64,000 bases of DNA, taken from NCBI GenBank assembly GCA_028698875.1, contig JAQVVR010000001.1, positions 186,001-250,000 on the forward strand. Reading direction: 5' to 3'. The stretch comes from Candidatus Izemoplasmatales bacterium (GTDB lineage: Bacteria; Bacillota_I; Bacilli_A; Izemoplasmatales; Hujiaoplasmataceae). The notes below the pieces were generated by a model that was not told where the DNA came from, made no database searches, and was given only the letters and a program-made list of their open reading frames with translations. Shown here piece by piece: positions 1 to 64,000 of this stretch; within the stretch, counting starts at the first letter, position 1, and each line of letters starts with the position of its first letter. Both the position numbers and the translations under genes were made by a program.

Positions 1-28
1 ATGACAAACTCAGATAAGAGATGAAAAA

Positions 29-952
29 ATGAATAAAATGATTCTTCATGATTCAGCCAAAAATAACATTCATGTTTATCTGTATGAACCAACCAGCAAG
101 CCATATAAAGGTGTTGTACAAATTATACACGGTGCTAGCGAACACTTTGCTAGATATGGCCTCTTCGCTGAATTTTTGACTACAAATGGTTACGCGGTTA
201 TTGGTTCTGATATCCTTGGGCATGGCCTTTCTACTACTACTAATGATTATGTCCACTTCGCTGACAAAAACGGGGCTGATCTCGCCTTTGAATCAGTTAC
301 TATGGTCAAAGACACCATTGCGGCAATGTTTCCAGGAATCCCTGTATTTTTACTTGGTCATAGCATGGGATCATTCCTAGCTCGGAAAATGATTATCATG
401 TTTCCCAACTTTTATCAAAAAGCTGTAATTTCCGGTACCACTTTCACTCCAAAAATGACTACTTCCATGGGAATGATGCTTTGCAATATTATTAAAGCTT
501 TTTATGGACCCAAGCATATTTCACCGATGATCCAAAAAATGGCAATTGATTCCTGCCCGGCTAAGTTGCGCAAAGATGGTATTATAAAAGATCGTGATGT
601 TGAGTGGCTAACCAAAAATGTCGATATTCAGAATTATTACCACGATTCATTGATGTGTGGTCAGCCTTTTACGGTTTCGGCTAATTGCGATATGTTCAGT
701 TGGATGGCTTTTGATGACAAACTGGATAATATTCGCCTAGGCAATAAAGAAATGCCTTTATATTTTATGTCAGGAGCCAATGATCCTCTAAGTAACTATG
801 GTGTTCAAGTGACCAAATTAGTCCATATCTTCCAAAATATGGGATATAAAAATATTACCTTTAAATTGTATGAAAACGATCGACACGAAGTTTTAAATGA
901 ACTCGATAACCAAGTGGCATACCAGGACATTTTAGCATTCTTTAAAAAGTAA
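29..952 (+). CDS. alpha/beta hydrolase, monoacylglycerol lipase-like
   Basis: A 307-residue serine hydrolase of the lysophospholipase/monoglyceride lipase (Hydrolase_4) type, probably cytoplasmic and acting on monoacylglycerols or lysophospholipids. The nucleophile elbow GHSMG places Ser112. The acid is probably Asp252 (SGANDPLS) and the base His286 (NDRHE). An early HG (residues 34-35) supplies the oxyanion region, followed by DILGHG at 61-66. There is no signal peptide. The start follows a purine-rich AGAGATGAAAAA. The gene is convergent with radC and ends in a shared hairpin terminator. The fold and triad are clear, but the substrate is only inferred from the family. Confidence 0.85.
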   Translation: MNKMILHDSAKNNIHVYLYEPTSKPYKGVVQIIHGASEHFARYGLFAEFLTTNGYAVIGSDILGHGLSTTTNDYVHFADKNGADLAFESVTMVKDTIAAMFPGIPVFLLGHSMGSFLARKMIIMFPNFYQKAVISGTTFTPKMTTSMGMMLCNIIKAFYGPKHISPMIQKMAIDSCPAKLRKDGIIKDRDVEWLTKNVDIQNYYHDSLMCGQPFTVSANCDMFSWMAFDDKLDNIRLGNKEMPLYFMSGANDPLSNYGVQVTKLVHIFQNMGYKNITFKLYENDRHEVLNELDNQVAYQDILAFFKK

Positions 953-980
953 GGCGGATTATTTTCCGCCTTTTTTTTTG
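950..980 (+). terminator. Rho-independent terminator after the hydrolase gene, shared with radC
   Basis: The stem GGCGGA/TCCGCC with an ATTATT-type loop is followed by nine T residues on the plus strand. On the minus strand the same hairpin forms the last codons of radC and is followed by TTACTTTT, so it may work in both directions. Confidence 0.85.
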
Positions 981-1645
981 ATATAGTCGTTGATTGACAC
1001 AAATCTGTTTTTACCGATAATAACATGATCGACAACTTTAATTTGCATCATCGTACCCGCCTCACATATCAACTCAGTCACATCGAGATCCTGTTGCGAA
1101 GGTTCTGGATCGCCGGAGGGGTGGTTATGGACCAAAATCACCGAATATGCCGAATACTTGACAGCGTACTTAAAGATTTCTCGTGGATGAATTAGTGATT
1201 GATTTAGCCCGCCGACAAAGATTTGTTTTTTAGCGATTAATCGTCCTTTTAAATCTAAATATATTGCCATCATTACTTCTTGTTTCAAACCTGCCATTTC
1301 ATCCTTTACAAGATTAAATACTTCAGCGGGTGTTGATATAATCATCATCTGCTTTTCATCCTTTAATGCGCGCTTTCCTAGTTCAAGCGCAGCTAACAAA
1401 GTAATCGCTTTTGCTTTGCCGACACCACGAAAACGTGACAATTCCGCAATGGTTTTATCTTGCAATCCTGATGCCTCTTTAATATCAAAAATGATGTCTT
1501 GGGCAATTTCAATTGCGGAGGCGGAAGTCGTTCCTGTATGCAAAATAATCGCGATTAATTCACAAGTTGATAATGATGAAGCTCCATACTTTTCTAATCG
1601 TTCTCTCGGACGTTCTGCTATTGGCATTTCCTTAATTAAATACAT
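959..1645 (-). CDS. radC: RadC family JAB/MPN-domain protein
   Basis: A 228-residue RadC (YsxA) protein. The N-terminal half has the helix-hairpin-helix-like region (SRFRGVGKAKA). The C-terminal half is a JAB1/MPN metalloprotease-like fold with the metal signature HNHPSGDPEPS (about residues 168-178) and an upstream conserved glutamate. The family is annotated as DNA repair, but its biochemical role is unsettled. The ATG at 1645 is preferred over the GTG at 1654 because AAGGTGAT lies just upstream. It is the last gene of the Val T-box operon and follows folC across a perfect 18-bp hairpin. Its final codons overlap the convergent terminator. Confidence 0.92.
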   Translation of the reverse strand: MYLIKEMPIAERPRERLEKYGASSLSTCELIAIILHTGTTSASAIEIAQDIIFDIKEASGLQDKTIAELSRFRGVGKAKAITLLAALELGKRALKDEKQMMIISTPAEVFNLVKDEMAGLKQEVMMAIYLDLKGRLIAKKQIFVGGLNQSLIHPREIFKYAVKYSAYSVILVHNHPSGDPEPSQQDLDVTELICEAGTMMQIKVVDHVIIGKNRFVSINDYIKKKGGK

Positions 1646-1655
1646 ATTTATCACC

Positions 1656-1695
1656 TTAATAAAAGCATCGCGAATAATCGCGATGCTTTTATTAA
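1656..1695 (-). terminator. perfect 18-bp inverted repeat between folC and radC
   Basis: The arms at 1656-1673 and 1678-1695 are exact complements with the four-base loop ATAA. The repeat contains the folC stop codon and lies directly before the radC ribosome-binding site. On the minus strand the 3' arm ends in TTTTATTAA, so it may act as a terminator or attenuator, or as an RNA processing or stability element that lowers radC expression. Confidence 0.7.
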
Positions 1696-2954
1696 TTAGT
1701 AATAACTTTTCGAATCTCCGATATTAAATACAAGGAACCAGAAACTAAAAGCACTTCATTGGTTTTTAGTTTTCTTAACTCCCTAAAAGCTTCCAATACA
1801 TTGTCATCTTGATACTTATGAGGATGCTGACTAGTTTCATATAAAACAGAAGCTTCAGCGCAACGATGATAATCGATTTGCGTCAAATGGAGTTCATCGA
1901 CGAATTCGGCGAGTTTTGTTAGTACCGTTGCATAATCTTTATCTTTCATCATTGTAAACAAACACTTAACGTATTTGCCGGGATAAACAGCGTTTATAGT
2001 CGCTTTAACTGTCGCGATTGCCCCTGGATTGTGACCACCATCTAAAATAATCCGATGTTCAAAAATTTCAAATCGCCCCGGCCATGTGGTACGGTATATT
2101 CCATCATATATATTACGTTGATCAATGGTGATTTTCTGCATTTTTTGCATAATAAGAATGGCTTCAATCGCCAAAGCCGCATTTTTCACTTGGTGCATGC
2201 CAGTCAATCGCGATAAGTAAGGGCGATCACGGTACCAAAAAGCTGTCATTTCTCCAACTTGAATGTCAATAATTTTACTGGTATCAACGCGGATTAATGG
2301 TGAAAGATGCGCTTGAGTTTCCGTTTCAAATTGTTTGATTAAATCAAGATTATCTTCAGCGGTGACCAGCGGAACACCACGTTTGACAATTCCTAATTTG
2401 TTGGCCGCGATGCTTTCTAACGTATTTCCCAGTTGTTTCATGTGATCAAAGGAAATGTTGGTAATACATGACACTTCCGGAACAATAACGTTGGTAGCGT
2501 CAAGTAACCCCCCGATGCCAACTTCAATGACGGCAAAATCGACCTTTTGGTCGCGGAAGTATAGAAATGCCATTAATGTCAAGATTTCAAAAAATGTGAT
2601 TGAGTCATTGTTCTCTTCAAATATTCTGTTCCACATCGTTTTAAGCGTGTTGGCATACTGGATAAAGATTGTATCCGAAATTTGTTCATCGTTAATCGAG
2701 ATGCGTTCATTGATACATATGACATACGGAGAGGTAAACAAGCCGACTTTATAGCCCGCCTCTTGTAAGATATTCTTAATGTAATTGGCTGTCGACCCTT
2801 TTCCGTTAGTCCCTCCCACGTGGATAGAACGAAACGTTTGTTGGGGACGATTAAAAAGATCGCAGACGTAGTTCATGCGAGTTAGATCGGTCTTTTCAGT
2901 GAAGCGTTTAGCATGTTCGATCCAATCGACTGCTTCCGCCATGGTAGTAAACAT
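1692..2954 (-). CDS. folC: folylpolyglutamate synthase / dihydrofolate synthase
   Basis: A 420-residue Mur-ligase-family enzyme that adds glutamate to folates (and possibly to dihydropteroate) using ATP. The P-loop HVGGTNGKGST is at about residues 41-51. The family signature region VIEVGIGGLLDATN follows at about 140-153, and FDHMKQLG at about 169-176 matches the conserved metal-binding stretch. The C-terminal domain carries LDGGHNPGA. The start codon directly abuts the valS stop (TAAATG); an alternative ATG lies four codons later. It is co-transcribed with valS. Confidence 0.93.
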   Translation of the reverse strand: MFTTMAEAVDWIEHAKRFTEKTDLTRMNYVCDLFNRPQQTFRSIHVGGTNGKGSTANYIKNILQEAGYKVGLFTSPYVICINERISINDEQISDTIFIQYANTLKTMWNRIFEENNDSITFFEILTLMAFLYFRDQKVDFAVIEVGIGGLLDATNVIVPEVSCITNISFDHMKQLGNTLESIAANKLGIVKRGVPLVTAEDNLDLIKQFETETQAHLSPLIRVDTSKIIDIQVGEMTAFWYRDRPYLSRLTGMHQVKNAALAIEAILIMQKMQKITIDQRNIYDGIYRTTWPGRFEIFEHRIILDGGHNPGAIATVKATINAVYPGKYVKCLFTMMKDKDYATVLTKLAEFVDELHLTQIDYHRCAEASVLYETSQHPHKYQDDNVLEAFRELRKLKTNEVLLVSGSLYLISEIRKVITN

Positions 2955-5537
2955 TTATTGTCTCAAGGCCTCGATTCTCACTTTTGTTTGCCGATAGTTT
3001 TCTTCATAGTCGGCTTTTTTCTTTTGTTCATCGGCAATTTTCTCTGCCGGCGCTTTAGCTAAAAAGTTTTGATTACTCATCAACATTTCACTGCGTTTTA
3101 TTTCTTTTTCAAGGCGAGTTAATTCTTGCTCCAAACGTAATAACTCTGCTTTTATATCAATCAAACTTCCTAAAGGTAGATATACAATTGCCTGAGGTAA
3201 GATAATTGACAATGCTTGATCCACAGGGTCAAGATTGTCAGTAATTATAAGTTGTTGTGGATTGATAAATTTTTCGATATAAACACGATTATCGTTCAGG
3301 AAACATGCTGTTTCTTGACTATCTGTTTTAATGAAAACATCGATTCCTTTTTGATAGGGAACACTATATTCATTGCGAATCTGACGTAAACGACGGATAA
3401 TTTCAAATAGTGTTTCCATGCGCTCGCTTTCTAAGAAAGCAATACCGTTGTTAGATGGCCATAATGCACGCATAATCGAGCCTTCATTACCAGGCAATCG
3501 TTGATATATATCCTCGGTAACGAAGGGCATAAAAGGATGTAAAAGCTTGATAATTGCCGACAAAACGGTGATTAACGTCGCTTTTGTCATCACGGCATCA
3601 CTATTAAGTTTAGCCATTTCAAGATACCAGGAAGCAAAGTCATTCCATGTAAAATTATAAATACAATGGGCTGCCTCACCAAAATCATATTTATCGAAGA
3701 ACAGATCGGCTTGGGAAATTGTTTCATTCAACCGGCCAATAATCCATCGATCCGCAGATGTCATCATTTCTGGATCAATATGTAATTGATTGACATCAAT
3801 ATCTTCAGTACTCATCAAAACATAACGACTGATATTCCAAAGTTTGTTAATGAAGTTCCAACTCGACTCAACTTTTTCTTGTTCATACCGTAAATCAAAT
3901 CCGGGTCCAGAATTGGTGGAGATAAAATACCGAAGACTATCAGCTCCAAATTGCTCGATAATGTCGTTTGGATCAATGCCATTGCCTAATGATTTCGACA
4001 TTTTTTTGCCTTCATTATCACGGATTAAGCCATGAATCATACAATCTTTGAAGGGAGAAACTCCGGTAAATTTAAGGGATTGGAAAATCATTCGCGAAAC
4101 CCAAAAAAAGATAATATCGTAACCGGTTACTAAGACATCAGTGGGGAAATAACGCTGGAAATCAGCTGTCTTTTGTGGCCAGCCAAGCGTAGAAAAGGGC
4201 CATAATGCTGATGAAAACCAAGTGTCTAGAACATCTTCATCTTGAATCCAGCCTTCACCTTTGGGAGCACAAATACCACAATATATTTCTTTGTCCTTGT
4301 ACCATACCGGAATTCGATGACCCCACCAAAGTTGTCGGGAAATGCACCAATCTTCAATGTTTTCCATCCAGTTCTTAAAAATCTTTTCAAATCGTTCGGG
4401 TATAAATTGAGCAGTATTATTGGCAATTGCATATTTTGCTAAGGGCTCCATTTTAACAAACCATTGTTTCGACAAACGTGGTTCAATTATAACTCCCGTT
4501 CGCTCACTATGGCCAACACTATGAACAATTGGCTCTGTTTTAACGATTAAGCCTAACTCCTGCAAATCTTTTAGTACTTGTTGACGACAAACAAATCGGT
4601 CAAGGCCAATGTAAGCTTTTGCCATCTCGTTCATGGTTCCATCTTCGTTCATGCATAATGGCATAGGCAAATGATGACGCTTCCCAACTTCAAAATCGTT
4701 AGGATCATGAGCTGGAGTTACTTTAACTGCCCCAGTACCAAATGTTTGATCAACATATCCGTCAAGAATAATCGGAATGTCGCGTTTAGTTGTCGGAATA
4801 TAAACACGTTTGCCATGAACTGGGAAATAGCGTTCATCATCGGGATGGACCATTATTGCGACGTCACCAAACATTGTTTCGGGTCTGGTTGTCGCTACCG
4901 TAACACCTCCATTTCCATCAGTAAATGGATAGGTAATATAGTATAAAGCCCCCTCGACATCAAGATGTTCGATTTCGATGTTTGATAATGCCGTTTTGGC
5001 CTGAGTGTCCCAGTTAATAATCCGTTTCCCTCGGTAAATCAATCCATCGTTATATAACTTAACAAACACTTCATTTACTGCCTCAGACAAACCCTTATCT
5101 AGCGTAAAGCGTTCATGTTTATAGTCAACAGACAAGCCAATTGCTTTCCATTGAGAACGAATTAAATCGGCATATTCAGCTTTCCAACTCCAAGCAACTT
5201 CAAGATATTTTTCGCGACCTAAATCGTAGCGACTGATTCCTTGAGATCGCAATTTCTGATCAACTTTGGCTTGTGTTGCAATACCGGCATGATCCATACC
5301 TGGCAAATAAAGAGCATCATATCCTTGCATCCGTTTTCGCCTGATGATAATATCTTGTAAGGTTGTATCCCACGTATGTCCAAGATGCAGTTTTCCAGTG
5401 ATATTAGGCGGTGGAATGACAACAGTAAATGGTTTTTTTGTCGTGTCACCAGCATCAAAACAGTCATTTTCGAGCCAATATTCATATTTTCCGCTTTCTA
5501 TTTGATGATGATCATATTTTGGATTCATCTTAATCAT
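2955..5537 (-). CDS. valS: valyl-tRNA synthetase
   Basis: An 860-residue class I aminoacyl-tRNA synthetase charging tRNA-Val. The HIGH motif appears as KLHLGH in PPPNITGKLHLGHTWD, and the KMSKS loop as GKKMSKSLGNG. The connective-peptide editing domain includes TTRPETMFGD. The C-terminal about 60 residues form the ValS coiled coil that contacts tRNA. The start ATG at 5537 follows GGGGAG; it overlaps the last 8 nt of the upstream NUDIX gene, suggesting translational coupling. The T-box leader at 6030-6249 has a GUC (Val) specifier, so expression should respond to uncharged tRNA-Val. Confidence 0.97.
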   Translation of the reverse strand: MIKMNPKYDHHQIESGKYEYWLENDCFDAGDTTKKPFTVVIPPPNITGKLHLGHTWDTTLQDIIIRRKRMQGYDALYLPGMDHAGIATQAKVDQKLRSQGISRYDLGREKYLEVAWSWKAEYADLIRSQWKAIGLSVDYKHERFTLDKGLSEAVNEVFVKLYNDGLIYRGKRIINWDTQAKTALSNIEIEHLDVEGALYYITYPFTDGNGGVTVATTRPETMFGDVAIMVHPDDERYFPVHGKRVYIPTTKRDIPIILDGYVDQTFGTGAVKVTPAHDPNDFEVGKRHHLPMPLCMNEDGTMNEMAKAYIGLDRFVCRQQVLKDLQELGLIVKTEPIVHSVGHSERTGVIIEPRLSKQWFVKMEPLAKYAIANNTAQFIPERFEKIFKNWMENIEDWCISRQLWWGHRIPVWYKDKEIYCGICAPKGEGWIQDEDVLDTWFSSALWPFSTLGWPQKTADFQRYFPTDVLVTGYDIIFFWVSRMIFQSLKFTGVSPFKDCMIHGLIRDNEGKKMSKSLGNGIDPNDIIEQFGADSLRYFISTNSGPGFDLRYEQEKVESSWNFINKLWNISRYVLMSTEDIDVNQLHIDPEMMTSADRWIIGRLNETISQADLFFDKYDFGEAAHCIYNFTWNDFASWYLEMAKLNSDAVMTKATLITVLSAIIKLLHPFMPFVTEDIYQRLPGNEGSIMRALWPSNNGIAFLESERMETLFEIIRRLRQIRNEYSVPYQKGIDVFIKTDSQETACFLNDNRVYIEKFINPQQLIITDNLDPVDQALSIILPQAIVYLPLGSLIDIKAELLRLEQELTRLEKEIKRSEMLMSNQNFLAKAPAEKIADEQKKKADYEENYRQTKVRIEALRQ

Positions 5538-6015
5538 GATATTCTCTCCCCTCAATAAGGTTCCTTTTTCCCGAGTAATACGCTTGAATCATTTGCACAT
5601 TGTCAATTGAATGAATTTCCGGAAGTTCATCTTTTCCGAAATAACGTAATTCTAACGATTCTAAATCGTTGACTCTCAGGTCTCCGCTGATAATTTTGGC
5701 AACAAAGGAAAAGCAGATAACTTGAGCTTCGTCAGCTACTCGCCAACGCATATTTGGGTTTATGAAAACACCAATAAAATCGCATGGTTCAACATCAAGG
5801 TTTGTTTCTTCTTTAACTTCACGAATCATCGTCTTGACAATCGATTCATCAAGTTCCATAAGACCTCCAGGTAATCCCCACTTATGGTTATCACAACGCT
5901 TTTGTAAAAGTATTTCCTTTTTATCATTGACAATCACTGCACATGCAGCATTTAGAATAATTTTAGCATTGCCAACTTTTGAACGAATAAATGTAATATA
6001 ATCACGATTTTCCAT
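5530..6015 (-). CDS. NUDIX hydrolase inside the valS T-box operon
   Basis: A 161-residue NUDIX pyrophosphohydrolase. The Nudix box begins GGLMELDES and continues to REVKEETNL, matching GX5EX7REUXEEXGU except that the late Gly is Asn (KEETNLD), a tolerated variation. Related Bacilli proteins are annotated as ADP-ribose or nucleoside-diphosphate-X hydrolases; the substrate is not readable here. The ATG at 6015 is chosen because GGAGG lies 5 nt upstream. An apparent start at 6060 would fall inside the T-box terminator. It is the first gene after the leader and overlaps valS by 8 nt, so it is presumably controlled by Val-tRNA charging. Confidence 0.88.
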   Translation of the reverse strand: MENRDYITFIRSKVGNAKIILNAACAVIVNDKKEILLQKRCDNHKWGLPGGLMELDESIVKTMIREVKEETNLDVEPCDFIGVFINPNMRWRVADEAQVICFSFVAKIISGDLRVNDLESLELRYFGKDELPEIHSIDNVQMIQAYYSGKRNLIEGREYHD

Positions 6016-6029
6016 GTTGCCTCCATTTA

Positions 6030-6249
6030 AATAAAAAATCGTCCCTAAAAAGGACGACAAGTCGCGGTACCACCTTAGTTCCGGTAAAAAAACCGGCGCT
6101 TAATCCCTTAACGCGGGTAACGGACATAACTACTAAGTTTCGCTATATCAGCTCAACGGCGACCTTCATGAAATCCGTAGGTAAACTTGCACCATCTGTT
6201 TACTCTCTTCACAACGGTTATTCATTACTCTTCCGCTTCTTCGCTGTTC
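6030..6249 (-). ncRNA. T-box leader, tRNA-Val responsive (specifier GUC)
   Basis: The leader is read from 6249 down. It has the AGAGAG motif and a GGTG-containing stem I loop, then a candidate specifier GTC at 6163-6161 in the context GAAG-GTC-GCC. The universally conserved T-box GGTGGTACCGCG is at 6074-6063. An intrinsic terminator (TCGTCC/GGACGA stem at 6057-6039 plus a U-run to 6033) comes just before the NUDIX start. A Val specifier agrees with valS as second gene. The leader is certain; the specifier is read by eye. Confidence 0.93.
6032..6057 (-). terminator. T-box attenuator terminator before NUDIX-valS
   Basis: A six-bp perfect stem (GGACGA on one arm, TCGTCC on the other in plus orientation) is followed on the minus strand by six T residues. 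It is mutually exclusive with the antiterminator containing GGTGGTACCGCG. Confidence 0.88.
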
Positions 6250-6250
6250 T

Positions 6251-6937
6251 TTAATATTTTATCAAAAGTTCATCTGGATGTAAAGTGCATTCGTGATAAT
6301 TCTCCACGATGATAACTCCAGCGCAAAATGAGAGTTTGACAAAGCTGATTGCTAAATGCTCGGTAATGCGGGATACTATTGCTTCAAAGACATGGTAATA
6401 TTCACTATCGTCCCACGAATCAATGTTAGCTTGCCGGCAAGCGCGTTTTTCACCTTCGTTCACAAAGAATATATCACCAATATAGATTTTACCAAAAACG
6501 GTCAAGTGATGGGATAAAAAGTGAATATAGTTTAACCACTCGTCAAAATCAAGGTGATGCATTGAATATGTGGCAATGATGATATCGAATTTGTCATTTT
6601 TAATTTCAGTTGGTAATCCGGTGCGGAAATCATGACAAAAAAGTCGCGCTGATGGCAGTTTTAATTGAGTAATTTCCAGCATCTTATCGGAGATATCAAT
6701 TCCAGTTAATTCAATTTTTTCTGGTTTAATCTTGGCTTCCAAAATGCCTGTCCCAATTCCCAAATCTAAAACCCGGGATTTTCCCAGTCGAGAGTCATCT
6801 TCAATGGCAGTGGCGATAAAATTGATATTTTTTTGGTATCCCGCAAAGGGAAACTGATTTAAGTTGTCGGCATCGATGACCATTTGATCATAGTTATCAG
6901 CCATCCGGTTGAAAAGATCTTGCATCATACTAATCAC
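6251..6937 (-). CDS. class I SAM-dependent methyltransferase, YrrT-like
   Basis: A 228-residue Rossmann-fold methyltransferase. SAM motif I is VLDLGIGTGILEAKI (about residues 55-69), with the acidic end of strand 2 in TGIDISDKML and a motif IV-like region IIIATYSMHHLDF. The N-terminal FNRMADNYDQMV and FAGY resemble Bacillus YrrT, a putative AdoMet methyltransferase next to methyl-cycle genes; here the neighbours are engB and rlmI instead. The substrate is unknown. The start may be either of the first three Met codons. Its 3' end contains the promoter of the following T-box operon. Confidence 0.75.
   Translation of the reverse strand: MISMMQDLFNRMADNYDQMVIDADNLNQFPFAGYQKNINFIATAIEDDSRLGKSRVLDLGIGTGILEAKIKPEKIELTGIDISDKMLEITQLKLPSARLFCHDFRTGLPTEIKNDKFDIIIATYSMHHLDFDEWLNYIHFLSHHLTVFGKIYIGDIFFVNEGEKRACRQANIDSWDDSEYYHVFEAIVSRITEHLAISFVKLSFCAGVIIVENYHECTLHPDELLIKY
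6256..6284 (-). promoter_or_regulatory. sigma-A-type promoter of the Val T-box operon
   Basis: The -35 is TTTACA (6284-6279), the spacer 17 bp, and the -10 TAAAAT (6261-6256), preceded by TGA as an extended -10. It lies inside the 3' end of the upstream methyltransferase gene and would start RNA near 6249. Confidence 0.8.
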
Positions 6938-6953
6938 CCTATAGTTTGTGAAT

Positions 6954-7547
6954 TTACGCCGTTTTTGTGATTCGTTTTTCTAAGATGTCCCAAATTTGTG
7001 TAACATTTTCTTTGGTCGTAGCGGAAAATAAGATGAACTGCTCGGTTTTCTCCGCTGGAAATACTTGTCGAATGCTGGCGATTTGTTTCAATCTGTCGTT
7101 ATTTGTAATTTTGTCCGCTTTGGTCAAGATAAAGACAATCGGTATAATTTTAGCTTTGAAATAAGCATACATCATTAAATCATCAGGATTTGGAACTCGA
7201 CGGATATCAAGCAATAATACTGCTGCTTTTAGTTGGGGACGGAAATCAAGATATTTTTCGACACGAGTTTTAAAATCATCCTGATTATCAAATGAAACAT
7301 GAGCATATCCGTAGCCAGGAAGATCGACAAAGTAGAAATTATTATTGATTAAAAAGAAATTTACCAATCTGGTTTTTCCCGGTGTCGATGACACTCTGGC
7401 AATTTTTTTCATATTCAGCATCGCATTGATAAAAGAAGATTTACCAACATTACTCCGACCACATAGTACTACCTCTGGTAGGTTATCAGTAGGATATTGA
7501 TGACGTTCAACTGCGCTGCCGTAAAATTCAACGGTTTTGATAATCAT
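6954..7547 (-). CDS. engB: ribosome biogenesis GTPase YsxC/EngB
   Basis: A 197-residue TrmE-Era-EngA-EngB-type GTPase required for 50S subunit assembly. G1 is GRSNVGKSS (about residues 30-38), the G2 threonine lies in STPGKT, G3 is DLPGYG, G4 is TKAD and G5 is the SATT region. The length matches the family. It sits between an rRNA methyltransferase gene and a YrrT-like methyltransferase gene. In Bacillus it follows lon, which here lies about 38 kb away. Confidence 0.95.
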   Translation of the reverse strand: MIIKTVEFYGSAVERHQYPTDNLPEVVLCGRSNVGKSSFINAMLNMKKIARVSSTPGKTRLVNFFLINNNFYFVDLPGYGYAHVSFDNQDDFKTRVEKYLDFRPQLKAAVLLLDIRRVPNPDDLMMYAYFKAKIIPIVFILTKADKITNNDRLKQIASIRQVFPAEKTEQFILFSATTKENVTQIWDILEKRITKTA

Positions 7548-7562
7548 GGGTTTGCTCCTAAT

Positions 7563-8744
7563 TCAGTGTTTGTCATTTATGCGTAAGATTACACATTTCA
7601 AATATAGCGATTCTTCAATTCCAAGCAACATAGGGTGGTCTTTACCTTGAGTGCGAAATTCTATCATTTGCGCAATGCGATTAGCATCAACAGCCGCTTC
7701 TTGAAGCATTTCCAAGAATAGTTCTGGTGTCATATAATGAGAACAAGAACATGTCACCAAATACCCACTGGATGTAATTAGTTTCATGGCTTGAAGATTT
7801 ATTTCTTTATAGCCAGCATATGCTTTGTCCAGTTTATCAAGATTCTTGGTAAACGCAGGCGGATCAAGAATAATGACATCAAACAATCGATTGGCAGTTT
7901 GATAATCGCGTAACAAGGCAAAAACATCGGCTTTTAATGCTGTGACATTATGCAAATCATTTTGCCTAGCATTTGCTTCAATTTCACTGATTGCCAAGGT
8001 GGAAATATCGACACATTCGACCGTTTTGGCCCCGTATTTAGCCGCATGAAGGCCAAATCCTCCCGTATGAGAAAAACAATCTAATACTGTTTTCCCAGTG
8101 ACATAAGGGCGTATGGCTGAATGGTTGGCTTGTTGATCAAGAAATGTTCCCGTCTTTTGTCCATTCGGTATGTCAACGCTCATCAAAATTTCATTTTCAT
8201 GAATAATAATCGAGTTGGGAACGGTTCCATATACAATACCTTTATACTCGGGCAATCCTTCTTTTTTTCGAATTGGAACGTCACTACGTTCATAGATGCC
8301 TACGGGTAGAAATTCCGCTTGTAATAAATCAATGAATAATTGTTTGCGGATTGCAACTCCCAAAGACAAAATTTGCATCACTAAGTAATCTTCATACTTG
8401 TCCACAATCAATCCAGGAATGCCATCAGCATCGGAAAAAAAAGCACGATAGGCGTGATTGTAACCTAAATTGATTCGCATTTGATGAGCTTGATGGATTA
8501 AATCGCGAAAGAAATCATCTTGAATGTCGATGTCTTTGCGGGTTAAAATGCGAACAAATATTTTCGAAGCGGTATTCAAAAAACCCTTGCCAACAAAAGA
8601 ATGATCGGAAGCGAAAACCGAGATAATATCACCACTAACAATCTCACCTTCAATCGAGGCGATCTCATTACTATATACCCAGGGATGTCCTTGACGAATA
8701 CGGATTTCTTCGGTTGGTTTTAACTTAACTCGACATGGGTTCAT
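7563..8744 (-). CDS. rlmI: RlmI/RlmK-type 23S rRNA cytosine-C5 methyltransferase
   Basis: A 393-residue SAM-dependent methyltransferase of the YccW/YwbD family. The N-terminal PUA domain begins KPTEEIRIRQGHPWVYSNEI (residues 7-26). The middle EEHD-like domain contains FFSDADGIPGLIVDKYEDY. The catalytic Rossmann domain has VLDCFSHTGGFGLHAAK (motif I), DPPAF (motif IV) and the nucleophile region TCSCSHYM. The SD GGGTGAG precedes the ATG. It is the first gene of a three-gene operon with engB and the YrrT-like gene. Whether it targets the same cytosine as E. coli RlmI is not known. Confidence 0.9.
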   Translation of the reverse strand: MNPCRVKLKPTEEIRIRQGHPWVYSNEIASIEGEIVSGDIISVFASDHSFVGKGFLNTASKIFVRILTRKDIDIQDDFFRDLIHQAHQMRINLGYNHAYRAFFSDADGIPGLIVDKYEDYLVMQILSLGVAIRKQLFIDLLQAEFLPVGIYERSDVPIRKKEGLPEYKGIVYGTVPNSIIIHENEILMSVDIPNGQKTGTFLDQQANHSAIRPYVTGKTVLDCFSHTGGFGLHAAKYGAKTVECVDISTLAISEIEANARQNDLHNVTALKADVFALLRDYQTANRLFDVIILDPPAFTKNLDKLDKAYAGYKEINLQAMKLITSSGYLVTCSCSHYMTPELFLEMLQEAAVDANRIAQMIEFRTQGKDHPMLLGIEESLYLKCVILRINDKH

Positions 8745-8765
8745 CTTCTCACCCTCTTACAAATC

Positions 8766-8771
8766 ATTATA
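8766..8771 (-). promoter_or_regulatory. extended -10 upstream of the rlmI operon
   Basis: TGATATAAT on the minus strand gives a consensus extended -10. The -35 region (AATGGA at 17-bp spacing) is poor, so only the -10 is claimed. Confidence 0.55.
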
Positions 8772-8799
8772 TCATATTTTTTTATCAATCCATTCCCAA

Positions 8800-8830
8800 A
8801 AATAAAAAGACGGATGGTTTATCCGTCTTT
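8800..8830 (-). terminator. terminator after the M16 peptidase pair
   Basis: A ten-bp stem, AAAGACGGAT (8806-8815) with ATCCGTCTTT (8821-8830), loop GGTTT in plus orientation, is followed on the minus strand by TTATTTTT. The stem includes the last codons and stop of the M16 gene. Confidence 0.88.
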
Positions 8831-10109
8831 AGCGGTGATAGTGAACAACGGTACATGAATCTTTGGTTATGGTTGGTAAATTTGCTTTTACTTCAGGAAA
8901 AGTGATATTGTTAACAGCAGTAAATAATTGAAACAAATCGACTCCTGACATCACATATTCGGTTAAAAATCCAGTTAATGAACTGATATGATCGAAAGAT
9001 TGGATAAAGTTTCCCAACATTTTTCGTTTTGCTAACAGAAAACGGAATTCATCAGTGAAGTAAGTGCTAAGATGCATAAGCACATCAAGGATTGCTCTTT
9101 TAGCAGCGATTGGTTTTTTTGTTTCTGTAAAGAGTAAGATATATCCATAGTCTTTTTCATTGGTTATGGAAAATTCAAATGTATCATTTATCAATCGTTT
9201 GTTCATAAGGTTTTGGTATGTTTTTGAAGTTTTCCCCAACACATTATCCAACAAAAAAGCTAATTTTATCTCATCAATGTCATTTTCAAAAGCCGTTTTA
9301 TGATTCGTTTTATCAAGCTTTACACCCACCATCAGCATGTCAGTGTTGAGATCTTTTGTTGTCGATATCAGTGATCTCTTGACTTTGTTATCTTCCATAT
9401 GGACAACTCGATACATTAGTCTATTAGGACGGGTCAGTTGCATAAAGGGATGCTTTTCAATCTGGGCTACCAAAGCTTCAGGATTGATATCTCCTACAAT
9501 TACAAGATGGATATTCTTTGGATGATAGAAAGTATCATATGCCATTTTTAACCAATAATCATCAATTTTAGCGATGGATTCTTCCGTCCCGGCTATATCG
9601 GTCTTAATTGGATGATTGTGATATAATGCTTTCAAAGTGTCTTCAAATATTGTTTGATCGAGGTCGTCACGGTACATACGAATCTCACGGGCAATAATCT
9701 GTCTTTCTTTATCAATGAGTTCCGAAGAAAAGTTTGGAAAGAAGATTAGATTTAGTAGTAGTCGTAATGGTTCCGTAATCCCATTAGTGGTAGAAAAAAA
9801 GTATGAAGTCCGCGTTTGTGATGTATAAGCATTAACATTGGCCCCAACTGCTGAAAACTGTTTAGATATGTTTTCACTTTCGGATTCAAATAACATATGC
9901 TCCAAAAAGTGTGCAGTACCATCAGGAAATGTTGTCACTTCAGAAGCGTCACGAAGAAAAACGTCGCGATCCACGGCGCCATAGGCTACCGAAAGAGCAA
10001 CTTCTGTTTTCGCGAAACCAGGTTTAGGAATCATATGCACCTGCATTCCATCTGCCAAAGTAATCTCGTAAATTGATTCCTTTACTGTTATATCTTGTCG
10101 AATCTGCAT
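8829..10109 (-). CDS. M16 family zinc peptidase, YmfH-like catalytic subunit
   Basis: A 426-residue insulinase-type (M16B) peptidase. The inverted zinc motif HXXEH is intact as H67-F-L-E-H71 in GTAHFLEHMLF. The third ligand glutamate lies in the downstream helix around KERQIIAREIRMYRDD. It pairs with the adjacent non-catalytic homologue, whose stop codon abuts this start (TAAATG). Such YmfF/YmfH pairs in Bacilli are presumed to form a heterodimeric, processing-peptidase-like cytoplasmic protease. The substrate is unknown. A terminator overlaps the stop codon. Confidence 0.88.
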   Translation of the reverse strand: MQIRQDITVKESIYEITLADGMQVHMIPKPGFAKTEVALSVAYGAVDRDVFLRDASEVTTFPDGTAHFLEHMLFESESENISKQFSAVGANVNAYTSQTRTSYFFSTTNGITEPLRLLLNLIFFPNFSSELIDKERQIIAREIRMYRDDLDQTIFEDTLKALYHNHPIKTDIAGTEESIAKIDDYWLKMAYDTFYHPKNIHLVIVGDINPEALVAQIEKHPFMQLTRPNRLMYRVVHMEDNKVKRSLISTTKDLNTDMLMVGVKLDKTNHKTAFENDIDEIKLAFLLDNVLGKTSKTYQNLMNKRLINDTFEFSITNEKDYGYILLFTETKKPIAAKRAILDVLMHLSTYFTDEFRFLLAKRKMLGNFIQSFDHISSLTGFLTEYVMSGVDLFQLFTAVNNITFPEVKANLPTITKDSCTVVHYHR

Positions 10110-11381
10110 TTATTGAACCTTCTTGGTTAAAATATAGGTTGTGTCTAATGTTAATTTTTGAGCAACCGTAATAATATCTTGTTTGTTAACTGCGGCGATG
10201 GCCGCAAGTGTTTGGTTAGGATCAAATTCTTTGCCAAGAGTCTTTCGGTATAAAAAGAACAAATGTGCTAATCGTTCTGGAGAATCGGCATTTTGACGAA
10301 TCCTTTGAATTAGTGATTCCTTCGCAATGGTTATTTCTTCGTCAGCAAGCGCTCCGGTTTTTAAACCTTTGACAATCGTGTCGATTAAAGCCAACGTTTG
10401 CTCTTCATTCCCCGGATCGACTCCAGCCATCATAATGATTACGCCCTTATTTGAATCATAGGAACTGCTAATATAATAACAAAGGGTATTTTCCTCTCTA
10501 ACAATTTGAAACAGCTGTGAATGGTCGAACTCACCAAAGATGGCGTTAAGGACGACACCTGCGTAATAATCTTGATCACCAAAGCGAACAGGAAAGCGGT
10601 AGCCTTGATTAATGCGTGCTTGACTGACATCGCTATCTTCAGTGACGACAGTGGCGTTTACTATATCTTTAGTTTCTCTATCTAACCAAGATTCTTGGTG
10701 AATGGGGGAATCAAAAGAAAAACGTTTTGCAATTAAAGCATCCATAGTCGCATATTCAAAATCACCAACACAAATGATTGTTACATTATCGTTATGTAAC
10801 ATTTGAAGATAACTGTTTTTTAATGAAACCAATGTCACTTCATCTAGGGTTTCGTAAATGCCTTTGGCACGATACTGATGAAGTTCTGTTTTGAACATTG
10901 TCTTCATAAATTGATTGTAAGCATATTCGGATTTGTTTATATATTCCGCTTCAAAATCTTCTTTAAGTAAACGAATTTCTTCATCGACGATCTGTTGGCA
11001 AAAAAGGTTCTTTATCTGACGAGGATTATAGATAATTTCGGCGAGTAAATCAAGTGCTTCGGCAAGCGCCATGCCTTGATTAGGTAAGTATTTTTCATTC
11101 ACGAATTTCATTTCGAAATAAATGACACTTTCGGTGCCGATTTTTTCGGTGCCCACATTCAATGTGAGACCATATAATGCATCCATTTGCGTTTGTAAAA
11201 GCGCTTTAGAGGGATATTTTTTTGTCCCTCCCAACAAGACATTTGGTAATAGTGCGCGATTGTTAATGGCTTCAGGTAAAAAAGCGCTCGCAAAGCGAAG
11301 CGCTATCGAAAAGGTTTTAAATTTGGCGGTTTTTATGCACTGAAGCGTATAACCAGGGTATAAGAATAGTCGATGTTCCAT
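10110..11381 (-). CDS. M16 family peptidase homologue lacking HXXEH, YmfF-like
   Basis: A 423-residue M16B-fold protein. At the place where HXXEH should occur the sequence reads ALLPNVLLGGTKKYPSK, so the zinc site is absent. Conserved family features remain, such as QMDALYG at about 67-73 and the VDEEIRLLKED stretch. By analogy with YmfF and with the core subunits of mitochondrial processing peptidase, it should be the inactive partner of the next gene product. The start at 11381 follows GAAAGGATTC. A small inverted repeat lies in the 51-nt gap after deoD. Confidence 0.85.
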   Translation of the reverse strand: MEHRLFLYPGYTLQCIKTAKFKTFSIALRFASAFLPEAINNRALLPNVLLGGTKKYPSKALLQTQMDALYGLTLNVGTEKIGTESVIYFEMKFVNEKYLPNQGMALAEALDLLAEIIYNPRQIKNLFCQQIVDEEIRLLKEDFEAEYINKSEYAYNQFMKTMFKTELHQYRAKGIYETLDEVTLVSLKNSYLQMLHNDNVTIICVGDFEYATMDALIAKRFSFDSPIHQESWLDRETKDIVNATVVTEDSDVSQARINQGYRFPVRFGDQDYYAGVVLNAIFGEFDHSQLFQIVREENTLCYYISSSYDSNKGVIIMMAGVDPGNEEQTLALIDTIVKGLKTGALADEEITIAKESLIQRIRQNADSPERLAHLFFLYRKTLGKEFDPNQTLAAIAAVNKQDIITVAQKLTLDTTYILTKKVQ

Positions 11382-11396
11382 TGAATCCTTTCGGCA

Positions 11397-11421
11397 ACAA
11401 TGTTTCCATATCCAACATTGT
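11397..11421. repeat. 8-bp inverted repeat before the M16 pair
   Basis: ACAATGTT and AACATTGT flank a nine-base loop between deoD and the first M16 gene. No U-run follows, so it is more likely an operator or RNA stem-loop than a terminator. It overlaps no promoter that I can recognise. Confidence 0.4.
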
Positions 11422-11432
11422 CTAAGGAATAT

Positions 11433-12137
11433 TTAAGCCAGTTCCAAGGCTATTTTCATCATGTTGGTGAATGCGGTTTCGCGTTGTTCAGCGGTCGTTT
11501 CCTCATGGGTGACAAGGGAGTCGCTTATTGTTAACAAACATGCCGCTTTCTTTCCCAGAGCATTGGCGTTATGGAATAATGCAAATGATTCCATCTCCAC
11601 CGCTAAGCAATGCTTGTCATTGACTAAACTTTCACGATCAATGGGATTTTCATGATAAAAAACATCGCTGGAATGAATTCGTCCGGCAATAAGCGGAATT
11701 TCTAAACGTAGAGCAACTTTTGCAATTTTATTATTGACTGTTTTACTGGCTTTGATTAGATGTCTTTTAAATCCGTTTTGCGAGCGAGCATAATTTGATT
11801 CGCTGTATGATTCAGTGACCATCACGACATCAAACAAATGCAAATCGGGAGAATATGCTCCGGCTGAGCCAATGCGGATGATGGTCTTGACATCATAAAA
11901 TTTATATAATTCATATGAATAGATGCCAATTGAAGGCATTCCCATTCCCGAACCCATGACACTAATCGATTTGCCATGATAGGTTCCGGTATAACCGTAC
12001 ATATTCCTAACATTGTTAAAACATACAACGTTTTCTAAAAAAGTGTCAGCGATAAATTTAGCACGTAGTGGATCTCCAGGCATTAAAACCGTTTTGGCGA
12101 TTTGGCCGATTTCCGCTTGATTATGGGGTGTTGACAT
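11433..12137 (-). CDS. deoD: purine-nucleoside phosphorylase DeoD
   Basis: A 234-residue hexameric PNP (NP-I family) that phosphorolyses purine (deoxy)nucleosides to base and (deoxy)ribose-1-phosphate. The signature is clear: AKTVLMPGDPLRAKFIA at about 14-30, GSGMGMPSIGIYSYEL at about 62-77, RIGSAG (phosphate site) and VEMESFAL (the Met-Glu that binds ribose). The catalytic Asp region SDSLVTHEE is at about 204-212. It lies two bases after a membrane protein gene and downstream of deoC; its product feeds DeoB (33792-34970), then DeoC. Confidence 0.96.
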   Translation of the reverse strand: MSTPHNQAEIGQIAKTVLMPGDPLRAKFIADTFLENVVCFNNVRNMYGYTGTYHGKSISVMGSGMGMPSIGIYSYELYKFYDVKTIIRIGSAGAYSPDLHLFDVVMVTESYSESNYARSQNGFKRHLIKASKTVNNKIAKVALRLEIPLIAGRIHSSDVFYHENPIDRESLVNDKHCLAVEMESFALFHNANALGKKAACLLTISDSLVTHEETTAEQRETAFTNMMKIALELA

Positions 12138-12139
12138 AA

Positions 12140-12727
12140 TTACACATCCTTTGTGTTATCGTCGATAACCGACTGTATTTTTTTTATGAGTTTTTCATCG
12201 TAAAGAACACCGATAGTAAAATCAGTACCCATAAGGGAAATGTGACAAAAACCATATGGTTGTTTTGGTACTGGCTCAAAACTAGTAATGCTAAAATCTT
12301 TTCCCAAAGGTACTAAAATCGAATCATCAGGATATTTGGCAAAGAAACGGTGTTTAAATGTAATTAGTGAGCAAGTCGTTTCTCGAAATAATAAAGCTGT
12401 TGATTTCAAACGGTACATATTCGTGGCATCACTAAAAACCGGGATATATAATTGCCATTCCGGATGCTTACCGATGGTATAAGCATATTGACGTTGAATT
12501 ATGCTATGCATATAAATCCGGTTGAGACAATCTTTCAGTAAATTATAAACGAAAGTAATTGGAATCACAGCCAAGGATATTATCCAGTTTAGTTCTTGCG
12601 TCAACAGCCAAACAAGGGCAATAACAATTACAGAAGCAATCGCAACATTGATAAGAAACGACCACCAATGAAACGGGCGAATTACCTGAGTCGTTTTTTT
12701 CAAAACGAGCGCTTGATAGTCACTCAT
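12140..12727 (-). CDS. uncharacterised membrane protein in the deoC-deoD operon
   Basis: A 195-residue protein not assignable to a family by eye. Two hydrophobic segments near the N terminus (about residues 21-41 and 48-64) are followed by about 130 soluble residues rich in aromatic residues and beta-like alternation, probably a cytoplasmic domain. There is no signal peptide, catalytic motif or cofactor site. The ATG shares one base with the deoC TGA stop (TGATG), implying translational coupling, and deoD starts two bases after its stop. The context suggests co-regulation with deoxynucleoside catabolism, but a transport or sensing role is speculation. Confidence 0.75.
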   Translation of the reverse strand: MSDYQALVLKKTTQVIRPFHWWSFLINVAIASVIVIALVWLLTQELNWIISLAVIPITFVYNLLKDCLNRIYMHSIIQRQYAYTIGKHPEWQLYIPVFSDATNMYRLKSTALLFRETTCSLITFKHRFFAKYPDDSILVPLGKDFSITSFEPVPKQPYGFCHISLMGTDFTIGVLYDEKLIKKIQSVIDDNTKDV

Positions 12728-13389
12728 CAATATTCGCTTCCGATACCATCTTGCATCAAGGTAACTCCGTTTGAAGTTCCGATTCGGGTTGCGCCTGCGG
12801 CCACCATAGCATCAAGGTCTTCACGGGTTCGTACGCCCCCAGCAGCCTTGACCGCTTTACCGTTACCATTTTCTTTCATGATTTTTACATCTTCGGCGGT
12901 CGCACCTGCGGTACCAAAACCCGTGGACGTTTTTATGAAAGTCGCCTGGGTTGAACCAATAATAGTACTTACCTTGGCAATTTCGGCTTTTGTCAGGTAA
13001 CAAGTTTCAATAATTACTTTAACGGTATTTCCCCCTGCCGCTTTGACAACGCTATCAACTTCATTTTTGATGTAATCATAGTTGGCTGCTTTCATTTCGC
13101 CAATGTTAATGACCATATCAATCTCATCGGCACCGTTAGCGATGGCATTCAAAGTTTCGAAAACTTTCGTTTCCGTAGTATTCGTTCCTAACGGAAACCC
13201 AATAACCGTGCAGACTAAAACACCGGTATTAACCAATTTTTCGGCTGCGTATTTCACGAAGCAAGGTTGAATGCAAACACTTTTAAAATGGTACTTAATT
13301 GCTTCTTCCAGCAACGTATCGATTTCTTTTTTGGTTCCGAAAGCCTTAAGATATGTGTGATCAATCAATTTATTGATTTCCATAGTCAT
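12727..13389 (-). CDS. deoC: deoxyribose-phosphate aldolase
   Basis: A 220-residue class I aldolase that cleaves 2-deoxyribose-5-phosphate to glyceraldehyde-3-phosphate and acetaldehyde. It has DHTYLKAFGT at the N terminus, CTVIGFPLGTNTTETK at about 60-75, ADEIDMVINIG (catalytic Asp region), the Schiff-base lysine in TFIKTSTGF, and the second lysine in KAAGGVRT. The length is typical. It is the first gene of the operon, with a consensus promoter upstream and AAGGAGAG as SD. Its stop overlaps the next start. Confidence 0.97.
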   Translation of the reverse strand: MTMEINKLIDHTYLKAFGTKKEIDTLLEEAIKYHFKSVCIQPCFVKYAAEKLVNTGVLVCTVIGFPLGTNTTETKVFETLNAIANGADEIDMVINIGEMKAANYDYIKNEVDSVVKAAGGNTVKVIIETCYLTKAEIAKVSTIIGSTQATFIKTSTGFGTAGATAEDVKIMKENGNGKAVKAAGGVRTREDLDAMVAAGATRIGTSNGVTLMQDGIGSEY

Positions 13390-13424
13390 CTCTCCTTAAA
13401 CCTTTTATAAATATTTACGGTGAA

Positions 13425-13453
13425 ATTATACTCGATAACCTTTCGATTGTCAA
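13425..13453 (-). promoter_or_regulatory. consensus promoter of the deoC operon with overlapping palindrome
   Basis: A perfect -35 TTGACA (13453-13448), 17-bp spacer and -10 TATAAT (13430-13425). The -35 is embedded in GTCAA-NN-TTGAC (13449-13460), a possible operator half-site pair for a nucleoside-responsive repressor. The promoter is clear; the operator is inference. Confidence 0.88.
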
Positions 13454-13472
13454 TTTTGACGAAAAAGGGGAA

Positions 13473-16208
13473 TCAGCGAATCACTTCTTTACAGCGGTCA
13501 CATAAACCCTGTTCATCAAGATGATCGACAACTTGCCAACACCGTTCGCAGGTGTGACCCTCTGCGGCAAAAACATCAATTGAAACATCATCGCCTTTAT
13601 ATGAACCGTAACCTTCCGTTTTGACTTCTAACTGGGAAACGATAAATACTTGTTGCAAGTTAACTTGAATCCGGTTGAGCAAATCGATGATTTTTCCTTT
13701 GGGATAAAGAACAAGTTTAGCATTAAAGCTTTTACCAATAATCTTTTTTTCACGTGCTTCTTCAAGCGCCTTTAACACCGTTTCCCGTAAAATCATGAAT
13801 TGATCATACCATGCTTCTAAATTATCATCTGCGTATTTTGGCACTGGCATCGATAGCAGGTAGACATCGACCTCATCTTTGTGTGGCAAGTAACTATACG
13901 CTTCCGAAGTCGTATGAGGAATGATTGGTGTTAGTAATCTAAGTAGCGTATCAGTCATATGATATATAACAGTTTGAATGCTACGACGTGACAACGAATT
14001 GGCTTTTTCGATATAAAGGACATCTTTTGCAAAATCTAAATAGAATGAGGATATAAAATTAACAAAATTTGCCACTTTTCGATAAACATCATCAAAGCGA
14101 AAATCATCATATGCTTCAATGACATCTTTAATAAGTTGGTCGGTTTTTATAAGCATATAACGATCAATTTCCGACAATTGATTATAAGTAATTACATCGA
14201 AATGAAAATCGAAATCAAAAAGATTTCCGAGCATAAATTTGAAAGTGTTACGAATTTTTCGATACGTTTCGGAAACTTGATTAATTAAATCATCGGAGAT
14301 ACGAACATCGGATTGATAATCAACACTGGCAACCCACAAACGCAAAATGTCTGATCCCAGCGAGTTGATAATTTTGTTAGGATCAATGGTATTGCCCAGT
14401 GATTTAGACATTTTGCGACCTTCGCCATCCAAAACCCATCCATGAGATACTACCGTCCGATAAGGACTTTTGCCCATTGTGGCAATACCGGTGGTTAGAC
14501 TGGAGTTGAACCACCCTCGATATTGGTCCGATCCTTCAAGATACAAATCAGCAGGGTATGGTAAACCTTTATCTAATAGCCCACCATGATGACTTGAGCC
14601 TGAATCAAACCATACATCCATAATATCAGTTTCTTTGGTAAAGCGATTATTAGGACTGTTGGGGTGAGTGAAGTTCTTAGGCAACAGTTCGGTAGCAGTT
14701 TTCTCAAACCAAGCATTTGAGCCTTCCTGTTCAAAGATGTCAGCGATATGGTCGATAACTGTTTTATCAACAATTGGGGTGTTTTTTTCGGTATAAAAAA
14801 TCGGAATCGGAACTCCCCAAGCCCGTTGTCGCGAGATACACCAAGCTTCGCGATCCTTAATCATGTTTGCGATTCGCACTTCTCCCCATGCGGGGTACCA
14901 TTTAACTGTGCCAATCGCCTTAAGAATATCTGTTTTTAGGGCCTCGATTGAGGCAAACCATTGTTCGGTGGCGCGGAAAATTACCGGTTGATGTGTTCGC
15001 CAATCGTGTGGATAACTATGTTTGATAGCTGTCATCTTTAACAATGCATCGACTTCCGTCAAAGCTTTAATTACTTCGATGTTGCAATCATCGACATATA
15101 ATCCTTGGAAACGTTTGCCGGCTTCTTCGGTCATGCATCCTCGCGAATCGACAGGGCAGAAAACATCAAGATGATATTTTTGGCCTACATTGAAGTCATC
15201 TTCACCATGTCCGGGTGCAGTATGAACAAGCCCGGTTCCATCTTCGGTAGTAACATGATCACCTAAAATGATGGGGGAAATTCGTTCGTAAAGCGGATGT
15301 TTGTAAGTCATGCCTTCCAAATCAGACCCTAAAACCGTTTTTTGGATATCGGCTTTGGTCCAACTAAGGGTTTCTTTTAATGTATCAAGAAGGTTTTTCG
15401 CTACGACAAACAGACGGTTATTATCCGTTTTTACCAATACATATTCAATGTGGGAACCCACACAAATTGCCATGTTAGCTGGTATTGTCCAAGGCGTAGT
15501 GGTCCATATCAAAAACTCTGTCAATTTGGGGAAAACACCGTTAGTTTTTACCGACGGCATTGCCACAAAAATCGAGGGTGATGAGATGTCATAGTATTCA
15601 ATTTCGGCTTCAGCTAGTGCCGATTCACTTGAAGGTGACCAATAAACGGGTTTTAAGCCTTTATAGATTAAACCCTTTTCAGCCATGATTGCAAATAAGC
15701 GAATCTGGGAAGCTTCGTATTTTTTATCGAGTGTGATATAAGGATGATCCCAATCACCTAAAATCCCTAGCCGCCGAAATTGCCGCCTTTGAATGTCGAC
15801 CTGTTCTAAAGCATACTGCTCACATAATTTGCGAAAATCGGCAATCGACATGGATTTCCGATTGACTTTACGGTCTTTTGACAAAGCGTTTTCAATCGGC
15901 AGACCATGAGTGTCCCACCCGGGTATGTAAGGAGCATAGAAACCCGACATGCTTTTATACCGTAAAATGAAATCCTTTAGCGATTTATTCAAAGCATGTC
16001 CAGTATGGATACTACCATTAGCATAGGGTGGACCATCATGAAGCACATAGTAAGGATTGCCTGCATTTTTATCTAATCGGGCAGCATACAAACCGGATTC
16101 TTCCCAATATTTTTGAATTTCCACTTCTTTCGCTCCAAGGTTCCCTCGCATCGGAAATCCCGTTTCGGGCATTAGTAATGTGTTTTTAAAACTCTTTTTA
16201 TCTTCCAT
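13473..16208 (-). CDS. ileS: isoleucyl-tRNA synthetase
   Basis: A 911-residue class I synthetase charging tRNA-Ile. The HIGH motif is HTGHA in PYANGSIHTGHALNK (about residues 57-71), KMSKS occurs in GRKMSKSLGNT, the editing domain includes TTTPWTIPAN, and the C-terminal zinc site is CERCWQV...CDRC (last 25 residues). This is the bacterial IleS1-type architecture. The SD GAAGGAA precedes the ATG. It is controlled by an Ile-specific T-box. It lies downstream of yggS-sepF-yggT, as in Bacillus, but without ylmH and divIVA. Confidence 0.97.
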   Translation of the reverse strand: MEDKKSFKNTLLMPETGFPMRGNLGAKEVEIQKYWEESGLYAARLDKNAGNPYYVLHDGPPYANGSIHTGHALNKSLKDFILRYKSMSGFYAPYIPGWDTHGLPIENALSKDRKVNRKSMSIADFRKLCEQYALEQVDIQRRQFRRLGILGDWDHPYITLDKKYEASQIRLFAIMAEKGLIYKGLKPVYWSPSSESALAEAEIEYYDISSPSIFVAMPSVKTNGVFPKLTEFLIWTTTPWTIPANMAICVGSHIEYVLVKTDNNRLFVVAKNLLDTLKETLSWTKADIQKTVLGSDLEGMTYKHPLYERISPIILGDHVTTEDGTGLVHTAPGHGEDDFNVGQKYHLDVFCPVDSRGCMTEEAGKRFQGLYVDDCNIEVIKALTEVDALLKMTAIKHSYPHDWRTHQPVIFRATEQWFASIEALKTDILKAIGTVKWYPAWGEVRIANMIKDREAWCISRQRAWGVPIPIFYTEKNTPIVDKTVIDHIADIFEQEGSNAWFEKTATELLPKNFTHPNSPNNRFTKETDIMDVWFDSGSSHHGGLLDKGLPYPADLYLEGSDQYRGWFNSSLTTGIATMGKSPYRTVVSHGWVLDGEGRKMSKSLGNTIDPNKIINSLGSDILRLWVASVDYQSDVRISDDLINQVSETYRKIRNTFKFMLGNLFDFDFHFDVITYNQLSEIDRYMLIKTDQLIKDVIEAYDDFRFDDVYRKVANFVNFISSFYLDFAKDVLYIEKANSLSRRSIQTVIYHMTDTLLRLLTPIIPHTTSEAYSYLPHKDEVDVYLLSMPVPKYADDNLEAWYDQFMILRETVLKALEEAREKKIIGKSFNAKLVLYPKGKIIDLLNRIQVNLQQVFIVSQLEVKTEGYGSYKGDDVSIDVFAAEGHTCERCWQVVDHLDEQGLCDRCKEVIR

Positions 16209-16233
16209 AATATTCCTTCTTTCTGCCTAAAAA

Positions 16234-16456
16234 CAAAAAAATCGACCTAAAAAGGACGATTTTCACCGCGGTACCACCTTTGTTCTAGAAAACTAGCACT
16301 TAAACGTCTTTAACGCGGACAAGCGGAATTATTTACTCAAAATTCAATAATTCTCTCGCGGGGGATAACACTTTCGCTGCTTTCAGACTTTCACCAATCG
16401 TCCGATCTCTAAAGATGATTGCGATTATGTCTTGTCCCGGTCATCAATTTATGATT
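16234..16456 (-). ncRNA. T-box leader, tRNA-Ile responsive (specifier AUC)
   Basis: The conserved GGTGGTACCGCG is at 16278-16267. A stem I region with the AGAGAT and GGTGAAAG motifs lies upstream, followed by a candidate specifier ATC at 16366-16364 in GTT-ATC-CCC. A terminator stem (ATCG-CC/GG-CGAT with one internal mismatch, 16260-16241) with a U-run (16240-16235) precedes ileS. The specifier agrees with the downstream gene. Confidence 0.93.
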
Positions 16457-16462
16457 AGCACA

Positions 16463-16491
16463 ATTATACCAAATCATCGAGAAAAATACAA
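16463..16491 (-). promoter_or_regulatory. promoter of the ileS T-box transcript
   Basis: The -35 is TTGTAT (16491-16486), the spacer 17 bp, and the -10 TATAAT (16468-16463) with an upstream TGG extension. It starts just after the yggT stop codon, so ileS is transcribed separately from the division gene cluster. Confidence 0.82.
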
Positions 16492-16506
16492 CATTAATAT
16501 TAAAGC

Positions 16507-16764
16507 TTATAAAACCCGAGCAATAAAGGCTAAAATCACTTGAAATAAGATTAAACCTATCATTGGAGTAAAGTCAATATTGCCAATTACTAGCCAATGG
16601 CGAAATAAGCTCATATATGGATTTGTGATTTTAGTCAAAAACTCATAAAACCGGGTTTTTACGATTGGTGTCCAACTGAGAAGAACTTGCACAATAATTA
16701 TAAAGAAGTATACATACAAAACATAATATCCATAATATAGAATCTGTCGTAAAATATTGTCCAT
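16507..16764 (-). CDS. yggT: YggT family membrane protein (YlmG)
   Basis: An 85-residue integral membrane protein with two hydrophobic segments (about residues 14-30 and 62-82) separated by the characteristic FLTKITNPYMSLFRHW loop. YlmG/YggT proteins are linked genetically to division or membrane organisation, but no activity is known. It follows sepF with two bases between stop and start, reproducing the yggS-sepF-yggT order of Firmicutes, and is the last gene of this operon. Confidence 0.9.
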   Translation of the reverse strand: MDNILRQILYYGYYVLYVYFFIIIVQVLLSWTPIVKTRFYEFLTKITNPYMSLFRHWLVIGNIDFTPMIGLILFQVILAFIARVL

Positions 16765-16766
16765 AG

Positions 16767-17087
16767 TTATTTTTTTGTACTATACTGACTTATAAAGCGT
16801 TTTAGCGTCGGTCCATTGAGATCATTTTTTTGAGCCATCAGATAAATCTTGTCTTGGATTTTGACGATTTCCCCATCGCAAGCATAAAGAACGCCGGTAA
16901 GAAACATCAGCACCTCATTGGCTTCGGTTATCAAACAATCGCTAAAATTGACGACGATTGGAATCCGATGCATTATTTTTTCGGCATATTCATAAATTTT
17001 CGATGAATCCTGAATTCGATAAAATTCTAACGAGTCAAACCCGATATCGGAAGTTGTTTCCGGTTTTTTGCGAGAAAACATACTCAT
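16767..17087 (-). CDS. sepF: cell division protein SepF (short form)
   Basis: A 106-residue SepF, shorter than the roughly 150 residues common in Bacillus because the linker is reduced. The globular core is present: PIVVNFSDCLITEANEVLMF and the glycine-containing dimer or polymer strand region LTGVLYACDGEIVKI, then IYLMA. The N terminus (SMFSRKKPE) is a short basic version of the membrane-targeting segment. SepF anchors FtsZ by binding its C-terminal peptide, which is present in the FtsZ encoded at 21937-23109. The ATG at 17087 is preferred for spacing to GAGG; an ATG at 17093 overlaps the yggS stop. Confidence 0.88.
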   Translation of the reverse strand: MSMFSRKKPETTSDIGFDSLEFYRIQDSSKIYEYAEKIMHRIPIVVNFSDCLITEANEVLMFLTGVLYACDGEIVKIQDKIYLMAQKNDLNGPTLKRFISQYSTKK

Positions 17088-17089
17088 TG

Positions 17090-17737
17090 TCATTCCTCAC
17101 TTCTAAATAATATTGAACCCAATCGTAAGTGTGTGGCTCCACATTCAATGGCGATTTGGTAATCGTGGCTCATTCCCATTGATAAAAACTGACATGGCGC
17201 CGATGGTAATTGTCTTTTTTGGATATCATATCGTAACTGTGCCAATTTCATGAAACTGCGGCGAATCTCTGCAAAATCAGAGGTATTGGCCGCCATGCCC
17301 ATCAAACCGACTACTATTATTTTATCATATTTGGCTAACTCAGTGACAAAATTTGTTAATTCTTCAATGGCGATGCCTGTTTTTGCGGGTTCATTGGAAA
17401 TGTTTACTTCGATAAAGCAAGCCAAAGGTGTGTTTCGAAAACGATTGATTTCTGCAGCTAAACGCAGCGAATCTAAAGAATGAAGATATGTGATTTTATT
17501 AATAATTGTTTTGACTTTGTTGGTTTGCAGATGCCCAATAAAATGCCAAGTGATTGGCAAATCAAGAAGTTCGGATTGTTTTTTCAGTAATGCTTGGGCA
17601 ATATTTTCCCCGATATTGGTGATTCCTTGACTAAACAATTGTCGAATAATGTCACTTTCAACATATTTCGTGGCGGCGACGATCGTTTGGTTTTGGAGTT
17701 TTGATTGGATTTTCTGAATATTTAAAGATAAATTCAT
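17090..17737 (-). CDS. yggS: YggS/YlmE family pyridoxal-phosphate homeostasis protein
   Basis: A 215-residue PLP-binding TIM-barrel protein (PLPBP) involved in B6 and amino-acid homeostasis. The PLP lysine is in VAATKYV (about residue 28), followed by IGENIAQ, WHFIGHLQTNK (family hallmark) and the phosphate-binding end LSMGMSHDYQIAI plus LRLGSILF. The ATG at 17737 is chosen over an upstream TTG. The TGA stop lies in an ATGA context with the first sepF Met codon, indicating coupling. Confidence 0.93.
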   Translation of the reverse strand: MNLSLNIQKIQSKLQNQTIVAATKYVESDIIRQLFSQGITNIGENIAQALLKKQSELLDLPITWHFIGHLQTNKVKTIINKITYLHSLDSLRLAAEINRFRNTPLACFIEVNISNEPAKTGIAIEELTNFVTELAKYDKIIVVGLMGMAANTSDFAEIRRSFMKLAQLRYDIQKRQLPSAPCQFLSMGMSHDYQIAIECGATHLRLGSILFRSEE

Positions 17738-17772
17738 TGAAATCAAACCCGCTTTCAAACAATATAATATGG

Positions 17773-17955
17773 TTATTTGCCTTTTTTCCCATTGGCAAGA
17801 TCGTAGGAAAAGAAAGCTGTTAAAACTACCAGATACAAAGCAAGGACAATATTGGTACTAACGCCAAGATCGGCTAACCATATCACCAATCCGACACCAA
17901 TTACATTGATGACATAAAAAATGGTAAATGGTAACATCCGCTTAAGGTTTTTCAT
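17773..17955 (-). CDS. small two-TM membrane protein between surE and yggS
   Basis: A 60-residue protein with two predicted membrane helices (about residues 7-27 and 32-50) and a basic tail (NGKKGK). No family is recognised. It starts at the ATG at 17955 with GGGTGA six bases upstream, and it overlaps the last 14 nt of surE in another frame, typical of a translationally coupled real gene. A Met two codons earlier (17961) is possible. Location in the mgtE-sepF operon suggests a membrane or envelope role, but the function is unknown. Confidence 0.7.
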   Translation of the reverse strand: MKNLKRMLPFTIFYVINVIGVGLVIWLADLGVSTNIVLALYLVVLTAFFSYDLANGKKGK

Positions 17956-18676
17956 GCTCATTCACCCGCTTGCGTAATTCGGTTAAACCGGTGAAAGTCC
18001 GGTTTCCTAATTTGAGGGGGGTAATCGAAGTATAACCATATTCAGCCGCCCACAAATCTGTGTTGGGAATATACTCATATGGTAGATAGCTTCGCCGATT
18101 TTTATATGTGCCATTAGGACCCTCAAGGTAGTAATTGTTCATCGGTCGAAAAGCGATATCTGTCAACAGAATTCCTTTCGATTTTGTATGTTTTTTGGAG
18201 ATAAAATTGACATTCAACAGATATTTATTGGTCAATAATTGGTGACTGATGATAAAGTCCATGACTGTCTCAAAATCCGTTTCAGCGGGGGCAAAAAAAT
18301 TAAAATCACAGGAAAAAGCTATGGCGGCTATGTTAGCTTTTAAGGCCTCCATGCCGGCGCCAACAGTACCAGAATATATGGTATCAAGGCCGATATTTAG
18401 ACCATCATTGATGCCGGATACCACAAGATCGGGATTCAATTTTAAACCGAAAATTGCAAAATGAACGGCATCGGCTGGTGTGCCTTCCACACTATAAATT
18501 TGGTCACTGTGCTTGTACACTTTCGATTCATTCCAAAAAACTCGGGACACCGAGGCCCCGCTCATGTGAGTATGAGGAGCGACGATTGTAACTTCACCAT
18601 ATTTTTGTAATTTTTCAAACAGGATTTTGATACCAATGGCATTATAACCATCATCATTTGTCAATAATATTTTCAT
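17942..18676 (-). CDS. surE: 5'/3'-nucleotidase SurE
   Basis: A 244-residue metal-dependent survival-protein phosphatase that dephosphorylates nucleoside monophosphates. The metal-binding N terminus ILLTNDDGYNAIGI (residues 3-16) and the SGASVSR segment at about 39-45 are classic. DLVVSGINDGLNIG and IYSGTVGAGMEA complete the active site. The SD GAGG precedes the ATG, directly after yhbY. It is embedded in the mgtE-to-yggT operon and may contribute nucleosides to salvage together with the deo genes elsewhere in the window. Confidence 0.95.
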   Translation of the reverse strand: MKILLTNDDGYNAIGIKILFEKLQKYGEVTIVAPHTHMSGASVSRVFWNESKVYKHSDQIYSVEGTPADAVHFAIFGLKLNPDLVVSGINDGLNIGLDTIYSGTVGAGMEALKANIAAIAFSCDFNFFAPAETDFETVMDFIISHQLLTNKYLLNVNFISKKHTKSKGILLTDIAFRPMNNYYLEGPNGTYKNRRSYLPYEYIPNTDLWAAEYGYTSITPLKLGNRTFTGLTELRKRVNEHEKP

Positions 18677-18678
18677 AA

Positions 18679-18975
18679 TTACCTCGGTAACACAATTTGA
18701 TGTTCTAATTTGGGATTCCGTTGATATAGAACCATTTTTCTGCCAATAACTTGAACAACGGCAATGCCTTGTGCTTCTACTATTTCACTTGTCGCAATTA
18801 CATCTTGAGGACAAGTCTCCAGTAATACAATTTTAATTAATTCGTGTTTTAAAAGATATTCACTGATGTTGTGTACAAGAATTGGTGTTACCCCTTCTTT
18901 TCCAACTTGAAAAATCGGCTTTTTTGTTTGTGCAAGGCCGCGAAGATAGTTTTTCTGTTTTCCGGTTAGTGTCAT
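18679..18975 (-). CDS. yhbY: YhbY family ribosome-associated RNA-binding protein
   Basis: A 98-residue CRM-domain protein that associates with pre-50S particles. It has the family N terminus LTGKQKNYLRGLAQ and the GXXG-like loop GKEGVTP at about 25-31, followed by HELIKIVLL and QVIGRKMVLYQRNPK. Length and sequence fit the single-domain bacterial form. AAGGAG precedes the ATG. Its position between mgtE and surE is an operon arrangement I do not recognise from model organisms. Confidence 0.93.
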   Translation of the reverse strand: MTLTGKQKNYLRGLAQTKKPIFQVGKEGVTPILVHNISEYLLKHELIKIVLLETCPQDVIATSEIVEAQGIAVVQVIGRKMVLYQRNPKLEHQIVLPR

Positions 18976-18986
18976 ATGATACTCCT

Positions 18987-20423
18987 TTATGAAAATAATG
19001 GCAATAAGACTGCCAAACTGATTGAATAGTAAACTAATAAAGCAATAATATCTGATACAGTTGATATAAACGGTCCCGATGCAACGGCGGGATCAAATTT
19101 AAGTTTGACCATCAGTAGCGGAATGGTTGCCCCTAAGATTGTCGCAACCAAAATGGCTGAGAAAATCGATCCTCCTGTGACCGCAGCGTAAATCCAAATT
19201 TTGCTATCAATTTGAAATCCTGTTTTAATCAGGTTAGAGATAATTATAACACTAAATGTCAATAATCCAATCAAAAGCCCTTGAATTATTCCTGTTCCGA
19301 TTTCACGTCGCAGATGTTTGCGAATGGCAGCTTTGGCAATATCATTATCATTAACAATTAAATAGCGGATCATTACCGCAAGGCTTTGCGTGCCAGCATT
19401 GCCTGACATCCCTAAAATAAGGGGCATATAGACGGCAATCTGTGCGGCTAAAACGGCCGCATTTGATAATGCCCCTTCAAATACAGTCAAAATTATGGAA
19501 GTGATTAAACTTAAAAACAACAAGATGGTTAACCAAGGAAGTCGACTTTTTATGGACTTAAAGACGGTTTCTGATTGGGCTTCGATGTCGCCGGAACCTA
19601 AACCGGCAAATCGGGCATAATCCTCACTTTGTTCATCAGCGATAATGTCCATCATGACATCATGAGTGATGATTCCAACGATTCCCCCTTCATCATCGAT
19701 AATTGGCATTGATGAAAGCCCATAGTCTTGCATCAAACGTGCTACTACTTCTTTATCTTCTGTGGGTTTTGCGGATACAAATCGGGTCTCGATAATGTCT
19801 GAAATCGTTTCGGATGCACGAGCAATTATTAACTGCTTAAGTTTAAGATACCCGACCAATTTTTGTTTGTCAACAATATATAAAATAGAAATATAATCAG
19901 TTTCTCCGGCGATGCCAGTCACTTTTTTCATTGCGTCCTTGACTGACATTGACAAAGGAATTTCGATGAAGCTATTGGACATGACGGATCCGATTTCATC
20001 TTTCGAATAATTCCAAAACTTCTTTAATTCATTTCTTTTTTTAGGACTAAGTAAGTTGACTAGATCCGTATCTTCATCTTCAGCGACCAAATATTGCATT
20101 AAGTCAACGGCATCGTCAGTTTCCATGTGGTCAATAATGGCAACGGCAAAAGCTGGTGAAAACTCTTTGATATATTCTATTGCGTCATCATTATCGAAGT
20201 GTTCAAAGATCGCAGCGACACTGCTAATTGGCAGGCGATTACAAACTTCGATCCGCTTATTTTTATCGATTTCTTTAAAAGCACGAGAAATGTCAAAAGG
20301 ATGATATTCATTGATTTCCGATGCAAAATCAGGATCAGATAAATGATCGTTAATCAAGGCGACGATTTCATCGACAAAGCTTCGTTGTAGTTCATTATCA
20401 ACATTTTGGTTTTCATTGTCCAT
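18987..20423 (-). CDS. mgtE: magnesium transporter MgtE (second copy)
   Basis: A 478-residue Mg2+ channel. The N-terminal superhelical MgtE-N domain (about 1-130) is followed by two CBS domains (about 135-260, with SSMPIIDDEGGIVGIITHD) and five transmembrane helices in the last about 190 residues. The pore sequence DPAVASGPFISTVSD keeps the aspartate that coordinates Mg2+. AGGAGGTG precedes the ATG. It is the second of two adjacent mgtE paralogues, separated from the first by 11 bp. Confidence 0.93.
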   Translation of the reverse strand: MDNENQNVDNELQRSFVDEIVALINDHLSDPDFASEINEYHPFDISRAFKEIDKNKRIEVCNRLPISSVAAIFEHFDNDDAIEYIKEFSPAFAVAIIDHMETDDAVDLMQYLVAEDEDTDLVNLLSPKKRNELKKFWNYSKDEIGSVMSNSFIEIPLSMSVKDAMKKVTGIAGETDYISILYIVDKQKLVGYLKLKQLIIARASETISDIIETRFVSAKPTEDKEVVARLMQDYGLSSMPIIDDEGGIVGIITHDVMMDIIADEQSEDYARFAGLGSGDIEAQSETVFKSIKSRLPWLTILLFLSLITSIILTVFEGALSNAAVLAAQIAVYMPLILGMSGNAGTQSLAVMIRYLIVNDNDIAKAAIRKHLRREIGTGIIQGLLIGLLTFSVIIISNLIKTGFQIDSKIWIYAAVTGGSIFSAILVATILGATIPLLMVKLKFDPAVASGPFISTVSDIIALLVYYSISLAVLLPLFS

Positions 20424-20434
20424 AAAAGCACCTC

Positions 20435-21838
20435 CTATAATAAATTACCGAGCATCAAAATTGCTAGGCCAAAATAAATGACCAAAGCGACGATATCATC
20501 AATCGTAGTGATAAATGGTCCAGAAGCAACAGCGGGATCAATTTTAAATAATTTGACTATCAACGGGACAACAGCACCAGAAAGTGTTGAAACCGCTAGT
20601 GCTACCGCAATAGCTGTTCCAATAACTAAGGCAAATGGGAAGGCCTCTGAAAACGTTGATCCCCCGACTGTTTTAATCCCTAAAACCATCGCAAACAGTA
20701 AAATGCCAATGACTAGTCCATCAAAAATACCGACCAACATTTCTTTTAATAAATGCTGCCAAATGGTTTTTTTTTCGTTTAGTTTATTCCGCGAAAACAA
20801 ACCGATGATGACACCAAGACTTTGGGTTCCGGTGTTACCTGCCATATTGAGAATCAAAGGCATAAACAAAGCTAGCATCGGCAAAGCTGTTAAAGTAGCC
20901 CCAAAACCAGCGACAATTGATGATGTTCCTAAATCGAAAGCCAACAGTACTATTAGCCATGGAAAACGTTTTTTGACAGTGGTAAAAACAGTTTCTGCAT
21001 CTTCGTTGATGGTGATGTCCGAAACAGCAGCCAACTTTGCATAATCAGTATCGCTTTCGGTATCAATGGCCTCAGTAATATCATCAAAGGAAATTACTCC
21101 CAGTAGCATTCGTTCATGATCGATGACGGGTAACAGATAAAAATCATAGTCTTTCATTAACTGAATTGCTTCTGCCTTTGGTGTGGTCGGGAAAACACTG
21201 ATTAAGTTTATCGTCATAATATCGGCAATGGGACGATCCGGTTGATTTCCGGCGCTGATTATCTCCTTTAGGGATAATACTCCGGTAAGTAAGTGGTTTT
21301 CCGTTATGTAGATATTATTGACGAATTCGACTTTTGGGGCACTTTGAACTAAAGTCTTAATCGCTGCTTTTACAGTCGAAGCAGAATCTATTTCAACATA
21401 GTTGTTATTCATAATTGAACCAACAACTGTTTCATCATAATCAATCATTCTTTTGATACTATTGCGTTTTTCAATATTTATCAATGACAAAAACGTCACT
21501 CGTTCGTCCCGTGTTGCAAAAGCTTGCAAGAGGTCAACTAAGTCATCACCTTGCATCTCATTTAAAATCTTTCCGGCATCAGAAAGATGCATCTCGTTTA
21601 AGATCGGAATGACATCATGGGGAGCTAATTGAGCAATAATATTGGCGATGACATCGGGTTTGAATAATAGAAAAAAACGATGCCGATCATCATGGGTCAT
21701 CGCTAACAATGTTTGACTCAGCTCATAATCATGATACTCATCCAAAAGCGATATCTTGTTTTCGGGGGAAGAATCGCTGTGCAAGATTGATAAAATTTCG
21801 GCTTCAAAAGACTGGGTTAAATCAGTTTCTTCATTCAT
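20435..21838 (-). CDS. mgtE: magnesium transporter MgtE (first copy)
   Basis: A 467-residue Mg2+ channel with the same layout as the downstream copy: MgtE-N (about 1-120), a CBS pair (about 135-250, YLLPVIDHERMLLGVISFDD) and five membrane helices. DPAVASGPFITTIDD preserves the pore aspartate. The two copies differ strongly in their soluble domains, arguing for an old duplication and perhaps different gating or a heterodimer. It is first in the operon, with a good promoter 19 nt or so upstream of the start; the leader is too short for an M-box riboswitch. Confidence 0.93.
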   Translation of the reverse strand: MNEETDLTQSFEAEILSILHSDSSPENKISLLDEYHDYELSQTLLAMTHDDRHRFFLLFKPDVIANIIAQLAPHDVIPILNEMHLSDAGKILNEMQGDDLVDLLQAFATRDERVTFLSLINIEKRNSIKRMIDYDETVVGSIMNNNYVEIDSASTVKAAIKTLVQSAPKVEFVNNIYITENHLLTGVLSLKEIISAGNQPDRPIADIMTINLISVFPTTPKAEAIQLMKDYDFYLLPVIDHERMLLGVISFDDITEAIDTESDTDYAKLAAVSDITINEDAETVFTTVKKRFPWLIVLLAFDLGTSSIVAGFGATLTALPMLALFMPLILNMAGNTGTQSLGVIIGLFSRNKLNEKKTIWQHLLKEMLVGIFDGLVIGILLFAMVLGIKTVGGSTFSEAFPFALVIGTAIAVALAVSTLSGAVVPLIVKLFKIDPAVASGPFITTIDDIVALVIYFGLAILMLGNLL

Positions 21839-21863
21839 ATCTCACACCCCCCTTTTCACAACA

Positions 21864-21892
21864 ATTTTATCATTCATTTAGGTAAAAGACAA
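21864..21892 (-). promoter_or_regulatory. promoter of the mgtE-sepF operon
   Basis: The -35 is TTGTCT (21892-21887), the spacer 17 bp, and the -10 TAAAAT (21869-21864) with a TGA extension. RNA would start near 21857, only about 19 nt before the ATG. Confidence 0.8.
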
Positions 21893-21904
21893 CTTATTTG
21901 TAAA

Positions 21905-21932
21905 ACAAAAAAGGCCAGATTAACTAGCCTTT
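21905..21932 (-). terminator. terminator after ftsZ
   Basis: An eight-bp stem, AAGGCCAG (21911-21918) with CTAGCCTT (21925-21932) in plus orientation and one G-T pair, is followed on the minus strand by six T residues. It starts 4 nt after the ftsZ stop, so ftsZ is monocistronic. Confidence 0.88.
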
Positions 21933-21936
21933 CACG

Positions 21937-23109
21937 TTATTTTTTGAATCGATCGCGAAGCCATGAAGGAATTTGAATATCTTCAGGTTCCTCGTCTGGT
22001 TTTTTGGGTAATTTGTCATGCTCTTTTTTTAGTTTTTCCTCTTTCTTTAAATCTTTTTTTGACTTATTGATCGGCTTTTGAAAAACTTCGTCGATATGAG
22101 GAGAAACAACTTGATTTTGTTCAGCCTTTTGGATTGTTGTATCTTTAAACAATGGATCCTCTGAGAAGCCCGTTGCAATGACGGTTACAATGATTTCATC
22201 GTTTAAATCAATGTTAATGGCTGACCCATAAATGACATTGATATCGGTCGTCGAACTTTTTTGAATTTCTTCAACGATTTCATTTATTTCATATAATGAG
22301 GCATCATATCCAGAAGTGATATTGACAATGGCATCAGTTGCGCCATTAATGGATGTTTCTAATAGTGGACTACGAATTGCTGCGCGGGCGGCCTCGACGG
22401 CACGATTATCCCCTGAGGCAATTCCAATTCCCATTAATGCGGTACCTTTATCTTTCATAACCGTTTTAACATCGGCAAAATCAACGTTAACAACACCCGG
22501 TACAGCAATAATTTCGGTGATACCCTGAACCCCTTGCCGTAAAACGTTATCAGCCTCACGGAAAGCATCCAAATAAGGTGTATCTTTGTCGACTATATAT
22601 AGTAACTTATCATTAGGAATGACAATAAGCGTATCGACAAACGGTTTTAATTCTTCTAGTCCCGTTAAAGCCACAGCGGCCCGTTTGCGACCTTCGAAGC
22701 TAAAGGGTTTAGTGACAATACCAATTGTAAGACAACCCATTTCTCGAGCAATTCGGGCGATAACGGGTGCCGCACCAGTTCCTGTTCCCCCACCCATGCC
22801 CGCGGTAATGAAGACCATGTCGGTTTCCGCAAGAATTTCTCGAATTTCATCTTCCGATTCCAAAGCCGCTTGTCGACCAACTTCGGGGCTAGCACCAGCC
22901 CCAAGACCTCTTGTAAGCATCTTCCCAAGTTGAAGACGAATGTCAGCTTTAGATAATTTTAAAACCTGTGCATCAGTATTCATAACTACGAATTCGACAC
23001 CCTGAACATCATTTTCAATCATGCGGTTGATAGCTGACCCGCCACCGCCACCGACACCGATTACTTTGATCATGGGTTTTTGATTGAATTTGTCGTTGAT
23101 ATCAAACAT
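21937..23109 (-). CDS. ftsZ: cell division GTPase FtsZ
   Basis: A 390-residue tubulin homologue that forms the Z ring. The glycine-rich GVGGGGG is at 18-24, the tubulin signature GGGTGTG at 106-112, and the T7 synergy loop NVDFADV near 207. A basic or acidic low-complexity linker (about 320-375, many Lys and Glu) precedes the conserved C-terminal peptide [12 protein letters not shown], which in other bacteria binds SepF, FtsA and ZapD-type partners. SepF is encoded 5 kb away; no ftsA occurs in the window. The gene has its own promoter and terminator, unlike the dcw-cluster arrangement. Confidence 0.97.
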
Positions 23110-23224
23110 ATAAAAACCTCCGCATTCGGTTCTTTCTTATATCGTATCACAAATTCACTATAAAAACTATATGTTTAATTGAATAAACAATGGCTTTTAT
23201 AAAGAACTTTATACCTTTATCATC

Positions 23225-23253
23225 ATTATACGAATATGCATCGAAAATATCAA
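23225..23253 (-). promoter_or_regulatory. ftsZ promoter
   Basis: The -35 is TTGATA (23253-23248), the spacer 17 bp, and the -10 TATAAT (23230-23225). It gives a leader of about 110 nt. AT-rich sequence occupies the rest of the 212-bp gap to tgt; I see no clear terminator for tgt there. Confidence 0.85.
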
Positions 23254-23321
23254 TATCATCGATTCACTTTTTTTTATTTGTGCGTTGTACAGCGGTTTTT
23301 CTATAATCCTATTGTGATGTA

Positions 23322-24455
<1,134 letters not shown>

Positions 24456-25028
24456 TTATAAAATAGTTCCATAAACAATGCCACTAAAGGCAGCAGCATT
24501 TCCTTCGTCAGTATCGATATGCATCGCATCCGCAAAATCAGCTCGAACCCGAATGACTACATCATCAAATATTAACGATCGGTTAGGTGTATCGAGTTTA
24601 ACACAAACAATCTGTTTGTCCTTTAGTCCATACAAGATTGCAGTATCAGGGGTAAGATGAATATGCCTCTTTGCGACAATCAGACCTTCTGTGATATCAA
24701 TTTGACCACAAGGTCCAATTATTTTGCATGGTGAACTTCCGTTTATATCGCCTGATTCTCGCACTAAAGCACTCACCCCAATCATTCTAGCATCTGTTAG
24801 GGAGATTTCGACTTGCGTATCTTTTCGAACTGGTCCAAGAATAGACACTCCGGAAATTTCTCTTTTTGGACCGACAATCGTCACTTTCTCTTCGGCAGCA
24901 AACTGATGCGGTTGCGAAAGCATTTTTTTAACCACTAACTGATGGCCTTTACCAAATAAAATGTCCAAATCGGCTTGGCTAAGATGAGCATGTCTTGCGG
25001 ATACTTCTACAATAACTTTTCGTTCCAT
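24456..25028 (-). CDS. pduL: phosphate propanoyl/acetyltransferase PduL
   Basis: A 190-residue PduL-type phosphotransacylase (PTAC), unrelated in fold to Pta; it interconverts acyl-CoA and acyl phosphate. The duplicated metal-binding barrels show SARHAHLS (His13, His15) and KRHIHLTP (His122, His124), with MHIDTDEGNAA (His170, Asp172) at the end. There is no N-terminal encapsulation peptide, and no microcompartment genes are seen, so it is likely the housekeeping enzyme for acetate or ATP formation with an acetate kinase encoded elsewhere. A GGAGG SD precedes it. It is inserted between queA and tgt. Confidence 0.93.
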   Translation of the reverse strand: MERKVIVEVSARHAHLSQADLDILFGKGHQLVVKKMLSQPHQFAAEEKVTIVGPKREISGVSILGPVRKDTQVEISLTDARMIGVSALVRESGDINGSSPCKIIGPCGQIDITEGLIVAKRHIHLTPDTAILYGLKDKQIVCVKLDTPNRSLIFDDVVIRVRADFADAMHIDTDEGNAAAFSGIVYGTIL

Positions 25029-25108
25029 GATGTTCCTCCATAAACTAATTTTGGTATTATTTAATGATAAGTATTTAAGTTCCTAATAATTTTAAATATT
25101 TGAAAAGA

Positions 25109-26149
25109 TTATAAATGGTTTTGCGGCATGATAAACATCGCATCACCAAATGAGAAAAAGCGATACTTCTCTTTAATAGCCACCGAATATGCGTTCATAA
25201 TTATCGGTTTTGAGGCAAAAGCCGATACCAGCATTAACAAGGTTGATTTTGGCAAATGAAAGTTGGTTATTAAACCATCAATAGCGTTAAATTTGTATCC
25301 CGGATAGATAAATATATCGGTCCATCCGCTACTTTTCACAAAAGAGTTATTTTGTTTATATATTGTTTCTAGTGTTCGTGTTGAAGTGGTTCCAATTGCG
25401 ATAATGTTGCGATTTTCCAGTCGTGCAAGATTTAATGCATCAGCGGTTTCTTGTGACATTTGGAAGTATTCTGAGTGCATTTTATGCAAAGCGACATCTT
25501 CTACTGAAACGGGACGAAATGTCCCTAGTCCTACGTGTAATGTTATCGGGTAGACCAATACCCCTTTTTCCTTGATTTTAGCGATTAATTGGTCAGTAAA
25601 ATGCAATCCTGCTGTTGGCGCAGCAGCACTGCCAGAGATTTGGGAATAAACTGTCTGGTAACGACTTTGATCGATCAATTTTTCGTGAATATAAGGCGGC
25701 AGTGGCATCTCACCAAGGTGCTCGAGTAATTCCAAAAATATGCCTTGATAGGAAAAATCAAAATTGCATAGCCCATCTTCACCGCGAGTTGTACATTTTG
25801 CTTGTAACAGACCATCACCAAAATCGACAACGGATCCAACTTTGACTCGTCTAGCCGGTTTGGCAATGGTTTCCCAACAGTCATCTTTTATCTGTCGGAG
25901 TAACAGTATTTCAATCACTGCTTTGGTATCTTGCTTGATACCCGTTAGCCTTGCCGGCAACACTTTAGTATCGTTAATAACTAAAACATCACCCTTTTTT
26001 AGATAATTTGGCAAATTATAAAAATGATCATGGTTAATTTCAAAATTATCGCGACCACAAACTAGCAGTCGCGAAGATGATCTTTCCAGTAAAGGAGTCT
26101 GGGCAATTAATTCTTCTGGTAGCAAATAATCAAAATCAGTTGTTTTCAT
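25109..26149 (-). CDS. queA: S-adenosylmethionine:tRNA ribosyltransferase-isomerase
   Basis: A 346-residue QueA that transfers the ribosyl part of SAM to preQ1-tRNA, giving epoxyqueuosine. Diagnostic stretches are [15 protein letters not shown] at 6-20, [15 protein letters not shown] at 54-68, [14 protein letters not shown] near 173-186 and [10 protein letters not shown]. It starts two bases after the ruvB stop. The ruvB-queA-tgt order is Bacillus-like apart from the inserted pduL. Confidence 0.96.
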
Positions 26150-26150
26150 A

Positions 26151-27155
26151 TTAGAATAACGATCCTTGGTAACCTTTTTTAAGGTGTTGATAAGCCAAAT
26201 CGGTTGCGACTCGCCCTCGCGGAGTACGACTAATAAAGCCCTTTTGAATCAAATATGGTTCATAAACGTCTTCCAAAGTCAAAGCATCCTCACTGATGGA
26301 AGTGGCAATAGTTTCCAAACCAACCGGCCCACCATGATACTTTTCAATGATGACTGCGAGATATTCCCGATCTTTACGATCCAATCCCGAAGCATCAATT
26401 TTAAGTTTTTCCAAAGCCGTTTGGGTAATAGGAAGTGTAATGACTCCATCGGCAAGAATGTCAGCATAATCACGAACTCGACGGAAAAGGCGATTGACGA
26501 TTCTTGGCGTGCCTCGGCTCCGTTTCGCTAATTCAACGATTGCTGTTTCACAGATTTCACAATTGTATATCGAAGCGGTTCTGCGACAGATAGTCTCCAG
26601 ATCACTATCGGAGTAAAATTCTAATTTATGGACAATACCGAACCGATCACGAAGTGGTCCGGTGAGATCGCCAAAGCGAGTTGTGGCCCCAATTAAGGTG
26701 AATGGTGGCAAATCAACGCGAATTGATTTGGCCCCATTATCTTTACCTACAACAATATCAATGACAAAATCTTCCATGGAGGAATACAATATTTCTTCGA
26801 CAATCTTTGGTAATCTATGGATTTCATCAATGAAAAGAACGTCACCAGGCTCAAGCGAGGTTAAAATCGCTGCTAAATCACCGGTACGCTCAATGGTTGG
26901 CCCACTAATTGTTCGCATATTGACTCCCAGTTCATTAGCAATGACCTGAGCTAAAGTCGTTTTCCCTAAGCCGGGAGGGCCATAAAACAAGACATGATCT
27001 AGAGATTCTTGACGTTTTTTGGCAGCGCCAACGGCAATTTGCATCATCTCTTTGACACTTGTTTGACCGATGTACTCCGCAAAGACTTGAGGTCGTAAAG
27101 TGACTTCAATTTCATCGTCAACTAATAGATTGTTACTAATAATCCGTTTATCCAT
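26151..27155 (-). CDS. ruvB: Holliday junction branch-migration ATPase RuvB
   Basis: A 334-residue AAA+ motor of the RuvAB complex. Walker A is GPPGLGKTT (about residues 60-68), Walker B is LFIDEIHRL, sensor 1 is GATTR, and the arginine-finger region is GPLRDRFG; the C-terminal winged helix ends in [13 protein letters not shown]. It is first in its operon behind GAGGTG and a -10 TATAAT at 27180-27175. ruvA, usually directly upstream, is absent; the divergent coiled-coil genes occupy that side. Confidence 0.96.
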
Positions 27156-27224
27156 GACTTACACCTCAAAATATATTATATCAAATTTTAACATAATTTA
27201 ATCCCACTTATTTTTGTTCTTTTA

Positions 27225-27253
27225 TTGAAATATGATTTTGGTTAGATTATAAT
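27225..27253 (+). promoter_or_regulatory. promoter of the giant coiled-coil operon
   Basis: The -35 is TTGAAA (27225-27230), the spacer exactly 17 bp, and the -10 TATAAT (27248-27253). RNA would start near 27260, about 25 nt before the first ATG. It is back to back with the ruvB promoter region. Confidence 0.88.
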
Positions 27254-27284
27254 GTTAATATAGTCGTTTTATAGGGTGGTAAAA

Positions 27285-30200
27285 ATGCCAGAAAAACGCG
27301 AAAACAAGTTATATTCCCTTAAACAAGTCGCTTTGGATGTTTCTAGTCATGATACTAATCTGGCAAACATCGAAACCGCAATCGGGGAAATCCACACCAA
27401 CTATAATTCTGAAATCGCAAAAATCGAAGAAAACTTCGATGTTTTTGGCTTGGAAAATCAAAAAACATACGAACGATATGAAGCTGATTTCACTCGGGTA
27501 TTAGAATATATCGATCAAGAATACTTTGGCTTATTTAAAGCACTAGACGAAGATTTTGTTGCTCATCGCCAAAAATTAGAAAGTCAATTGGCAGCTGAAG
27601 ACGAACAATATCAGAAAATCGTCAAGGCATTTGAGGATTTAGAAAACGATGCTTATTCCACCTACAAGACATTATGTCAAGAATCCGAAGCGGCAATTAA
27701 TAAGGAAACTGAAATTCACCAACGGTTTGTGGATGAACAAACTTCAAATTTTGAAGCGATAAAAGATAAATATAATTTTATAAACAATAATCAATATGAT
27801 AAATTGCTATGGACAATGGAGAAATCCAAAAACGCGCTTAATCAATTGTCTAAACAACTCAACGAGCAAGCCTTTAATGATACCAAGTATATGAATCAAA
27901 CCGTTTTAAACATTATTGAACAATTACGGGACACAAAAAACAAGATTACCGCTTTATTTAAAACCACTACTCAAGCTTTTACCATCAAAAAGGATCGTAT
28001 TGATGAACTCAGTACAATTCGTCAAATTCCCTATTCGGAAATTAATCAAACACTAATTGATCAATATGTCCGTCAAATCACTTCTGTAAACCAAAAAAAG
28101 ATCGCGTTCGATAAATTGGTTAATGAAGATTATCTCAAATCATCAATGATTGTTGGTAAGCGAATAATCGACGCAGACAGCAAAAAAAATCAAAGATTGA
28201 CCAAAAAGTTCATTATGCAATACGGCATCATCAAAGCAAAAAGCAATTACTTGCTGAAGCGCAACCAGCAATTAAGCGACTTATTGATTTCTAAATACCA
28301 AAATGAAATTCGCAAAATCAAGGTTGATTCATTTAAACGAGTTGAAGAGATCAAACTTGCCTATTCATTACCAAGTCATTTTTTTCAAAATTCGATCAAT
28401 CTTTATAGTAATTTTGCTTTTTATGTATCCGAGTCTTTAGACGAACTAGATAACATGCTTTCTGATCTTCTTCGGTTCAATCAGAATATCACCCAAACCT
28501 TTGTGGATTATATGACCAGTAGCACAAAAGCATTTGAAGATTATAAGATAAACTGTCAGGTCACTGTAAATAATATCACTTCTAAAATGACTGACCTGTT
28601 AACAAATATCAATCGTTTTAGCAAAGACATAGTATCACTTGAATCTAAAAACCGGTTGGAAATTGCCGACATTAAAAAGCAAATGGAAAACGCAGATATC
28701 ACTGGTGATTATCAAAAATATCTTGCCACGCTTAACAATGACCGATCCGTGACTGATTTTCAACATACGGTAAATATCAAAAAAACGCAAGTATATGCTG
28801 ATGGTGAGGCCAGTTTGCTTGTCATTCAACGTGAAGTGACCGAGCGCAATCGCCAACGTCAGATTGATCAAGCCGCTTTAAAACATGAGCGACTAATCAA
28901 CAATTTAGAAAAAGACATTCATGATTTGGCATATGATAAGGAACTGGCCATTTGCGAAGCAAGATATCGCCGTGATTTAGCTTTAATCGATCAAGAGCAA
29001 AAACAAACACTGGAAAATGAAGCTTTTTTCAGGGCCAGTCAACAAGATTTTCTGTGGCAAACCCTACAAAAACAATTGGCTGAATATGAACACAATAAAG
29101 CCGTAGGTAGCGACTACGTCGTTGATTTTGTTCATCAAACGCAAAAAATTATTGATGTTGAAAAGTCGAAAACATTAGCGACACAAGCTTATTTACTTGG
29201 TTCAAAACTCCCTTATGCCTATGCTTATCATCTTGAATTGGAACGCGAGGAAGTTAAAAAACATCTCCTTTACCGTACTAGTCAAAAAACGGAGCCATAT
29301 GAAAAAGCAATTCAATATTTTGACCATCTTTTATTTGTGAATCGCAAAAATATCATCAAACAAATCGGTCGATATTCATTATATCTTAAGCACTTGTTGG
29401 CTAATTTGTCAGATGCAAATGCCCCCATTCAAGCCGAATCTCTCTCTTTAGAACATTTTTATCGTTACGAAGTTCTTTCTGTTATCCGCAACAGCCGTGA
29501 AACCGTATCATCGTTGATATCGCCAGAAAAAAACGCTGATTTACTTACTAAAGCAGACAAGTTATTCGATGATGATTTTAAACGAGTCGCTATCTTAACG
29601 ACTTCAGCAGAAAAAAAATGTCTTATGAATGTTAAATCCATAAAGGGGTTAAGAAAATCACTTTTAGGTTACTATGTTGAGATGATTCTCCTTTTAGATG
29701 CATTCTTAGAGCATGTTTACATAATATTAGATGAATTGGAAGAATGCTTAATCAAAAATGATGTTTTAACAGTTAAAAAATATCAAGATGAAATGAACCG
29801 GAAAAAATTAATGATTGACATGGAATACGATTTAGCTGTCTTCTACGCTGGCAAACAGAAAACTAAAGCGGATAAAGCTATTATCATTGTCAATTCGGAG
29901 TGCAAAGCAGTTGAAAACAGGCTGGCAGCACGTGTTTATCAGTTAAATAAAACCTATATCGATGGACTTAAGGAACAAGAAAATTTTATTGATTATTTGG
30001 ATCAAGAACTTTCCCGTGAATACAAAAAGCAGGTTCATTCCAAGACTATTGATTTAAAACAAGAACTTTCCACATTCAAAAAACAAAAACAAACACTTGA
30101 TAATAATCAAAAACGTTATATTTATGCTTACGAAGTTATGAAAAAACAAAATTATTCGCTGGTAGAGCAAGCAAATAAGCGTGCTATGGCCAATCTCGAT

Positions 30201-30746
30201 ATGCAGGATAAACAACGAGCAGAGGGTTTGATTACACTCAACCAGACAATCGAAACATTACCGAAAAAGAATGATCAGATGGTCTCAAGTCTTGAATTAC
30301 AAAAGGAACAATTCGTCAAAAGTCATTCGATGTCTTTAACGCATGAACTCGCTCATATTGAAGAACAAAAATTTATCTCTCGACCAGCATTTTTAACAAA
30401 AATCGCCGAGATTAGGGATCGACTCCCACAAGATTACATGACGTTATACAAGCAAATTGCTATCGCCCAAACTACTTTTGTTAAGCAATATCCTGATGCT
30501 CATGATTTGTATTCTATGGAGTATAATCGTTTTCTCAATAGCCAAACCGAATATAATAATATTTTATTTAATGATTCCATCATACTTCATCCGTTTGAAA
30601 AATATCTTCATGTTTCTGATCGAATCAAGATCAAAACCGATGAAGTCTTCCAAGATACGGTGAAAAAATCAGCTGCTAGGCTTGATGAAATAAAGAAACA
30701 AGCCATCGAATCCGAAGAAAATCAAAAACGCATCATTAATGCCTAA
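27285..30746 (+). CDS. giant coiled-coil protein 1 (1153 residues), function unknown
   Basis: A protein dominated by Glu, Lys, Gln, Leu and Ile in heptad-like spacing from about residue 20 to the end, with scattered Tyr and Phe; breaks occur near 370-400 and 690-720. There is no signal peptide, membrane helix, Walker motif, nuclease motif or sorting signal, so it should be a long cytoplasmic rod. The ATG at 27285 is chosen because AGGGTGG lies five bases upstream; an in-frame GTG at 27276 is part of that SD. It has its own strong promoter and is followed after 16 bp by a second protein of the same kind. A segment near 503-575 aligns locally with residues about 560-620 of the partner. A cytoskeletal or chromosome-organising role is possible but unproven. 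Confidence 0.85.
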   Translation: MPEKRENKLYSLKQVALDVSSHDTNLANIETAIGEIHTNYNSEIAKIEENFDVFGLENQKTYERYEADFTRVLEYIDQEYFGLFKALDEDFVAHRQKLESQLAAEDEQYQKIVKAFEDLENDAYSTYKTLCQESEAAINKETEIHQRFVDEQTSNFEAIKDKYNFINNNQYDKLLWTMEKSKNALNQLSKQLNEQAFNDTKYMNQTVLNIIEQLRDTKNKITALFKTTTQAFTIKKDRIDELSTIRQIPYSEINQTLIDQYVRQITSVNQKKIAFDKLVNEDYLKSSMIVGKRIIDADSKKNQRLTKKFIMQYGIIKAKSNYLLKRNQQLSDLLISKYQNEIRKIKVDSFKRVEEIKLAYSLPSHFFQNSINLYSNFAFYVSESLDELDNMLSDLLRFNQNITQTFVDYMTSSTKAFEDYKINCQVTVNNITSKMTDLLTNINRFSKDIVSLESKNRLEIADIKKQMENADITGDYQKYLATLNNDRSVTDFQHTVNIKKTQVYADGEASLLVIQREVTERNRQRQIDQAALKHERLINNLEKDIHDLAYDKELAICEARYRRDLALIDQEQKQTLENEAFFRASQQDFLWQTLQKQLAEYEHNKAVGSDYVVDFVHQTQKIIDVEKSKTLATQAYLLGSKLPYAYAYHLELEREEVKKHLLYRTSQKTEPYEKAIQYFDHLLFVNRKNIIKQIGRYSLYLKHLLANLSDANAPIQAESLSLEHFYRYEVLSVIRNSRETVSSLISPEKNADLLTKADKLFDDDFKRVAILTTSAEKKCLMNVKSIKGLRKSLLGYYVEMILLLDAFLEHVYIILDELEECLIKNDVLTVKKYQDEMNRKKLMIDMEYDLAVFYAGKQKTKADKAIIIVNSECKAVENRLAARVYQLNKTYIDGLKEQENFIDYLDQELSREYKKQVHSKTIDLKQELSTFKKQKQTLDNNQKRYIYAYEVMKKQNYSLVEQANKRAMANLDMQDKQRAEGLITLNQTIETLPKKNDQMVSSLELQKEQFVKSHSMSLTHELAHIEEQKFISRPAFLTKIAEIRDRLPQDYMTLYKQIAIAQTTFVKQYPDAHDLYSMEYNRFLNSQTEYNNILFNDSIILHPFEKYLHVSDRIKIKTDEVFQDTVKKSAARLDEIKKQAIESEENQKRIINA

Positions 30747-30762
30747 ACCGGAGGGGAAAACC

Positions 30763-33708
30763 GTGGCCGAACAAAACAAAAATCATCCCATAGCCGATTT
30801 AACTAGCGGAAAATCTGTTCTTCAAAGAGAAATCAAACAAGGCTATGCCCAAGAGATTTCCCTTTATGAGGATTTTTTTGACAAGGTCACACAACATGCA
30901 AAAACACATCGTCAAATTTCAATCAACAATTTAAAAGAATCCGAAAAAAGGCTTCATCAGCTGAAAACCAACGCCGAGAAGATAGCTGACTCAATTTTTT
31001 ATCATGATGAAGAAATTGTTGTTCAACGTTCGCGAATTATCAGTGAAACCGAAGATCTCGTTCGAGTTCAAAATGAAGATATCCTCCATCACGATCGCCT
31101 GAGTTTCGATGACACAATTCAGGCCATAGATTATCTCGCAAAGGCTTTAATGCAAGTTAAATATGATTTCATAGGTTTTTATTCTCGTAGTCATCTCAAT
31201 TCAATCCTTTCGACTGAAGATTTTTTTGACTATTATATGCAAAAAAGTCATGCATTTCAAGTTATCTTGGATCGGCATCAAAATGAAGTATATGAATTAT
31301 TCGTTAAACTTGATGAGCAAATCAAGTCTATGGATGATGCCATAGGCAATATTATCCAATCTAAAAACCGAAAAGTAACCGATATTGAAACTTTTTATGA
31401 CAAAGAAGCTCATCATTTTGCCGATAATCAGTTGTCTTTTTCCGCCGAATCCGATCCGACTTCAATTGAAATTCAAGCTCTTGCCAGTGACAAAATCAAC
31501 CAATATAAGGCTTTTTGCGATCATTCCATCCATCAAAATATGAAAATTCAAAAAGTATTGGAAGACGATTACTTGACCTTATATCAACGCGTCTTGGGAC
31601 GTTTATTACAAAGCCGTTCTTACCAAATAATCAATCGTTTTGATCTGTTTGATGACCCCTTGCGCTTCAAGATTGAATATAAGCAAAAACTCCTTGACGC
31701 TGAAGCAAAGGGATCAAAGGAATTACGAAGTTTACTGCGAATCTACCAAAAGATTTGTCGTTGGCAAAAGGATGTTCGCTCAGCGGAAACAAGAGCTACT
31801 ATGATGTTAAAAACTCAAGCCAAGCGCAAAGAAACGCTTCTTAAACTTTCTGAAGAAACCTCAGTTATACAAATGAATCGCCTTGAACTTTATCTCAACG
31901 AGTACCTTGAAGTAATGAAGTTTGATCCGTTTCTCGCCCAGGCAATTGGTGATTATTCGTCAAAAATCATTAAGGATGAACTAGCTCGCCTTTCCCTTCT
32001 AAAACTTAACAAAGAACTAAAAACCAATATCGATTACGATATTCAAGCGACCAAGATTAAAAGTCAGATAAACGAATTAGAAATAATTATGATGAACTCA
32101 ATAAAAAAGCATTTATACCTTCAGGAAGGCGAATTGCTTAGTGAGTTAAATAAAATCCCCTTGTTCTTACTCGAAAAACGGCATCAACTGATTTCTTCTA
32201 GTTTAGCAATTCTGCGTGAACGTCATCTGATTGAACGTTTGGATAAAGCCACAAATGAGCATTTAGCATATCTATTAGTAAGTGGTAATACTAGTCGCAG
32301 ATGGATCTCGATTGTCTCCGATGAACTAATTAGTAATACCCGTGATAAAGAAACTCATAATATTTATGTCGTGGAAGCAAAATCAGAAATTGAATTGGCA
32401 TTAAAACAATATGATATAAGCGCCATTCATATTCAAACAATGTATGAAAACGAAAAATCATATTTGGTAATGCAAAAAAGTCGTGTGGATGAAGAAACCA
32501 AGATAAATAACGATTTCATCTTGACGACGTATTTAAATCAAATGCGCTTTGCACAAGAACAAATTGCTTTAGCCGAATCCGAATACCGAGTACGTCTAGA
32601 ATCCTTAATGGTAACTATCGATCAAGAACGCAAGTTTTATAATGATCAAATCAACTTGGTTCATGTTAAATATGACCAAAATGTTCGTCTTATTGAAGAT
32701 GCATATCAAGCCAAATTATATTCTGAATCTCATAAAATTGCGGAAACCGTCGACAAAAAAGCACAAAAAGCTTTAGCGATTTCCTTAGAGAAAGATCGCC
32801 GCATCCGTGACCAGCAAGTAAATGTGCTTGTTAAGAGTCTGGCAGGCGATGAAGTCATCATTAAATCGCAAAACCAACTTCGTTCAATTGATGATCAACT
32901 CCAAGAAGCCATTCATGACGCTGATGTTTTACGGGAAGCGACGATTCGGGAATTCACTGAACTATACGAACATGCCAAATCCCGTTATGAAATACTAAAA
33001 CCTTATATGGATAATGCCATAAATATTCTTGACCCGACCTTTTATGATGGCTTGGCCGCTATCAACGAGCGTTATCATGCCAAAATCCATGAAGCTGAGT
33101 CGGAGCTCGATCGTAAAATTGAGAAACTTTTACCCCAATACCGCGAAGTATTCTTTACTCAAGATGTTGAAGACCATTCATTAGATTACCGAGCACGTAT
33201 CGAAGAAATAATGATGGAAAGGGAAACCAATGAAGCCGTTTACCAGCAAAAATTGCAAGCCGTTGAAAATCATTACCGGCAAGAATTAACTATGATTGAT
33301 GCCGAAGAAGAAAGTTCTAAAAGCGCATATAAAGTTGAAATTGATACAATTCACAACAAAGAAGTCGCTACTTCCGCTCAATTTGCGCAAATGGCAAAAA
33401 CGATTGATGCCGAAGGTGATGCAAAAATCAAAGCGCATCGAGAAGCCACGTTATCGACGATTAATCAATTAACAGATGAATATTTCATATCGCTTAAAGC
33501 TTCTAAAAAAACGATTGCCGATTTGTCCGATGATTTTCAAAAACTTCTTGATGGTTACCAAGATTATCTAGGTTTTTCCGAGGGCGAAAAAAAATATCGT
33601 TACGTTCTGAAATCCATCAAGAAAGCTAACCGCAAGAAACTTCATAATTCCTTAAAACAACTAAAGATAAAATATCGTCATTATCACATCTTTAATCAAA
33701 AAAATTAA
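30763..33708 (+). CDS. giant coiled-coil protein 2 (981 residues), function unknown
   Basis: A second long coiled-coil protein with no signal peptide, membrane segment or catalytic motif. The GTG at 30763 is the probable start: GGAGGGG lies six bases upstream, whereas the in-frame ATG at 30739 lies inside the end of the previous gene and has no SD. The rod covers most of the length, with a Pro/Asp break around residue 750 (NILDPTFYDGL). The last about 35 residues are strongly basic (KSIKKANRKK and following), a candidate nucleic-acid or membrane contact. Segments like YENEKSYLVMQ (about 561-571) resemble YADGEASLLVIQ in the partner. It ends at its own terminator. Confidence 0.83.
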   Translation: MAEQNKNHPIADLTSGKSVLQREIKQGYAQEISLYEDFFDKVTQHAKTHRQISINNLKESEKRLHQLKTNAEKIADSIFYHDEEIVVQRSRIISETEDLVRVQNEDILHHDRLSFDDTIQAIDYLAKALMQVKYDFIGFYSRSHLNSILSTEDFFDYYMQKSHAFQVILDRHQNEVYELFVKLDEQIKSMDDAIGNIIQSKNRKVTDIETFYDKEAHHFADNQLSFSAESDPTSIEIQALASDKINQYKAFCDHSIHQNMKIQKVLEDDYLTLYQRVLGRLLQSRSYQIINRFDLFDDPLRFKIEYKQKLLDAEAKGSKELRSLLRIYQKICRWQKDVRSAETRATMMLKTQAKRKETLLKLSEETSVIQMNRLELYLNEYLEVMKFDPFLAQAIGDYSSKIIKDELARLSLLKLNKELKTNIDYDIQATKIKSQINELEIIMMNSIKKHLYLQEGELLSELNKIPLFLLEKRHQLISSSLAILRERHLIERLDKATNEHLAYLLVSGNTSRRWISIVSDELISNTRDKETHNIYVVEAKSEIELALKQYDISAIHIQTMYENEKSYLVMQKSRVDEETKINNDFILTTYLNQMRFAQEQIALAESEYRVRLESLMVTIDQERKFYNDQINLVHVKYDQNVRLIEDAYQAKLYSESHKIAETVDKKAQKALAISLEKDRRIRDQQVNVLVKSLAGDEVIIKSQNQLRSIDDQLQEAIHDADVLREATIREFTELYEHAKSRYEILKPYMDNAINILDPTFYDGLAAINERYHAKIHEAESELDRKIEKLLPQYREVFFTQDVEDHSLDYRARIEEIMMERETNEAVYQQKLQAVENHYRQELTMIDAEEESSKSAYKVEIDTIHNKEVATSAQFAQMAKTIDAEGDAKIKAHREATLSTINQLTDEYFISLKASKKTIADLSDDFQKLLDGYQDYLGFSEGEKKYRYVLKSIKKANRKKLHNSLKQLKIKYRHYHIFNQKN

Positions 33709-33714
33709 CGATAA

Positions 33715-33747
33715 CCAACCCGGTTCGAACTTCGAACCGGGTTTTAT
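33715..33747 (+). terminator. terminator of the coiled-coil operon
   Basis: AACCCGGTTCGAA pairs with TTCGAACCGGGTT (13 bp, C in the loop region), followed by TTTATATT. There is no T-run on the other strand, so it serves the plus-strand operon only. Confidence 0.85.
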
Positions 33748-33750
33748 ATT

Positions 33751-33776
33751 AAAAAGGACAACCATATAGGCCGTCC
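33751..33776 (-). terminator. terminator after deoB
   Basis: The stem GGACAACC (33756-33763) and GGCCGTCC (33769-33776) has two G-T pairs in the RNA, and is followed on the minus strand by TTTTTAATAT. Confidence 0.75.
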
Positions 33777-33791
33777 ACATTTATAGATAAT

Positions 33792-34970
33792 TTATTTAAT
33801 GATTCGTAATAAGCTCTTTCCGTATTCAGGGCAGGCAACATTAAAGTTATCGGCAATTGTGGCTCCAATATCAGCGAATGAATCCGAGATTGGTAACATT
33901 CCTCCATTAAGCAATTTATTATATATGAAAAGCGGTACATACTCACGAGTATGGTCTGTACCAAAAAAGGTCGGATCATTACCATGATCGGCAGTAATCA
34001 TTAACAAATCATCATCCCGAAGGCATGGTAAAAGTGTACCCAAATCAACATCAAATTCCGTAAGCGCTTTTTTATATCCAAACGCATCACGGCGATGACC
34101 ATACATCGCATCAAAATCGACTAAATTAACAAAACACAGGCCAGTGAAATTGCCTTTAGCGATGGCAATGGTTGTTTCCATGCCATTGTGATTAGATATG
34201 ATTCCATGATGATCAGTAATTCCTGATCCGTTAAAAATATCCCGGATTTTACCAACAGATATTACATCATAATGTGATTCGGCTAATGAATCTAAAACCG
34301 TCTTTCCCGAAGGATTAAGCGCATAATCATGACGATTTGGCGTCCGTTTGAAACCATTGACAGGATCACCAATAAAAGGTCTGGCAATGATTCGGCCAAC
34401 TTTCCAAGCCTCTTTCATCGTTATCTCGCGGGCAATGTGACAAATTTGATATAGTTCTGCTAAGGGAATGATGGCTTCATGAGCCGCAATTTGTAATACC
34501 GAGTCGGCTGAGGTATACACAATCAACTCGCCAGTTTCCATCTGCCGGGGTCCTAATTCAACCAGTATTTCGGTCCCTGATGCGGATTTATTCCCTATTA
34601 TTTTCCTGCCGGTCTTCTGCTCTAATTCCGTAATAAGTGCTTGGGGAAAGCCGGTATCAGTAAAGGTTTTAAAAGGGACAACCGTTTTGAGTCCCATCAT
34701 TTCCCAATGGCCAGTCATCGTGTCTTTCCCGTTAGAAAGTTCTTTCATCTTTGTGGTATTGGCACGTGGTCGTTCCGTTGGCGAAACACCTTGAATGTAA
34801 GTTAAATTGCCATAACCAAAAGACTCTAAATTAGGCATAAAGATACCACCGGTTGCTTCTGCTAAATGCGAAATCGTGTTAGCACCGACATCACCATATT
34901 GGGCTGCGTCTGGTAATTCACCAGCACCAACGCTGTCCATAACAATTAAAAAGACGCGTTTGTATTTCAT
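33792..34970 (-). CDS. deoB: phosphopentomutase
   Basis: A 392-residue Mn2+-dependent mutase of the alkaline phosphatase superfamily that converts (deoxy)ribose-1-phosphate to the 5-phosphate, linking DeoD to DeoC. Metal and catalytic motifs are present: [13 protein letters not shown] at 10-22, the phospho-acceptor threonine in [16 protein letters not shown], and [10 protein letters not shown] with DHTREYVPL near the end. It directly follows xerD (as in Bacillus xerD-drm) rather than deoC-deoD, which lie 20 kb away. A terminator follows. Confidence 0.96.
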
Positions 34971-34972
34971 AT

Positions 34973-35881
34973 CTATTCCTTCTTTCCTAAGGCCCGTGGA
35001 TGGGCGGCTTCATAAGCTGCTTGTAAATGCTTAGTTGAAATATGAGTATAATTCTCTGTAGTTAAAATATCTTCGTGACCAAGAAGTTCTTGAACCGCAC
35101 GCAAGTCAGCTCCATTTTCTAATAAATGGGTGGCAAATGAGTGCCTTAGCGTATGCGGGGAAATGGATTTATCAATATGGGCTTTTACCGCTAAGTTTTG
35201 GATGATTTTGTAAAATCCCACACGGCTGATTCGAGTTCCGCTTTTATTAACAAATAATATTTCCTTATTAGTTGGATGAATAAGCGGTCTGGCATCAGTT
35301 AAATACTTGCGTAAAGCGATAATAGCATTTTCGCCTAACGGAACAATTCGTTCTTTGTTACCTTTGCCAAGTACTTTGATAAAACCCATATTAAGATGCA
35401 AGTCAGCCACATCAAGATCAATTAATTCTGAAACCCGCAGACCAGATCCATAGGCCAGTTCAATCATAGCCACATTTCGTAAATCCAAAATTGATTTTGC
35501 ACCTATGGCGGTTGTTAGTAAAGCTTCGATTTCTTCGATATTTAAAACAACCGGCAAATGTTTTTGCGTTTTTGGCAAAGGCAAACTTTTAACAACATTG
35601 CCATCGACCAGTTTTTCTGTTTGCAGATATTGATGAAATGATTTTATTGATGAAATTTTACGAGAAATACTTTTTACGGCTAATTCCGCTCGTTTTAAAT
35701 GGGCAAGATAATTTACTATATGGGTTCTTTCAATACGATCTGGTTGTTTAATATGATAGTTTTTGTCAAGAAATTCTAGATAATCAGTAATATCATTTAC
35801 GTATGAAGAAATCGTATTTTTTGACAGATTCTTAGTGATTTTCAAATAATATAGATATTCTTTGAGTATGTTATCAAGCAT
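34973..35881 (-). CDS. xerD: tyrosine recombinase XerD-like
   Basis: A 302-residue integrase-family recombinase, probably resolving chromosome dimers at dif. The SAM-like core-binding domain covers about 1-90. The catalytic set is complete: Arg in GSGLRVSEL, Lys in [14 protein letters not shown] in [14 protein letters not shown], His in LGHEDILTT and Tyr in ENYTHIS. The ATG at 35881 follows GGGAGTGA and overlaps the hemW stop by 8 nt. Location before deoB favours XerD over a mobile-element integrase. No dif-like site was recognised in the window. Confidence 0.9.
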
Positions 35882-37007
35882 CAATATCACTCCCATCGAT
35901 AAAACTGGTTTCCACGCGATTCATAAGCATAATACCGCGATGGGTCAATCGTAACTTGCCATCAGAAAGCTCCAATAGGCCACTGGCGATGTTTATATTA
36001 AGAAGGGGATATCTAGTAAGGATATCGTATCCAAAACGATCATGAAATGCTTTAACGCTGATACCTTCAAGTAAACGTAAATTCATTAATCCGGTTTCTT
36101 GTGCAAGATTGCATGGATCGAAAGATTCAAGTCCGGTTCCGGTAGTTTTGACGGCTTTCATATATGCGGCCAAACGCGGGTAATTATGAAATCGTGTCAT
36201 CTCGACTTGAGAGTGAGCGCCCATACCAAGGCCTAAATATGGTTGGACTTTCCAGTATATCATATTATGCTTTGATTGAAAGTGGGTTTTGGAAAAATTG
36301 CTTATCTCATATTGAAAATATTGATGTTTTGGTAGTTCATTCATGACCAATTCAAACATATCCGCTTCAATGTCTTTGTCGATTGGGGTGATTTTTCCTA
36401 ATTTGATATCATGCATTATTTTCGTCTTTTCTTCCAAAATGAGCGAGTAAAACGATAAATGTTGGGGATTTACTGACACAGCAAAATCGATATCGGCCTG
36501 TAAGTCCGATAAAGTCTCTCCTGGAATACCATAAATAAAATCAAGGTTTATATTCAGGATTTCAGCTTCCTTCAAGACTTTTACCGCCTGAATAACGATG
36601 GCTTTTGTTTCGTGTCTACCGATACTTGTCTGTAATTGGGGATTGATAGTTTGAACCCCAACGCTGACACGCGATACATGATGGGACTTGATGAGTTTTA
36701 CAAAATCGGTGGTGATATCTTGGGGATTAGCTTCAATGGTATATTCTGTTATGTTAGTTATTCTCACCATTGATTCGATTTTTGATAACAAAATCGCCAG
36801 TGGTTTCAGTCCAATTGATGATGGAGTTCCCCCGCCAATATAAATGGTTTCTGTCGTGGCGATTTCCGCGCGGTAATAATCCATTTCATGACATAGTGTT
36901 TGGATATAATCGTCAATTTGATTACTGGCTCCCGCCAATTTGGGAAAATCACAATATGTACAGATTGTATTACAAAAGGGGATGTGGATGTAGAGCGCTT
37001 TTGCCAT
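35874..37007 (-). CDS. hemW: HemW-like radical SAM protein (heme chaperone family)
   Basis: A 377-residue radical SAM protein of the HemN/HemW branch. The cluster motif CNTICTYC (CX3CX2C, about residues 12-19) and YIGGGTPSSI at about 61-70 are diagnostic, with IYGIPGETL and SVGVQT further on. HemW binds heme and is not a coproporphyrinogen oxidase; the short length fits HemW. No heme synthesis genes are visible. The ATG at 37007 is preferred (GGTGAT upstream). It overlaps xerD. Confidence 0.92.
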   Translation of the reverse strand: MAKALYIHIPFCNTICTYCDFPKLAGASNQIDDYIQTLCHEMDYYRAEIATTETIYIGGGTPSSIGLKPLAILLSKIESMVRITNITEYTIEANPQDITTDFVKLIKSHHVSRVSVGVQTINPQLQTSIGRHETKAIVIQAVKVLKEAEILNINLDFIYGIPGETLSDLQADIDFAVSVNPQHLSFYSLILEEKTKIMHDIKLGKITPIDKDIEADMFELVMNELPKHQYFQYEISNFSKTHFQSKHNMIYWKVQPYLGLGMGAHSQVEMTRFHNYPRLAAYMKAVKTTGTGLESFDPCNLAQETGLMNLRLLEGISVKAFHDRFGYDILTRYPLLNINIASGLLELSDGKLRLTHRGIMLMNRVETSFIDGSDIDA

Positions 37008-37135
37008 AATAATCACCATTATTATGTTAACATAATTCGGTGGAAAAGTATACTGGTATGCTTAATATTAGGCTAATAGCCCCTTTAAATAATTACAAAA
37101 ATCATCAGCATAAACTACTGCCTTATTTCAGATAA

Positions 37136-37195
37136 TAAAAAAATCCCCCTTAACTGATGGCTTTCCATATCGCCATCATGTTTAAGGGGATTTGA
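37136..37195 (-). terminator. terminator after lepA
   Basis: Long inverted repeat: CCCCCTTAA plus TGATGGC on one side and GCCATCA plus TTAAGGGG on the other, with a short loop around 37170. Seven T residues follow on the minus strand (37144-37137). The remaining bases up to hemW (37021-37135) hold AT-rich sequence with no confident promoter. Confidence 0.85.
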
Positions 37196-37216
37196 TATTC
37201 TGTAATGCTAAAGTGT

Positions 37217-39043
37217 TTATTCATCGTCAAGTGATAATACGGACATGAAAGCTTCTTGAGGAATATCGACCGATCCGACCGATTTCATCCGTTTTTTTCC
37301 TTCTTTTTGTTTCTCGAGTAATTTCTTCTTCCGCGAGATATCCCCGCCATAACATTTGGCTAAAACATCTTTTCTTAACGCTTTAATGTTAGTTCTAGCA
37401 ATTACTTTTGAGCCAATTGCCGCCTGGATGGGAATTTCAAACAGTTGTTGAGGAATAAGTTTTTTGAGTCGAACACAAATTTTATTACCCCGATCATAAG
37501 CAAAATCTTGATGGGCAATCATAGCCAAAGCATCAACGGGTTCCCCAGCAAGCAAAATGTCAAGCTTTATCAGTTTTGCTTCTTTATAGCCTGTCAAGAT
37601 GTAATCCAAAGAAGCATAGCCCTTAGTATATGACTTTAATTTATCAAAGAAATCAAAAATGATTTCGGATAATGGCATTTCATAAGTAAGTTCCACGCGA
37701 TTGGTGCCAATATACTGCATATCCTTGAAAGTCCCGCGTTTATATTGGCATAATTCCATAATGTTACCAACATACTCTGATGGAGTAAAGATCGTAGCTT
37801 TAACAACCGGTTCTTCGATATGATGAACTTTACCTGGATCGGGCATCATGGCAGGATTATCGATGTCCATAACCGATTTATCGGTCATCACAACTCGATA
37901 ATTAACCGACGGTGCCGTAGCTATTACATTCTGATCAAATTCCCGTTCTAACCGTTCTTGGATTATATCCATATGTAACATTCCCAAAAACCCAATCCGA
38001 AAACCAAAACCTAATGCTTGCGAACTTTCCGGTTCGTAGGTTATTGAGGCATCTGATAACCGTAATTTATCTAGTGATTCTTTTAAATTCGAGTAATCAT
38101 CAGCGTCAACCGGATAGATGCCACAATACACCATTGGTGTTAATTTTCGATAACCTGGCAACGGTACCTTAGCCAAGTTATTGACTTTTGTTACGGTGTC
38201 ACCAACATTCACCGTTTCAATTGATTTGATTGCGGCTGCGAAATATCCAACATCACCAGCAGACAAATATTCTCGTTGTTCTTCCTTTGGGGTGTGAACT
38301 CCAACTTCGGTTACTTCAAAAATGGCATTGGCTGCCATCATTTTGATCTGGTCGCCTTTTTTTAAAATTCCGTTAACGATTCGGACTAAGGGGATTACAC
38401 CTCGGTATGAATCATAAAACGAATCGAAAATTAAAGCTTGGAGTGGGGCTTCAGAATCCCCTTTAGGGGCAGGAACAAGGTTAACAACCGCTTCGAGGAT
38501 TTCTCTAATACCGATGCCTTCTTTTGCGGAACATAAAATCGCGCCGGAGGCATCAAGGCCTATTGTTTCTTCAATTTCGTGACGAACCTTTTCTGGATCG
38601 GCATTGGGAAGATCGATTTTATTAATAGCCGGAATAATTTCCAAATTATTATCTAATGCAAGATAAACATTGGCCAAGGTTTGAGCCTCGATGCCTTGAC
38701 TGGCATCAATGACTAAAATCGCACCTTCGCAGGCGGCTAAAGATCGCGATACTTCGTAAGTAAAGTCAACATGACCAGGAGTATCAATTAAATGAAATGT
38801 ATAGTATTCGCCATTTAAAGCAAGGTATTGCATCGCTACGGAATTAAGTTTGATCGTAATCCCACGTTCGCGTTCTAAAGACATCGAATCAAGGTATTGA
38901 TCTTTCATATCTCGCATTGATACAGCCCCGGTCATTTCTAAGATCCGGTCAGCTAATGTTGATTTGCCATGATCGATATGGGCAATAATTGAGAAATTGC
39001 GAATATGGCTTTGGCGTTTGATCAACTCGTCTTTATTAAGCAT
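37217..39043 (-). CDS. lepA: elongation factor 4 (LepA), ribosome back-translocase
   Basis: A 608-residue translational GTPase. It has G1 AHIDHGKST (about residues 18-26), G2 RGITIK, G3 DTPGHVDF and G4 NKIDLP, domain II, EF-G-like domains III and V, and the LepA-specific C-terminal domain ending in the basic [16 protein letters not shown]. Absence of EF-G domain IV and the C-terminal signature separate it from FusA. The ATG at 39043 follows GGAGGA at nine bases. The 118-nt upstream region is AT-rich with several TATAAT-like hexamers but no single convincing promoter. Confidence 0.97.
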
Positions 39044-39136
39044 CAGCACAATTCCTCCTATTTTGCGTTATTATAACCAAAAATTGATTATAATATATTT
39101 CTAATGAATATTTTACCATAAAAGTAGTATTCTGAA

Positions 39137-39166
39137 GAAAAAAAGCACCCTTTAGGATGCTTTTTT
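39137..39166 (-). terminator. terminator of rnpB
   Basis: Stem AGCACCC/GGATGCT-type hairpin (GCATCC TAAA GGGTGC on the minus strand) followed by seven T residues, starting directly after the 3' end of RNase P RNA. Confidence 0.88.
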
Positions 39167-39167
39167 A

Positions 39168-39514
39168 GTCAGATAATCTGTAAGCCATGTTCTGTACCCA
39201 TTTCTGGGTGGCAATCATTTATCTACGGCCAAAGCCGTCAGTAAGTCAGATTCGCTTCTCCAACCCACCGTTCCCCTACCAAAATTTGGGTTTCTAGCTT
39301 GAGGGGTTTACCGCGTTTCATTTTCGCATATTTTGCGAAACTCGTCTCTGTGGCACATTCAGGGTACTTTGGCCTTTAACTTCCATTTTCCCGCCGTCAC
39401 CGTCTCCGGTGCCTGAACTTATTTTTTCGTTCAGCACAATCACTACGGGCATCACAGCCCGTGCTAGCATGGACTTTCCTAACACCGAAGTGCTCGATTG
39501 CCCAATTATCTGAC
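39168..39514 (-). ncRNA. rnpB: RNase P RNA
   Basis: About 347 nt. The ends pair: GTCAGATAAT at the 5' end (39514-39505) with ATTATCTGAC at the 3' end (39177-39168). Universally conserved blocks are present: TTAGGAAAGTCCATGC near the 5' end, GGTAAACCCC in the middle, and ACAGAACATGGCTTACAG near the 3' end. This is the catalytic RNA of tRNA 5' processing. It lies between pnp and lepA on the same strand with its own -10 and terminator. Assignment to structural type A or B needs folding. Confidence 0.96.
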
Positions 39515-39521
39515 ACTATTT

Positions 39522-39527
39522 ATTATA
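39522..39527 (-). promoter_or_regulatory. -10 element of rnpB
   Basis: TGATATAAT ends seven bases before the predicted RNA 5' end. The -35 region lies in the pnp 3' end and is not consensus. Confidence 0.6.
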
Positions 39528-39533
39528 TCACAA

Positions 39534-41675
39534 TTATTCTTGTTGCGGCTGTTGTTTGCGAAGACCTTCTAAAACGGCTTTACGGGAAAGGTCAACTCGG
39601 CCTTTATCATCGACACCGATAACCTTAACGGTGATAACGTCACCAAGTTTGACCACATCTTCAGTATTTTCAACGCGTTTAACATCTAGTTTAGAAATAT
39701 GACATAGTCCTTCTTGCCCGGGCCATAATTCCACGAAAGCGCCAAATTTTTCAACGCGTGTAACTTTTCCTGTATATACGGCCCCGATTTCAACATCTTT
39801 GACAAGATCTTCGATCATCTTGGCGGCTTGGTTAACAAAATAGAGATTTTCATGCATAATGGTAACGCGTCCATCTTGTTCAATATCGATTTTGACGTTG
39901 CCACATTTTTCAATAATTGCCGAAATGATTTTTCCACCCGATCCGATGACATCACGGATTTTATCGGGAGCAATCCGCATAATTTTGACTTTTGGTGCGT
40001 ACTTAGATACTTCTTTACGCGGTTCTGCAATCGCGGCAATCATCACTTCAAGAATTTCCATCCGACCTCTTTTAGCTTGCTCTAAAGCTTCACTCAAGAT
40101 TGCTTTGGAAATACCGCTGCATTTAATATCCATTTGCAAGGCTGTGATGCCATCTTTAGTACCAGCAACCTTGAAGTCCATATCACCAAAATGATCTTCT
40201 AGGCCCTGAATATCGGTTAAAATTGTGTAATTATTATCTTTTTTTATTAAACCCATCGCGATGCCAGCAACTGGTGCTTTAATCGGGACACCAGCAGCCA
40301 TTAATGACATTGTGCCTGAACAAATTGTTGCTTGCGAAGAGGAACCATTAGATTCCAAGACTTCAGAAACAACCCGAACAGTGTATGGAAATTCGTCTTC
40401 GGTTGGCATAACTTGTAGTAATGCGCGTTCGCCTAAGGCACCATGACCGATTTCCCGTCTTCCCGGTGAACCATAACGGCCAGTTGAACCAACGGAGTAC
40501 TGTGGGAAGTTATAATGCAACATGAAACGTTTGCCTTCTTCGATAGTCGCATCATCAATGATTTGTGCTTCGCCTAAAGCACCAAGGGTGGTGGTGGCAA
40601 AGACTTGGGTTTGGCCGCGAGTAAAGAGGGCCGAACCATGAGTTCGCTCAAACAAATCTATCTCCGCAGCGAGGGGACGAATTTCGTCTACTTTGCGGCC
40701 ATCGGGACGGATTTTATCGACTGTGATTAAGCGGCGAACTTCATTGACTTCGATTTCTTCTAAGACTTTGGCTACAAACATTAAGCGGATAGCAATCTCA
40801 TCTTTGTCAAAACCAGCTGTTTTATATTTCGCTTCTAAAGTATCCTTGATTTCATTGCCGATATCTTCAATGGTGTTTTGGCGTTGAAGTTTTTCAAAAA
40901 TCGATACCGATTTAGTGATTCGACCGCCATCCAATGCGTAAACATCAGCGCGAATATCTTCAGGAACCGTTATCAAGGGAATTTCCATTTTTGGTTTTGC
41001 GCAAGCAGCGATGATTTCTTCTTGGAAAGCTACTAATTCTTTAATTTTTTCATGACCGAACATAATTGCCTCTAACATGTCAGCTTCGGTAACCTGTTTG
41101 GCACCGGCTTCAACCATATTGATAGCATCTTTGGTTCCCGCAACAGTTAAATCGATATCCGATTGAGCCATTTGTTCAGCGGTAGGATCACAGATAAGTT
41201 CACCATTAATTCGACCAACCATGACACCGGCAACAGGACCATTGAATGGTACTCCGCCTAATCCCAAAGCTAAGCTGGAGCCAAGTAAAGCTGACATTTC
41301 TGGTGAATTATCATAATTAACTGACATGACGGTGCTGATAATTTGAACTTCGTTGCGGAAGTTATCATCAAAAAGTGGTCTTATCGGTCGGTCAATGACA
41401 CGGCAAACCAAGGTTTCATGCTCCGTTGGCCGGCCTTCGCGTCGTAAAAAACCTCCAGGAATTTTTCCTACCGAGTATAATTTTTCTTGGTATAAAACCA
41501 TTAATGGGAAGAAATCACCAGCAGAAGGCTCTTTGCCAACAACACAAACGGACAAAACTGCCGTATCATCGAAACGGACTAAAGCCGCTCCCGTGGTTTG
41601 CTTAGCCAGTTGTCCAACTTCAACGACCAACTTACGACCGCAAAAAGTTTTGGTAAAAATTTGTTTTTCGTTCAT
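39534..41675 (-). CDS. pnp: polynucleotide phosphorylase
   Basis: A 713-residue 3'-5' exoribonuclease/RNA polymerase. It has two RNase PH domains separated by an alpha-helical linker (the second contains [16 protein letters not shown] and the active-site region [19 protein letters not shown]), then a KH domain ([12 protein letters not shown]) and an S1 domain ([15 protein letters not shown]). The ATG at 41675 has GAGGAA upstream; reading further upstream would run through the rpsO terminator. It follows rpsO as in most bacteria. Confidence 0.97.
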
Positions 41676-41783
41676 TACTATTCCTCTTTTCTCCATGAAT
41701 CTGATTTTTCGGGGGCTTTTCTGCCCATATTTAAGGCGCCAACGAGTTGCAATTAAACCCTTGCGGCGTTTCTTACAAATAAT

Positions 41784-41810
41784 AAGCACCCAAACGATGT
41801 TGGGTGCTTT
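41784..41810 (-). terminator. hairpin between rpsO and pnp
   Basis: AGCACCCAA(A)C pairs with GTTGGGTGCT around ATCG; on the minus strand TTATTATTT follows, a weak U-tract. It may be a leaky terminator or a processing site separating rpsO and pnp, as at the E. coli rpsO-pnp junction. Confidence 0.75.
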
Positions 41811-41822
41811 CATGCCAATTGA

Positions 41823-42092
41823 CTATCGTCTGAGTCCGAGTTTTGCAATGACTGCTTGATAGCGGTCATTAGAAATGGACTGCAAATAGTTAAGCATACT
41901 CCGACGTTTTCCAACTTTGATCAATAGACCGCGTTTGGAATGGAAATCGTGTTTATGCACCAACAAATGTTGGTTTAATAATTCGATTTCTTTCGTTAGT
42001 AATGCGACTTGGACTTCCGGTGAACCGGAGTCGCCTTCTTTTGTCCCGAAATCTTTGACGATTTCATGGGTCAATTCTTTGCTTAATGCCAT
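41823..42092 (-). CDS. rpsO: 30S ribosomal protein S15
   Basis: An 89-residue S15 that binds the 16S rRNA central domain and bridges to 23S. Family signatures: DTGSPEVQ-like sequence GDSGSPEVQVALLTKEI (about 22-38), LNQHLLVHKHDFHSKRGLL and GKRRSMLNYL. The ATG at 42092 has AGGAGG eight bases upstream; the open frame upstream is the structured leader. It is transcribed from a near-consensus promoter. Confidence 0.97.
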   Translation of the reverse strand: MALSKELTHEIVKDFGTKEGDSGSPEVQVALLTKEIELLNQHLLVHKHDFHSKRGLLIKVGKRRSMLNYLQSISNDRYQAVIAKLGLRR

Positions 42093-42121
42093 TTGTTTTT
42101 TCCTCCTATGATACTGACTTA

Positions 42122-42168
42122 CCTGGATCCGAAGCAATCGTTGGAGTGTCGGTTGTTTCCGGTTCAGG
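42122..42168 (-). promoter_or_regulatory. structured rpsO leader, candidate S15 autoregulatory element
   Basis: Nested stems: CCTG (42122-42125) with CAGG (42165-42168), CCG (42129-42131) with CGG (42160-42162), and CAATCG (42135-42140) with CGGTTG (42150-42155, one mismatch). The element sits between the promoter and the SD. S15 leaders regulate their own translation in several phyla with different structures; that this is one of them is inference. Confidence 0.45.
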
Positions 42169-42178
42169 CGCAAAAATT

Positions 42179-42207
42179 ATTATATCATATGCTTCTTGCT
42201 TATGCAA
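42179..42207 (-). promoter_or_regulatory. rpsO promoter
   Basis: The -35 is TTGCAT (42207-42202), the spacer 17 bp, and the -10 TATAAT (42184-42179) with a TGA extension. Transcription would begin near 42172, leaving an 80-nt leader. Confidence 0.87.
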
Positions 42208-42223
42208 GGGAAATTTCTTGTGA

Positions 42224-44035
42224 TTATAGCATGCTTTCGAGGCCTTTGAGAATAACATACATTGAGTAGGTGTCTTGTTGGCAATATGCTAAAAGATTAT
42301 TGATGGTACTCTGTCGTTCACTGGTTTCAATTTCCCCAAACCGAGCATATTGCAGATAAGCCATCATTCCGTTTGCAATTGGTAATCCCTCATATCCGCT
42401 CGCATCAAACAGTGGCAATACTTTTTTGAGCGAATAACTACCGCCCATTTGCGGGTGATAATAATTGTATGAATCGGCAATTTCTTTGGGGAATCCACGA
42501 GCCGCAAAAAAATCATAATCATTTTTTAAAACGCGAAGTAAATCGAAGAGTCGTGAAGCGATCTCATTAAGTCGTTTGGCATATGCAGGGAACATAGTTG
42601 CTAATTCCATAAGTCGATTTTTTTCAAAAGTTTTATTATAAACAATTACTGAAGAATCTCCTTCTGGAATAGCTAATAAGAGGCTTTTAATCAAGTCTTC
42701 GCGATGATCTCCTTCTGAGGTGTCAATATATTCATAATGGGTTTTTGGATTGTTTTTTTCTAAATATCCCCGTTTAGTCTGGACGTGAACAGAAAATTGA
42801 AAAACGCTTTGTGAATAGGGGGATTCACCACGAAAACGGGGAATAATTGCTGGATAAGCTTCAAAATCGAGATAGTACAGTGGATAACAAAGGGTATCTA
42901 ATATCGCTTTGACTTTTGGTTTGTTTATGAAGGTATAATCATTTTCAACACAGTATCTTTGCATTAGGTTTTTTTCTCTTTGAAGCCACGAAATCGGAAT
43001 GTCGAGCATGTCAACAACTCCTTCATTGATTAAATCATATGTGTCGTGACAAATATCAGTTTTCTTCGGTCCCTCCGCAAATCCAAGATGTTGCTGGAAA
43101 TAATGGAAGATGGAATTGTTTTTCGGAATATGAGAGAAACAATAGTCAGCAAACTGACATTCAAAAGAGGTATTTTTTTGACATTCGTTTTTAACTAATT
43201 GGCAAGGTGAATCATCGTTAAGATTGATATGATTAAGCATCCGGTATAAATCAATCTCAATGGTTTCCGTTGTATCTGCTATGATTGCGGAAACATCAAA
43301 CAAAGAAATAAGATTAAAATCAGCTTTCGGTTGCAAATCGGGATTACCATCATAAACATACTGGTGGTTGAGCATCACCAGATACGATTTGATTGTTTGA
43401 TGCGGATAGAGTTTGTGAAGAATATAGGCTTTAAAAGCCAAATCAAAGAAATGACGACCACTGTCATTTCTCCGATCAGTCAATTTCTCTAATCGATCGG
43501 AAAAATTGGAATGAATGGTTGTGGATATCTTCGTTTTTTTGTATGTATAAATACCTTGTTCATTTTTAGTAAAAAATTGATATTTGGTTTTTCCCAAATT
43601 ATATTTCCAGTTAATCAACTCTTTATCAGTCACTGGCAAAACGGTAAATGCATATAAAGTATCAGAATAAAAACCCATTAAATCCAGACGCGCCAAAAGC
43701 GGATCTCCTGAAGCGAAATTTACCGTAATTTTTTGATTTTGCGACCACATCACATCGGGATAAAGGGATTGAATTTTCGCATAAGCAATCGCTTTTATGG
43801 CATATACGGCTTTCGATGTCACCTCTGCATGCAGTTGTTTTTTTTGCACCGTTTCATCTGGATCATCTTCATCCACAGTCGATTGATAGTTGTTTTTTAC
43901 AGATAAACATTTTAATGCCAGATATTTATCATCTTGGGATGAGGAATTCATCTGTCTTGCCGACATGCGGCTATCCAAAGCGGCATAACGGCGGCACCGA
44001 AGATAATTTAACAGATCAATCGTGGTGATAATCAT
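42224..44035 (-). CDS. DUF2779 protein: degenerate Cas4/RecB-like region fused to a DEDDy exonuclease-like domain
   Basis: A 603-residue protein. The C-terminal half has a DnaQ-like 3'-5' exonuclease arrangement: Asp390-x-Glu392 in YLDFEAYP (Exo I), YNKTFEKNRL at 466-475 (Exo II) and Tyr584-x3-Asp588 in YCQQD (Exo III). The N-terminal half resembles Cas4/RecB proteins: Cys14 in YLRCRRYA and a late cysteine cluster (Cys278, Cys285, Cys293, Cys299), suggesting a Fe-S or Zn site. The nuclease strand LARLDLMGFY keeps the Asp, but the expected ExK is replaced (LYAFTVLP), so the PD-(D/E)XK site looks dead. The start follows GGAGG. It probably acts on nucleic acid; a repair or defence role is inference. 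Confidence 0.72.
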   Translation of the reverse strand: MIITTIDLLNYLRCRRYAALDSRMSARQMNSSSQDDKYLALKCLSVKNNYQSTVDEDDPDETVQKKQLHAEVTSKAVYAIKAIAYAKIQSLYPDVMWSQNQKITVNFASGDPLLARLDLMGFYSDTLYAFTVLPVTDKELINWKYNLGKTKYQFFTKNEQGIYTYKKTKISTTIHSNFSDRLEKLTDRRNDSGRHFFDLAFKAYILHKLYPHQTIKSYLVMLNHQYVYDGNPDLQPKADFNLISLFDVSAIIADTTETIEIDLYRMLNHINLNDDSPCQLVKNECQKNTSFECQFADYCFSHIPKNNSIFHYFQQHLGFAEGPKKTDICHDTYDLINEGVVDMLDIPISWLQREKNLMQRYCVENDYTFINKPKVKAILDTLCYPLYYLDFEAYPAIIPRFRGESPYSQSVFQFSVHVQTKRGYLEKNNPKTHYEYIDTSEGDHREDLIKSLLLAIPEGDSSVIVYNKTFEKNRLMELATMFPAYAKRLNEIASRLFDLLRVLKNDYDFFAARGFPKEIADSYNYYHPQMGGSYSLKKVLPLFDASGYEGLPIANGMMAYLQYARFGEIETSERQSTINNLLAYCQQDTYSMYVILKGLESML

Positions 44036-44058
44036 GGAATTCCTCCGTTCCTCTGATG

Positions 44059-44070
44059 TGTCATATCCAT
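44059..44070 (-). promoter_or_regulatory. extended -10 upstream of the DUF2779 gene
   Basis: TGATATACT on the minus strand lies about 30 nt before the ATG, after a T-rich tract; no good -35. Coordinates are approximate. It is supported by the terminator just upstream, which separates this gene from the NUDIX gene. Confidence 0.45.
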
Positions 44071-44099
44071 TCTCAGTATATCACACTTGCGAAAAAAAA

Positions 44100-44126
44100 T
44101 ATAAAAAAAACTCCTTAAAGGAGTTT
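44100..44126 (-). terminator. terminator after the YczE-NUDIX pair
   Basis: AAACTCC pairs with GGAGTTT across TTAAA, followed by eight T residues on the minus strand. It overlaps the NUDIX stop codon. Confidence 0.87.
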
Positions 44127-44604
44127 AGATACTGTTCAAAAGACCGATTAACTCACGTTGATGAATATTATCTCCATATGGGTTTTGACTGGAATAATTT
44201 TCCAAAATACCCAAAAACTCATATATATCGTACCACTTTATTGTTAGATTTGCTTGTTTTTCGGCTTCGGTCAAAGTTTGACGATTTACGTCTTCAGAGA
44301 TGACATTACAACGAAAAAAATGGGATTCCCAAGTTTCATTGGCAAAATATTCCATCACGACACAAGTTTGGTCTCCTACTGTAACGATAACTCCGGTTTC
44401 CTCAGTGATTTCTCGGGCGCAACACTGAGCAAAAGTTTCATTGGGTTCAACACCACCACCCGGAAGGTTGAACACATCGGTTGTCTGCCAATATTCGCCC
44501 AAAATCTTATCATTTTTAATGACAATCCCGCGACAGGAGATGTGCCTATTTTGCAGTGCGATATGAGCACGGTCAATTCCATCTGCAAAAATTTCGATTA
44601 TCAT
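44125..44604 (-). CDS. NUDIX hydrolase
   Basis: A 159-residue NUDIX protein. The box GGGVEPNETFAQ...REITEETGV (about residues 50-73) matches the consensus GX5EX7REUXEEXGU fully. The substrate is unknown. It overlaps the upstream YczE-like gene by four bases (ATGA), so the two are translationally coupled. This is the second NUDIX gene in the window; it is not closely similar to the one before valS outside the motif. Confidence 0.88.
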   Translation of the reverse strand: MIIEIFADGIDRAHIALQNRHISCRGIVIKNDKILGEYWQTTDVFNLPGGGVEPNETFAQCCAREITEETGVIVTVGDQTCVVMEYFANETWESHFFRCNVISEDVNRQTLTEAEKQANLTIKWYDIYEFLGILENYSSQNPYGDNIHQRELIGLLNSI

Positions 44605-45242
44605 TTAATTGCCTCCAAAATTTTGTACACTGAATTTTTAAATAAGTCGATAAGGGGTCCAATCGCCACTCCGAAAATTATTGTTGCGGCACCAATGTAA
44701 AACCATTGTTCATAATGCCCGAAGATGATTCCGAAGATGACGGTTAAGACTAAGGCTAGCATTTCTCCAATGAGTTTACCTCGTCCGTAAGTCGAATGAA
44801 TTAAAACACCAATACCATAGCATAATTCATCAAGAGCTGGTAAAGGAAAATGACAATACGTAACCATATTCAGTCCAATAGCACATATAAAAAGTGATCC
44901 CCCAAGGTATAAGAGGTTCCAAAACAATCCCATTGTCGCAACGCTTGGAACCACCAGTTCTAATAAATCGATAATCCAGCCAACATAGGTGCTAACAACA
45001 AGAGGGAATAGAATCCATAAAGTGATTTTTTTCTTTTGAATCGCATAAGCAATTGGTAATAAGATCAAAGCAATCAAGGGATTTAAATACTTGTATGCCA
45101 ATGGAATTCCGATATTAAGGTTGCGGTAGAAAGCATCCCAAGCATCCATTCCGAGATTGGTTTTAAGCATCAAAGTGACGCATACACCCAAAAACGCTAA
45201 ACCAATCAAGTATATCATGATGTTTTTGAATGTAAATTTCAT
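44601..45242 (-). CDS. YczE/YitT-like integral membrane protein
   Basis: A 213-residue protein with about five to six hydrophobic segments. The N-terminal LIGLAFLGVCVTLMLKTNLGMDAWDAF-type pattern, a short Gly-x-Asp/Ala-Trp-Asp motif after helix 1, resembles YczE (membrane protein near the Bacillus srf operon) and YitT families. The PALDELCYG segment near 136-144 is also typical. The activity is unknown. AAGGAG precedes the ATG. It is first of a two-gene unit with a NUDIX gene; the 5' region 45243-45340 has only a weak promoter candidate (TTTACT/CATAAT). Confidence 0.72.
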   Translation of the reverse strand: MKFTFKNIMIYLIGLAFLGVCVTLMLKTNLGMDAWDAFYRNLNIGIPLAYKYLNPLIALILLPIAYAIQKKKITLWILFPLVVSTYVGWIIDLLELVVPSVATMGLFWNLLYLGGSLFICAIGLNMVTYCHFPLPALDELCYGIGVLIHSTYGRGKLIGEMLALVLTVIFGIIFGHYEQWFYIGAATIIFGVAIGPLIDLFKNSVYKILEAIK

Positions 45243-45344
45243 AGTAAATCTCCTTAAATATCTGAAGGCTTAAAAACTGTTTAAACTAAGATTCTTGAGT
45301 CTGTTATTCCATCCAATTATGCTTTAACAGCCAAAAGCAAGTAA

Positions 45345-45370
45345 AGAAAACCGCCTAGTAACCTAGGCGA
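45345..45370 (-). terminator. terminator after lon
   Basis: CGCCTAG (45352-45358) pairs with CTAGGCG (45363-45369); on the minus strand GTTTTCTTTA follows, an imperfect U-tract. Confidence 0.72.
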
Positions 45371-45376
45371 TTATCG

Positions 45377-47698
45377 TTATTTGAGTAAAGCAAAATCCAA
45401 GACTTCATCAATAGTTTCGGCAAACCCGAATTCTAAGACATCCAAAACTTCTTTGGGAATTTCGTCAAGGTCCTTCTCGTTGCCTTTGGGGATGATGACT
45501 CGCTTCAATCCGCTACGAGCAGCAGCGATACATTTTTCTTTCAATCCCCCAATAGGTAAAACCCGACCCATTAATGTGATTTCTCCGGTCATACCGGTGA
45601 ACCGATCAACCTTCCGATTTGATAAAGCCGAAACGATGGCAGTCGCAATTGTGACGCCAGCGGAAGGTCCATCTTTAGGAATGGCCCCTTCAGGGACATG
45701 GATATGGATATCGGTTTTTTCAAACAAATCGGGATTAATCCCATATTTTTGCGCATTGGATCGAACATATGAAAGTGCTGCCATGGCTGATTCCTTCATC
45801 ACATTTCCTAAATTTCCAGTTAGAACCAAAGCATTCTTCCCTTCAAAATGGGTTGCTTCAACGTCAAGAGTGTCGCCACCAGCAACGGTATAAGCTAGTC
45901 CTGTTACGACACCAATCATGTTTTCATTACGAACTTGATTATTATGGAACAATGGTTTGCCAAGGTAATTAACCAGATTTGGTACATCGACAGTAACTAG
46001 ACTTAGTTTATTTACTAATATTTCTTTGATTGCTTTGCGAACGATAGAACCAAATAAACGTTCTAACTGACGCACACCAGCTTCACGAGTATAGTCTTTA
46101 ATAATAGTTCTAATCGCTTCATCAGTAAAAACAATCTTGTCCATTTCCAAGCCGTGGTTTTCCACTTGCTTCGGAAATAAAAATTTGCGAGCAATGTGGA
46201 ATTTCTCAATTTCAGTATATGAAGATAATTCAATTACTTCCATCCGATCGCGAAGTGGGGCGGGAACATTTTCTAGATAATTGGCTGTACTGATAAAAAT
46301 AACCTTTGATAAATCATAGTTTTCTTCAATATAGTGATCACTGAAAAATTGATTTTGCTCCGGATCAAGAACTTCTAAAAGCGCCGATGAAGGATCATTG
46401 CGTTCATCGACAACCAATTTGTCGATTTCATCAATTAAGAAAACCGGATTAACTACTCCAGCTTTGATCATTCCGCTGATGATTCTGCCAGGAAGCGCAC
46501 CGACATAGGTGCGGCGATGGCCACGAATCTCAGCTTCATCCCTAACACCACCAAGTGATGTTTTGACGAATTTGCGATTTAGGGCATTGGCAATAGATTT
46601 AGCAAGGGACGTTTTTCCTGTTCCTGGGGGTCCATATAGACAGAGAATGGTTTGGGGATTTTTTCCGGTAAGCATCTTGACGGAAAGGTATTCGATAATT
46701 CGTTCTTTGACTTTGTCGAGGCCGTAATGCGCCTGTTCAAGTTTGTCGATAGCAACGGTAATATCCTTTTCATCTTCCGTTTGTTTGGCCCAAGGAATAC
46801 TGATTAAAGTTTCTAAATAAGTTCTAACCACACTTGATTCAGCAGAGCTGGTGGAAAGATATTCAAACCGTTTCAACTCTTTTAAGGCTTTGTCCTTAAC
46901 ATCTGCCGGCATATCGGATTTTTCAATAGCTTCCAGCAGTTTTTTTACATCGTCGTCTTTGCCATCACCGAGTTCTTCCTGAATGGCACGCATTTTCTCA
47001 CGCAAATAATACTCTTTTTGACTTTGATCGGTCGATTTGCGTACCGATTCATTGATTTTGCTTTCTATTGACTGAAGATTTTTCTCTTTTTGGATATCTT
47101 CTAATAAAAACTGCAAACGTTTGTTAATCGAAATTGTGATTAGATATTTAACTCTTTCGTTTTCCGTAATTCTTAATTCTGAAGCTATTAAATCACAAAG
47201 TCGGTCACTAGTGATACCCCCTTGCATGGAATCAAGGATCTTTTTGGAATCGCGGAAAAGAAATTGCGCGTTTTCCACTACTTCCTTGGAAACCATTTTA
47301 AGAAGGACTTGTTCTTCATCTAAATTCTCGGGATGAATCACCAAACTGGTGAAGTCAACAAGGAAAAACGGTTCTTTAGCAATCAAATCATTGACCTGAA
47401 CGCGACAAACCGGTTCGAATTTTATTTTGAAGTTTCCGTTTGGTAATTTTATTTTTACTGAAATCCGTGCTAACAATCCGACTTGAATCAGGTCAGAAAG
47501 CTCTGGTTCGGTTATTTCAGGATTGTTCTGAAACAGTAAAACGACATATCCATCACGGTTGGTTTCGGATTCAAAAATGGCGTTTTTAGAGAAATCTCTG
47601 CCCACTTCAACACGAACATCGGAATTGGGTAAGAAGATGACTCCACGAACCGGAACGGCTGGCAGTCGGTCATTATAAATGCGATTGGCTTCATACAT
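45377..47698 (-). CDS. lon: ATP-dependent protease Lon
   Basis: A 773-residue LonA protease. The N-terminal substrate-binding (LAN) domain covers about 1-200, then a coiled-coil region. The AAA+ module has Walker A GPPGTGKTS and Walker B VFLIDEIDKL. The S16 protease domain has the catalytic serine in PKDGPSAGVT and the lysine in GGLKEK. It lacks membrane helices, so it is the cytosolic A type. It is monocistronic with a promoter at 47773-47801, a palindrome in the 5' UTR, and a terminator. Confidence 0.97.
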   Translation of the reverse strand: MYEANRIYNDRLPAVPVRGVIFLPNSDVRVEVGRDFSKNAIFESETNRDGYVVLLFQNNPEITEPELSDLIQVGLLARISVKIKLPNGNFKIKFEPVCRVQVNDLIAKEPFFLVDFTSLVIHPENLDEEQVLLKMVSKEVVENAQFLFRDSKKILDSMQGGITSDRLCDLIASELRITENERVKYLITISINKRLQFLLEDIQKEKNLQSIESKINESVRKSTDQSQKEYYLREKMRAIQEELGDGKDDDVKKLLEAIEKSDMPADVKDKALKELKRFEYLSTSSAESSVVRTYLETLISIPWAKQTEDEKDITVAIDKLEQAHYGLDKVKERIIEYLSVKMLTGKNPQTILCLYGPPGTGKTSLAKSIANALNRKFVKTSLGGVRDEAEIRGHRRTYVGALPGRIISGMIKAGVVNPVFLIDEIDKLVVDERNDPSSALLEVLDPEQNQFFSDHYIEENYDLSKVIFISTANYLENVPAPLRDRMEVIELSSYTEIEKFHIARKFLFPKQVENHGLEMDKIVFTDEAIRTIIKDYTREAGVRQLERLFGSIVRKAIKEILVNKLSLVTVDVPNLVNYLGKPLFHNNQVRNENMIGVVTGLAYTVAGGDTLDVEATHFEGKNALVLTGNLGNVMKESAMAALSYVRSNAQKYGINPDLFEKTDIHIHVPEGAIPKDGPSAGVTIATAIVSALSNRKVDRFTGMTGEITLMGRVLPIGGLKEKCIAAARSGLKRVIIPKGNEKDLDEIPKEVLDVLEFGFAETIDEVLDFALLK

Positions 47699-47730
47699 AA
47701 TATCACCTCGCTGATGATGTAATATAACAT

Positions 47731-47750
47731 TGGTAAGTATTTACTAACCA
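47731..47750. promoter_or_regulatory. 20-bp palindrome in the lon 5' region, operator candidate
   Basis: TGGTAAGTA and TACTAACCA flank a central TT; the arms pair at eight of nine positions. It lies between the promoter and the SD. It matches neither the CIRCE element nor the CtsR heptamer repeat known to me. Confidence 0.5.
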
Positions 47751-47772
47751 TATGACTATTATACTTCATATA

Positions 47773-47801
47773 ATTTTATCATTTTTTTGATAAATCGTCA
47801 A
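47773..47801 (-). promoter_or_regulatory. lon promoter
   Basis: The -35 is TTGACG (47801-47796), the spacer 17 bp, and the -10 TAAAAT (47778-47773) with a TGA extension. Confidence 0.82.
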
Positions 47802-47827
47802 TTAAATGTGTCGGCAACTAAATAGAA

Positions 47828-47878
47828 AAAAGCCCGATGATTTTCCGGGATTTATCCATAAAATCATCAGGCTTTGCA
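47828..47878 (-). terminator. terminator after tig
   Basis: A 15-bp stem (AAGCCTGATGATTTT with AAAATCATCGGGCTT on the minus strand, one G-T pair) around a 15-nt loop, followed by TTTTCT. It lies 13 nt after the tig stop. Confidence 0.9.
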
Positions 47879-47890
47879 TATATACTAAGA

Positions 47891-49186
47891 TTATTCGCTA
47901 ATAACAACGTTAGCTACAATAAAATCAATGGCTTTGCGGAAGACTACTTCCTCAGTTATGGCAGCTACGGGGATAGAAGCTTTTGCTTGTTCTAAAGTAA
48001 CATTCTGACTTTTGTACTGCTCAATGATTTCTAAGTATTTGGCTTCAATTTCTTCTGCCGAGACTTCGATTTTTTCTTGTTTGCCGATGGCCTCAATTAC
48101 CAACTGAGAGCGAATGGTTCGTAAAGCTTCTGCGTCAATTTCCTTGTCATATTCTTCTTTGGTTTTACCCATATATTGTAAATATGTATCAAAATCAACA
48201 CCATATTGTTTGATTTGACGGTTAGCATTTTCCCGCATCCGATCGGCTTCTTCTTTAATCATTTCTTCAGGCACTTCGAAAGTCGCATTATTAGTGGCTT
48301 GTTCGACAGCGGAATTAGAGATTTTATTAGCGTTTTGTTCGCGTTTTCCCGTTTCAATATTGGTTTTAACGTGGATTTGATATTCAGCAATCGTTGTGAT
48401 TCCTTCTAGATTTAAATCTTTAACGAAATCATCAGTAAGTGTCGGAACAACACGTTGTTTGATTTCATGAAGTTTAACGGCAAAAATCGCTTCTTTACCT
48501 GCTAAAGTCTTTTCATGATACTCGGCTGGAAAAGTGACAACCACATCTTTGGCATCACCAGTATTCATCCCAATCATCTGTTCTTCGAAGCCAGGAATAA
48601 ATTGGTTTGAGCCAATGACCAATTCATAGTTTTCACTGGTTCCACCCTCAAATTTAGTTCCATCAACAGTTCCTGAAAAGTCAAAGACGGCAGTGTCATT
48701 GGTTTCTAAGCCGCCAACTTCTTTTAAAACCATTTCAGCGTTACGGTTAAGTTCCCGATCAATCTCAGCAGCAATTTCACTTTCAGTAGCTTCATCAGAT
48801 ACTTTTTTTACCTGTAAACCTTTATATTCGCCTAGTGTGATTTCTGGTTTTACAGCGACGATAACTTCATATGTGAAATCAACGCCCCGCTTAACGGATT
48901 TGAAATCAAAATTGATTTTTGGTTGAGCTACTACTTCAATATGGTTTTCCATAATAGTATCGTAATAGGTATCTTGTAAAGCGTGATTGACGGCTTCTTC
49001 ATATAGTGATTCAACACCATATTTGGCTTCATAGATGTTTCGAGGGGCATGGCCCTTACGAAACCCCTTAATTTCTACATCTTTGTTGATTTCTTCAAAG
49101 GCATGATCAAGAGCATGCTCAAACAAATCTTTGGATACAAGCACTTCAAAACGGACTTTTGATCCACTCAGTTTATCAATTATCAT
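47891..49186 (-). CDS. tig: trigger factor
   Basis: A 431-residue ribosome-associated chaperone/prolyl isomerase. The ribosome-binding domain shows the signature GFRKGHAPRNI (about 41-51). The FKBP-type PPIase domain spans about 150-235 (DTAVFDFSGTVDG, FIPGFEEQMIGMN). The long helical C-terminal arms follow. The strong SD CCGGAGG precedes it. It is monocistronic with a consensus promoter and a 15-bp terminator. Confidence 0.97.
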   Translation of the reverse strand: MIIDKLSGSKVRFEVLVSKDLFEHALDHAFEEINKDVEIKGFRKGHAPRNIYEAKYGVESLYEEAVNHALQDTYYDTIMENHIEVVAQPKINFDFKSVKRGVDFTYEVIVAVKPEITLGEYKGLQVKKVSDEATESEIAAEIDRELNRNAEMVLKEVGGLETNDTAVFDFSGTVDGTKFEGGTSENYELVIGSNQFIPGFEEQMIGMNTGDAKDVVVTFPAEYHEKTLAGKEAIFAVKLHEIKQRVVPTLTDDFVKDLNLEGITTIAEYQIHVKTNIETGKREQNANKISNSAVEQATNNATFEVPEEMIKEEADRMRENANRQIKQYGVDFDTYLQYMGKTKEEYDKEIDAEALRTIRSQLVIEAIGKQEKIEVSAEEIEAKYLEIIEQYKSQNVTLEQAKASIPVAAITEEVVFRKAIDFIVANVVISE

Positions 49187-49221
49187 ATTGGTTCCTCCGG
49201 AAAAATTTTTACTCGTTTGTT

Positions 49222-49250
49222 ATTATATCAAAGTGAAAGCTCAAATGCAA
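49222..49250 (-). promoter_or_regulatory. tig promoter
   Basis: The -35 is TTGCAT (49250-49245), the spacer 17 bp, and the -10 TATAAT (49227-49222) with a TGA extension. Confidence 0.87.
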
Positions 49251-49263
49251 TCTTTTTGAATCC

Positions 49264-50178
49264 TCAACTGGCCTTTTCAAATAAAGATTTGATTCGAGAA
49301 GGCAACTTCTTTATTGACTCGCCAATTACCGAAGGAAACAAAAGAATGGCTTCTCCAAAAGCATTTTTTCGGATTTGTTGTTTGGTTTGCCCTTTTAGGT
49401 TCATGAATAAATAGTTACGGCAAATGATTCCCACTCGTAACGATAACAAGGCATTTCCTGCTCCTTGAGCTAATGATCCGGTAATAATCTTTAAAAAGGG
49501 AATTTCATTCAGCACATTAAGACTTTGCGAAGGAAACAACTCATTAAAATTAATATCTTCTAAGGATTCAGCGATGATGGCCGATGACATGATATTGACT
49601 GAGAGTTTTCCTAACGAAGCATAACTGGGTCGAAAGCCGCATTTGATGACGAGTTCTTTGATTAATCGCAGATTGATTGTCAAAACTGCAATTAAATCTA
49701 ACCGTCCGTTTTGAGAAATGGCGGTAGATAAAAAAACAGTTTCGGCATGTTGAACAATGATTTTGTTTAGTTCTTTTTTGATTGTCTCGTCAAAGACTTT
49801 TCCCAGTGAATTTTTAAGTAGCATCGGATCGGATAAACTTTCTGATAGGGTTTGTTTTTCACCATCAGACAAGTATGATTCGGTAATCAGATTTTTTGCC
49901 ACCTTGTTGTACATCTGAAAATTGCGTTTTGCATTATCTTCTTCGCTAAACAATGAATCCATCGAAAACGTTGGCGAAAAGGAAACGATCATTACTGGAC
50001 GGATGATTAATAGAAAGAATAAGATGATTGCTACCACATAAAAGGCATATTCGACGTATGGTGAAAGCGACCGTAATCGTTCACCCAAATCCAAAACGCT
50101 ACTAATCAGAATTAAGATCAAAAATAGAAACGCTCCGATTCCTAACGTAATCCAAAATGCTTTACCGAGTTTTTTCAT
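49264..50178 (-). CDS. DUF697/YcjF-like membrane protein
   Basis: A 304-residue protein with two N-terminal transmembrane helices (about residues 9-28 and 43-63), then a soluble helical region and a DUF697-like C-terminal part: DLIAVLTINLRLIKEL around 167-182, followed by small-residue-rich hydrophobic helices (SLAQGAGNALLSLRVG at 246-261). DUF697 domains often accompany Era-like GTPases, but none is fused or adjacent. It overlaps ribF by 17 nt and is last in the mutS2 operon. Its function is unknown. Confidence 0.65.
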   Translation of the reverse strand: MKKLGKAFWITLGIGAFLFLILILISSVLDLGERLRSLSPYVEYAFYVVAIILFFLLIIRPVMIVSFSPTFSMDSLFSEEDNAKRNFQMYNKVAKNLITESYLSDGEKQTLSESLSDPMLLKNSLGKVFDETIKKELNKIIVQHAETVFLSTAISQNGRLDLIAVLTINLRLIKELVIKCGFRPSYASLGKLSVNIMSSAIIAESLEDINFNELFPSQSLNVLNEIPFLKIITGSLAQGAGNALLSLRVGIICRNYLFMNLKGQTKQQIRKNAFGEAILLFPSVIGESIKKLPSRIKSLFEKAS

Positions 50179-51091
50179 GGGTTACCTCTCTCTCATCGAA
50201 AAATCGATTTATAGTTTCAAAATCCTGATGCAATTGAGCAATTAGCTCGGTCTTAGATGCAAACTTGATATCATCACGAAGGAAAAACTCAAAAGCCAAA
50301 CCGATTTTCTTTCCATATAATGATTCATCATATTGAAAGACATTTGTTTCTAAAGTGACATCACAACCGTTGAAAGTCGGATTTTTCCCAACATTAGTCA
50401 TCGAACGATATGCGATGCCATCAATGATAACTGTAGTGGCGTAAACACCAATGTGAGGTAGAAAAAACCCATCATAATCGATATTTGCCGTAGGGTATCC
50501 TAACGTTTTTCCGCGTCCCTGACCAAAAATGACGGTTCCATCAATCGAATAGGTTTTCCCTAACAAACGATTCGCTGACAGGATTTTTCCATTGCTTAAT
50601 AGATAGCGAATCCGCGATGAACCAACCTTTTCGCCTTCATCAGTAAATTCAGGAATGACTGTTGTCACAAACTCTTGATGTGCTTTAAGCGATTCAGTAT
50701 TTCCCAGTCCGTATCGGCCAAAAGAAAAATCAAAACCCACAACCACGGTATTTGCCTTTATTAGGAAACGGTTTATGAATGCTTCTGCTTGTAGATTTAC
50801 TAAGGCTTGATCGACTTCAAGAACATAAAAACAATCAAATCCCATTTGTTTTGCATAAGCAATTTTCGCCTCTAAAGGCGTTAAAAAGTAATACTGTTCA
50901 TTTTTGATAAATGCCATCACCTGTGTGGAAAACGTCATCATTGCCGCAGGCAAGCGCTTGGCTTTAGCGATGGCTATCGTTTCTGATATTAACAATTGAT
51001 GAGCAATATGAATGCCATCGAAAAACCCGATACAAAGAACAATATCGGCTTCTTCAATCATACTATCAGAATGTAAATAGCGAATAATCAT
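50162..51091 (-). CDS. ribF: bifunctional riboflavin kinase/FAD synthetase
   Basis: A 309-residue RibF producing FMN and FAD. The N-terminal nucleotidyltransferase domain has GFFDGIHIAHQ (HxGH-like, about residues 22-32) and VVGFDFSFGRYG. The C-terminal flavokinase domain has GRGKTLGYPTANI, VYATTV, TNVGKNPTF and LETNVFQYDESLYGK. It overlaps truB by four bases, as commonly seen in Bacilli (truB-ribF). Confidence 0.95.
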   Translation of the reverse strand: MIIRYLHSDSMIEEADIVLCIGFFDGIHIAHQLLISETIAIAKAKRLPAAMMTFSTQVMAFIKNEQYYFLTPLEAKIAYAKQMGFDCFYVLEVDQALVNLQAEAFINRFLIKANTVVVGFDFSFGRYGLGNTESLKAHQEFVTTVIPEFTDEGEKVGSSRIRYLLSNGKILSANRLLGKTYSIDGTVIFGQGRGKTLGYPTANIDYDGFFLPHIGVYATTVIIDGIAYRSMTNVGKNPTFNGCDVTLETNVFQYDESLYGKKIGLAFEFFLRDDIKFASKTELIAQLHQDFETINRFFDEREVTHEKTR

Positions 51092-51963
51092 ATTAACATC
51101 ACCGACAATCTCATCAAATTAATCTGTTCGTCATAGCTATAAATGGCCAAAGGTGTGTTCGAAGAATCATAAATTATGGTATCAAACAAGCCTGAAAACA
51201 GTTTGGTGTCAAGAAATGCTCCATTTAATACTTTGGTTTTGTTATTATCGTTAACAACTAATGTTGGCATACGCAAAAATGGTAGTGGATCAAGTAACCG
51301 ATAGTTGCCCTTAATTACTTCCGCAAACGATTGGACACTTGCGATGTCAAAAACGCCTACGCTAGTGCGACGCAAGTTAAGCATTGTTCCATAGGAATTA
51401 AGCATTTTGCCTAAGTCATGGCAGATAACCCGAATATATGTGCCTTTGCTACATTTAACTGAGAATGAAAACCTTATGACTCCATCAATGTTTTGAATCG
51501 GTGTTATACGATTGATTTCATCAATGGTAATGGTCCGTGGCTCTACATAAGGAATACTTTGGTTAAGTCGTGCGTATTCATAAAGCTTTTTACCATCCAC
51601 TTTAATGGCAGAGTATGCCGGTGGATACTGCTTTGAAACACCCAGAAAACGACTCAGAGTATGGTCAATATCTATATCCGAAAGAGGTAAACATGTCTTA
51701 GTGTTTGTCACTTTTCCAGTCGCATCAAAGGTGTCTGTCTCATACCCGATAGCCACTTCAGCGACATATGACTTTTCATGTTCGGTAAAGTACTTAACCA
51801 GTTTGGTTGCCTTACCAAGGCAAAGCACTAAAACCCCAGTGGCAATGGGATCAAGAGTACCCGTATGACCAATCCGACTTTCGCCGATGGCTTTGCGAAT
51901 CTTGAAAACAACATCGTGACTGGTCATACCATAAGGTTTATCAACTAGAAGAATTCCATCCAT
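51088..51963 (-). CDS. truB: tRNA pseudouridine-55 synthase
   Basis: A 291-residue TruB that makes pseudouridine 55 in the T-loop. It has DGILLVDKPYGMTSHDVV at the N terminus, the catalytic Asp in GHTGTLDPIATGVL (about 34-47), then YPPAYSAIKVDGKKLYEYAR and CSKGTYIRVICHDLG. The second of two adjacent ATG codons is chosen because GGGGTGAG abuts the first one. Confidence 0.95.
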   Translation of the reverse strand: MDGILLVDKPYGMTSHDVVFKIRKAIGESRIGHTGTLDPIATGVLVLCLGKATKLVKYFTEHEKSYVAEVAIGYETDTFDATGKVTNTKTCLPLSDIDIDHTLSRFLGVSKQYPPAYSAIKVDGKKLYEYARLNQSIPYVEPRTITIDEINRITPIQNIDGVIRFSFSVKCSKGTYIRVICHDLGKMLNSYGTMLNLRRTSVGVFDIASVQSFAEVIKGNYRLLDPLPFLRMPTLVVNDNNKTKVLNGAFLDTKLFSGLFDTIIYDSSNTPLAIYSYDEQINLMRLSVMLI

Positions 51964-52005
51964 CATCTCACCCCTATCACAATGTAGTATTTGTCTGCTG
52001 ATTTA

Positions 52006-52320
52006 TCAAGTATTTTTGGTAATCCATGCTAGAAGCGTTTCATAATCATACGAACCGGCGATGCGGTCAATGACAATGCCTTCTTTAAGAATGATTAATG
52101 TCGGGACACCTTGAATTCGAAACTGATTGACTAGATGTTTGTGAGTATCTACGTCAACTTCAATTATTTCGCCTTGAAAAGCAAGTTCAGCTGCTTTCAA
52201 AACGCGTCTAATTGAACGACAAGTTCCACACCAGGAAGCGCTGAAACATAAAATAATGGTGCCACTGGCAAATAACGGTTCGAGTCGCGATTGCGTTTCT
52301 TCGTTATATGTGTGAATCAT
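52006..52320 (-). CDS. thioredoxin-family protein with CGTC active site
   Basis: A 104-residue single-domain thioredoxin fold. The active site reads Trp30-Cys31-Gly-Thr-Cys34 instead of WCGPC. The cis-proline is Pro73 in QGVPTLI, and the buried acid region lies at about 20-26. There is no signal peptide, so it is cytoplasmic. It sits between mutS2 and truB in the operon. It may be a main thioredoxin with altered redox potential or a specialised one; no thioredoxin reductase gene is in the window. Confidence 0.87.
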   Translation of the reverse strand: MIHTYNEETQSRLEPLFASGTIILCFSASWCGTCRSIRRVLKAAELAFQGEIIEVDVDTHKHLVNQFRIQGVPTLIILKEGIVIDRIAGSYDYETLLAWITKNT

Positions 52321-52333
52321 CTTTTCACCCTCG

Positions 52334-54652
52334 TTACTTGAAATTGACCACGGTCACTCCAGCGCCGCCTTCGTTCATACCGCCAGCACGGAAACTTTTT
52401 ATCTGTGGATGCTTTTTCACATATTCTAAGACACCTTTACGCAGTGCTCCTGTCCCATATCCGTGGATAATATGGCCAAATTCCAAATTATTTACAAGAC
52501 AATCATCGATATATTTATCTAACATTGTCATGGCTTCTTCATAGCGGCATCCTCGCAAATCGAGTTCAAGCTTACTCATCGTAAAGCGGGATACTGTGAC
52601 TTTATTTTTTGATCCGTCAATGGTGTCTTTTTTTACAAATTCCAGTTCTGATTCGTTAAAAGTGGAAGTCAAAATACCCATTTGCACTTCAAATTTACCA
52701 CCCGAAAGCGACTTCATCACTATCCCTTGTTTCTGATAAGGAATGACATTAACGATATCACCAGCGTAGATTGGGTGAGAATTAATTTTTTGTAAAGATA
52801 AAGACTCGGAACCAAGCTGCTTAACAACATGTTTCAAACGCGCTAATTCATGTTCCTTAAACTTTTCCGATTTCTTCATCTCATCAAGTTCTTTTATTAA
52901 AGCTACCGCATCATTCTTTGTGTCTTCAATTATCTTAACTTTTGCTTTTTCCAAATCAATGGCTGCCTGATTTTGAGCTTTGCGAGATGCAGCAATTGTT
53001 TCTTCTAATTCCGTGTTTTTTTTCTCGAGTAAATGTTTGGCGTTCCGATATTCATCGATTTCACGGTTTAGTTCGATACTTTGCCGTTCGAGCTTCTTAA
53101 TAATATCGGATGTGTCAGTATCAAAAGACAAGGATACTTCTCTTGCATGCTTGACAATCTTGTCATCGAGACCAAGACGTGAGGCGATTTCTAAAGCATT
53201 TGAAGTTCCTGGCGTTCCAATCTGCAATCGATATGTCGGTTGCAATGTATCGATATTAAATTCAACCGACGCGTTGACAACATCATCTTTATCAAAAGCA
53301 TATACTTTTAACTCCGGATAATGCGTCGTAACCATTGTGAAAACATCTTGGTTGCGGATTTCTTCAAGGATACTAATTGCCAAAGAAGCGCCTTCCTTTG
53401 GATCGGTACCAACGCCTAATTCATCCAGCAAAATCAGTGAATGGGTTGACAAATTACGAAAAATACTGATGATTTTACTAATGTGAGATGAAAACGTTGA
53501 CAATGACTGTTCGATTGATTGTTCATCGCCAATATCAGCAAATATATTCGCAAAAACAACTGTTTTTGAGAGTTCGTCCACGGGAATTAACAAACCAGCT
53601 TGTACCATAGCAGATAATAAGCCAAGGGTTTTTAAGGCAACTGTTTTACCACCCGTATTGGGGCCAGTTATGATAATCGTCCGATATTTATGAAAGCGAA
53701 TGGTATTGGCAACGACCGTTTCTTTGGGAATCAGTGGATGTCTTGAATTTAGTAACATGATTTCATCAGTGGTTATTTCTGGCCTGGTTGCGGATATGGC
53801 AATTGCATATTTAGCCTTGGCAAAAATAACATCTAAATCTGTCAAAATAGCGAAATTATTGGCCAGTGGCTGATAATCTTCCATGACTAAACCGGATAAG
53901 CGGGCAAGGATGCGTTCAACAGCCGCTATCTCTTGAAAATATAAGGTTTGAATCGAGTTATTTAGTTCAACGCAGCCTTCCGGTTCAATAAAAACTGTTT
54001 CTCGGCTCGCTGATTGATCGTGAATGATTCCTCGAAAACTATTTTTATATTCGGCTTTTACCGGCAATACCAACCGATTATTTCGAATTGTGATAATTGT
54101 ATCGGTTAGGCGGTTTGCTTCTGATCGTAACATGCCTTCCATTTTTTCGTTAATGCGCTTTTGATTGATTGCTAATTTGGATCTAACCGATGCTAGTTCC
54201 TCAGAGGCATCATCATAGACATAGCCTTTCACATCGATGCATTTGTCGATTTCTTGTTTTAAATGATGCAAAGGTACTAGCTCATCGAAAAAATGACTCA
54301 TGGCGACACAAGGTAATTCCAATTGCCGTACCTTACGGATAAAGCGCTGATTTTCAGCGATTGCCATAACCAAACTGACAACACGCAAAAGTTCTTCGAT
54401 TGATAAAGTCGACCCTACTCTTGCCCGTTTTAACGATTCAGACAAATCCAATACCCCAGTCATTGGCGCAGAATCATAACGCTCAATCATGGTTTTGGCT
54501 TCAGATACTTCATCAAGCCGACGCTTCACTTCATTGATATCGGAACTCGGTTCGATTGCTAAAACAAGCTGCTTACCAAGATCGGTTTCAGCGTATTGGC
54601 GAACTATTGCCAAAACTTTGGGGTACTCGAGGATTATTTGATCAACTAACAT
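52334..54652 (-). CDS. mutS2: endonuclease MutS2
   Basis: A 772-residue MutS-family ATPase. After the clamp-like helical region, the ATPase has Walker A TGPNTGGKT (about 320-330) and Walker B LILLDELGVGTDP. A long coiled coil (about 500-620) follows, then the KOW-like region and the C-terminal Smr nuclease domain (LDLRG, HGYGTGALR). MutS2 in Bacilli limits recombination and also rescues collided ribosomes. The ATG at 54652 follows AGGTGA. It is first of a five-gene operon and divergent from rnhC. Confidence 0.94.
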   Translation of the reverse strand: MLVDQIILEYPKVLAIVRQYAETDLGKQLVLAIEPSSDINEVKRRLDEVSEAKTMIERYDSAPMTGVLDLSESLKRARVGSTLSIEELLRVVSLVMAIAENQRFIRKVRQLELPCVAMSHFFDELVPLHHLKQEIDKCIDVKGYVYDDASEELASVRSKLAINQKRINEKMEGMLRSEANRLTDTIITIRNNRLVLPVKAEYKNSFRGIIHDQSASRETVFIEPEGCVELNNSIQTLYFQEIAAVERILARLSGLVMEDYQPLANNFAILTDLDVIFAKAKYAIAISATRPEITTDEIMLLNSRHPLIPKETVVANTIRFHKYRTIIITGPNTGGKTVALKTLGLLSAMVQAGLLIPVDELSKTVVFANIFADIGDEQSIEQSLSTFSSHISKIISIFRNLSTHSLILLDELGVGTDPKEGASLAISILEEIRNQDVFTMVTTHYPELKVYAFDKDDVVNASVEFNIDTLQPTYRLQIGTPGTSNALEIASRLGLDDKIVKHAREVSLSFDTDTSDIIKKLERQSIELNREIDEYRNAKHLLEKKNTELEETIAASRKAQNQAAIDLEKAKVKIIEDTKNDAVALIKELDEMKKSEKFKEHELARLKHVVKQLGSESLSLQKINSHPIYAGDIVNVIPYQKQGIVMKSLSGGKFEVQMGILTSTFNESELEFVKKDTIDGSKNKVTVSRFTMSKLELDLRGCRYEEAMTMLDKYIDDCLVNNLEFGHIIHGYGTGALRKGVLEYVKKHPQIKSFRAGGMNEGGAGVTVVNFK

Positions 54653-54720
54653 CGGATTCACCTGCTCTATCTCTTCTATTTTAACACAATTCATGGTAAA
54701 ATATACACGGATGTGAGATT

Positions 54721-55650
54721 ATGAATTACATTTTTGGAATCGATAAATCGCGACTCAACGACCTTTTAGAGTATTATAAAGACTGGGAAACAACCACCGA
54801 CAATCCCAATGCATTGGTGGTTTTTCGTGCATCTGATGTTGTCATTACCATCTATAAAACTCTTAAGGTTATGATTCAAGGCCCTAGTGCCTATGAAGAA
54901 TATTTAATGTGGTCGGAATTGTTAGAATTCGAACCAGTGATCGAAAAGGTTATCCCAAGTATCACCTTAACTCCTCAAGAACGTTCGCCGTTCTATTTTA
55001 CTTCAAGTTTTGGCTCTGATGAAGTCGGCACTGGTGATTACTTCGGACCCATCGTTGTTTGTACCGCTTTTGTGGACAAAAATATGATCTCTCAACTGGA
55101 AGCAATGCATATCCGGGATTCAAAACAAATGGATGATGAGATGATTTTACATGTGGGTGAAGCTTTGATGAAACTAGTGCCCAATGTTACTTTGATTGTC
55201 GATGATCACAAGTATAATCAATTAGTTCAAGATGGATACAATTTAAATAAAATGAAGGCATATCTGCATAACCATGCAATCCAAAAATGTATGCAAAAAA
55301 TCAAGCAACCTTACGATTATGTCATTTTAGATGCGTTTTGTTCAGAAGATCAATATTATGCATATTTGTCCGATGTCAAAGCCGTTCGAAAAATCACTTT
55401 CTTCACTAAAGCTGAGTCTGTCCATATTGCCGTAGCTACAGCTTCGGTTATAGCTCGTTACACCTTCTTAAATGAAATGCAAAAGATCAATCAAACGGTT
55501 GGTATTGTCTTACCTTTAGGAGCTTCAGCAGCTGTCGATTTAATTGGCAAACGCATTGTTTTAGAACATGGATTTGCTTTTTTAGACAATATCGCTAAAA
55601 CGAACTTTAAAAACACCGAGAAAATTCGCTCTTTGTTACCAAACAAATAA
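54721..55650 (+). CDS. rnhC: ribonuclease HIII
   Basis: A 309-residue type 2 RNase H. The N-terminal TBP-like substrate-binding domain covers about 1-85. The catalytic core has GSDEVGTGDYFGPIVV at about 98-113, with the Asp-Glu-Gly motif of RNase HIII, then DSKQM (about 136) and the YDYVILDAFCS aspartate. The N-terminal domain and motif order separate it from RNase HII. It removes RNA from RNA-DNA hybrids. It is the only plus-strand gene between 33.7 kb and the window end. A bidirectional terminator follows. Confidence 0.94.
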   Translation: MNYIFGIDKSRLNDLLEYYKDWETTTDNPNALVVFRASDVVITIYKTLKVMIQGPSAYEEYLMWSELLEFEPVIEKVIPSITLTPQERSPFYFTSSFGSDEVGTGDYFGPIVVCTAFVDKNMISQLEAMHIRDSKQMDDEMILHVGEALMKLVPNVTLIVDDHKYNQLVQDGYNLNKMKAYLHNHAIQKCMQKIKQPYDYVILDAFCSEDQYYAYLSDVKAVRKITFFTKAESVHIAVATASVIARYTFLNEMQKINQTVGIVLPLGASAAVDLIGKRIVLEHGFAFLDNIAKTNFKNTEKIRSLLPNK

Positions 55651-55703
55651 TTTTTTTTGGTGATGAAACTTTTATTTTCAATTATAGTTTAATTTTTCCC
55701 TTT

Positions 55704-55744
55704 CAAAAACAACTGGCCGCCGTTTGGCGACCAGTTGTTTTTGA
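55704..55744. terminator. bidirectional terminator between rnhC and rluD
   Basis: AACAACTGGCCGCC and GGCGACCAGTTGTT form a long stem around GTTT; five A residues precede and five T residues follow on the plus strand, so it works for both convergent genes. Confidence 0.9.
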
Positions 55745-55754
55745 TAAATCGTTA

Positions 55755-56678
55755 TTAAATCCTAATGGTTTTCAAATATTCGGCGAAATATAATGGCAGC
55801 GGGGTACTAAACTCCATAAACTGTTGCGAACGCGGATGCGTAAATCCGATCGTCGCCGCATGTAAAAATTGGCCGTGTTCATCATCGATATGATGTTTGT
55901 TATATACTGGGTCATTAGTAACCGGAAAGCCTATTTTAGCCATATGAACTCTGATTTGATGCGTCCTCCCGGTTTCGAGAACACATTTGATGAGGGTTTT
56001 ATCGGCAAAGCGTTCCAAAACCGAAAAATGGGTAACCGCATTTTTTCCGTTTTCAACGACTGCCATGCGTTTCCGGTCCTTAGTATCACGGCCAATTGGC
56101 ATATCAATCGTCCCCTTTTCGTTGGAGATCAATCCATCGACTAAAGCAATATATTCGCGTTTTGTTACTTTCTCGGCTAACTCGGCAGCTAAAACCATAT
56201 GGGAAAAATCATTTTTGGCAACCATCAATAATCCACTGGTATCTTTATCAATTCGATGGACGATACCGGGACGGATTTTGCCATTGACACTAGAAAGCGA
56301 ATTGATATGATACAATAATGCATTAACTAAAGTGTGTTCATATGATCCGGGGGCTGGATGCACTACCATTCCAGTGGGTTTGTCTACAATTAAAACATCA
56401 TCATCTTCATAAACTATTGTCAAAGGGATATTTTCCGCTGTCAGATTCATCTCTGCAATCGGAACGTCCATAAAAACAATCACATCGTTGGGCTGGACCA
56501 GATAATGACTGATAATGGGATTGCCATTGACCAAAACCATGTTTTCCATGATTGCTTTTTGAACTAAGGTCCGAGAAAACTGTGGATATAGTTTGGCTAT
56601 GAATTTATCGATTCTTTGACATTCATCAGTGGAGGTGACGACATACTCAAGTGCTTCTTCAAACTCCGGTCTTGTCAT
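55755..56678 (-). CDS. rluD: RluD-type 23S rRNA pseudouridine synthase
   Basis: A 307-residue RluA-family enzyme. The N-terminal S4 domain spans about 18-75 (RIDKFIAKLYPQFSRTLVQKAI). The catalytic aspartate is in HRIDKDTSGLLMV (about 143-155), after the VVDKPTG-like sequence IVDKPTGMVVHP. The C-terminal GRTHQIRVHMA is diagnostic. In Bacillus ylyB follows lspA, the same order as here. The exact uridine targets are inferred. It overlaps lspA by 20 nt and is last in the operon. Confidence 0.93.
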   Translation of the reverse strand: MTRPEFEEALEYVVTSTDECQRIDKFIAKLYPQFSRTLVQKAIMENMVLVNGNPIISHYLVQPNDVIVFMDVPIAEMNLTAENIPLTIVYEDDDVLIVDKPTGMVVHPAPGSYEHTLVNALLYHINSLSSVNGKIRPGIVHRIDKDTSGLLMVAKNDFSHMVLAAELAEKVTKREYIALVDGLISNEKGTIDMPIGRDTKDRKRMAVVENGKNAVTHFSVLERFADKTLIKCVLETGRTHQIRVHMAKIGFPVTNDPVYNKHHIDDEHGQFLHAATIGFTHPRSQQFMEFSTPLPLYFAEYLKTIRI

Positions 56679-57162
56679 TATTTTTCACCCTTCGTGGTTC
56701 CAAAAGCAGTTGATCAAACAGAAAACAACCGATACCGACGGTCAGACACATATCTGCAACATTAAATATGTACGGCCAAATCCCGCGAAAATCGATAAAA
56801 TCGATAACTTGATGATCATATTGAAAAAGTCGGTCGCAACAATTTCCTAATGTTCCAGCAAAAAGCAATGCCAACGATAAAGAATAGAGCCATAGCTTCG
56901 GATTCTTATGATCAATTTTTATGAAAAGAATCACAAAAATGATGCTAGCGATGATTGCGGCACCAATAAAGAAATAATATAACCACCCCGCATCACCACC
57001 GATTCCAAAGACCGCACCGGCATTACGGACATAGGTAAAATGAAAGAAATCCTGAATAATCGGTAAAGTCGACCCTTCGGTAACTAATGTCGTTACAATT
57101 AATGCTTTTGTCAACTGATCAAGAACTAATAGCAATGCGGCAATAATAATCCATACTAACAT
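56659..57162 (-). CDS. lspA: lipoprotein signal peptidase (signal peptidase II)
   Basis: A 167-residue aspartic membrane protease with four helices that cleaves prolipoprotein signal peptides. Conserved boxes: LDQLTKAL (box A, 14-21), YVRNAGAVFG (box C, with Asn), GTLGNCCDRL (catalytic Asp in GNxxDR) and FNVADMCLTVG (second catalytic Asp). The two adjacent Cys in GNCCDR replace the usual hydrophobic residues. Its presence implies lipoproteins in this organism. Confidence 0.95.
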   Translation of the reverse strand: MLVWIIIAALLLVLDQLTKALIVTTLVTEGSTLPIIQDFFHFTYVRNAGAVFGIGGDAGWLYYFFIGAAIIASIIFVILFIKIDHKNPKLWLYSLSLALLFAGTLGNCCDRLFQYDHQVIDFIDFRGIWPYIFNVADMCLTVGIGCFLFDQLLLEPRRVKNNDKTGV

Positions 57163-57174
57163 TTTCTTCCTCCG

Positions 57175-57549
57175 TTATACCCACAAGATTGGAATAAACA
57201 CTACAATGAAAATTATGCCAATAAGTAAGGTAATTGCCATCCAATATCCAGCATTAACACTAATTACCCATTTTGGGTGTGACAAAACCTGTGGCTGTTT
57301 TAAAAGTAATGCTTTAAGTGTCAAAGCGTTGATTAAAGCAATATGACCAATAGCAGTGATGAAAATCAAGGCAAACCATAGTTCTTTTAAATAGGAAAGC
57401 AACATCAAAACTTCCGCGAAAATGATGTACAAAGGGAATATTGCTAATGTGGCAAAAACAAAACCACCTAAAAAAGCATTTAATATCTTTTTCCATCCAT
57501 ATTCTTGGATGAAAATCGACCATTCATATACAAGTTTCTTCATGGTCAT
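57175..57549 (-). CDS. small multi-TM membrane protein upstream of lspA
   Basis: A 124-residue protein with three likely membrane helices (about 26-48, 58-80 and 99-122). No family is recognised. The first Met overlaps the stop of the preceding Lon-like protease gene (ATGA); a second Met two codons later is equally possible. Between a secreted protease and lspA, it may take part in envelope processes, which is inference only. Confidence 0.68.
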   Translation of the reverse strand: MTMKKLVYEWSIFIQEYGWKKILNAFLGGFVFATLAIFPLYIIFAEVLMLLSYLKELWFALIFITAIGHIALINALTLKALLLKQPQVLSHPKWVISVNAGYWMAITLLIGIIFIVVFIPILWV

Positions 57550-58676
57550 TCACCAAGACCTTCCAAATATGTTATTGTATCTTGAAGTGTCTGAACACCG
57601 ATTAACCAGCCATCTGGATTAATTCCCAGTTCTTCACACGCCGCCAAAGCCTCAATATAATTATCATTGCTAGTATCAGCCAAATATGGAATAAAGAATA
57701 TATCAGCACCGAAAAAGTATGCGGTAGCAATCTTTTGCTTGACACCGCCAATATAACCAACGCTACCATCATAATTAATCGTCCCCGTACCAGCGATTTT
57801 CATTCCATGAGTTAAATCACCACTTGCCAAGGAGTCATAGATATATAAAGCTGTCATCAATCCTCCTGATGGTCCACCAATATTAGATGGTAATGCGACA
57901 AAATCAGGATCGGTCCCATTTTCATCAAGTAAATGATACATCGTTAATGACAAGCCAAAGGCATTTGTATCGGTGTTTTTAGTCAATACTAAAGTATAGT
58001 TTTCTCCATCTGCATGACGAAAAGTAAAGGCGTATGATGGTGCTAATCGTGTGTTGATGGCAATGGCATCAGACAATGAGCAAGCCGTGTCAATGATACC
58101 ATCATTATCGGCATCATTATCACATTCAGAATCACCTGGTTCGGCATTGAAAGGTAAAACCAATCCATTATCACCAACCATCGAGATAAATTCATCACCG
58201 TATTCAATTTGATCATAATAGGATAAATACGAAGCTTTGTCAGACACTAGTGTCTTAATTACTTCAACGACGGTAATTTCGGGTTTCACGGCATTAATAG
58301 CTTGATAAGCCGCCACAATAGCCACTTGAACCGAGGTGGTTTTTTGTAACTGACTTATTTGATAGCTTTCGGCATTTGTATGAGTTTTATCAGAAGCAGA
58401 AAGTGTATATGTTTCTGTCACATCCAAGAAATAAGCCACCATAAACTGAAAAAATGATGGTCGTTTGACCGACATAATATAGGTTGTTGAAAACGACCCC
58501 GCCGGCGAGTTGGAATCATCATAATCAATGCTAACGGTGTCGGATACGTCCGCGAGTCCTCCCGGACAATAAATCGTATAATCAATTGGCCAAATCAGTA
58601 AAAACAATAATAGCAGATACGGAAGAAGCAATAGTTTGAATGTCGGCCAATATTTTTCTGCCAGTTCATTCACCAA
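57546..58676 (-). CDS. membrane-anchored Lon-like (S16) PDZ protease with Ca-loop-like insert
   Basis: A 376-residue protein of the YlbL type. One N-terminal membrane anchor (about 13-31) is followed by an extracytoplasmic part with a PDZ-like region (about 110-235) and a Lon-type proteolytic domain. The serine is Ser270 in GGPSGGLMTAL and the lysine Lys313 in IGGVKQK; the 43-residue spacing equals that of Lon. Unusually, the PDZ region contains a Cys-flanked acidic loop (Cys185 to Cys199) reading D-x-D-x-D-x-DG-xx-D, like calcium loops of thrombospondin type 3 or EF-hand-like repeats. It overlaps comEB by 11 nt. Confidence 0.83.
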   Translation of the reverse strand: MVNELAEKYWPTFKLLLLPYLLLLFLLIWPIDYTIYCPGGLADVSDTVSIDYDDSNSPAGSFSTTYIMSVKRPSFFQFMVAYFLDVTETYTLSASDKTHTNAESYQISQLQKTTSVQVAIVAAYQAINAVKPEITVVEVIKTLVSDKASYLSYYDQIEYGDEFISMVGDNGLVLPFNAEPGDSECDNDADNDGIIDTACSLSDAIAINTRLAPSYAFTFRHADGENYTLVLTKNTDTNAFGLSLTMYHLLDENGTDPDFVALPSNIGGPSGGLMTALYIYDSLASGDLTHGMKIAGTGTINYDGSVGYIGGVKQKIATAYFFGADIFFIPYLADTSNDNYIEALAACEELGINPDGWLIGVQTLQDTITYLEGLGE

Positions 58677-59142
58677 TGGTCACCTTCAGACTGAAGTTCA
58701 TCAATTTCCGGGTCGTGACCCCAGCTGCCGTTAACATCCTTTTGGAAGCGATATCGGCATCGGTACCATTATATTTATCACACAGATAAATTATTTCACG
58801 AATTCCGGATTGAATTATTAACTTAGCACATTCATTACAAGGAAATAAAGTTACATAGATTCTTGAACCATCCAGCGGAACTGTACAATTTAAAATCGCA
58901 TTGGGTTCGGCGTGAACGACATAGGGATATTTTGTTTCTAAGAATGCTCCTTCTCGTTCCCAAGGAAAATCATCATCAGAACAGCCAATAGGCAATCCAT
59001 TATAGCCAATCCCGATAATTCGGTTTTTGATGTTGACAATACATGCTCCGACTTGACTTGAATCATCTTTACTGCGCATGCTTGACAAATATGCAACACC
59101 CATAAAATAATCATCCCAGGAAAGATAGTTTGTCCGTTTCAT
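58666..59142 (-). CDS. comEB: dCMP deaminase (ComEB-like)
   Basis: A 158-residue zinc deaminase converting dCMP to dUMP for dTMP synthesis. Zinc ligands are in HAEPNAIL (His and the catalytic Glu) and PCNEC (two Cys). The extra N-terminal zinc or nucleotide region SQVGACIVN and GYNGLPIGCSDDDFPW is typical of dCMP deaminases rather than cytidine deaminases. The ATG at 59142 is chosen (AGGA upstream), one base after the psuG stop. Confidence 0.93.
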   Translation of the reverse strand: MKRTNYLSWDDYFMGVAYLSSMRSKDDSSQVGACIVNIKNRIIGIGYNGLPIGCSDDDFPWEREGAFLETKYPYVVHAEPNAILNCTVPLDGSRIYVTLFPCNECAKLIIQSGIREIIYLCDKYNGTDADIASKRMLTAAGVTTRKLMNFSLKVTIGE

Positions 59143-59143
59143 A

Positions 59144-60064
59144 TTAATCCTCCATATTCCAGTATGCTTTCGCAATTTCGGCTGCCAAACGACAGTTGTT
59201 CAAAACCAAAGCGATATTTGCTTGTAATGATTGGCCACCGGTAATTTCCGCTACCCGTTTCAACAAAAACGGTGTCGATTCTTTACCCTGAATTTTAGCT
59301 GCTTGCATTGCTTTTAATGCTTGATCAATCGCTTGATCAATCAACTCCGGATCTGCAGATAAAGCTTTGGGAATGGGATTAGTGACAACAATCCCGCCTT
59401 GTAAGCCTAAATCCCATTTAGTCTTTGCCAATTGAGCTATAGCTTGGGGTGTCTTTAGTTGATAATTCACTTTGTATGGTGAGGTGCTAAGATAAAATGC
59501 TGGTAACGAATCAGTTTGATATCCAAGCACCGGAACCCCTTTTGTTTCCAGATATTCCAATGTTTTTGGTAAATCCAGAATTGATTTTATTCCGGCACAG
59601 ACGACGCAAACATTCGTATGAGCTAATTCTTCTAGATCGGCAGAAATATCCATGGTGATTTCCGCTCCCCGATGAACACCGCCAATACCCCCAGTAGCGA
59701 AGAATTTGATTCCCGCAAGGGCAGAAACTATCATGGTTCCCGATACGGTGAGTGCCCCGTTTAATTTATTACTTATCACATAGGGAAGGTCACGGCGACT
59801 TGTCTTAACAACGGTTTCTCCGGCTTGGCCAATAAGTTCAATTTCGGCGACGGTCAACCCCACTATAATTTTGCCGTCAATAATCGCAATCGTGGCCGGA
59901 ATCGCGCCAGCTTCGCGCACTTTAGCTTCGCATGCAAGCGCGGTTTTGACGTTTTCAGGATAGGGCATCCCATGGGATATAATCGTCGACTCGAGGGCAA
60001 CGACAGGTTGCTTGCGAGCTAATGCTTCGTTAACTTCGGGATTAATTTTCAGATAATCGCGCAT
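59144..60064 (-). CDS. psuG: pseudouridine-5'-phosphate glycosidase
   Basis: A 306-residue PsuG (IndA-like) that breaks the C-glycosidic bond of pseudouridine-5'-phosphate to uracil and ribose-5-phosphate. It has ALESTIISHGMPYPEN near 20-35, KTSRRDLPYV near 88-97, a VSALAGIKFFATGGIGGVHRGAE-type stretch near 122-144, and GGIVVTNPIP. The start at 60064 has AGGAGG, which overlaps the msrA stop. No psuK kinase gene is adjacent, so the phosphate donor step must be elsewhere or absent. Confidence 0.94.
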   Translation of the reverse strand: MRDYLKINPEVNEALARKQPVVALESTIISHGMPYPENVKTALACEAKVREAGAIPATIAIIDGKIIVGLTVAEIELIGQAGETVVKTSRRDLPYVISNKLNGALTVSGTMIVSALAGIKFFATGGIGGVHRGAEITMDISADLEELAHTNVCVVCAGIKSILDLPKTLEYLETKGVPVLGYQTDSLPAFYLSTSPYKVNYQLKTPQAIAQLAKTKWDLGLQGGIVVTNPIPKALSADPELIDQAIDQALKAMQAAKIQGKESTPFLLKRVAEITGGQSLQANIALVLNNCRLAAEIAKAYWNMED

Positions 60065-60074
60065 TATAACCCTC

Positions 60075-60569
60075 CTATTTCTTTTCGTCATTGGTAATAA
60101 GATGCAAATTGACATGACAATATCCGCTGGGATTCTTGTCAAGATAGTGTTGATGATATGTCTCTGCATCGTAAAATGGAGTAGCCATTTTTACATATGT
60201 CTCTAACGGTTTTGCATATTTTTTCTGGGCTGTATGTAAAAAAGCGGATATTGGCTCATGGTCCTCAGGATCAAAATAGAAAATAGCACTCCGGTATTGG
60301 ATACCAACATCATATCCTTGGCGATTTTTTTGGGTAGGATCAATAATCCGAAAAAAATGTTCCAAAATTTTGAGTAACGGGATGATTTCTTCATCATATT
60401 CGATGAGACAGGCTTCAACGTGTCCAGAATTACTGCAAATATCGGTGTATGAGGGATTCTTTGTTTCCCCATCAGTGTATCCAACCGTCGTTGATATAAC
60501 TCCTTTTAAGCGAGAATAATAGGCTTGAACGCCCCAAAAACAACCACCAGCAAGGATGATTTTTTTCAT
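60075..60569 (-). CDS. msrA: peptide methionine-S-sulfoxide reductase MsrA
   Basis: A 164-residue MsrA. The catalytic Cys is in GGCFWG (residues 8-13), with TVGYTDGETKNPSYTDICSNSGHVEA and QYRSAIFY further on. It repairs methionine-S-sulfoxide using thioredoxin. No fused MsrB domain. It shares ATGA with the tcdA stop, so is coupled to it. Confidence 0.96.
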   Translation of the reverse strand: MKKIILAGGCFWGVQAYYSRLKGVISTTVGYTDGETKNPSYTDICSNSGHVEACLIEYDEEIIPLLKILEHFFRIIDPTQKNRQGYDVGIQYRSAIFYFDPEDHEPISAFLHTAQKKYAKPLETYVKMATPFYDAETYHQHYLDKNPSGYCHVNLHLITNDEKK

Positions 60570-61270
60570 ATTTGTTCCCCTTTCGTTTGCGTTATGAAGG
60601 AGTTGATAACATATGATGCCATAAGTAATCCTGCTGTCGATGGAACAGTGCTTGATGACCCGATTTTAACAGCAGTATCCGTTGGTAATAGTGGTGATTC
60701 TTGAGAATAAACCACGGGAGTATCCAAAGATAAGCCAGCTGCTTTAACTTTTTGTCGCATCGTTTTTGCTAAAGGACAAATAGAAGTCTCGCTTAACAAT
60801 GATATTTTTATCATCTCTGGATGAAGTTTATTTCCAAAGCCCATCGCGGCGATGATGGGAATCTGAAGTTGGTTCGCTTTTTTTAGTAACGATAGTTTTG
60901 CATTCACATAATCTACTGCATCGACAATGAAATCAATTGGCAAATCAAAGACTGAATCAATTGTCGTTTCATCAATAAAGACCGCTTTGCTGATGACTTT
61001 AATATCGGGATTGATATCTAACAACCGCTTTTTGGCTACATCTACTTTTCGTAATCCAATCGTTGAATGTAAGGCTAGCAGTTGGCGATTGCTGTTAGTC
61101 TCATCGACGATATCATTATCGACAATGACTATCGTACCAATTCCACTTCGGGCTAATCCTTCCAAAGCAAAGGAACCGACACCACCGATGCCAGCAACTA
61201 AGACGGTCTTGTTGGATATATTTTGATAAGTCATCGAACCGATTAAAGCAGTAAAACGCGAAAAACGCAT
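60566..61270 (-). CDS. tcdA: tRNA threonylcarbamoyladenosine dehydratase (TcdA/CsdL)
   Basis: A 234-residue ThiF/MoeB/E1-like enzyme that cyclises t6A37 to ct6A in tRNAs. The nucleotide-binding motif GIGGVGSFALEGLARSG (about 29-45) is followed by DNDIVDETNSNRQ and VDAVDYV. The length and the absence of a rhodanese domain favour TcdA over MoeB or ThiF. The ATG at 61270 has GGGAGGA upstream. A small hairpin lies between it and the preceding gene. Confidence 0.9.
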   Translation of the reverse strand: MRFSRFTALIGSMTYQNISNKTVLVAGIGGVGSFALEGLARSGIGTIVIVDNDIVDETNSNRQLLALHSTIGLRKVDVAKKRLLDINPDIKVISKAVFIDETTIDSVFDLPIDFIVDAVDYVNAKLSLLKKANQLQIPIIAAMGFGNKLHPEMIKISLLSETSICPLAKTMRQKVKAAGLSLDTPVVYSQESPLLPTDTAVKIGSSSTVPSTAGLLMASYVINSFITQTKGEQI

Positions 61271-61285
61271 CGAAATTCCTCCCAA

Positions 61286-61309
61286 CAAAGAAGGCTGCAA
61301 ACGCAGCCC
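61286..61309 (-). terminator. small hairpin before tcdA
   Basis: GGCTGC (61293-61298) pairs with GCAGCC (61303-61308); TTCTTTGTT follows on the minus strand, a broken U-tract. It may attenuate between the membrane gene and tcdA. Confidence 0.5.
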
Positions 61310-61753
61310 TTATTTCTTTTTCATGTAATCGAATTTAAAAAACTTTCGACCTAGTAGCAATAACAAGTAGATTAGCGCTGCACATAAAACAACGAGAATA
61401 TTGGCGATATAAGCTCGATTTCCACCGGCATAATCGTATAAAACACAAAATCCCAAGACTCCAAACGCCGTGATAAACATTAAATAGTAGTATTCATTAT
61501 GGTATTCTGGTTTGACTCGGCGTTTTAATTGGTCTTTTTTGACAAGCAACCAAATCGTTCCACCAATTGTAGTTAGTGAGACAAAGCCTAAAAGCCATAT
61601 GATAAAATAATTGATATTAAAAATCTTATCGAGTTCAAAAGCATAGGTCAAAACTAAAATTATAGGTAGCATCATTATCATCGAGGCATAAAATGTAATG
61701 ACGTTGATTTCAAACTGTGAATAGATTTTCGTCTTGTTTTTTAACGTCATCAT
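61310..61753 (-). CDS. uncharacterised four-TM membrane protein
   Basis: A 147-residue integral membrane protein with about four helices (near 20-40, 48-70, 88-105 and 112-135) and a basic C terminus ending in four charged residues. No motif assigns a family. It overlaps the AI-2E transporter gene by four bases (ATGA), suggesting coupled expression. Confidence 0.68.
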   Translation of the reverse strand: MMTLKNKTKIYSQFEINVITFYASMIMMLPIILVLTYAFELDKIFNINYFIIWLLGFVSLTTIGGTIWLLVKKDQLKRRVKPEYHNEYYYLMFITAFGVLGFCVLYDYAGGNRAYIANILVVLCAALIYLLLLLGRKFFKFDYMKKK

Positions 61754-62886
61754 CCGCTATCTTTAACCCCTTTTGTCTCATCAACACCCATCTTTGCCTG
61801 TTTTAATTCTTGATTAAACTGGTATAAAACGCGGATGGATGCGGCTATCGGACTGGCAAAAACAACGCCAAAAGTTCCAAACAACGAGCCGAAGAATAAA
61901 ATCGATAAAATGATGACTAGCGGATGCATTTGCAATTGGTGTCCCATAATGATGGGTTGGAAAATGTTGCCTTCGATAAATTGTAATAAAAGATTGACAC
62001 CTAAAACTAAGAATGGTCCTGGGCCAAAGCCGTTAGCATTGGCAATGAAAGCATAGATGATTGGCGGAATTGCGGCGATAATTGCCCCAAAATAAGGAAT
62101 TATATTGGTTACACCGACAATAATACCGAAAATATAGAAATAGTTAAGACCAATTAGTTTGTAAACAATTGTGGCAACTGAACCAATAGCTACCATTAAT
62201 ATTAACTGCCCCTGCAAATATTTACCCACCGTCCGATTTAGACGACTACCAAGTTCAGCAGCGTTTTTCTCATGCTTTTGGGGGACAATTCCGCGAAGCC
62301 GTTCGCCAATCATCTCATAATCGCGAAGATAATAAAGCAAAATAAACGGCAAAACGGAAATGGTTGTGATAATCGGAACTGCCACATTAGTAAGTGAAGC
62401 AATTAAGGAAGGAACCATATCGTTTAATAAACTATTGACTAAATCAGCTTCGGTAACGTAATTTAAGATTTGGTCATAAATATCGGTTCCTAAAAAGAAA
62501 TCATCACGCATATCGGTTGTTAAATAGTCAGTAATTGTCACAAAATCAGTGGTGAAAAAATTAGTGATTTCATTGATTATCATCGGCATGACAAAATAAA
62601 AAGCTGCAAATATAATTCCTGCCATGATAATAAATACAATTGCTAATGATAAGCCTCGAGGACCGATACCCTTTTTTTCTAGATATTTTATTAATGGGAA
62701 AACGATAAGAGCAATCAAATATCCAAGTCCAACAGGGACCAAAACGGATTTGAGCGCGTCAAAAATCCAATTCCAAAAATCGGAGAACTGACTGGCCATG
62801 TACAAAATCACCAACACGAGTAAAACGATGGCTAAAATCTTGATGATTTTTGTCAATGTTTCATCCGAAAATAGTTTTTTTCGCAC
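61750..62886 (-). CDS. AI-2E family transporter (PerM/YtvI-like)
   Basis: A 378-residue polytopic protein with about eight membrane helices. The AI-2E_transport family hallmark is seen in the C-terminal half: VGVTNIIPYFGAIIAAIPP, FIEGNIFQPIIMGHQLQMHPLVIILSILFFG-type sequence in two parts. The family includes YtvI-like proteins and putative Na+(Li+)/H+ antiporters, so transport of AI-2 itself is not established. The GTG at 62886 has AGGA at suitable distance; a GTG at 62895 is too close to it. A TGATATAAT -10 lies at 62917-62912. Confidence 0.87.
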   Translation of the reverse strand: MRKKLFSDETLTKIIKILAIVLLVLVILYMASQFSDFWNWIFDALKSVLVPVGLGYLIALIVFPLIKYLEKKGIGPRGLSLAIVFIIMAGIIFAAFYFVMPMIINEITNFFTTDFVTITDYLTTDMRDDFFLGTDIYDQILNYVTEADLVNSLLNDMVPSLIASLTNVAVPIITTISVLPFILLYYLRDYEMIGERLRGIVPQKHEKNAAELGSRLNRTVGKYLQGQLILMVAIGSVATIVYKLIGLNYFYIFGIIVGVTNIIPYFGAIIAAIPPIIYAFIANANGFGPGPFLVLGVNLLLQFIEGNIFQPIIMGHQLQMHPLVIILSILFFGSLFGTFGVVFASPIAASIRVLYQFNQELKQAKMGVDETKGVKDSG

Positions 62887-62911
62887 GCAAATCACATCCT
62901 ATCGTTTTTTA

Positions 62912-62917
62912 ATTATA
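62912..62917 (-). promoter_or_regulatory. extended -10 before the AI-2E transporter operon
   Basis: TGATATAAT on the minus strand, 26 nt before the GTG; the matching -35 (TATTTA) is poor. It would separate this operon from hisS. Confidence 0.55.
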
Positions 62918-62955
62918 TCATACTCAAACCAAAATAAATAGTTCAATCCTAAAAC

Positions 62956-64000
62956 TTAACACTCATCCGCACAAGATTCACACTGACCATTGCATGAATG
63001 CGACTGACTTTGAATTCCTTGGACGATGTACTGGTATAAATCAGCGGATTTAATTGTTTCTTGAACGCCAGTTTTCGCGTTTTTCACATTAACGACATCT
63101 TTTTCGATTTCGTCATCACCCATGATCAAAATATACATGGCGTTTTGGCGTTGGGCTTGCTTAAACTGTGCCTTAAGCGGCCGCCCGAAAAAGTCGGTGT
63201 CCACAATCAAACCACCATGCCGAAGACGCATCATTACCTCAGCCGCTTTCGCTTGTGAGCGTTGGCCAAGAACAATTAAAAACGCATGAATATAATCAGG
63301 TTTACTCGGATTATCAATGCTATCTAGGGCCAATAAAATTCTTTCCATACCAAAGGCGAATCCGACCGCTGGGTAATCGGGTCCGTCCAAATTTTTAACT
63401 AAATCATTATAGCGACCACCACCGCCGATTGTTGCTTGAGCTCCTAAAGTTGGTAAGTCTGCTTCTAACTCAAATACCGTATGTGTGTAATAATCCAGAC
63501 CCCGAACTAAAGATTTATCAATGACATAATCAACGCCCATCGCTTGCAACCGATCCAAAACACCTTGAAAATGGATCTTTGCCAGTGGCGATAGTGAATC
63601 TAGTGGTTTTGGTGCGGCTACTAAAATCGGTGAATCTTTGTCAATTTTACAATCAAGAACGCGCAGCGGATTGACTTGGAAACGTGATTGGCAATCAGAA
63701 CAAAGCTCACTAATTTTTGGTTCTAGATATTTCACTAATTCCGCTCGATAGGCTTCTTTGCTTTCCTGATCGCCTAATGAGTTTATTTTAACAGTCACCT
63801 TCGGAATTCGTAAAGCCTTTAAAAGGGTAATCGCATAAGCGATCATCTCAGCATCGACGGCAGGGGAATATGATCCTAAAGCTTCGGCACCAAATTGATG
63901 AAACTGACGCTGCCGACCCTTCTGAGGTCGTTCATACCGAAACATCGGACCTACATAATAAAGTTTTTGCGGTTGATTGGGATCGGCAAAGAGTTTGTTT
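62956..64000 (-). CDS. hisS: histidyl-tRNA synthetase (5' part outside the window)
   Basis: The last 348 codons of a class II synthetase; the reading frame is open to the window edge, so the start and motif 1 are missing. Motif 2 is LYYVGPMFRYERPQKGR, followed by RQFHQFGAEALG. The HisA signatures are LVRGLDYYTHTVFE and GGGGRYNDL, with motif 3 GFAFGMERILL. An anticodon-binding domain follows. The C terminus ends in a cysteine-rich tail, CNGQCESCADEC (C-x3-C-x2-C-x3-C), which I do not know from ordinary HisRS. Confidence 0.95.
   Translation of the reverse strand, partial: NKLFADPNQPQKLYYVGPMFRYERPQKGRQRQFHQFGAEALGSYSPAVDAEMIAYAITLLKALRIPKVTVKINSLGDQESKEAYRAELVKYLEPKISELCSDCQSRFQVNPLRVLDCKIDKDSPILVAAPKPLDSLSPLAKIHFQGVLDRLQAMGVDYVIDKSLVRGLDYYTHTVFELEADLPTLGAQATIGGGGRYNDLVKNLDGPDYPAVGFAFGMERILLALDSIDNPSKPDYIHAFLIVLGQRSQAKAAEVMMRLRHGGLIVDTDFFGRPLKAQFKQAQRQNAMYILIMGDDEIEKDVVNVKNAKTGVQETIKSADLYQYIVQGIQSQSHSCNGQCESCADEC

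Follow-up and report, generated by a model that had tools for sequence, protein, structure and literature searches.

A two-gene operon conserved beside ruvB in Izemoplasmatales encodes two large proteins predicted to be straight helical rods

Two large genes, here called P1 and P2, are conserved together beside ruvB across the Izemoplasmatales, in the family of the genome analysed (f1) and in an Izemoplasmataceae-like family (f3), and P2 is also recognisable in a third family (f2, g12). P1-P2 bears on the open question of how internal order is maintained in bacteria that have neither a wall nor MreB; the pair is order-wide, has a positional counterpart in Acholeplasma-type genomes, and makes the question directly testable in the cultured Xianfuyuplasma coldseepsis zrk13.

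The P1-P2 operon and its conservation

The window is a stretch of 64,000 nucleotides from a wall-less Izemoplasmatales bacterium. P1 and P2 are real genes arranged as a single operon, and the features of the region are as follows.

27225..27253, + strand: sigma-70 type promoter of the operon (TTGAAA-17-TATAAT), read from the sequence, position kept in f1
27273..27279, + strand: Shine-Dalgarno sequence of P1, agggtgg (tagggtgg), read from the sequence
27285..30746, + strand: P1, predicted all-helical rod protein of 1153 aa (1153 codons), ATG start
30750..30756, + strand: Shine-Dalgarno sequence of P2, ggagggg, directly after the P1 stop, read from the sequence
30763..33708, + strand: P2, predicted all-helical rod protein of 981 aa (981 codons), GTG start
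33529..33705, + strand: C-terminal polybasic tail of P2, residues ~923-981, from its net charge and a basic helix (943-973) in the model
33717..33743, + strand: strong intrinsic terminator with a 12-bp stem, detected on both strands
26151..27155, - strand: ruvB, divergent neighbour and syntenic anchor (Pfam RuvB_N/RuvB_C)
25109..26149, - strand: queA, adjoining ruvB in most loci (Pfam Queuosine_synth)
33792..34970, - strand: deoB-like metalloenzyme, convergent neighbour and syntenic anchor (Pfam Metalloenzyme; deoB is our reading of the sequence)
34973..35896, - strand: xerD-like tyrosine recombinase, syntenic anchor (Pfam Phage_integrase)

The two-gene unit of the preliminary description was borne out, with both reading frames, the 16-bp gap between them, the Shine-Dalgarno sequences, the promoter and the terminator all present. 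Both start codons were backed by alignment and by conserved Shine-Dalgarno sequences; the GTG of P2 coincided with the conserved start of its relatives, and an in-frame GTG at 27276 is a possible alternative start for P1. Purine runs resembling a Shine-Dalgarno sequence preceded P2 in most f1/f3 loci, and the distance from the P1 stop to the P2 start was -8 to +25 bp in the 18 f1/f3 loci measured. Eight of 9 f1 loci had a promoter of the same type at 29-31 bp before the P1 start; across all loci tested, 57% showed matches at ≥10 of 12 positions, compared with 9% of shuffled sequences. The conserved adjacency and spacing, together with the footprinted promoter, indicate matched production of P1 and P2.

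The preliminary description had named conservation of the pair in relatives as a check, and the survey found P1-P2 kept across the order. Among the 34 f1 genomes, 32 gave a match to P1 and 33 a match to P2, with nearly all frames open; in G015 a ruvB match of full strength was also missing, and in G018 the place of the pair fell between contigs. A P2 profile search recovered P2 from 26 sampled f3 genomes, while G053 and G060 of this family were missing both the pair and ruvB. Genome G055 encoded a single 702-aa rod-like protein poor in proline and glycine between deoB and ruvB instead of the pair (L126 7680-9788, - strand). The order ruvB-queA / P1-P2 / deoB-xerD was kept in nearly all of the 20 loci read; the ruvB-queA side was replaced in L061, a few genes were inserted ahead of deoB in L056, and L046 and L052 stopped inside the region. 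A pair divergent from ruvB, with products of 1145-1200 and ~920-990 aa, was found in 18 f1/f3 loci. The pair is encoded at the same locus in zrk13, whose cells are cultured wall-less cocci of 300-800 nm (PMC8397711).

Profile-profile comparisons (hhalign) were run beside reversed-sequence controls. P1 of f1 and f3 was homologous and co-linear (E 4e-13, reversed control 0.017), and P2 of the two families matched at E 1e-38. Within families, the values between P1 and P2 were weak and partly no better than the reversed controls, and the two were not accepted as paralogues. Profile searches with P1 and P2 found nothing in f2, where synteny revealed a pair near ruvB (931-965 and 1108-1114 aa). Both genes were present in G034 and G038, and the first gene plus a cut second gene in G036 and G040; these counts rest on the four genomes named, and three further f2 genomes gave no reading. 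The second gene of the f2 pair proved to be P2, matching P2 of f1 over 735 columns at E 3.5e-11, against 0.1 for the reversed control. In three f2 genomes, ruvB was separated from the rods by genes that, by eye, looked iron-sulfur, [FeFe]-hydrogenase- and NuoF-like (L128 7456-11657, - strand; L129, L131). Weak HMM matches of A2 outside the order were treated as chance coil matches.

Predicted structure of P1 and P2

AlphaFold2 models of P1 and P2 were essentially all helix at moderate confidence (pLDDT 69 and 76), with no globular domain predicted in either. The longest single helices in the models spanned 281, 277 and 273 residues, and one continuous helix was predicted at residues 389-661 of P2. 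Proline and glycine made up 2.3-2.6% of the two proteins versus a median of 9.7%, the lowest among the large ORFs of the window. The hydrophobic period was ~3.6 residues in both proteins of f1 and f3 (3.59-3.63; 3.62), with a peak 3.5-5.9 times the mean versus 1.4-1.5 times in the null, and the SMC-type control JetC from the same family gave 3.53. The data suggest that P1 and P2 are straight, hendecad-like rods and not heptad coils, so that the term heptad-rich in the preliminary description has to be withdrawn.

Length was tightly kept in P1 of f1: sequences with a mean identity of 31% opened 0.19 gaps per 100 aligned residues, and their lengths had an s.d. of 2.8 residues. The corresponding gap rate for XerD, at 64% identity, was 0.45. 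This near absence of indels implies that the register of the rod cannot shift. The most conserved stretch of P1 was residues ~301-500 (window 28185-28784), and that of P2 was ~548-611 (window ~32404-32595), with invariant columns at 548-611 and a peak at ~551-600.

The basic tail already noted in P2 proved real and conserved. Its last 60 residues carried a mean net charge of +11.1 in f1 and +12 in f3 and were net positive in all 31 f1/f3 P2 sequences examined, whereas none of 150 background proteins had a charge of +11; P1 had no comparable basic tail. The hydrophobic moment of the P2 tail was modest and its mean hydrophobicity close to zero. The tail was not clearly amphipathic, and it therefore does not tell membrane from DNA.

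As judged from sequence, P1 and P2 appear to belong to no described family, with no name and no recognised domain. Neither gave a match above chance in Pfam, NCBIfam, PHROGs, PADLOC or PDB sequences, including the SMC profiles of Pfam and NCBIfam and the defence models of PADLOC, which agrees with the earlier claim of novelty, for which homology to a known family had been set beforehand as the refuting test. In PHROGs, just two weak matches of unknown function were obtained. One f3 P1 gave a weak Apolipoprotein match in Pfam (E 8e-4, below the cut-off). The earlier statement that the products lack an enzyme motif and a membrane helix also stands: a motif check found no Walker A in P1 or P2, and no clear membrane helix was seen, the highest 19-residue Kyte-Doolittle means being 1.64 (P1, borderline) and 0.76 (P2). 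Foldseek searches against the PDB returned generic long coils alone, the best being MukB, condensin and Wadjet, and the TM-scores of about 0.05-0.17 mean nothing beyond long helices. A literature search found no paper that mentions the P1/P2 genes.

Single rods beside ruvAB in other families

Reading upstream of ruvB across the class, we found a single rod of ~1,000-1,240 aa divergent from ruvAB in 13 of 13 f12, 5 of 5 f16 (Acholeplasma-like) and 3 of 3 f22 genomes. A Pfam check of one f12 locus gave the order rplU-prp-...-obg-[rod]-ruvA-ruvB. These rods resembled P1 and P2 in locus, in composition and in the 3.62 period, and most had a basic C-terminal tail comparable to that of P2; unlike the Izemoplasmatales pair, each was encoded by one gene without an adjoining P2. 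The f12 and f16 rods were homologous to each other (E 2e-40). The f12 rod matched the f3 P1 profile at E 4.6e-10, but the reversed control reached 1.2e-5, a comparison that weakly supports a possible homology of the f12/f16 rods to P1; the f22 rods were not alignable. No comparable rod was seen at the ruvB locus in the sampled genomes of f4, f5, f7-f10, f13, f14 and f19-f21, and shorter ORFs poor in proline and glycine near ruvB in f5 and f18 showed no relation to the rods by profile. The window also encodes a DUF697 protein (49264-50178, - strand); in several f12/f16 genomes its relatives come after a radC-like gene close to the rplU/obg/rod locus.

The pair had been said to occupy the place where ruvA is often found. 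In the window's genome, ruvA (G000:C16:139799-139975) and ruvB (212154-213155) are ~72 kb apart, and the two are also separated in other Izemoplasmatales tested and adjacent in G147 and G206; the remark on location is partly right, the rod of Acholeplasma-type genomes diverging from an intact ruvA-ruvB. With some reserve, we consider it possible that these genes represent a previously undescribed cytoskeletal or nucleoid system, neither actin nor tubulin, of straight hendecad-like rods anchored by a polybasic tail, which would have arisen at the obg-ruvA locus in the ancestor of Acholeplasmatales and Izemoplasmatales and become two-protein in the latter.

Possible roles and closest known systems

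Our favoured, if tentative, reading is that P1 and P2 co-assemble into an internal rod scaffold with the P2 tail on an anionic surface, a membrane cortex being favoured over the nucleoid. Co-produced, length-constrained straight alpha-helical rods would co-assemble inside wall-less cells, packing side by side through the hendecad-like 3.62 periodicity; the conserved modules of P1 (~301-500) and P2 (~548-611) could serve as contact points, and the polybasic tail would attach the scaffold to an anionic surface, for which the cytoplasmic side of the membrane is the likeliest candidate. The co-assembly, contact points, membrane anchoring and a mechanical or shape function are inferred; the earlier suggestion of a rod scaffold in wall-poor cells agrees with the anatomy described above. 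Neither MreB nor a penicillin-binding protein was found in f1, which would leave a role there for a non-actin scaffold. Against the scaffold stands a codon bias of P1/P2 that is no more than moderately ribosome-like (77th-83rd percentile in the genome), a weak test of abundance.

The distribution of wall and MreB genes fits the scaffold less well. Penicillin-binding transpeptidases were absent from f1, f2, f3, f12, f16 and 2 of 3 f22 genomes tested, and the remaining f22 genome, G223, has penicillin-binding proteins together with a rod of 1067 aa where ruvA lies (L169 8652-11855, - strand). Rods are thus not limited to wall-less cells or simply a consequence of wall loss, and the earlier interpretation is supported in part. 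Conversely, of the other families without these proteins, f9 and f18 were read at the locus and show no comparable rod; f6 and f17 lack the proteins as well. The MreB profile gave only DnaK-length, modest-score matches in f1, f2, f12, f16 and f22, whereas three tandem true MreB paralogues were present in the f3 genomes G035, G041 and G045. The coexistence of rods and three MreBs in f3 counts against a scaffold and rules out MreB replacement as a complete explanation.

The P2 tail does not look like a typical membrane helix, and DNA is an equally plausible partner for it; the rods might instead organise the nucleoid, bridging or bundling DNA through the tail and perhaps offsetting the loss of canonical SMC-ScpAB. 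We regard this as rather unlikely, although canonical SMC (TIGR02168 cut-off) was absent in 16 of 16 rod carriers tested (f1, f2, f3, f12, f16, f22) and is kept by nine other families (f4, f6, f8, f10, f13, f14, f15, f17, f21). Sampled f5, f7, f9, f18 and f20 genomes also lack it and have no comparable rod, and the window's genome keeps an SMC-type, JetABC/MukBEF-like operon; SMC replacement was accordingly rejected as a complete explanation. The tail's lack of marked amphipathicity and the DNA-processing neighbours ruvB and xerD would suit a role on DNA, but these neighbours are encoded on the other strand, and P1-P2 has a separate promoter. The MukB, condensin and Wadjet coils at the top of the Foldseek results point the same way, yet their scores reflect no more than long helices, and P1 and P2 have no ATPase head. 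Rods cannot be predicted from wall loss or from SMC loss, and the family profiles are confounded by phylogeny. The JetA-JetB-JetC operon (L189, G000:C19:3000-9000; 4741-6000, 4139-4744 and 913-4155, all - strand) is Wadjet/MukBEF-like, and no JetD was recognised among the genes read beside it in this genome without canonical SMC; its role may be that of a chromosomal condensin in this lineage rather than one in defence. L190 and L191 contain SMC-type genes of about the same size, preceded by ORFs whose sizes also match.

It is very improbable that P1 and P2 are apolipoprotein-like amphipathic helices coating the inner membrane as monomers, not as rods. The 3.62 periodicity and the sub-threshold Apolipoprotein match would agree with such a coat, but the scarcity of indels in f1 P1 implies a fixed register between long helices, and 11-mer coat proteins (apolipoproteins, perilipins) usually vary in repeat number. 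Some other function in trafficking, adhesion, motility or as a phage-related part such as a tape measure is improbable given the fixed housekeeping synteny over the order; no phage structural or tail genes were recognised in the neighbourhood, and the tape measure itself was rejected for lack of a PHROG match.

Among known systems, the coils of SMC, MukB and Rad50 resemble P1/P2 in length class and long helices and were the top structural matches; P1/P2 differ in having no Walker A motif and no recognised head or hinge, neither heads, hinge nor arms were matched structurally, and the SMC-type control had the shorter period. HMW1/HMW2 of the Mycoplasma pneumoniae attachment organelle and Spiroplasma Fib are large scaffold proteins of wall-less bacteria, to which P1 and P2 showed no family match; f6 and f17, taken to be Mycoplasma-like, were absent from the matches of the P2 profile among 395 genomes of the class. 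Crescentin, FilP, Scy, CfpA and Ccrp are large cytoplasmic helix-dominated proteins without an enzyme domain, known or thought to build scaffolds. P1 and P2 share with them an alpha-helical rod make-up without a globular enzyme domain, as predicted from the models and a proline plus glycine content of 2.3%, and differ from them in lacking a Pfam or PDB match, in a period of 3.62 in place of the heptad 3.5, and in forming a lineage-restricted, two-gene operon.

Follow-up and report, generated by a model that had tools for sequence, protein, structure and literature searches.

An inert Cas4-like, probably iron-sulfur-containing region joined to a predicted 3'-5' exonuclease in a DUF2779 protein, some orthologues of which lack both nuclease sites

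The window, a stretch of 64,000 nucleotides, comes from a Candidatus Izemoplasmatales bacterium, a relative of the wall-less mycoplasmas. On its minus strand a Nudix hydrolase gene, a DUF2779 gene and rpsO follow one another in reading order (Table 1). The DUF2779 gene is the only copy in the source genome. Pfam PF11074 (DUF2779) matched its product over residues 387-535 (E 1.9e-36, 125.5 bits against a gathering cut-off of 23.3), and no other Pfam family, Cas_Cas4 (PF01930) included, matched the protein at E up to 1. Two NCBIfam models aligned below their cut-offs: the UU173 family (NF045869) over residues 123-595 (55.6 bits, cut-off 225) and TIGR03491 (TM0106 type) over residues 3-119 (22.1 bits, cut-off 97.45). 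A Candidatus Izemoplasmatales MAG contig carries the nearest named relative, at 82% identity in the best segment. A sequence-only reading of this DNA had described a DUF2779 protein, and both the ORF list (603 aa, ATG start, minus strand) and the PF11074 match agree with it. The residues it had numbered (C14, D390, E392, YNKTFE at 466-471, Y584 and D588) all stand at those positions, its late cysteine cluster is C278, C285, C293 and C299, and the terminator it had placed upstream of the gene was found as a terminator-like hairpin (44126-44108).

Table 1. Features of the DUF2779 locus, in coordinates of the window.
Feature	Position	Strand	Basis
DUF2779 gene, 603 aa, ATG start	42224..44035, stop codon within	(-)	ORF list; Pfam PF11074
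Cas4/RecB-like nuclease region at the N-terminus (roughly residues 1-165), without its catalytic site	43541..44035	(-)	BLASTP to f3 orthologue; weak TIGR03491
D118, acid left from PD-(D/E)XK site	43682..43684	(-)	27/29 f1 main copies, 9/9 f3
T131-V-L133, at position of E-x-K in relatives	43637..43645	(-)	ExK in 0/29 f1 main copies, 9/9 f3
C14, first of four Fe-S-type cysteines	43994..43996	(-)	48/48 invariant
Cysteine segment, residues 263-305, C278/C285/C293/C299	43121..43249	(-)	C285, C293, C299 invariant 48/48
C-terminal DEDDy-type 3'-5' exonuclease domain (predicted), residues 383-603	42227..42889	(-)	AlphaFold2 + VIA-align
Exo I D390-F-E392	42860..42868	(-)	residue check + alignments
Exo II E471, in YNKTFE (466-471)	42623..42625	(-)	residue check + alignments
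Exo III Y584-x3-D588	42272..42286	(-)	residue check + alignments
Terminator-like hairpin between Nudix gene and DUF2779 gene	44108..44126	(-)	12 such sites in 41500-45500 vs mean 3.2 in shuffles
Nudix hydrolase gene upstream (159 aa, with a Nudix box)	44125..44604	(-)	Pfam PF00293, E 1.9e-12
Downstream neighbour rpsO (S15), from likely ATG	41823..42092	(-)	Pfam PF00312, E 4.3e-30 on longer ORF

Majorek 2014, on the RNase H-like superfamily, lists DUF2779 as family F.17 of the exonuclease clade, 'presumably' 3'-5', and reports a DUF83 (PD-(D/E)XK-like) domain found with DUF2779 and with COG2251 (F.13) (PMC3985635). PathFams gives DUF2779 as a member of the Pfam RNase H clan (PMC8442362). Both the two-domain architecture and the prediction of a 3'-5' exonuclease were already in print in 2014 (PMC3985635). 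Our searches of the open literature showed no biochemical data on the DUF2779 family.

The window protein's own family is coded f1 here, and f3 is another family of the same order. Motifs were counted in 109 relatives, with L005 (partial), L170 and L171 (unrelated DnaQ-like ORFs) and L172 (open end) left out of the count; L031, identical to L023, was dropped from the alignments. The D...ExK motif was intact in 62 of the 109. It was kept throughout f3 (9/9), in f12 (12 sequences), f13 (5), f16 (4), f18 (6), f5 (2), f6 (13) and f7 (8), and in two 480-aa f1 paralogues and L061. It was lost from all 29 f1 main copies, from f21 (11/11), from f17 (6/6, hardly alignable there) and from the single f10 sequence. 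Where ExK-intact families read like DIYN...IIEVKATTS, the window protein has D118 and T131-V-L133, as the sequence-only reading had seen in a nuclease strand that keeps its Asp and lost ExK. This loss is a property of the whole f1 family and not of the window's gene alone. The Q of a QhXXY-like motif was present in 9/9 f3 rows and, judged by eye, in the same column of 4/29 f1 rows.

Against one intact f3 orthologue, BLASTP aligned residues 1-305 of the window protein with 24% identity (E 2e-21, for this single comparison), and one f1 paralogue, L007, gave a Cas_Cas4 match at E 2.8e-11. Such a match at E up to 0.1 was obtained for only two members of alignment A1, which holds 48 sequences and is without f6, f17 and f21. 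When a profile of the N-terminal part of f1 was compared with the Cas4-like paralogues, the probability reached only 25% over 36 columns, and the link to Cas4 therefore rests on orthology, cysteine layout and weak structure matches. Among sequences with unusual first sites, the f21 proteins (L138, L151, L152, L154-L156, L158, L160-L162, L168) are 454-501 aa long, have D-to-P or D-to-T changes and retain the exonuclease acids in 11/11; the first site is dead in this family as well. The f17 proteins (L163-L167, L169; TGA read as Trp) are 619-872 aa long, have the exonuclease acids in 6/6 and are not alignable at the four cysteines and ExK. L172, cut short by the end of its contig, shows the D, E and K together with the first three of the exonuclease acids. 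L061 (G033, contig 367) is a very divergent 655-aa DUF2779 protein from an f1 draft genome with 6% contamination, and may lie on a foreign contig.

C14, C285, C293 and C299 were invariant in alignment A1 (48/48), as were D390, D498 and Y584. The four cysteines stand together in every one of the 29 f1 main copies, none of which has ExK, and they are also kept without ExK in f21 (10/11; L158 has a gap at the C14 column) and in the f10 copy. The reverse pattern was seen in f6, with ExK in 13/13 and the full cysteine set in 0/13 at these columns, and in f17 neither the four cysteines nor ExK was found. The patterns of f1, f21 and f10 set against that of f6 show that the cysteines and the nuclease site are separable in loss. 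Residues 263-305 had the highest conservation among the compared stretches in every f1 group. C278 and C362 had been candidates for f1-only cysteines and were dropped, as they occur in 5/80 and 20/80 of the other sequences, respectively.

One N-terminal and three C-terminal cysteines make up the Cas4 layout (PMC4176176), and the same set in the window protein probably assembles into an Fe-S cluster. In AddAB, binding of DNA ends requires an intact Fe-S cluster, and in two Cas4 proteins nuclease activity survives cysteine mutation (PMC4176176). Since those Cas4 mutants still cut, any role given to a cluster in the window protein is tentative. For the 'iron staple' nucleases of the Cas4/AddB type, the same source describes a debate about the cluster, which some of these enzymes need to bind ends or to be active and others can do without when they cut (PMC4176176).

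An AlphaFold2 model of the window protein, built with 48 sequences (pLDDT 89.0, pTM 0.84), predicts an RNase H-like exonuclease fold at residues 383-603. This part was matched by VIA-align to family-B polymerase exonuclease domains, best to 8g99_A (Z 15.4, rmsd 2.7, 175 aligned), with the other 49 matches listed at Z 13.0-15.1 and archaeal polymerases at about Z 13; for this model and for that of an orthologue, L065, these comparisons hardly probe the N-terminal part. The top match is a Pol alpha domain, itself exonuclease-dead. The sequence-only reading had proposed a comparison of the model with Cas4 and DnaQ. The best whole-model Foldseek rows did include the Cas4-family protein ACE1 (probability 0.87, 0.89 and 0.77; ranks 1, 2 and 4), MGME1 (0.96) and Cas4 SSO0001 (0.77), but neither the window nor the L065 model gave a row at E up to 0.001. 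The VIA-align matches listed were family-B polymerase proofreading domains, and DnaQ may stand alongside them. Sequence searches against solved structures gave five matches at E 0.22 or worse in one search and none in two others.

All four acids of the exonuclease site (D390, E392, E471 and D588) were present in 103 of the 109 relatives, that is, in 23 of the 29 f1 main copies and in all 80 other sequences; the six exceptions are all f1. The sequence-only reading had made its claim depend on an RNase H-like fold in the predicted structure and on conservation of D390, E392 and D588; the model has this fold, and the three residues are conserved in nearly all relatives. The window protein has both the D-x-E of Exo I and the Y-x3-D of Exo III. 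At Exo II all 103 intact sequences have E where D is canonical, and by its E471 the window protein would be classed as DEDDy-type and not as a canonical DEDDy member; because of this E, its exonuclease activity is not assured. Alignments and model agree with the earlier description of a dead Cas4/RecB-like part followed by an apparently intact DEDDy-type exonuclease.

Collectively, these results lead us to favour, with moderate confidence, a window protein that acts as a one-site 3'-5' exonuclease and uses its inert Cas4-like Fe-S part as a nucleic-acid-end clamp. The protein would join a Cas4/RecB-like Fe-S domain to a polymerase-B-type DEDDy 3'-5' exonuclease. The four-cysteine cluster would hold together the inert N-terminal part. 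This part probably binds the end of a nucleic acid, DNA rather than RNA, and would feed a single-stranded 3' end into the exonuclease at the C-terminus, where the one site predicted to retain cutting ability lies. The sequence-only reading had cast the N-terminal part as a platform for the exonuclease. The cysteine module does outlive its nuclease site, but with six orthologues in which the exonuclease is dead too, a platform for the exonuclease cannot be the full account.

The six f1 main copies that have lost the exonuclease residues as well comprise five of genus g11 (L062-L066) and one of g5 (L067). At the three motifs the g11 copies (5/5) read LDLS or LDIS, Y-N/K-K-P/A... and YS-Q/K-H/Y-KA, and the g5 copy reads LDVG, VFGAG and YSENT; D390 and D498 are retained in 6/6. 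Their reading frames are open over 551-576 aa, and the model of L065 (g11; pLDDT 91.7) has the same exonuclease fold, with Z up to 15.7. Nei-Gojobori dN/dS was 0.102, 0.124, 0.149 and 0.190 in four g11 pairs, rough values as dS exceeds 1, and 0.046-0.128 in five exonuclease-intact f1 pairs. The double-dead g11 copies are under purifying selection. We rejected the idea that they are pseudogenes, as they come from five genomes, two of them single-contig (G019 and G025), with open frames and dN/dS well under 1. G019 and G025 encode a fully intact 480-aa paralogue besides the main copy, and G012, G029 and G032 have the main copy only, in drafts that are 95, 87 and 80% complete. The g5 copy comes from one fragmented genome, 72% complete and in 360 contigs.

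Within g11, dN/dS was 0.080-0.148 up to residue 380 and 0.127-0.265 in the exonuclease part. The five intact pairs go in the same direction, so this contrast is no special sign of change. A better sign is the drop in exonuclease-domain identity, which is 32% between g11 and g6 compared with 51% between g9 and g6, the cysteine stretch standing at 73% and 63%. Conservation among the g11 copies is highest at residues 263-305 (mean identity 0.86). All five share a new segment, DDxxEYKxFRLxND, at about residues 555-568 of the window protein; this may point to a new role and not to decay. As the six orthologues keep the cysteines without an exonuclease site, cutting is not the sole reason for keeping the clamp, and these double-dead orthologues suggest that the module also has a nuclease-independent job.

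The same observations bear on a different account, in which the protein is a pseudoenzyme scaffold: selection would keep the Fe-S and middle module for binding, sensing, or holding a partner, for instance the Nudix hydrolase or a complex of repair proteins, and the exonuclease would be an addition discarded in two lineages. The twofold origin of the exonuclease loss in 6/29 f1 main copies (see below) agrees with this, as do the five open g11 frames at the same locus with dN/dS of 0.10-0.19, the top conservation of residues 263-305 in g11 and the fold kept in the L065 model. However, a dispensable activity would not predict that 23/29 f1 copies retain every exonuclease acid, and the higher dN/dS of the exonuclease part in g11, found also in the intact pairs, shows nothing alone. 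We consider the scaffold account unlikely and continue to favour a clamp that serves a single, apparently intact exonuclease in the window protein.

PF11074 matches were found in 39/61 genomes of the 'relatives' set and in 81/149 genomes, most of them nearly complete, of a class set. The f1 profile matched in 30 of 34 family genomes; 29 have a full-length main-type copy, and G028 has a fragment of 57 profile positions that was left out of the alignment. There was no match to this profile in G009, G016, G027 and G015, most of the 34 genomes being drafts. The first three of these, all drafts without a DUF2779 match, are three of the four g8 genomes, and g8 adjoins the double-dead g5 copy in the tree. 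The main protein tree omits L005, the tree of the N-terminal and middle parts omits L005 and L027, and the tree of the C-terminal half omits L005, L013, L038, L040, L041, L049, L134 and L170-L172. The f1 main copies fall on one side of a branch with an SH-aLRT of 99 in the main tree and 100 in the C-terminal-half tree (28 copies). The DUF2779 gene is chromosomal and vertically inherited, the protein tree following genera.

The tree of the N-terminal and middle parts gave two origins of exonuclease loss: 0/200 bootstrap trees unite the dead copies, and the AU test rejects one clade (p 1.4e-5). A single origin was rejected on this tree; only the quick C-terminal-half tree unites the dead copies (one change), with a long g5 branch beside g11, and we read this union as long-branch attraction. 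Presence of ExK requires four changes on the C-terminal-half tree, where deep branches are weak; this is consistent with independent losses in f1, f21, f17 and f10. The first nuclease site appears to have been lost in the f1 ancestor. It is possible, and we offer it only tentatively, that an enzyme with two nucleases is becoming an iron-sulfur protein without catalysis, with the first site lost in the f1 ancestor, the second lost at least twice, and the cysteine module, middle segment and fold still maintained by selection; the function selected in the family would then be binding, sensing or scaffolding, not cutting.

In 22/27 f1 loci the gene is followed directly by the rpsO cluster, and a pnp-type cluster, the name pnp being read from the gene's sequence and not from a search, lies no more than three genes away in 26/27; the g11 copies occupy the same rpsO/pnp locus. 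A Nudix box was seen in the gene upstream in 23/26 f1 loci (absent in L060, L067 and L073) and in 4/5 f3 loci. L057 and L079, with no usable upstream neighbour, were left out of the neighbour, gap and Nudix counts. A trigger-factor cluster replaces rpsO and pnp as the next gene downstream in 5/6 f3 loci. The DUF2779 gene is separated from its upstream neighbour by 9-14 nt in the 14 loci of g6, g9 and g11, 32 nt in g5, and 4-12 nt in 4/6 f3 loci, the others being an antisense ORF call (L088) and 217 nt (L089). In 11 loci of g1, g2, g3, g4, g7, g8 and g10, the window included, the gap is 38-309 nt and holds a T-tailed hairpin in 11/11 (raw count); a hairpin also occurs in 5/14 close-gap loci, but within coding sequence (raw count). 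The short gaps in g6, g9, g11 and most f3 loci suggest that the Nudix-DUF2779 pair is probably ancestral. The earlier term 'monocistronic' plausibly fits the window's sub-lineage. In g9 (L060, L074, L077, L082) the upstream ORF is 389-413 aa long and clusters with YczE-like and Nudix ORFs of other genera, as if fused, with a Nudix box in 3/4.

These neighbours would suit an exonuclease that acts on RNA ends together with the Nudix hydrolase, near rpsO and the pnp-type gene. A transposon mutant of the Mycoplasma bovis DUF2779 gene is reported as growth-deficient with host cells and not in axenic medium, in a screen that also gave nanoRNase and cyclic dinucleotide phosphodiesterase mutants (PMC7373297). 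Yet the same screen is also reported to have given three DNA replication, recombination and repair genes (PMC7373297), f3 has trigger factor where f1 has rpsO and pnp, and the structural matches listed are DNA polymerase domains. A role in RNA end processing is, in our view, improbable.

A role in defence, raised in the sequence-only reading, did not hold up. The Cas4-like origin of the N-terminal part would be compatible with a nuclease directed against phages or plasmids, and distant DUF2779 proteins occur on 29 plasmid records, all below 60% identity and none covering 80% of the query. Against this, PADLOC-DB 2.0.0 gave 0 families at E up to 1, a phage collection gave no match, and the gene keeps one conserved chromosomal housekeeping locus, beside tig, lon, rpsO and lepA, with a protein tree that tracks genera. 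We hold a defence function to be highly improbable. The plasmid proteins, among the 20 matches listed, are mostly from Arcobacter, Aliarcobacter and Helicobacter, at 25-31% identity. Elsewhere in the window, two overlapping plus-strand ORFs, 27276-30746 (1156 aa) and 30739-33708 (989 aa), have a coiled-coil look by eye; an AddAB-like identity for them was dropped, with no Pfam or NCBIfam family over cut-off and no PADLOC match.

We found no account of double loss in DUF2779 proteins in the open literature, a search that leaves subscription journals mostly outside its coverage, and as far as these searches go the stepwise loss of nuclease sites with the Fe-S module kept is new. The relatives form a natural graded series, with both sites, with the exonuclease only, or with neither, and the last two kinds in f1 all keep the four cysteines; f6 is the opposite case, with both nuclease sites and without the full cysteine set at these columns. 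Given this series and f6, the role of the Fe-S module when nothing is cut is directly testable with natural proteins.

Set against the published DUF2779 architecture, f1 is without ExK, and six of its members are without the exonuclease site too. COG2251/TIGR03491 proteins are related by the DUF83 domain common to COG2251 and DUF2779, whereas the window protein matches them only weakly, at residues 3-119. It shares the four-cysteine layout of the Cas4/AddB 'iron staple' nucleases, but is without their catalytic ExK and is fused to a predicted exonuclease. With the exonuclease of family-B DNA polymerases it has the fold, DxE and YxxxD in common, but it has no polymerase domain match and carries E at Exo II. 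TP1, the nucleocapsid protein of TTV1, is described as a Cas4 derivative that has lost its catalytic residues and has a non-enzymatic role (PMC4625639). Both proteins are thus Cas4-like with catalytic loss; TP1 is viral, has a split gene and serves in the capsid, whereas the window protein is bacterial, chromosomal and joined to a second, often intact nuclease.
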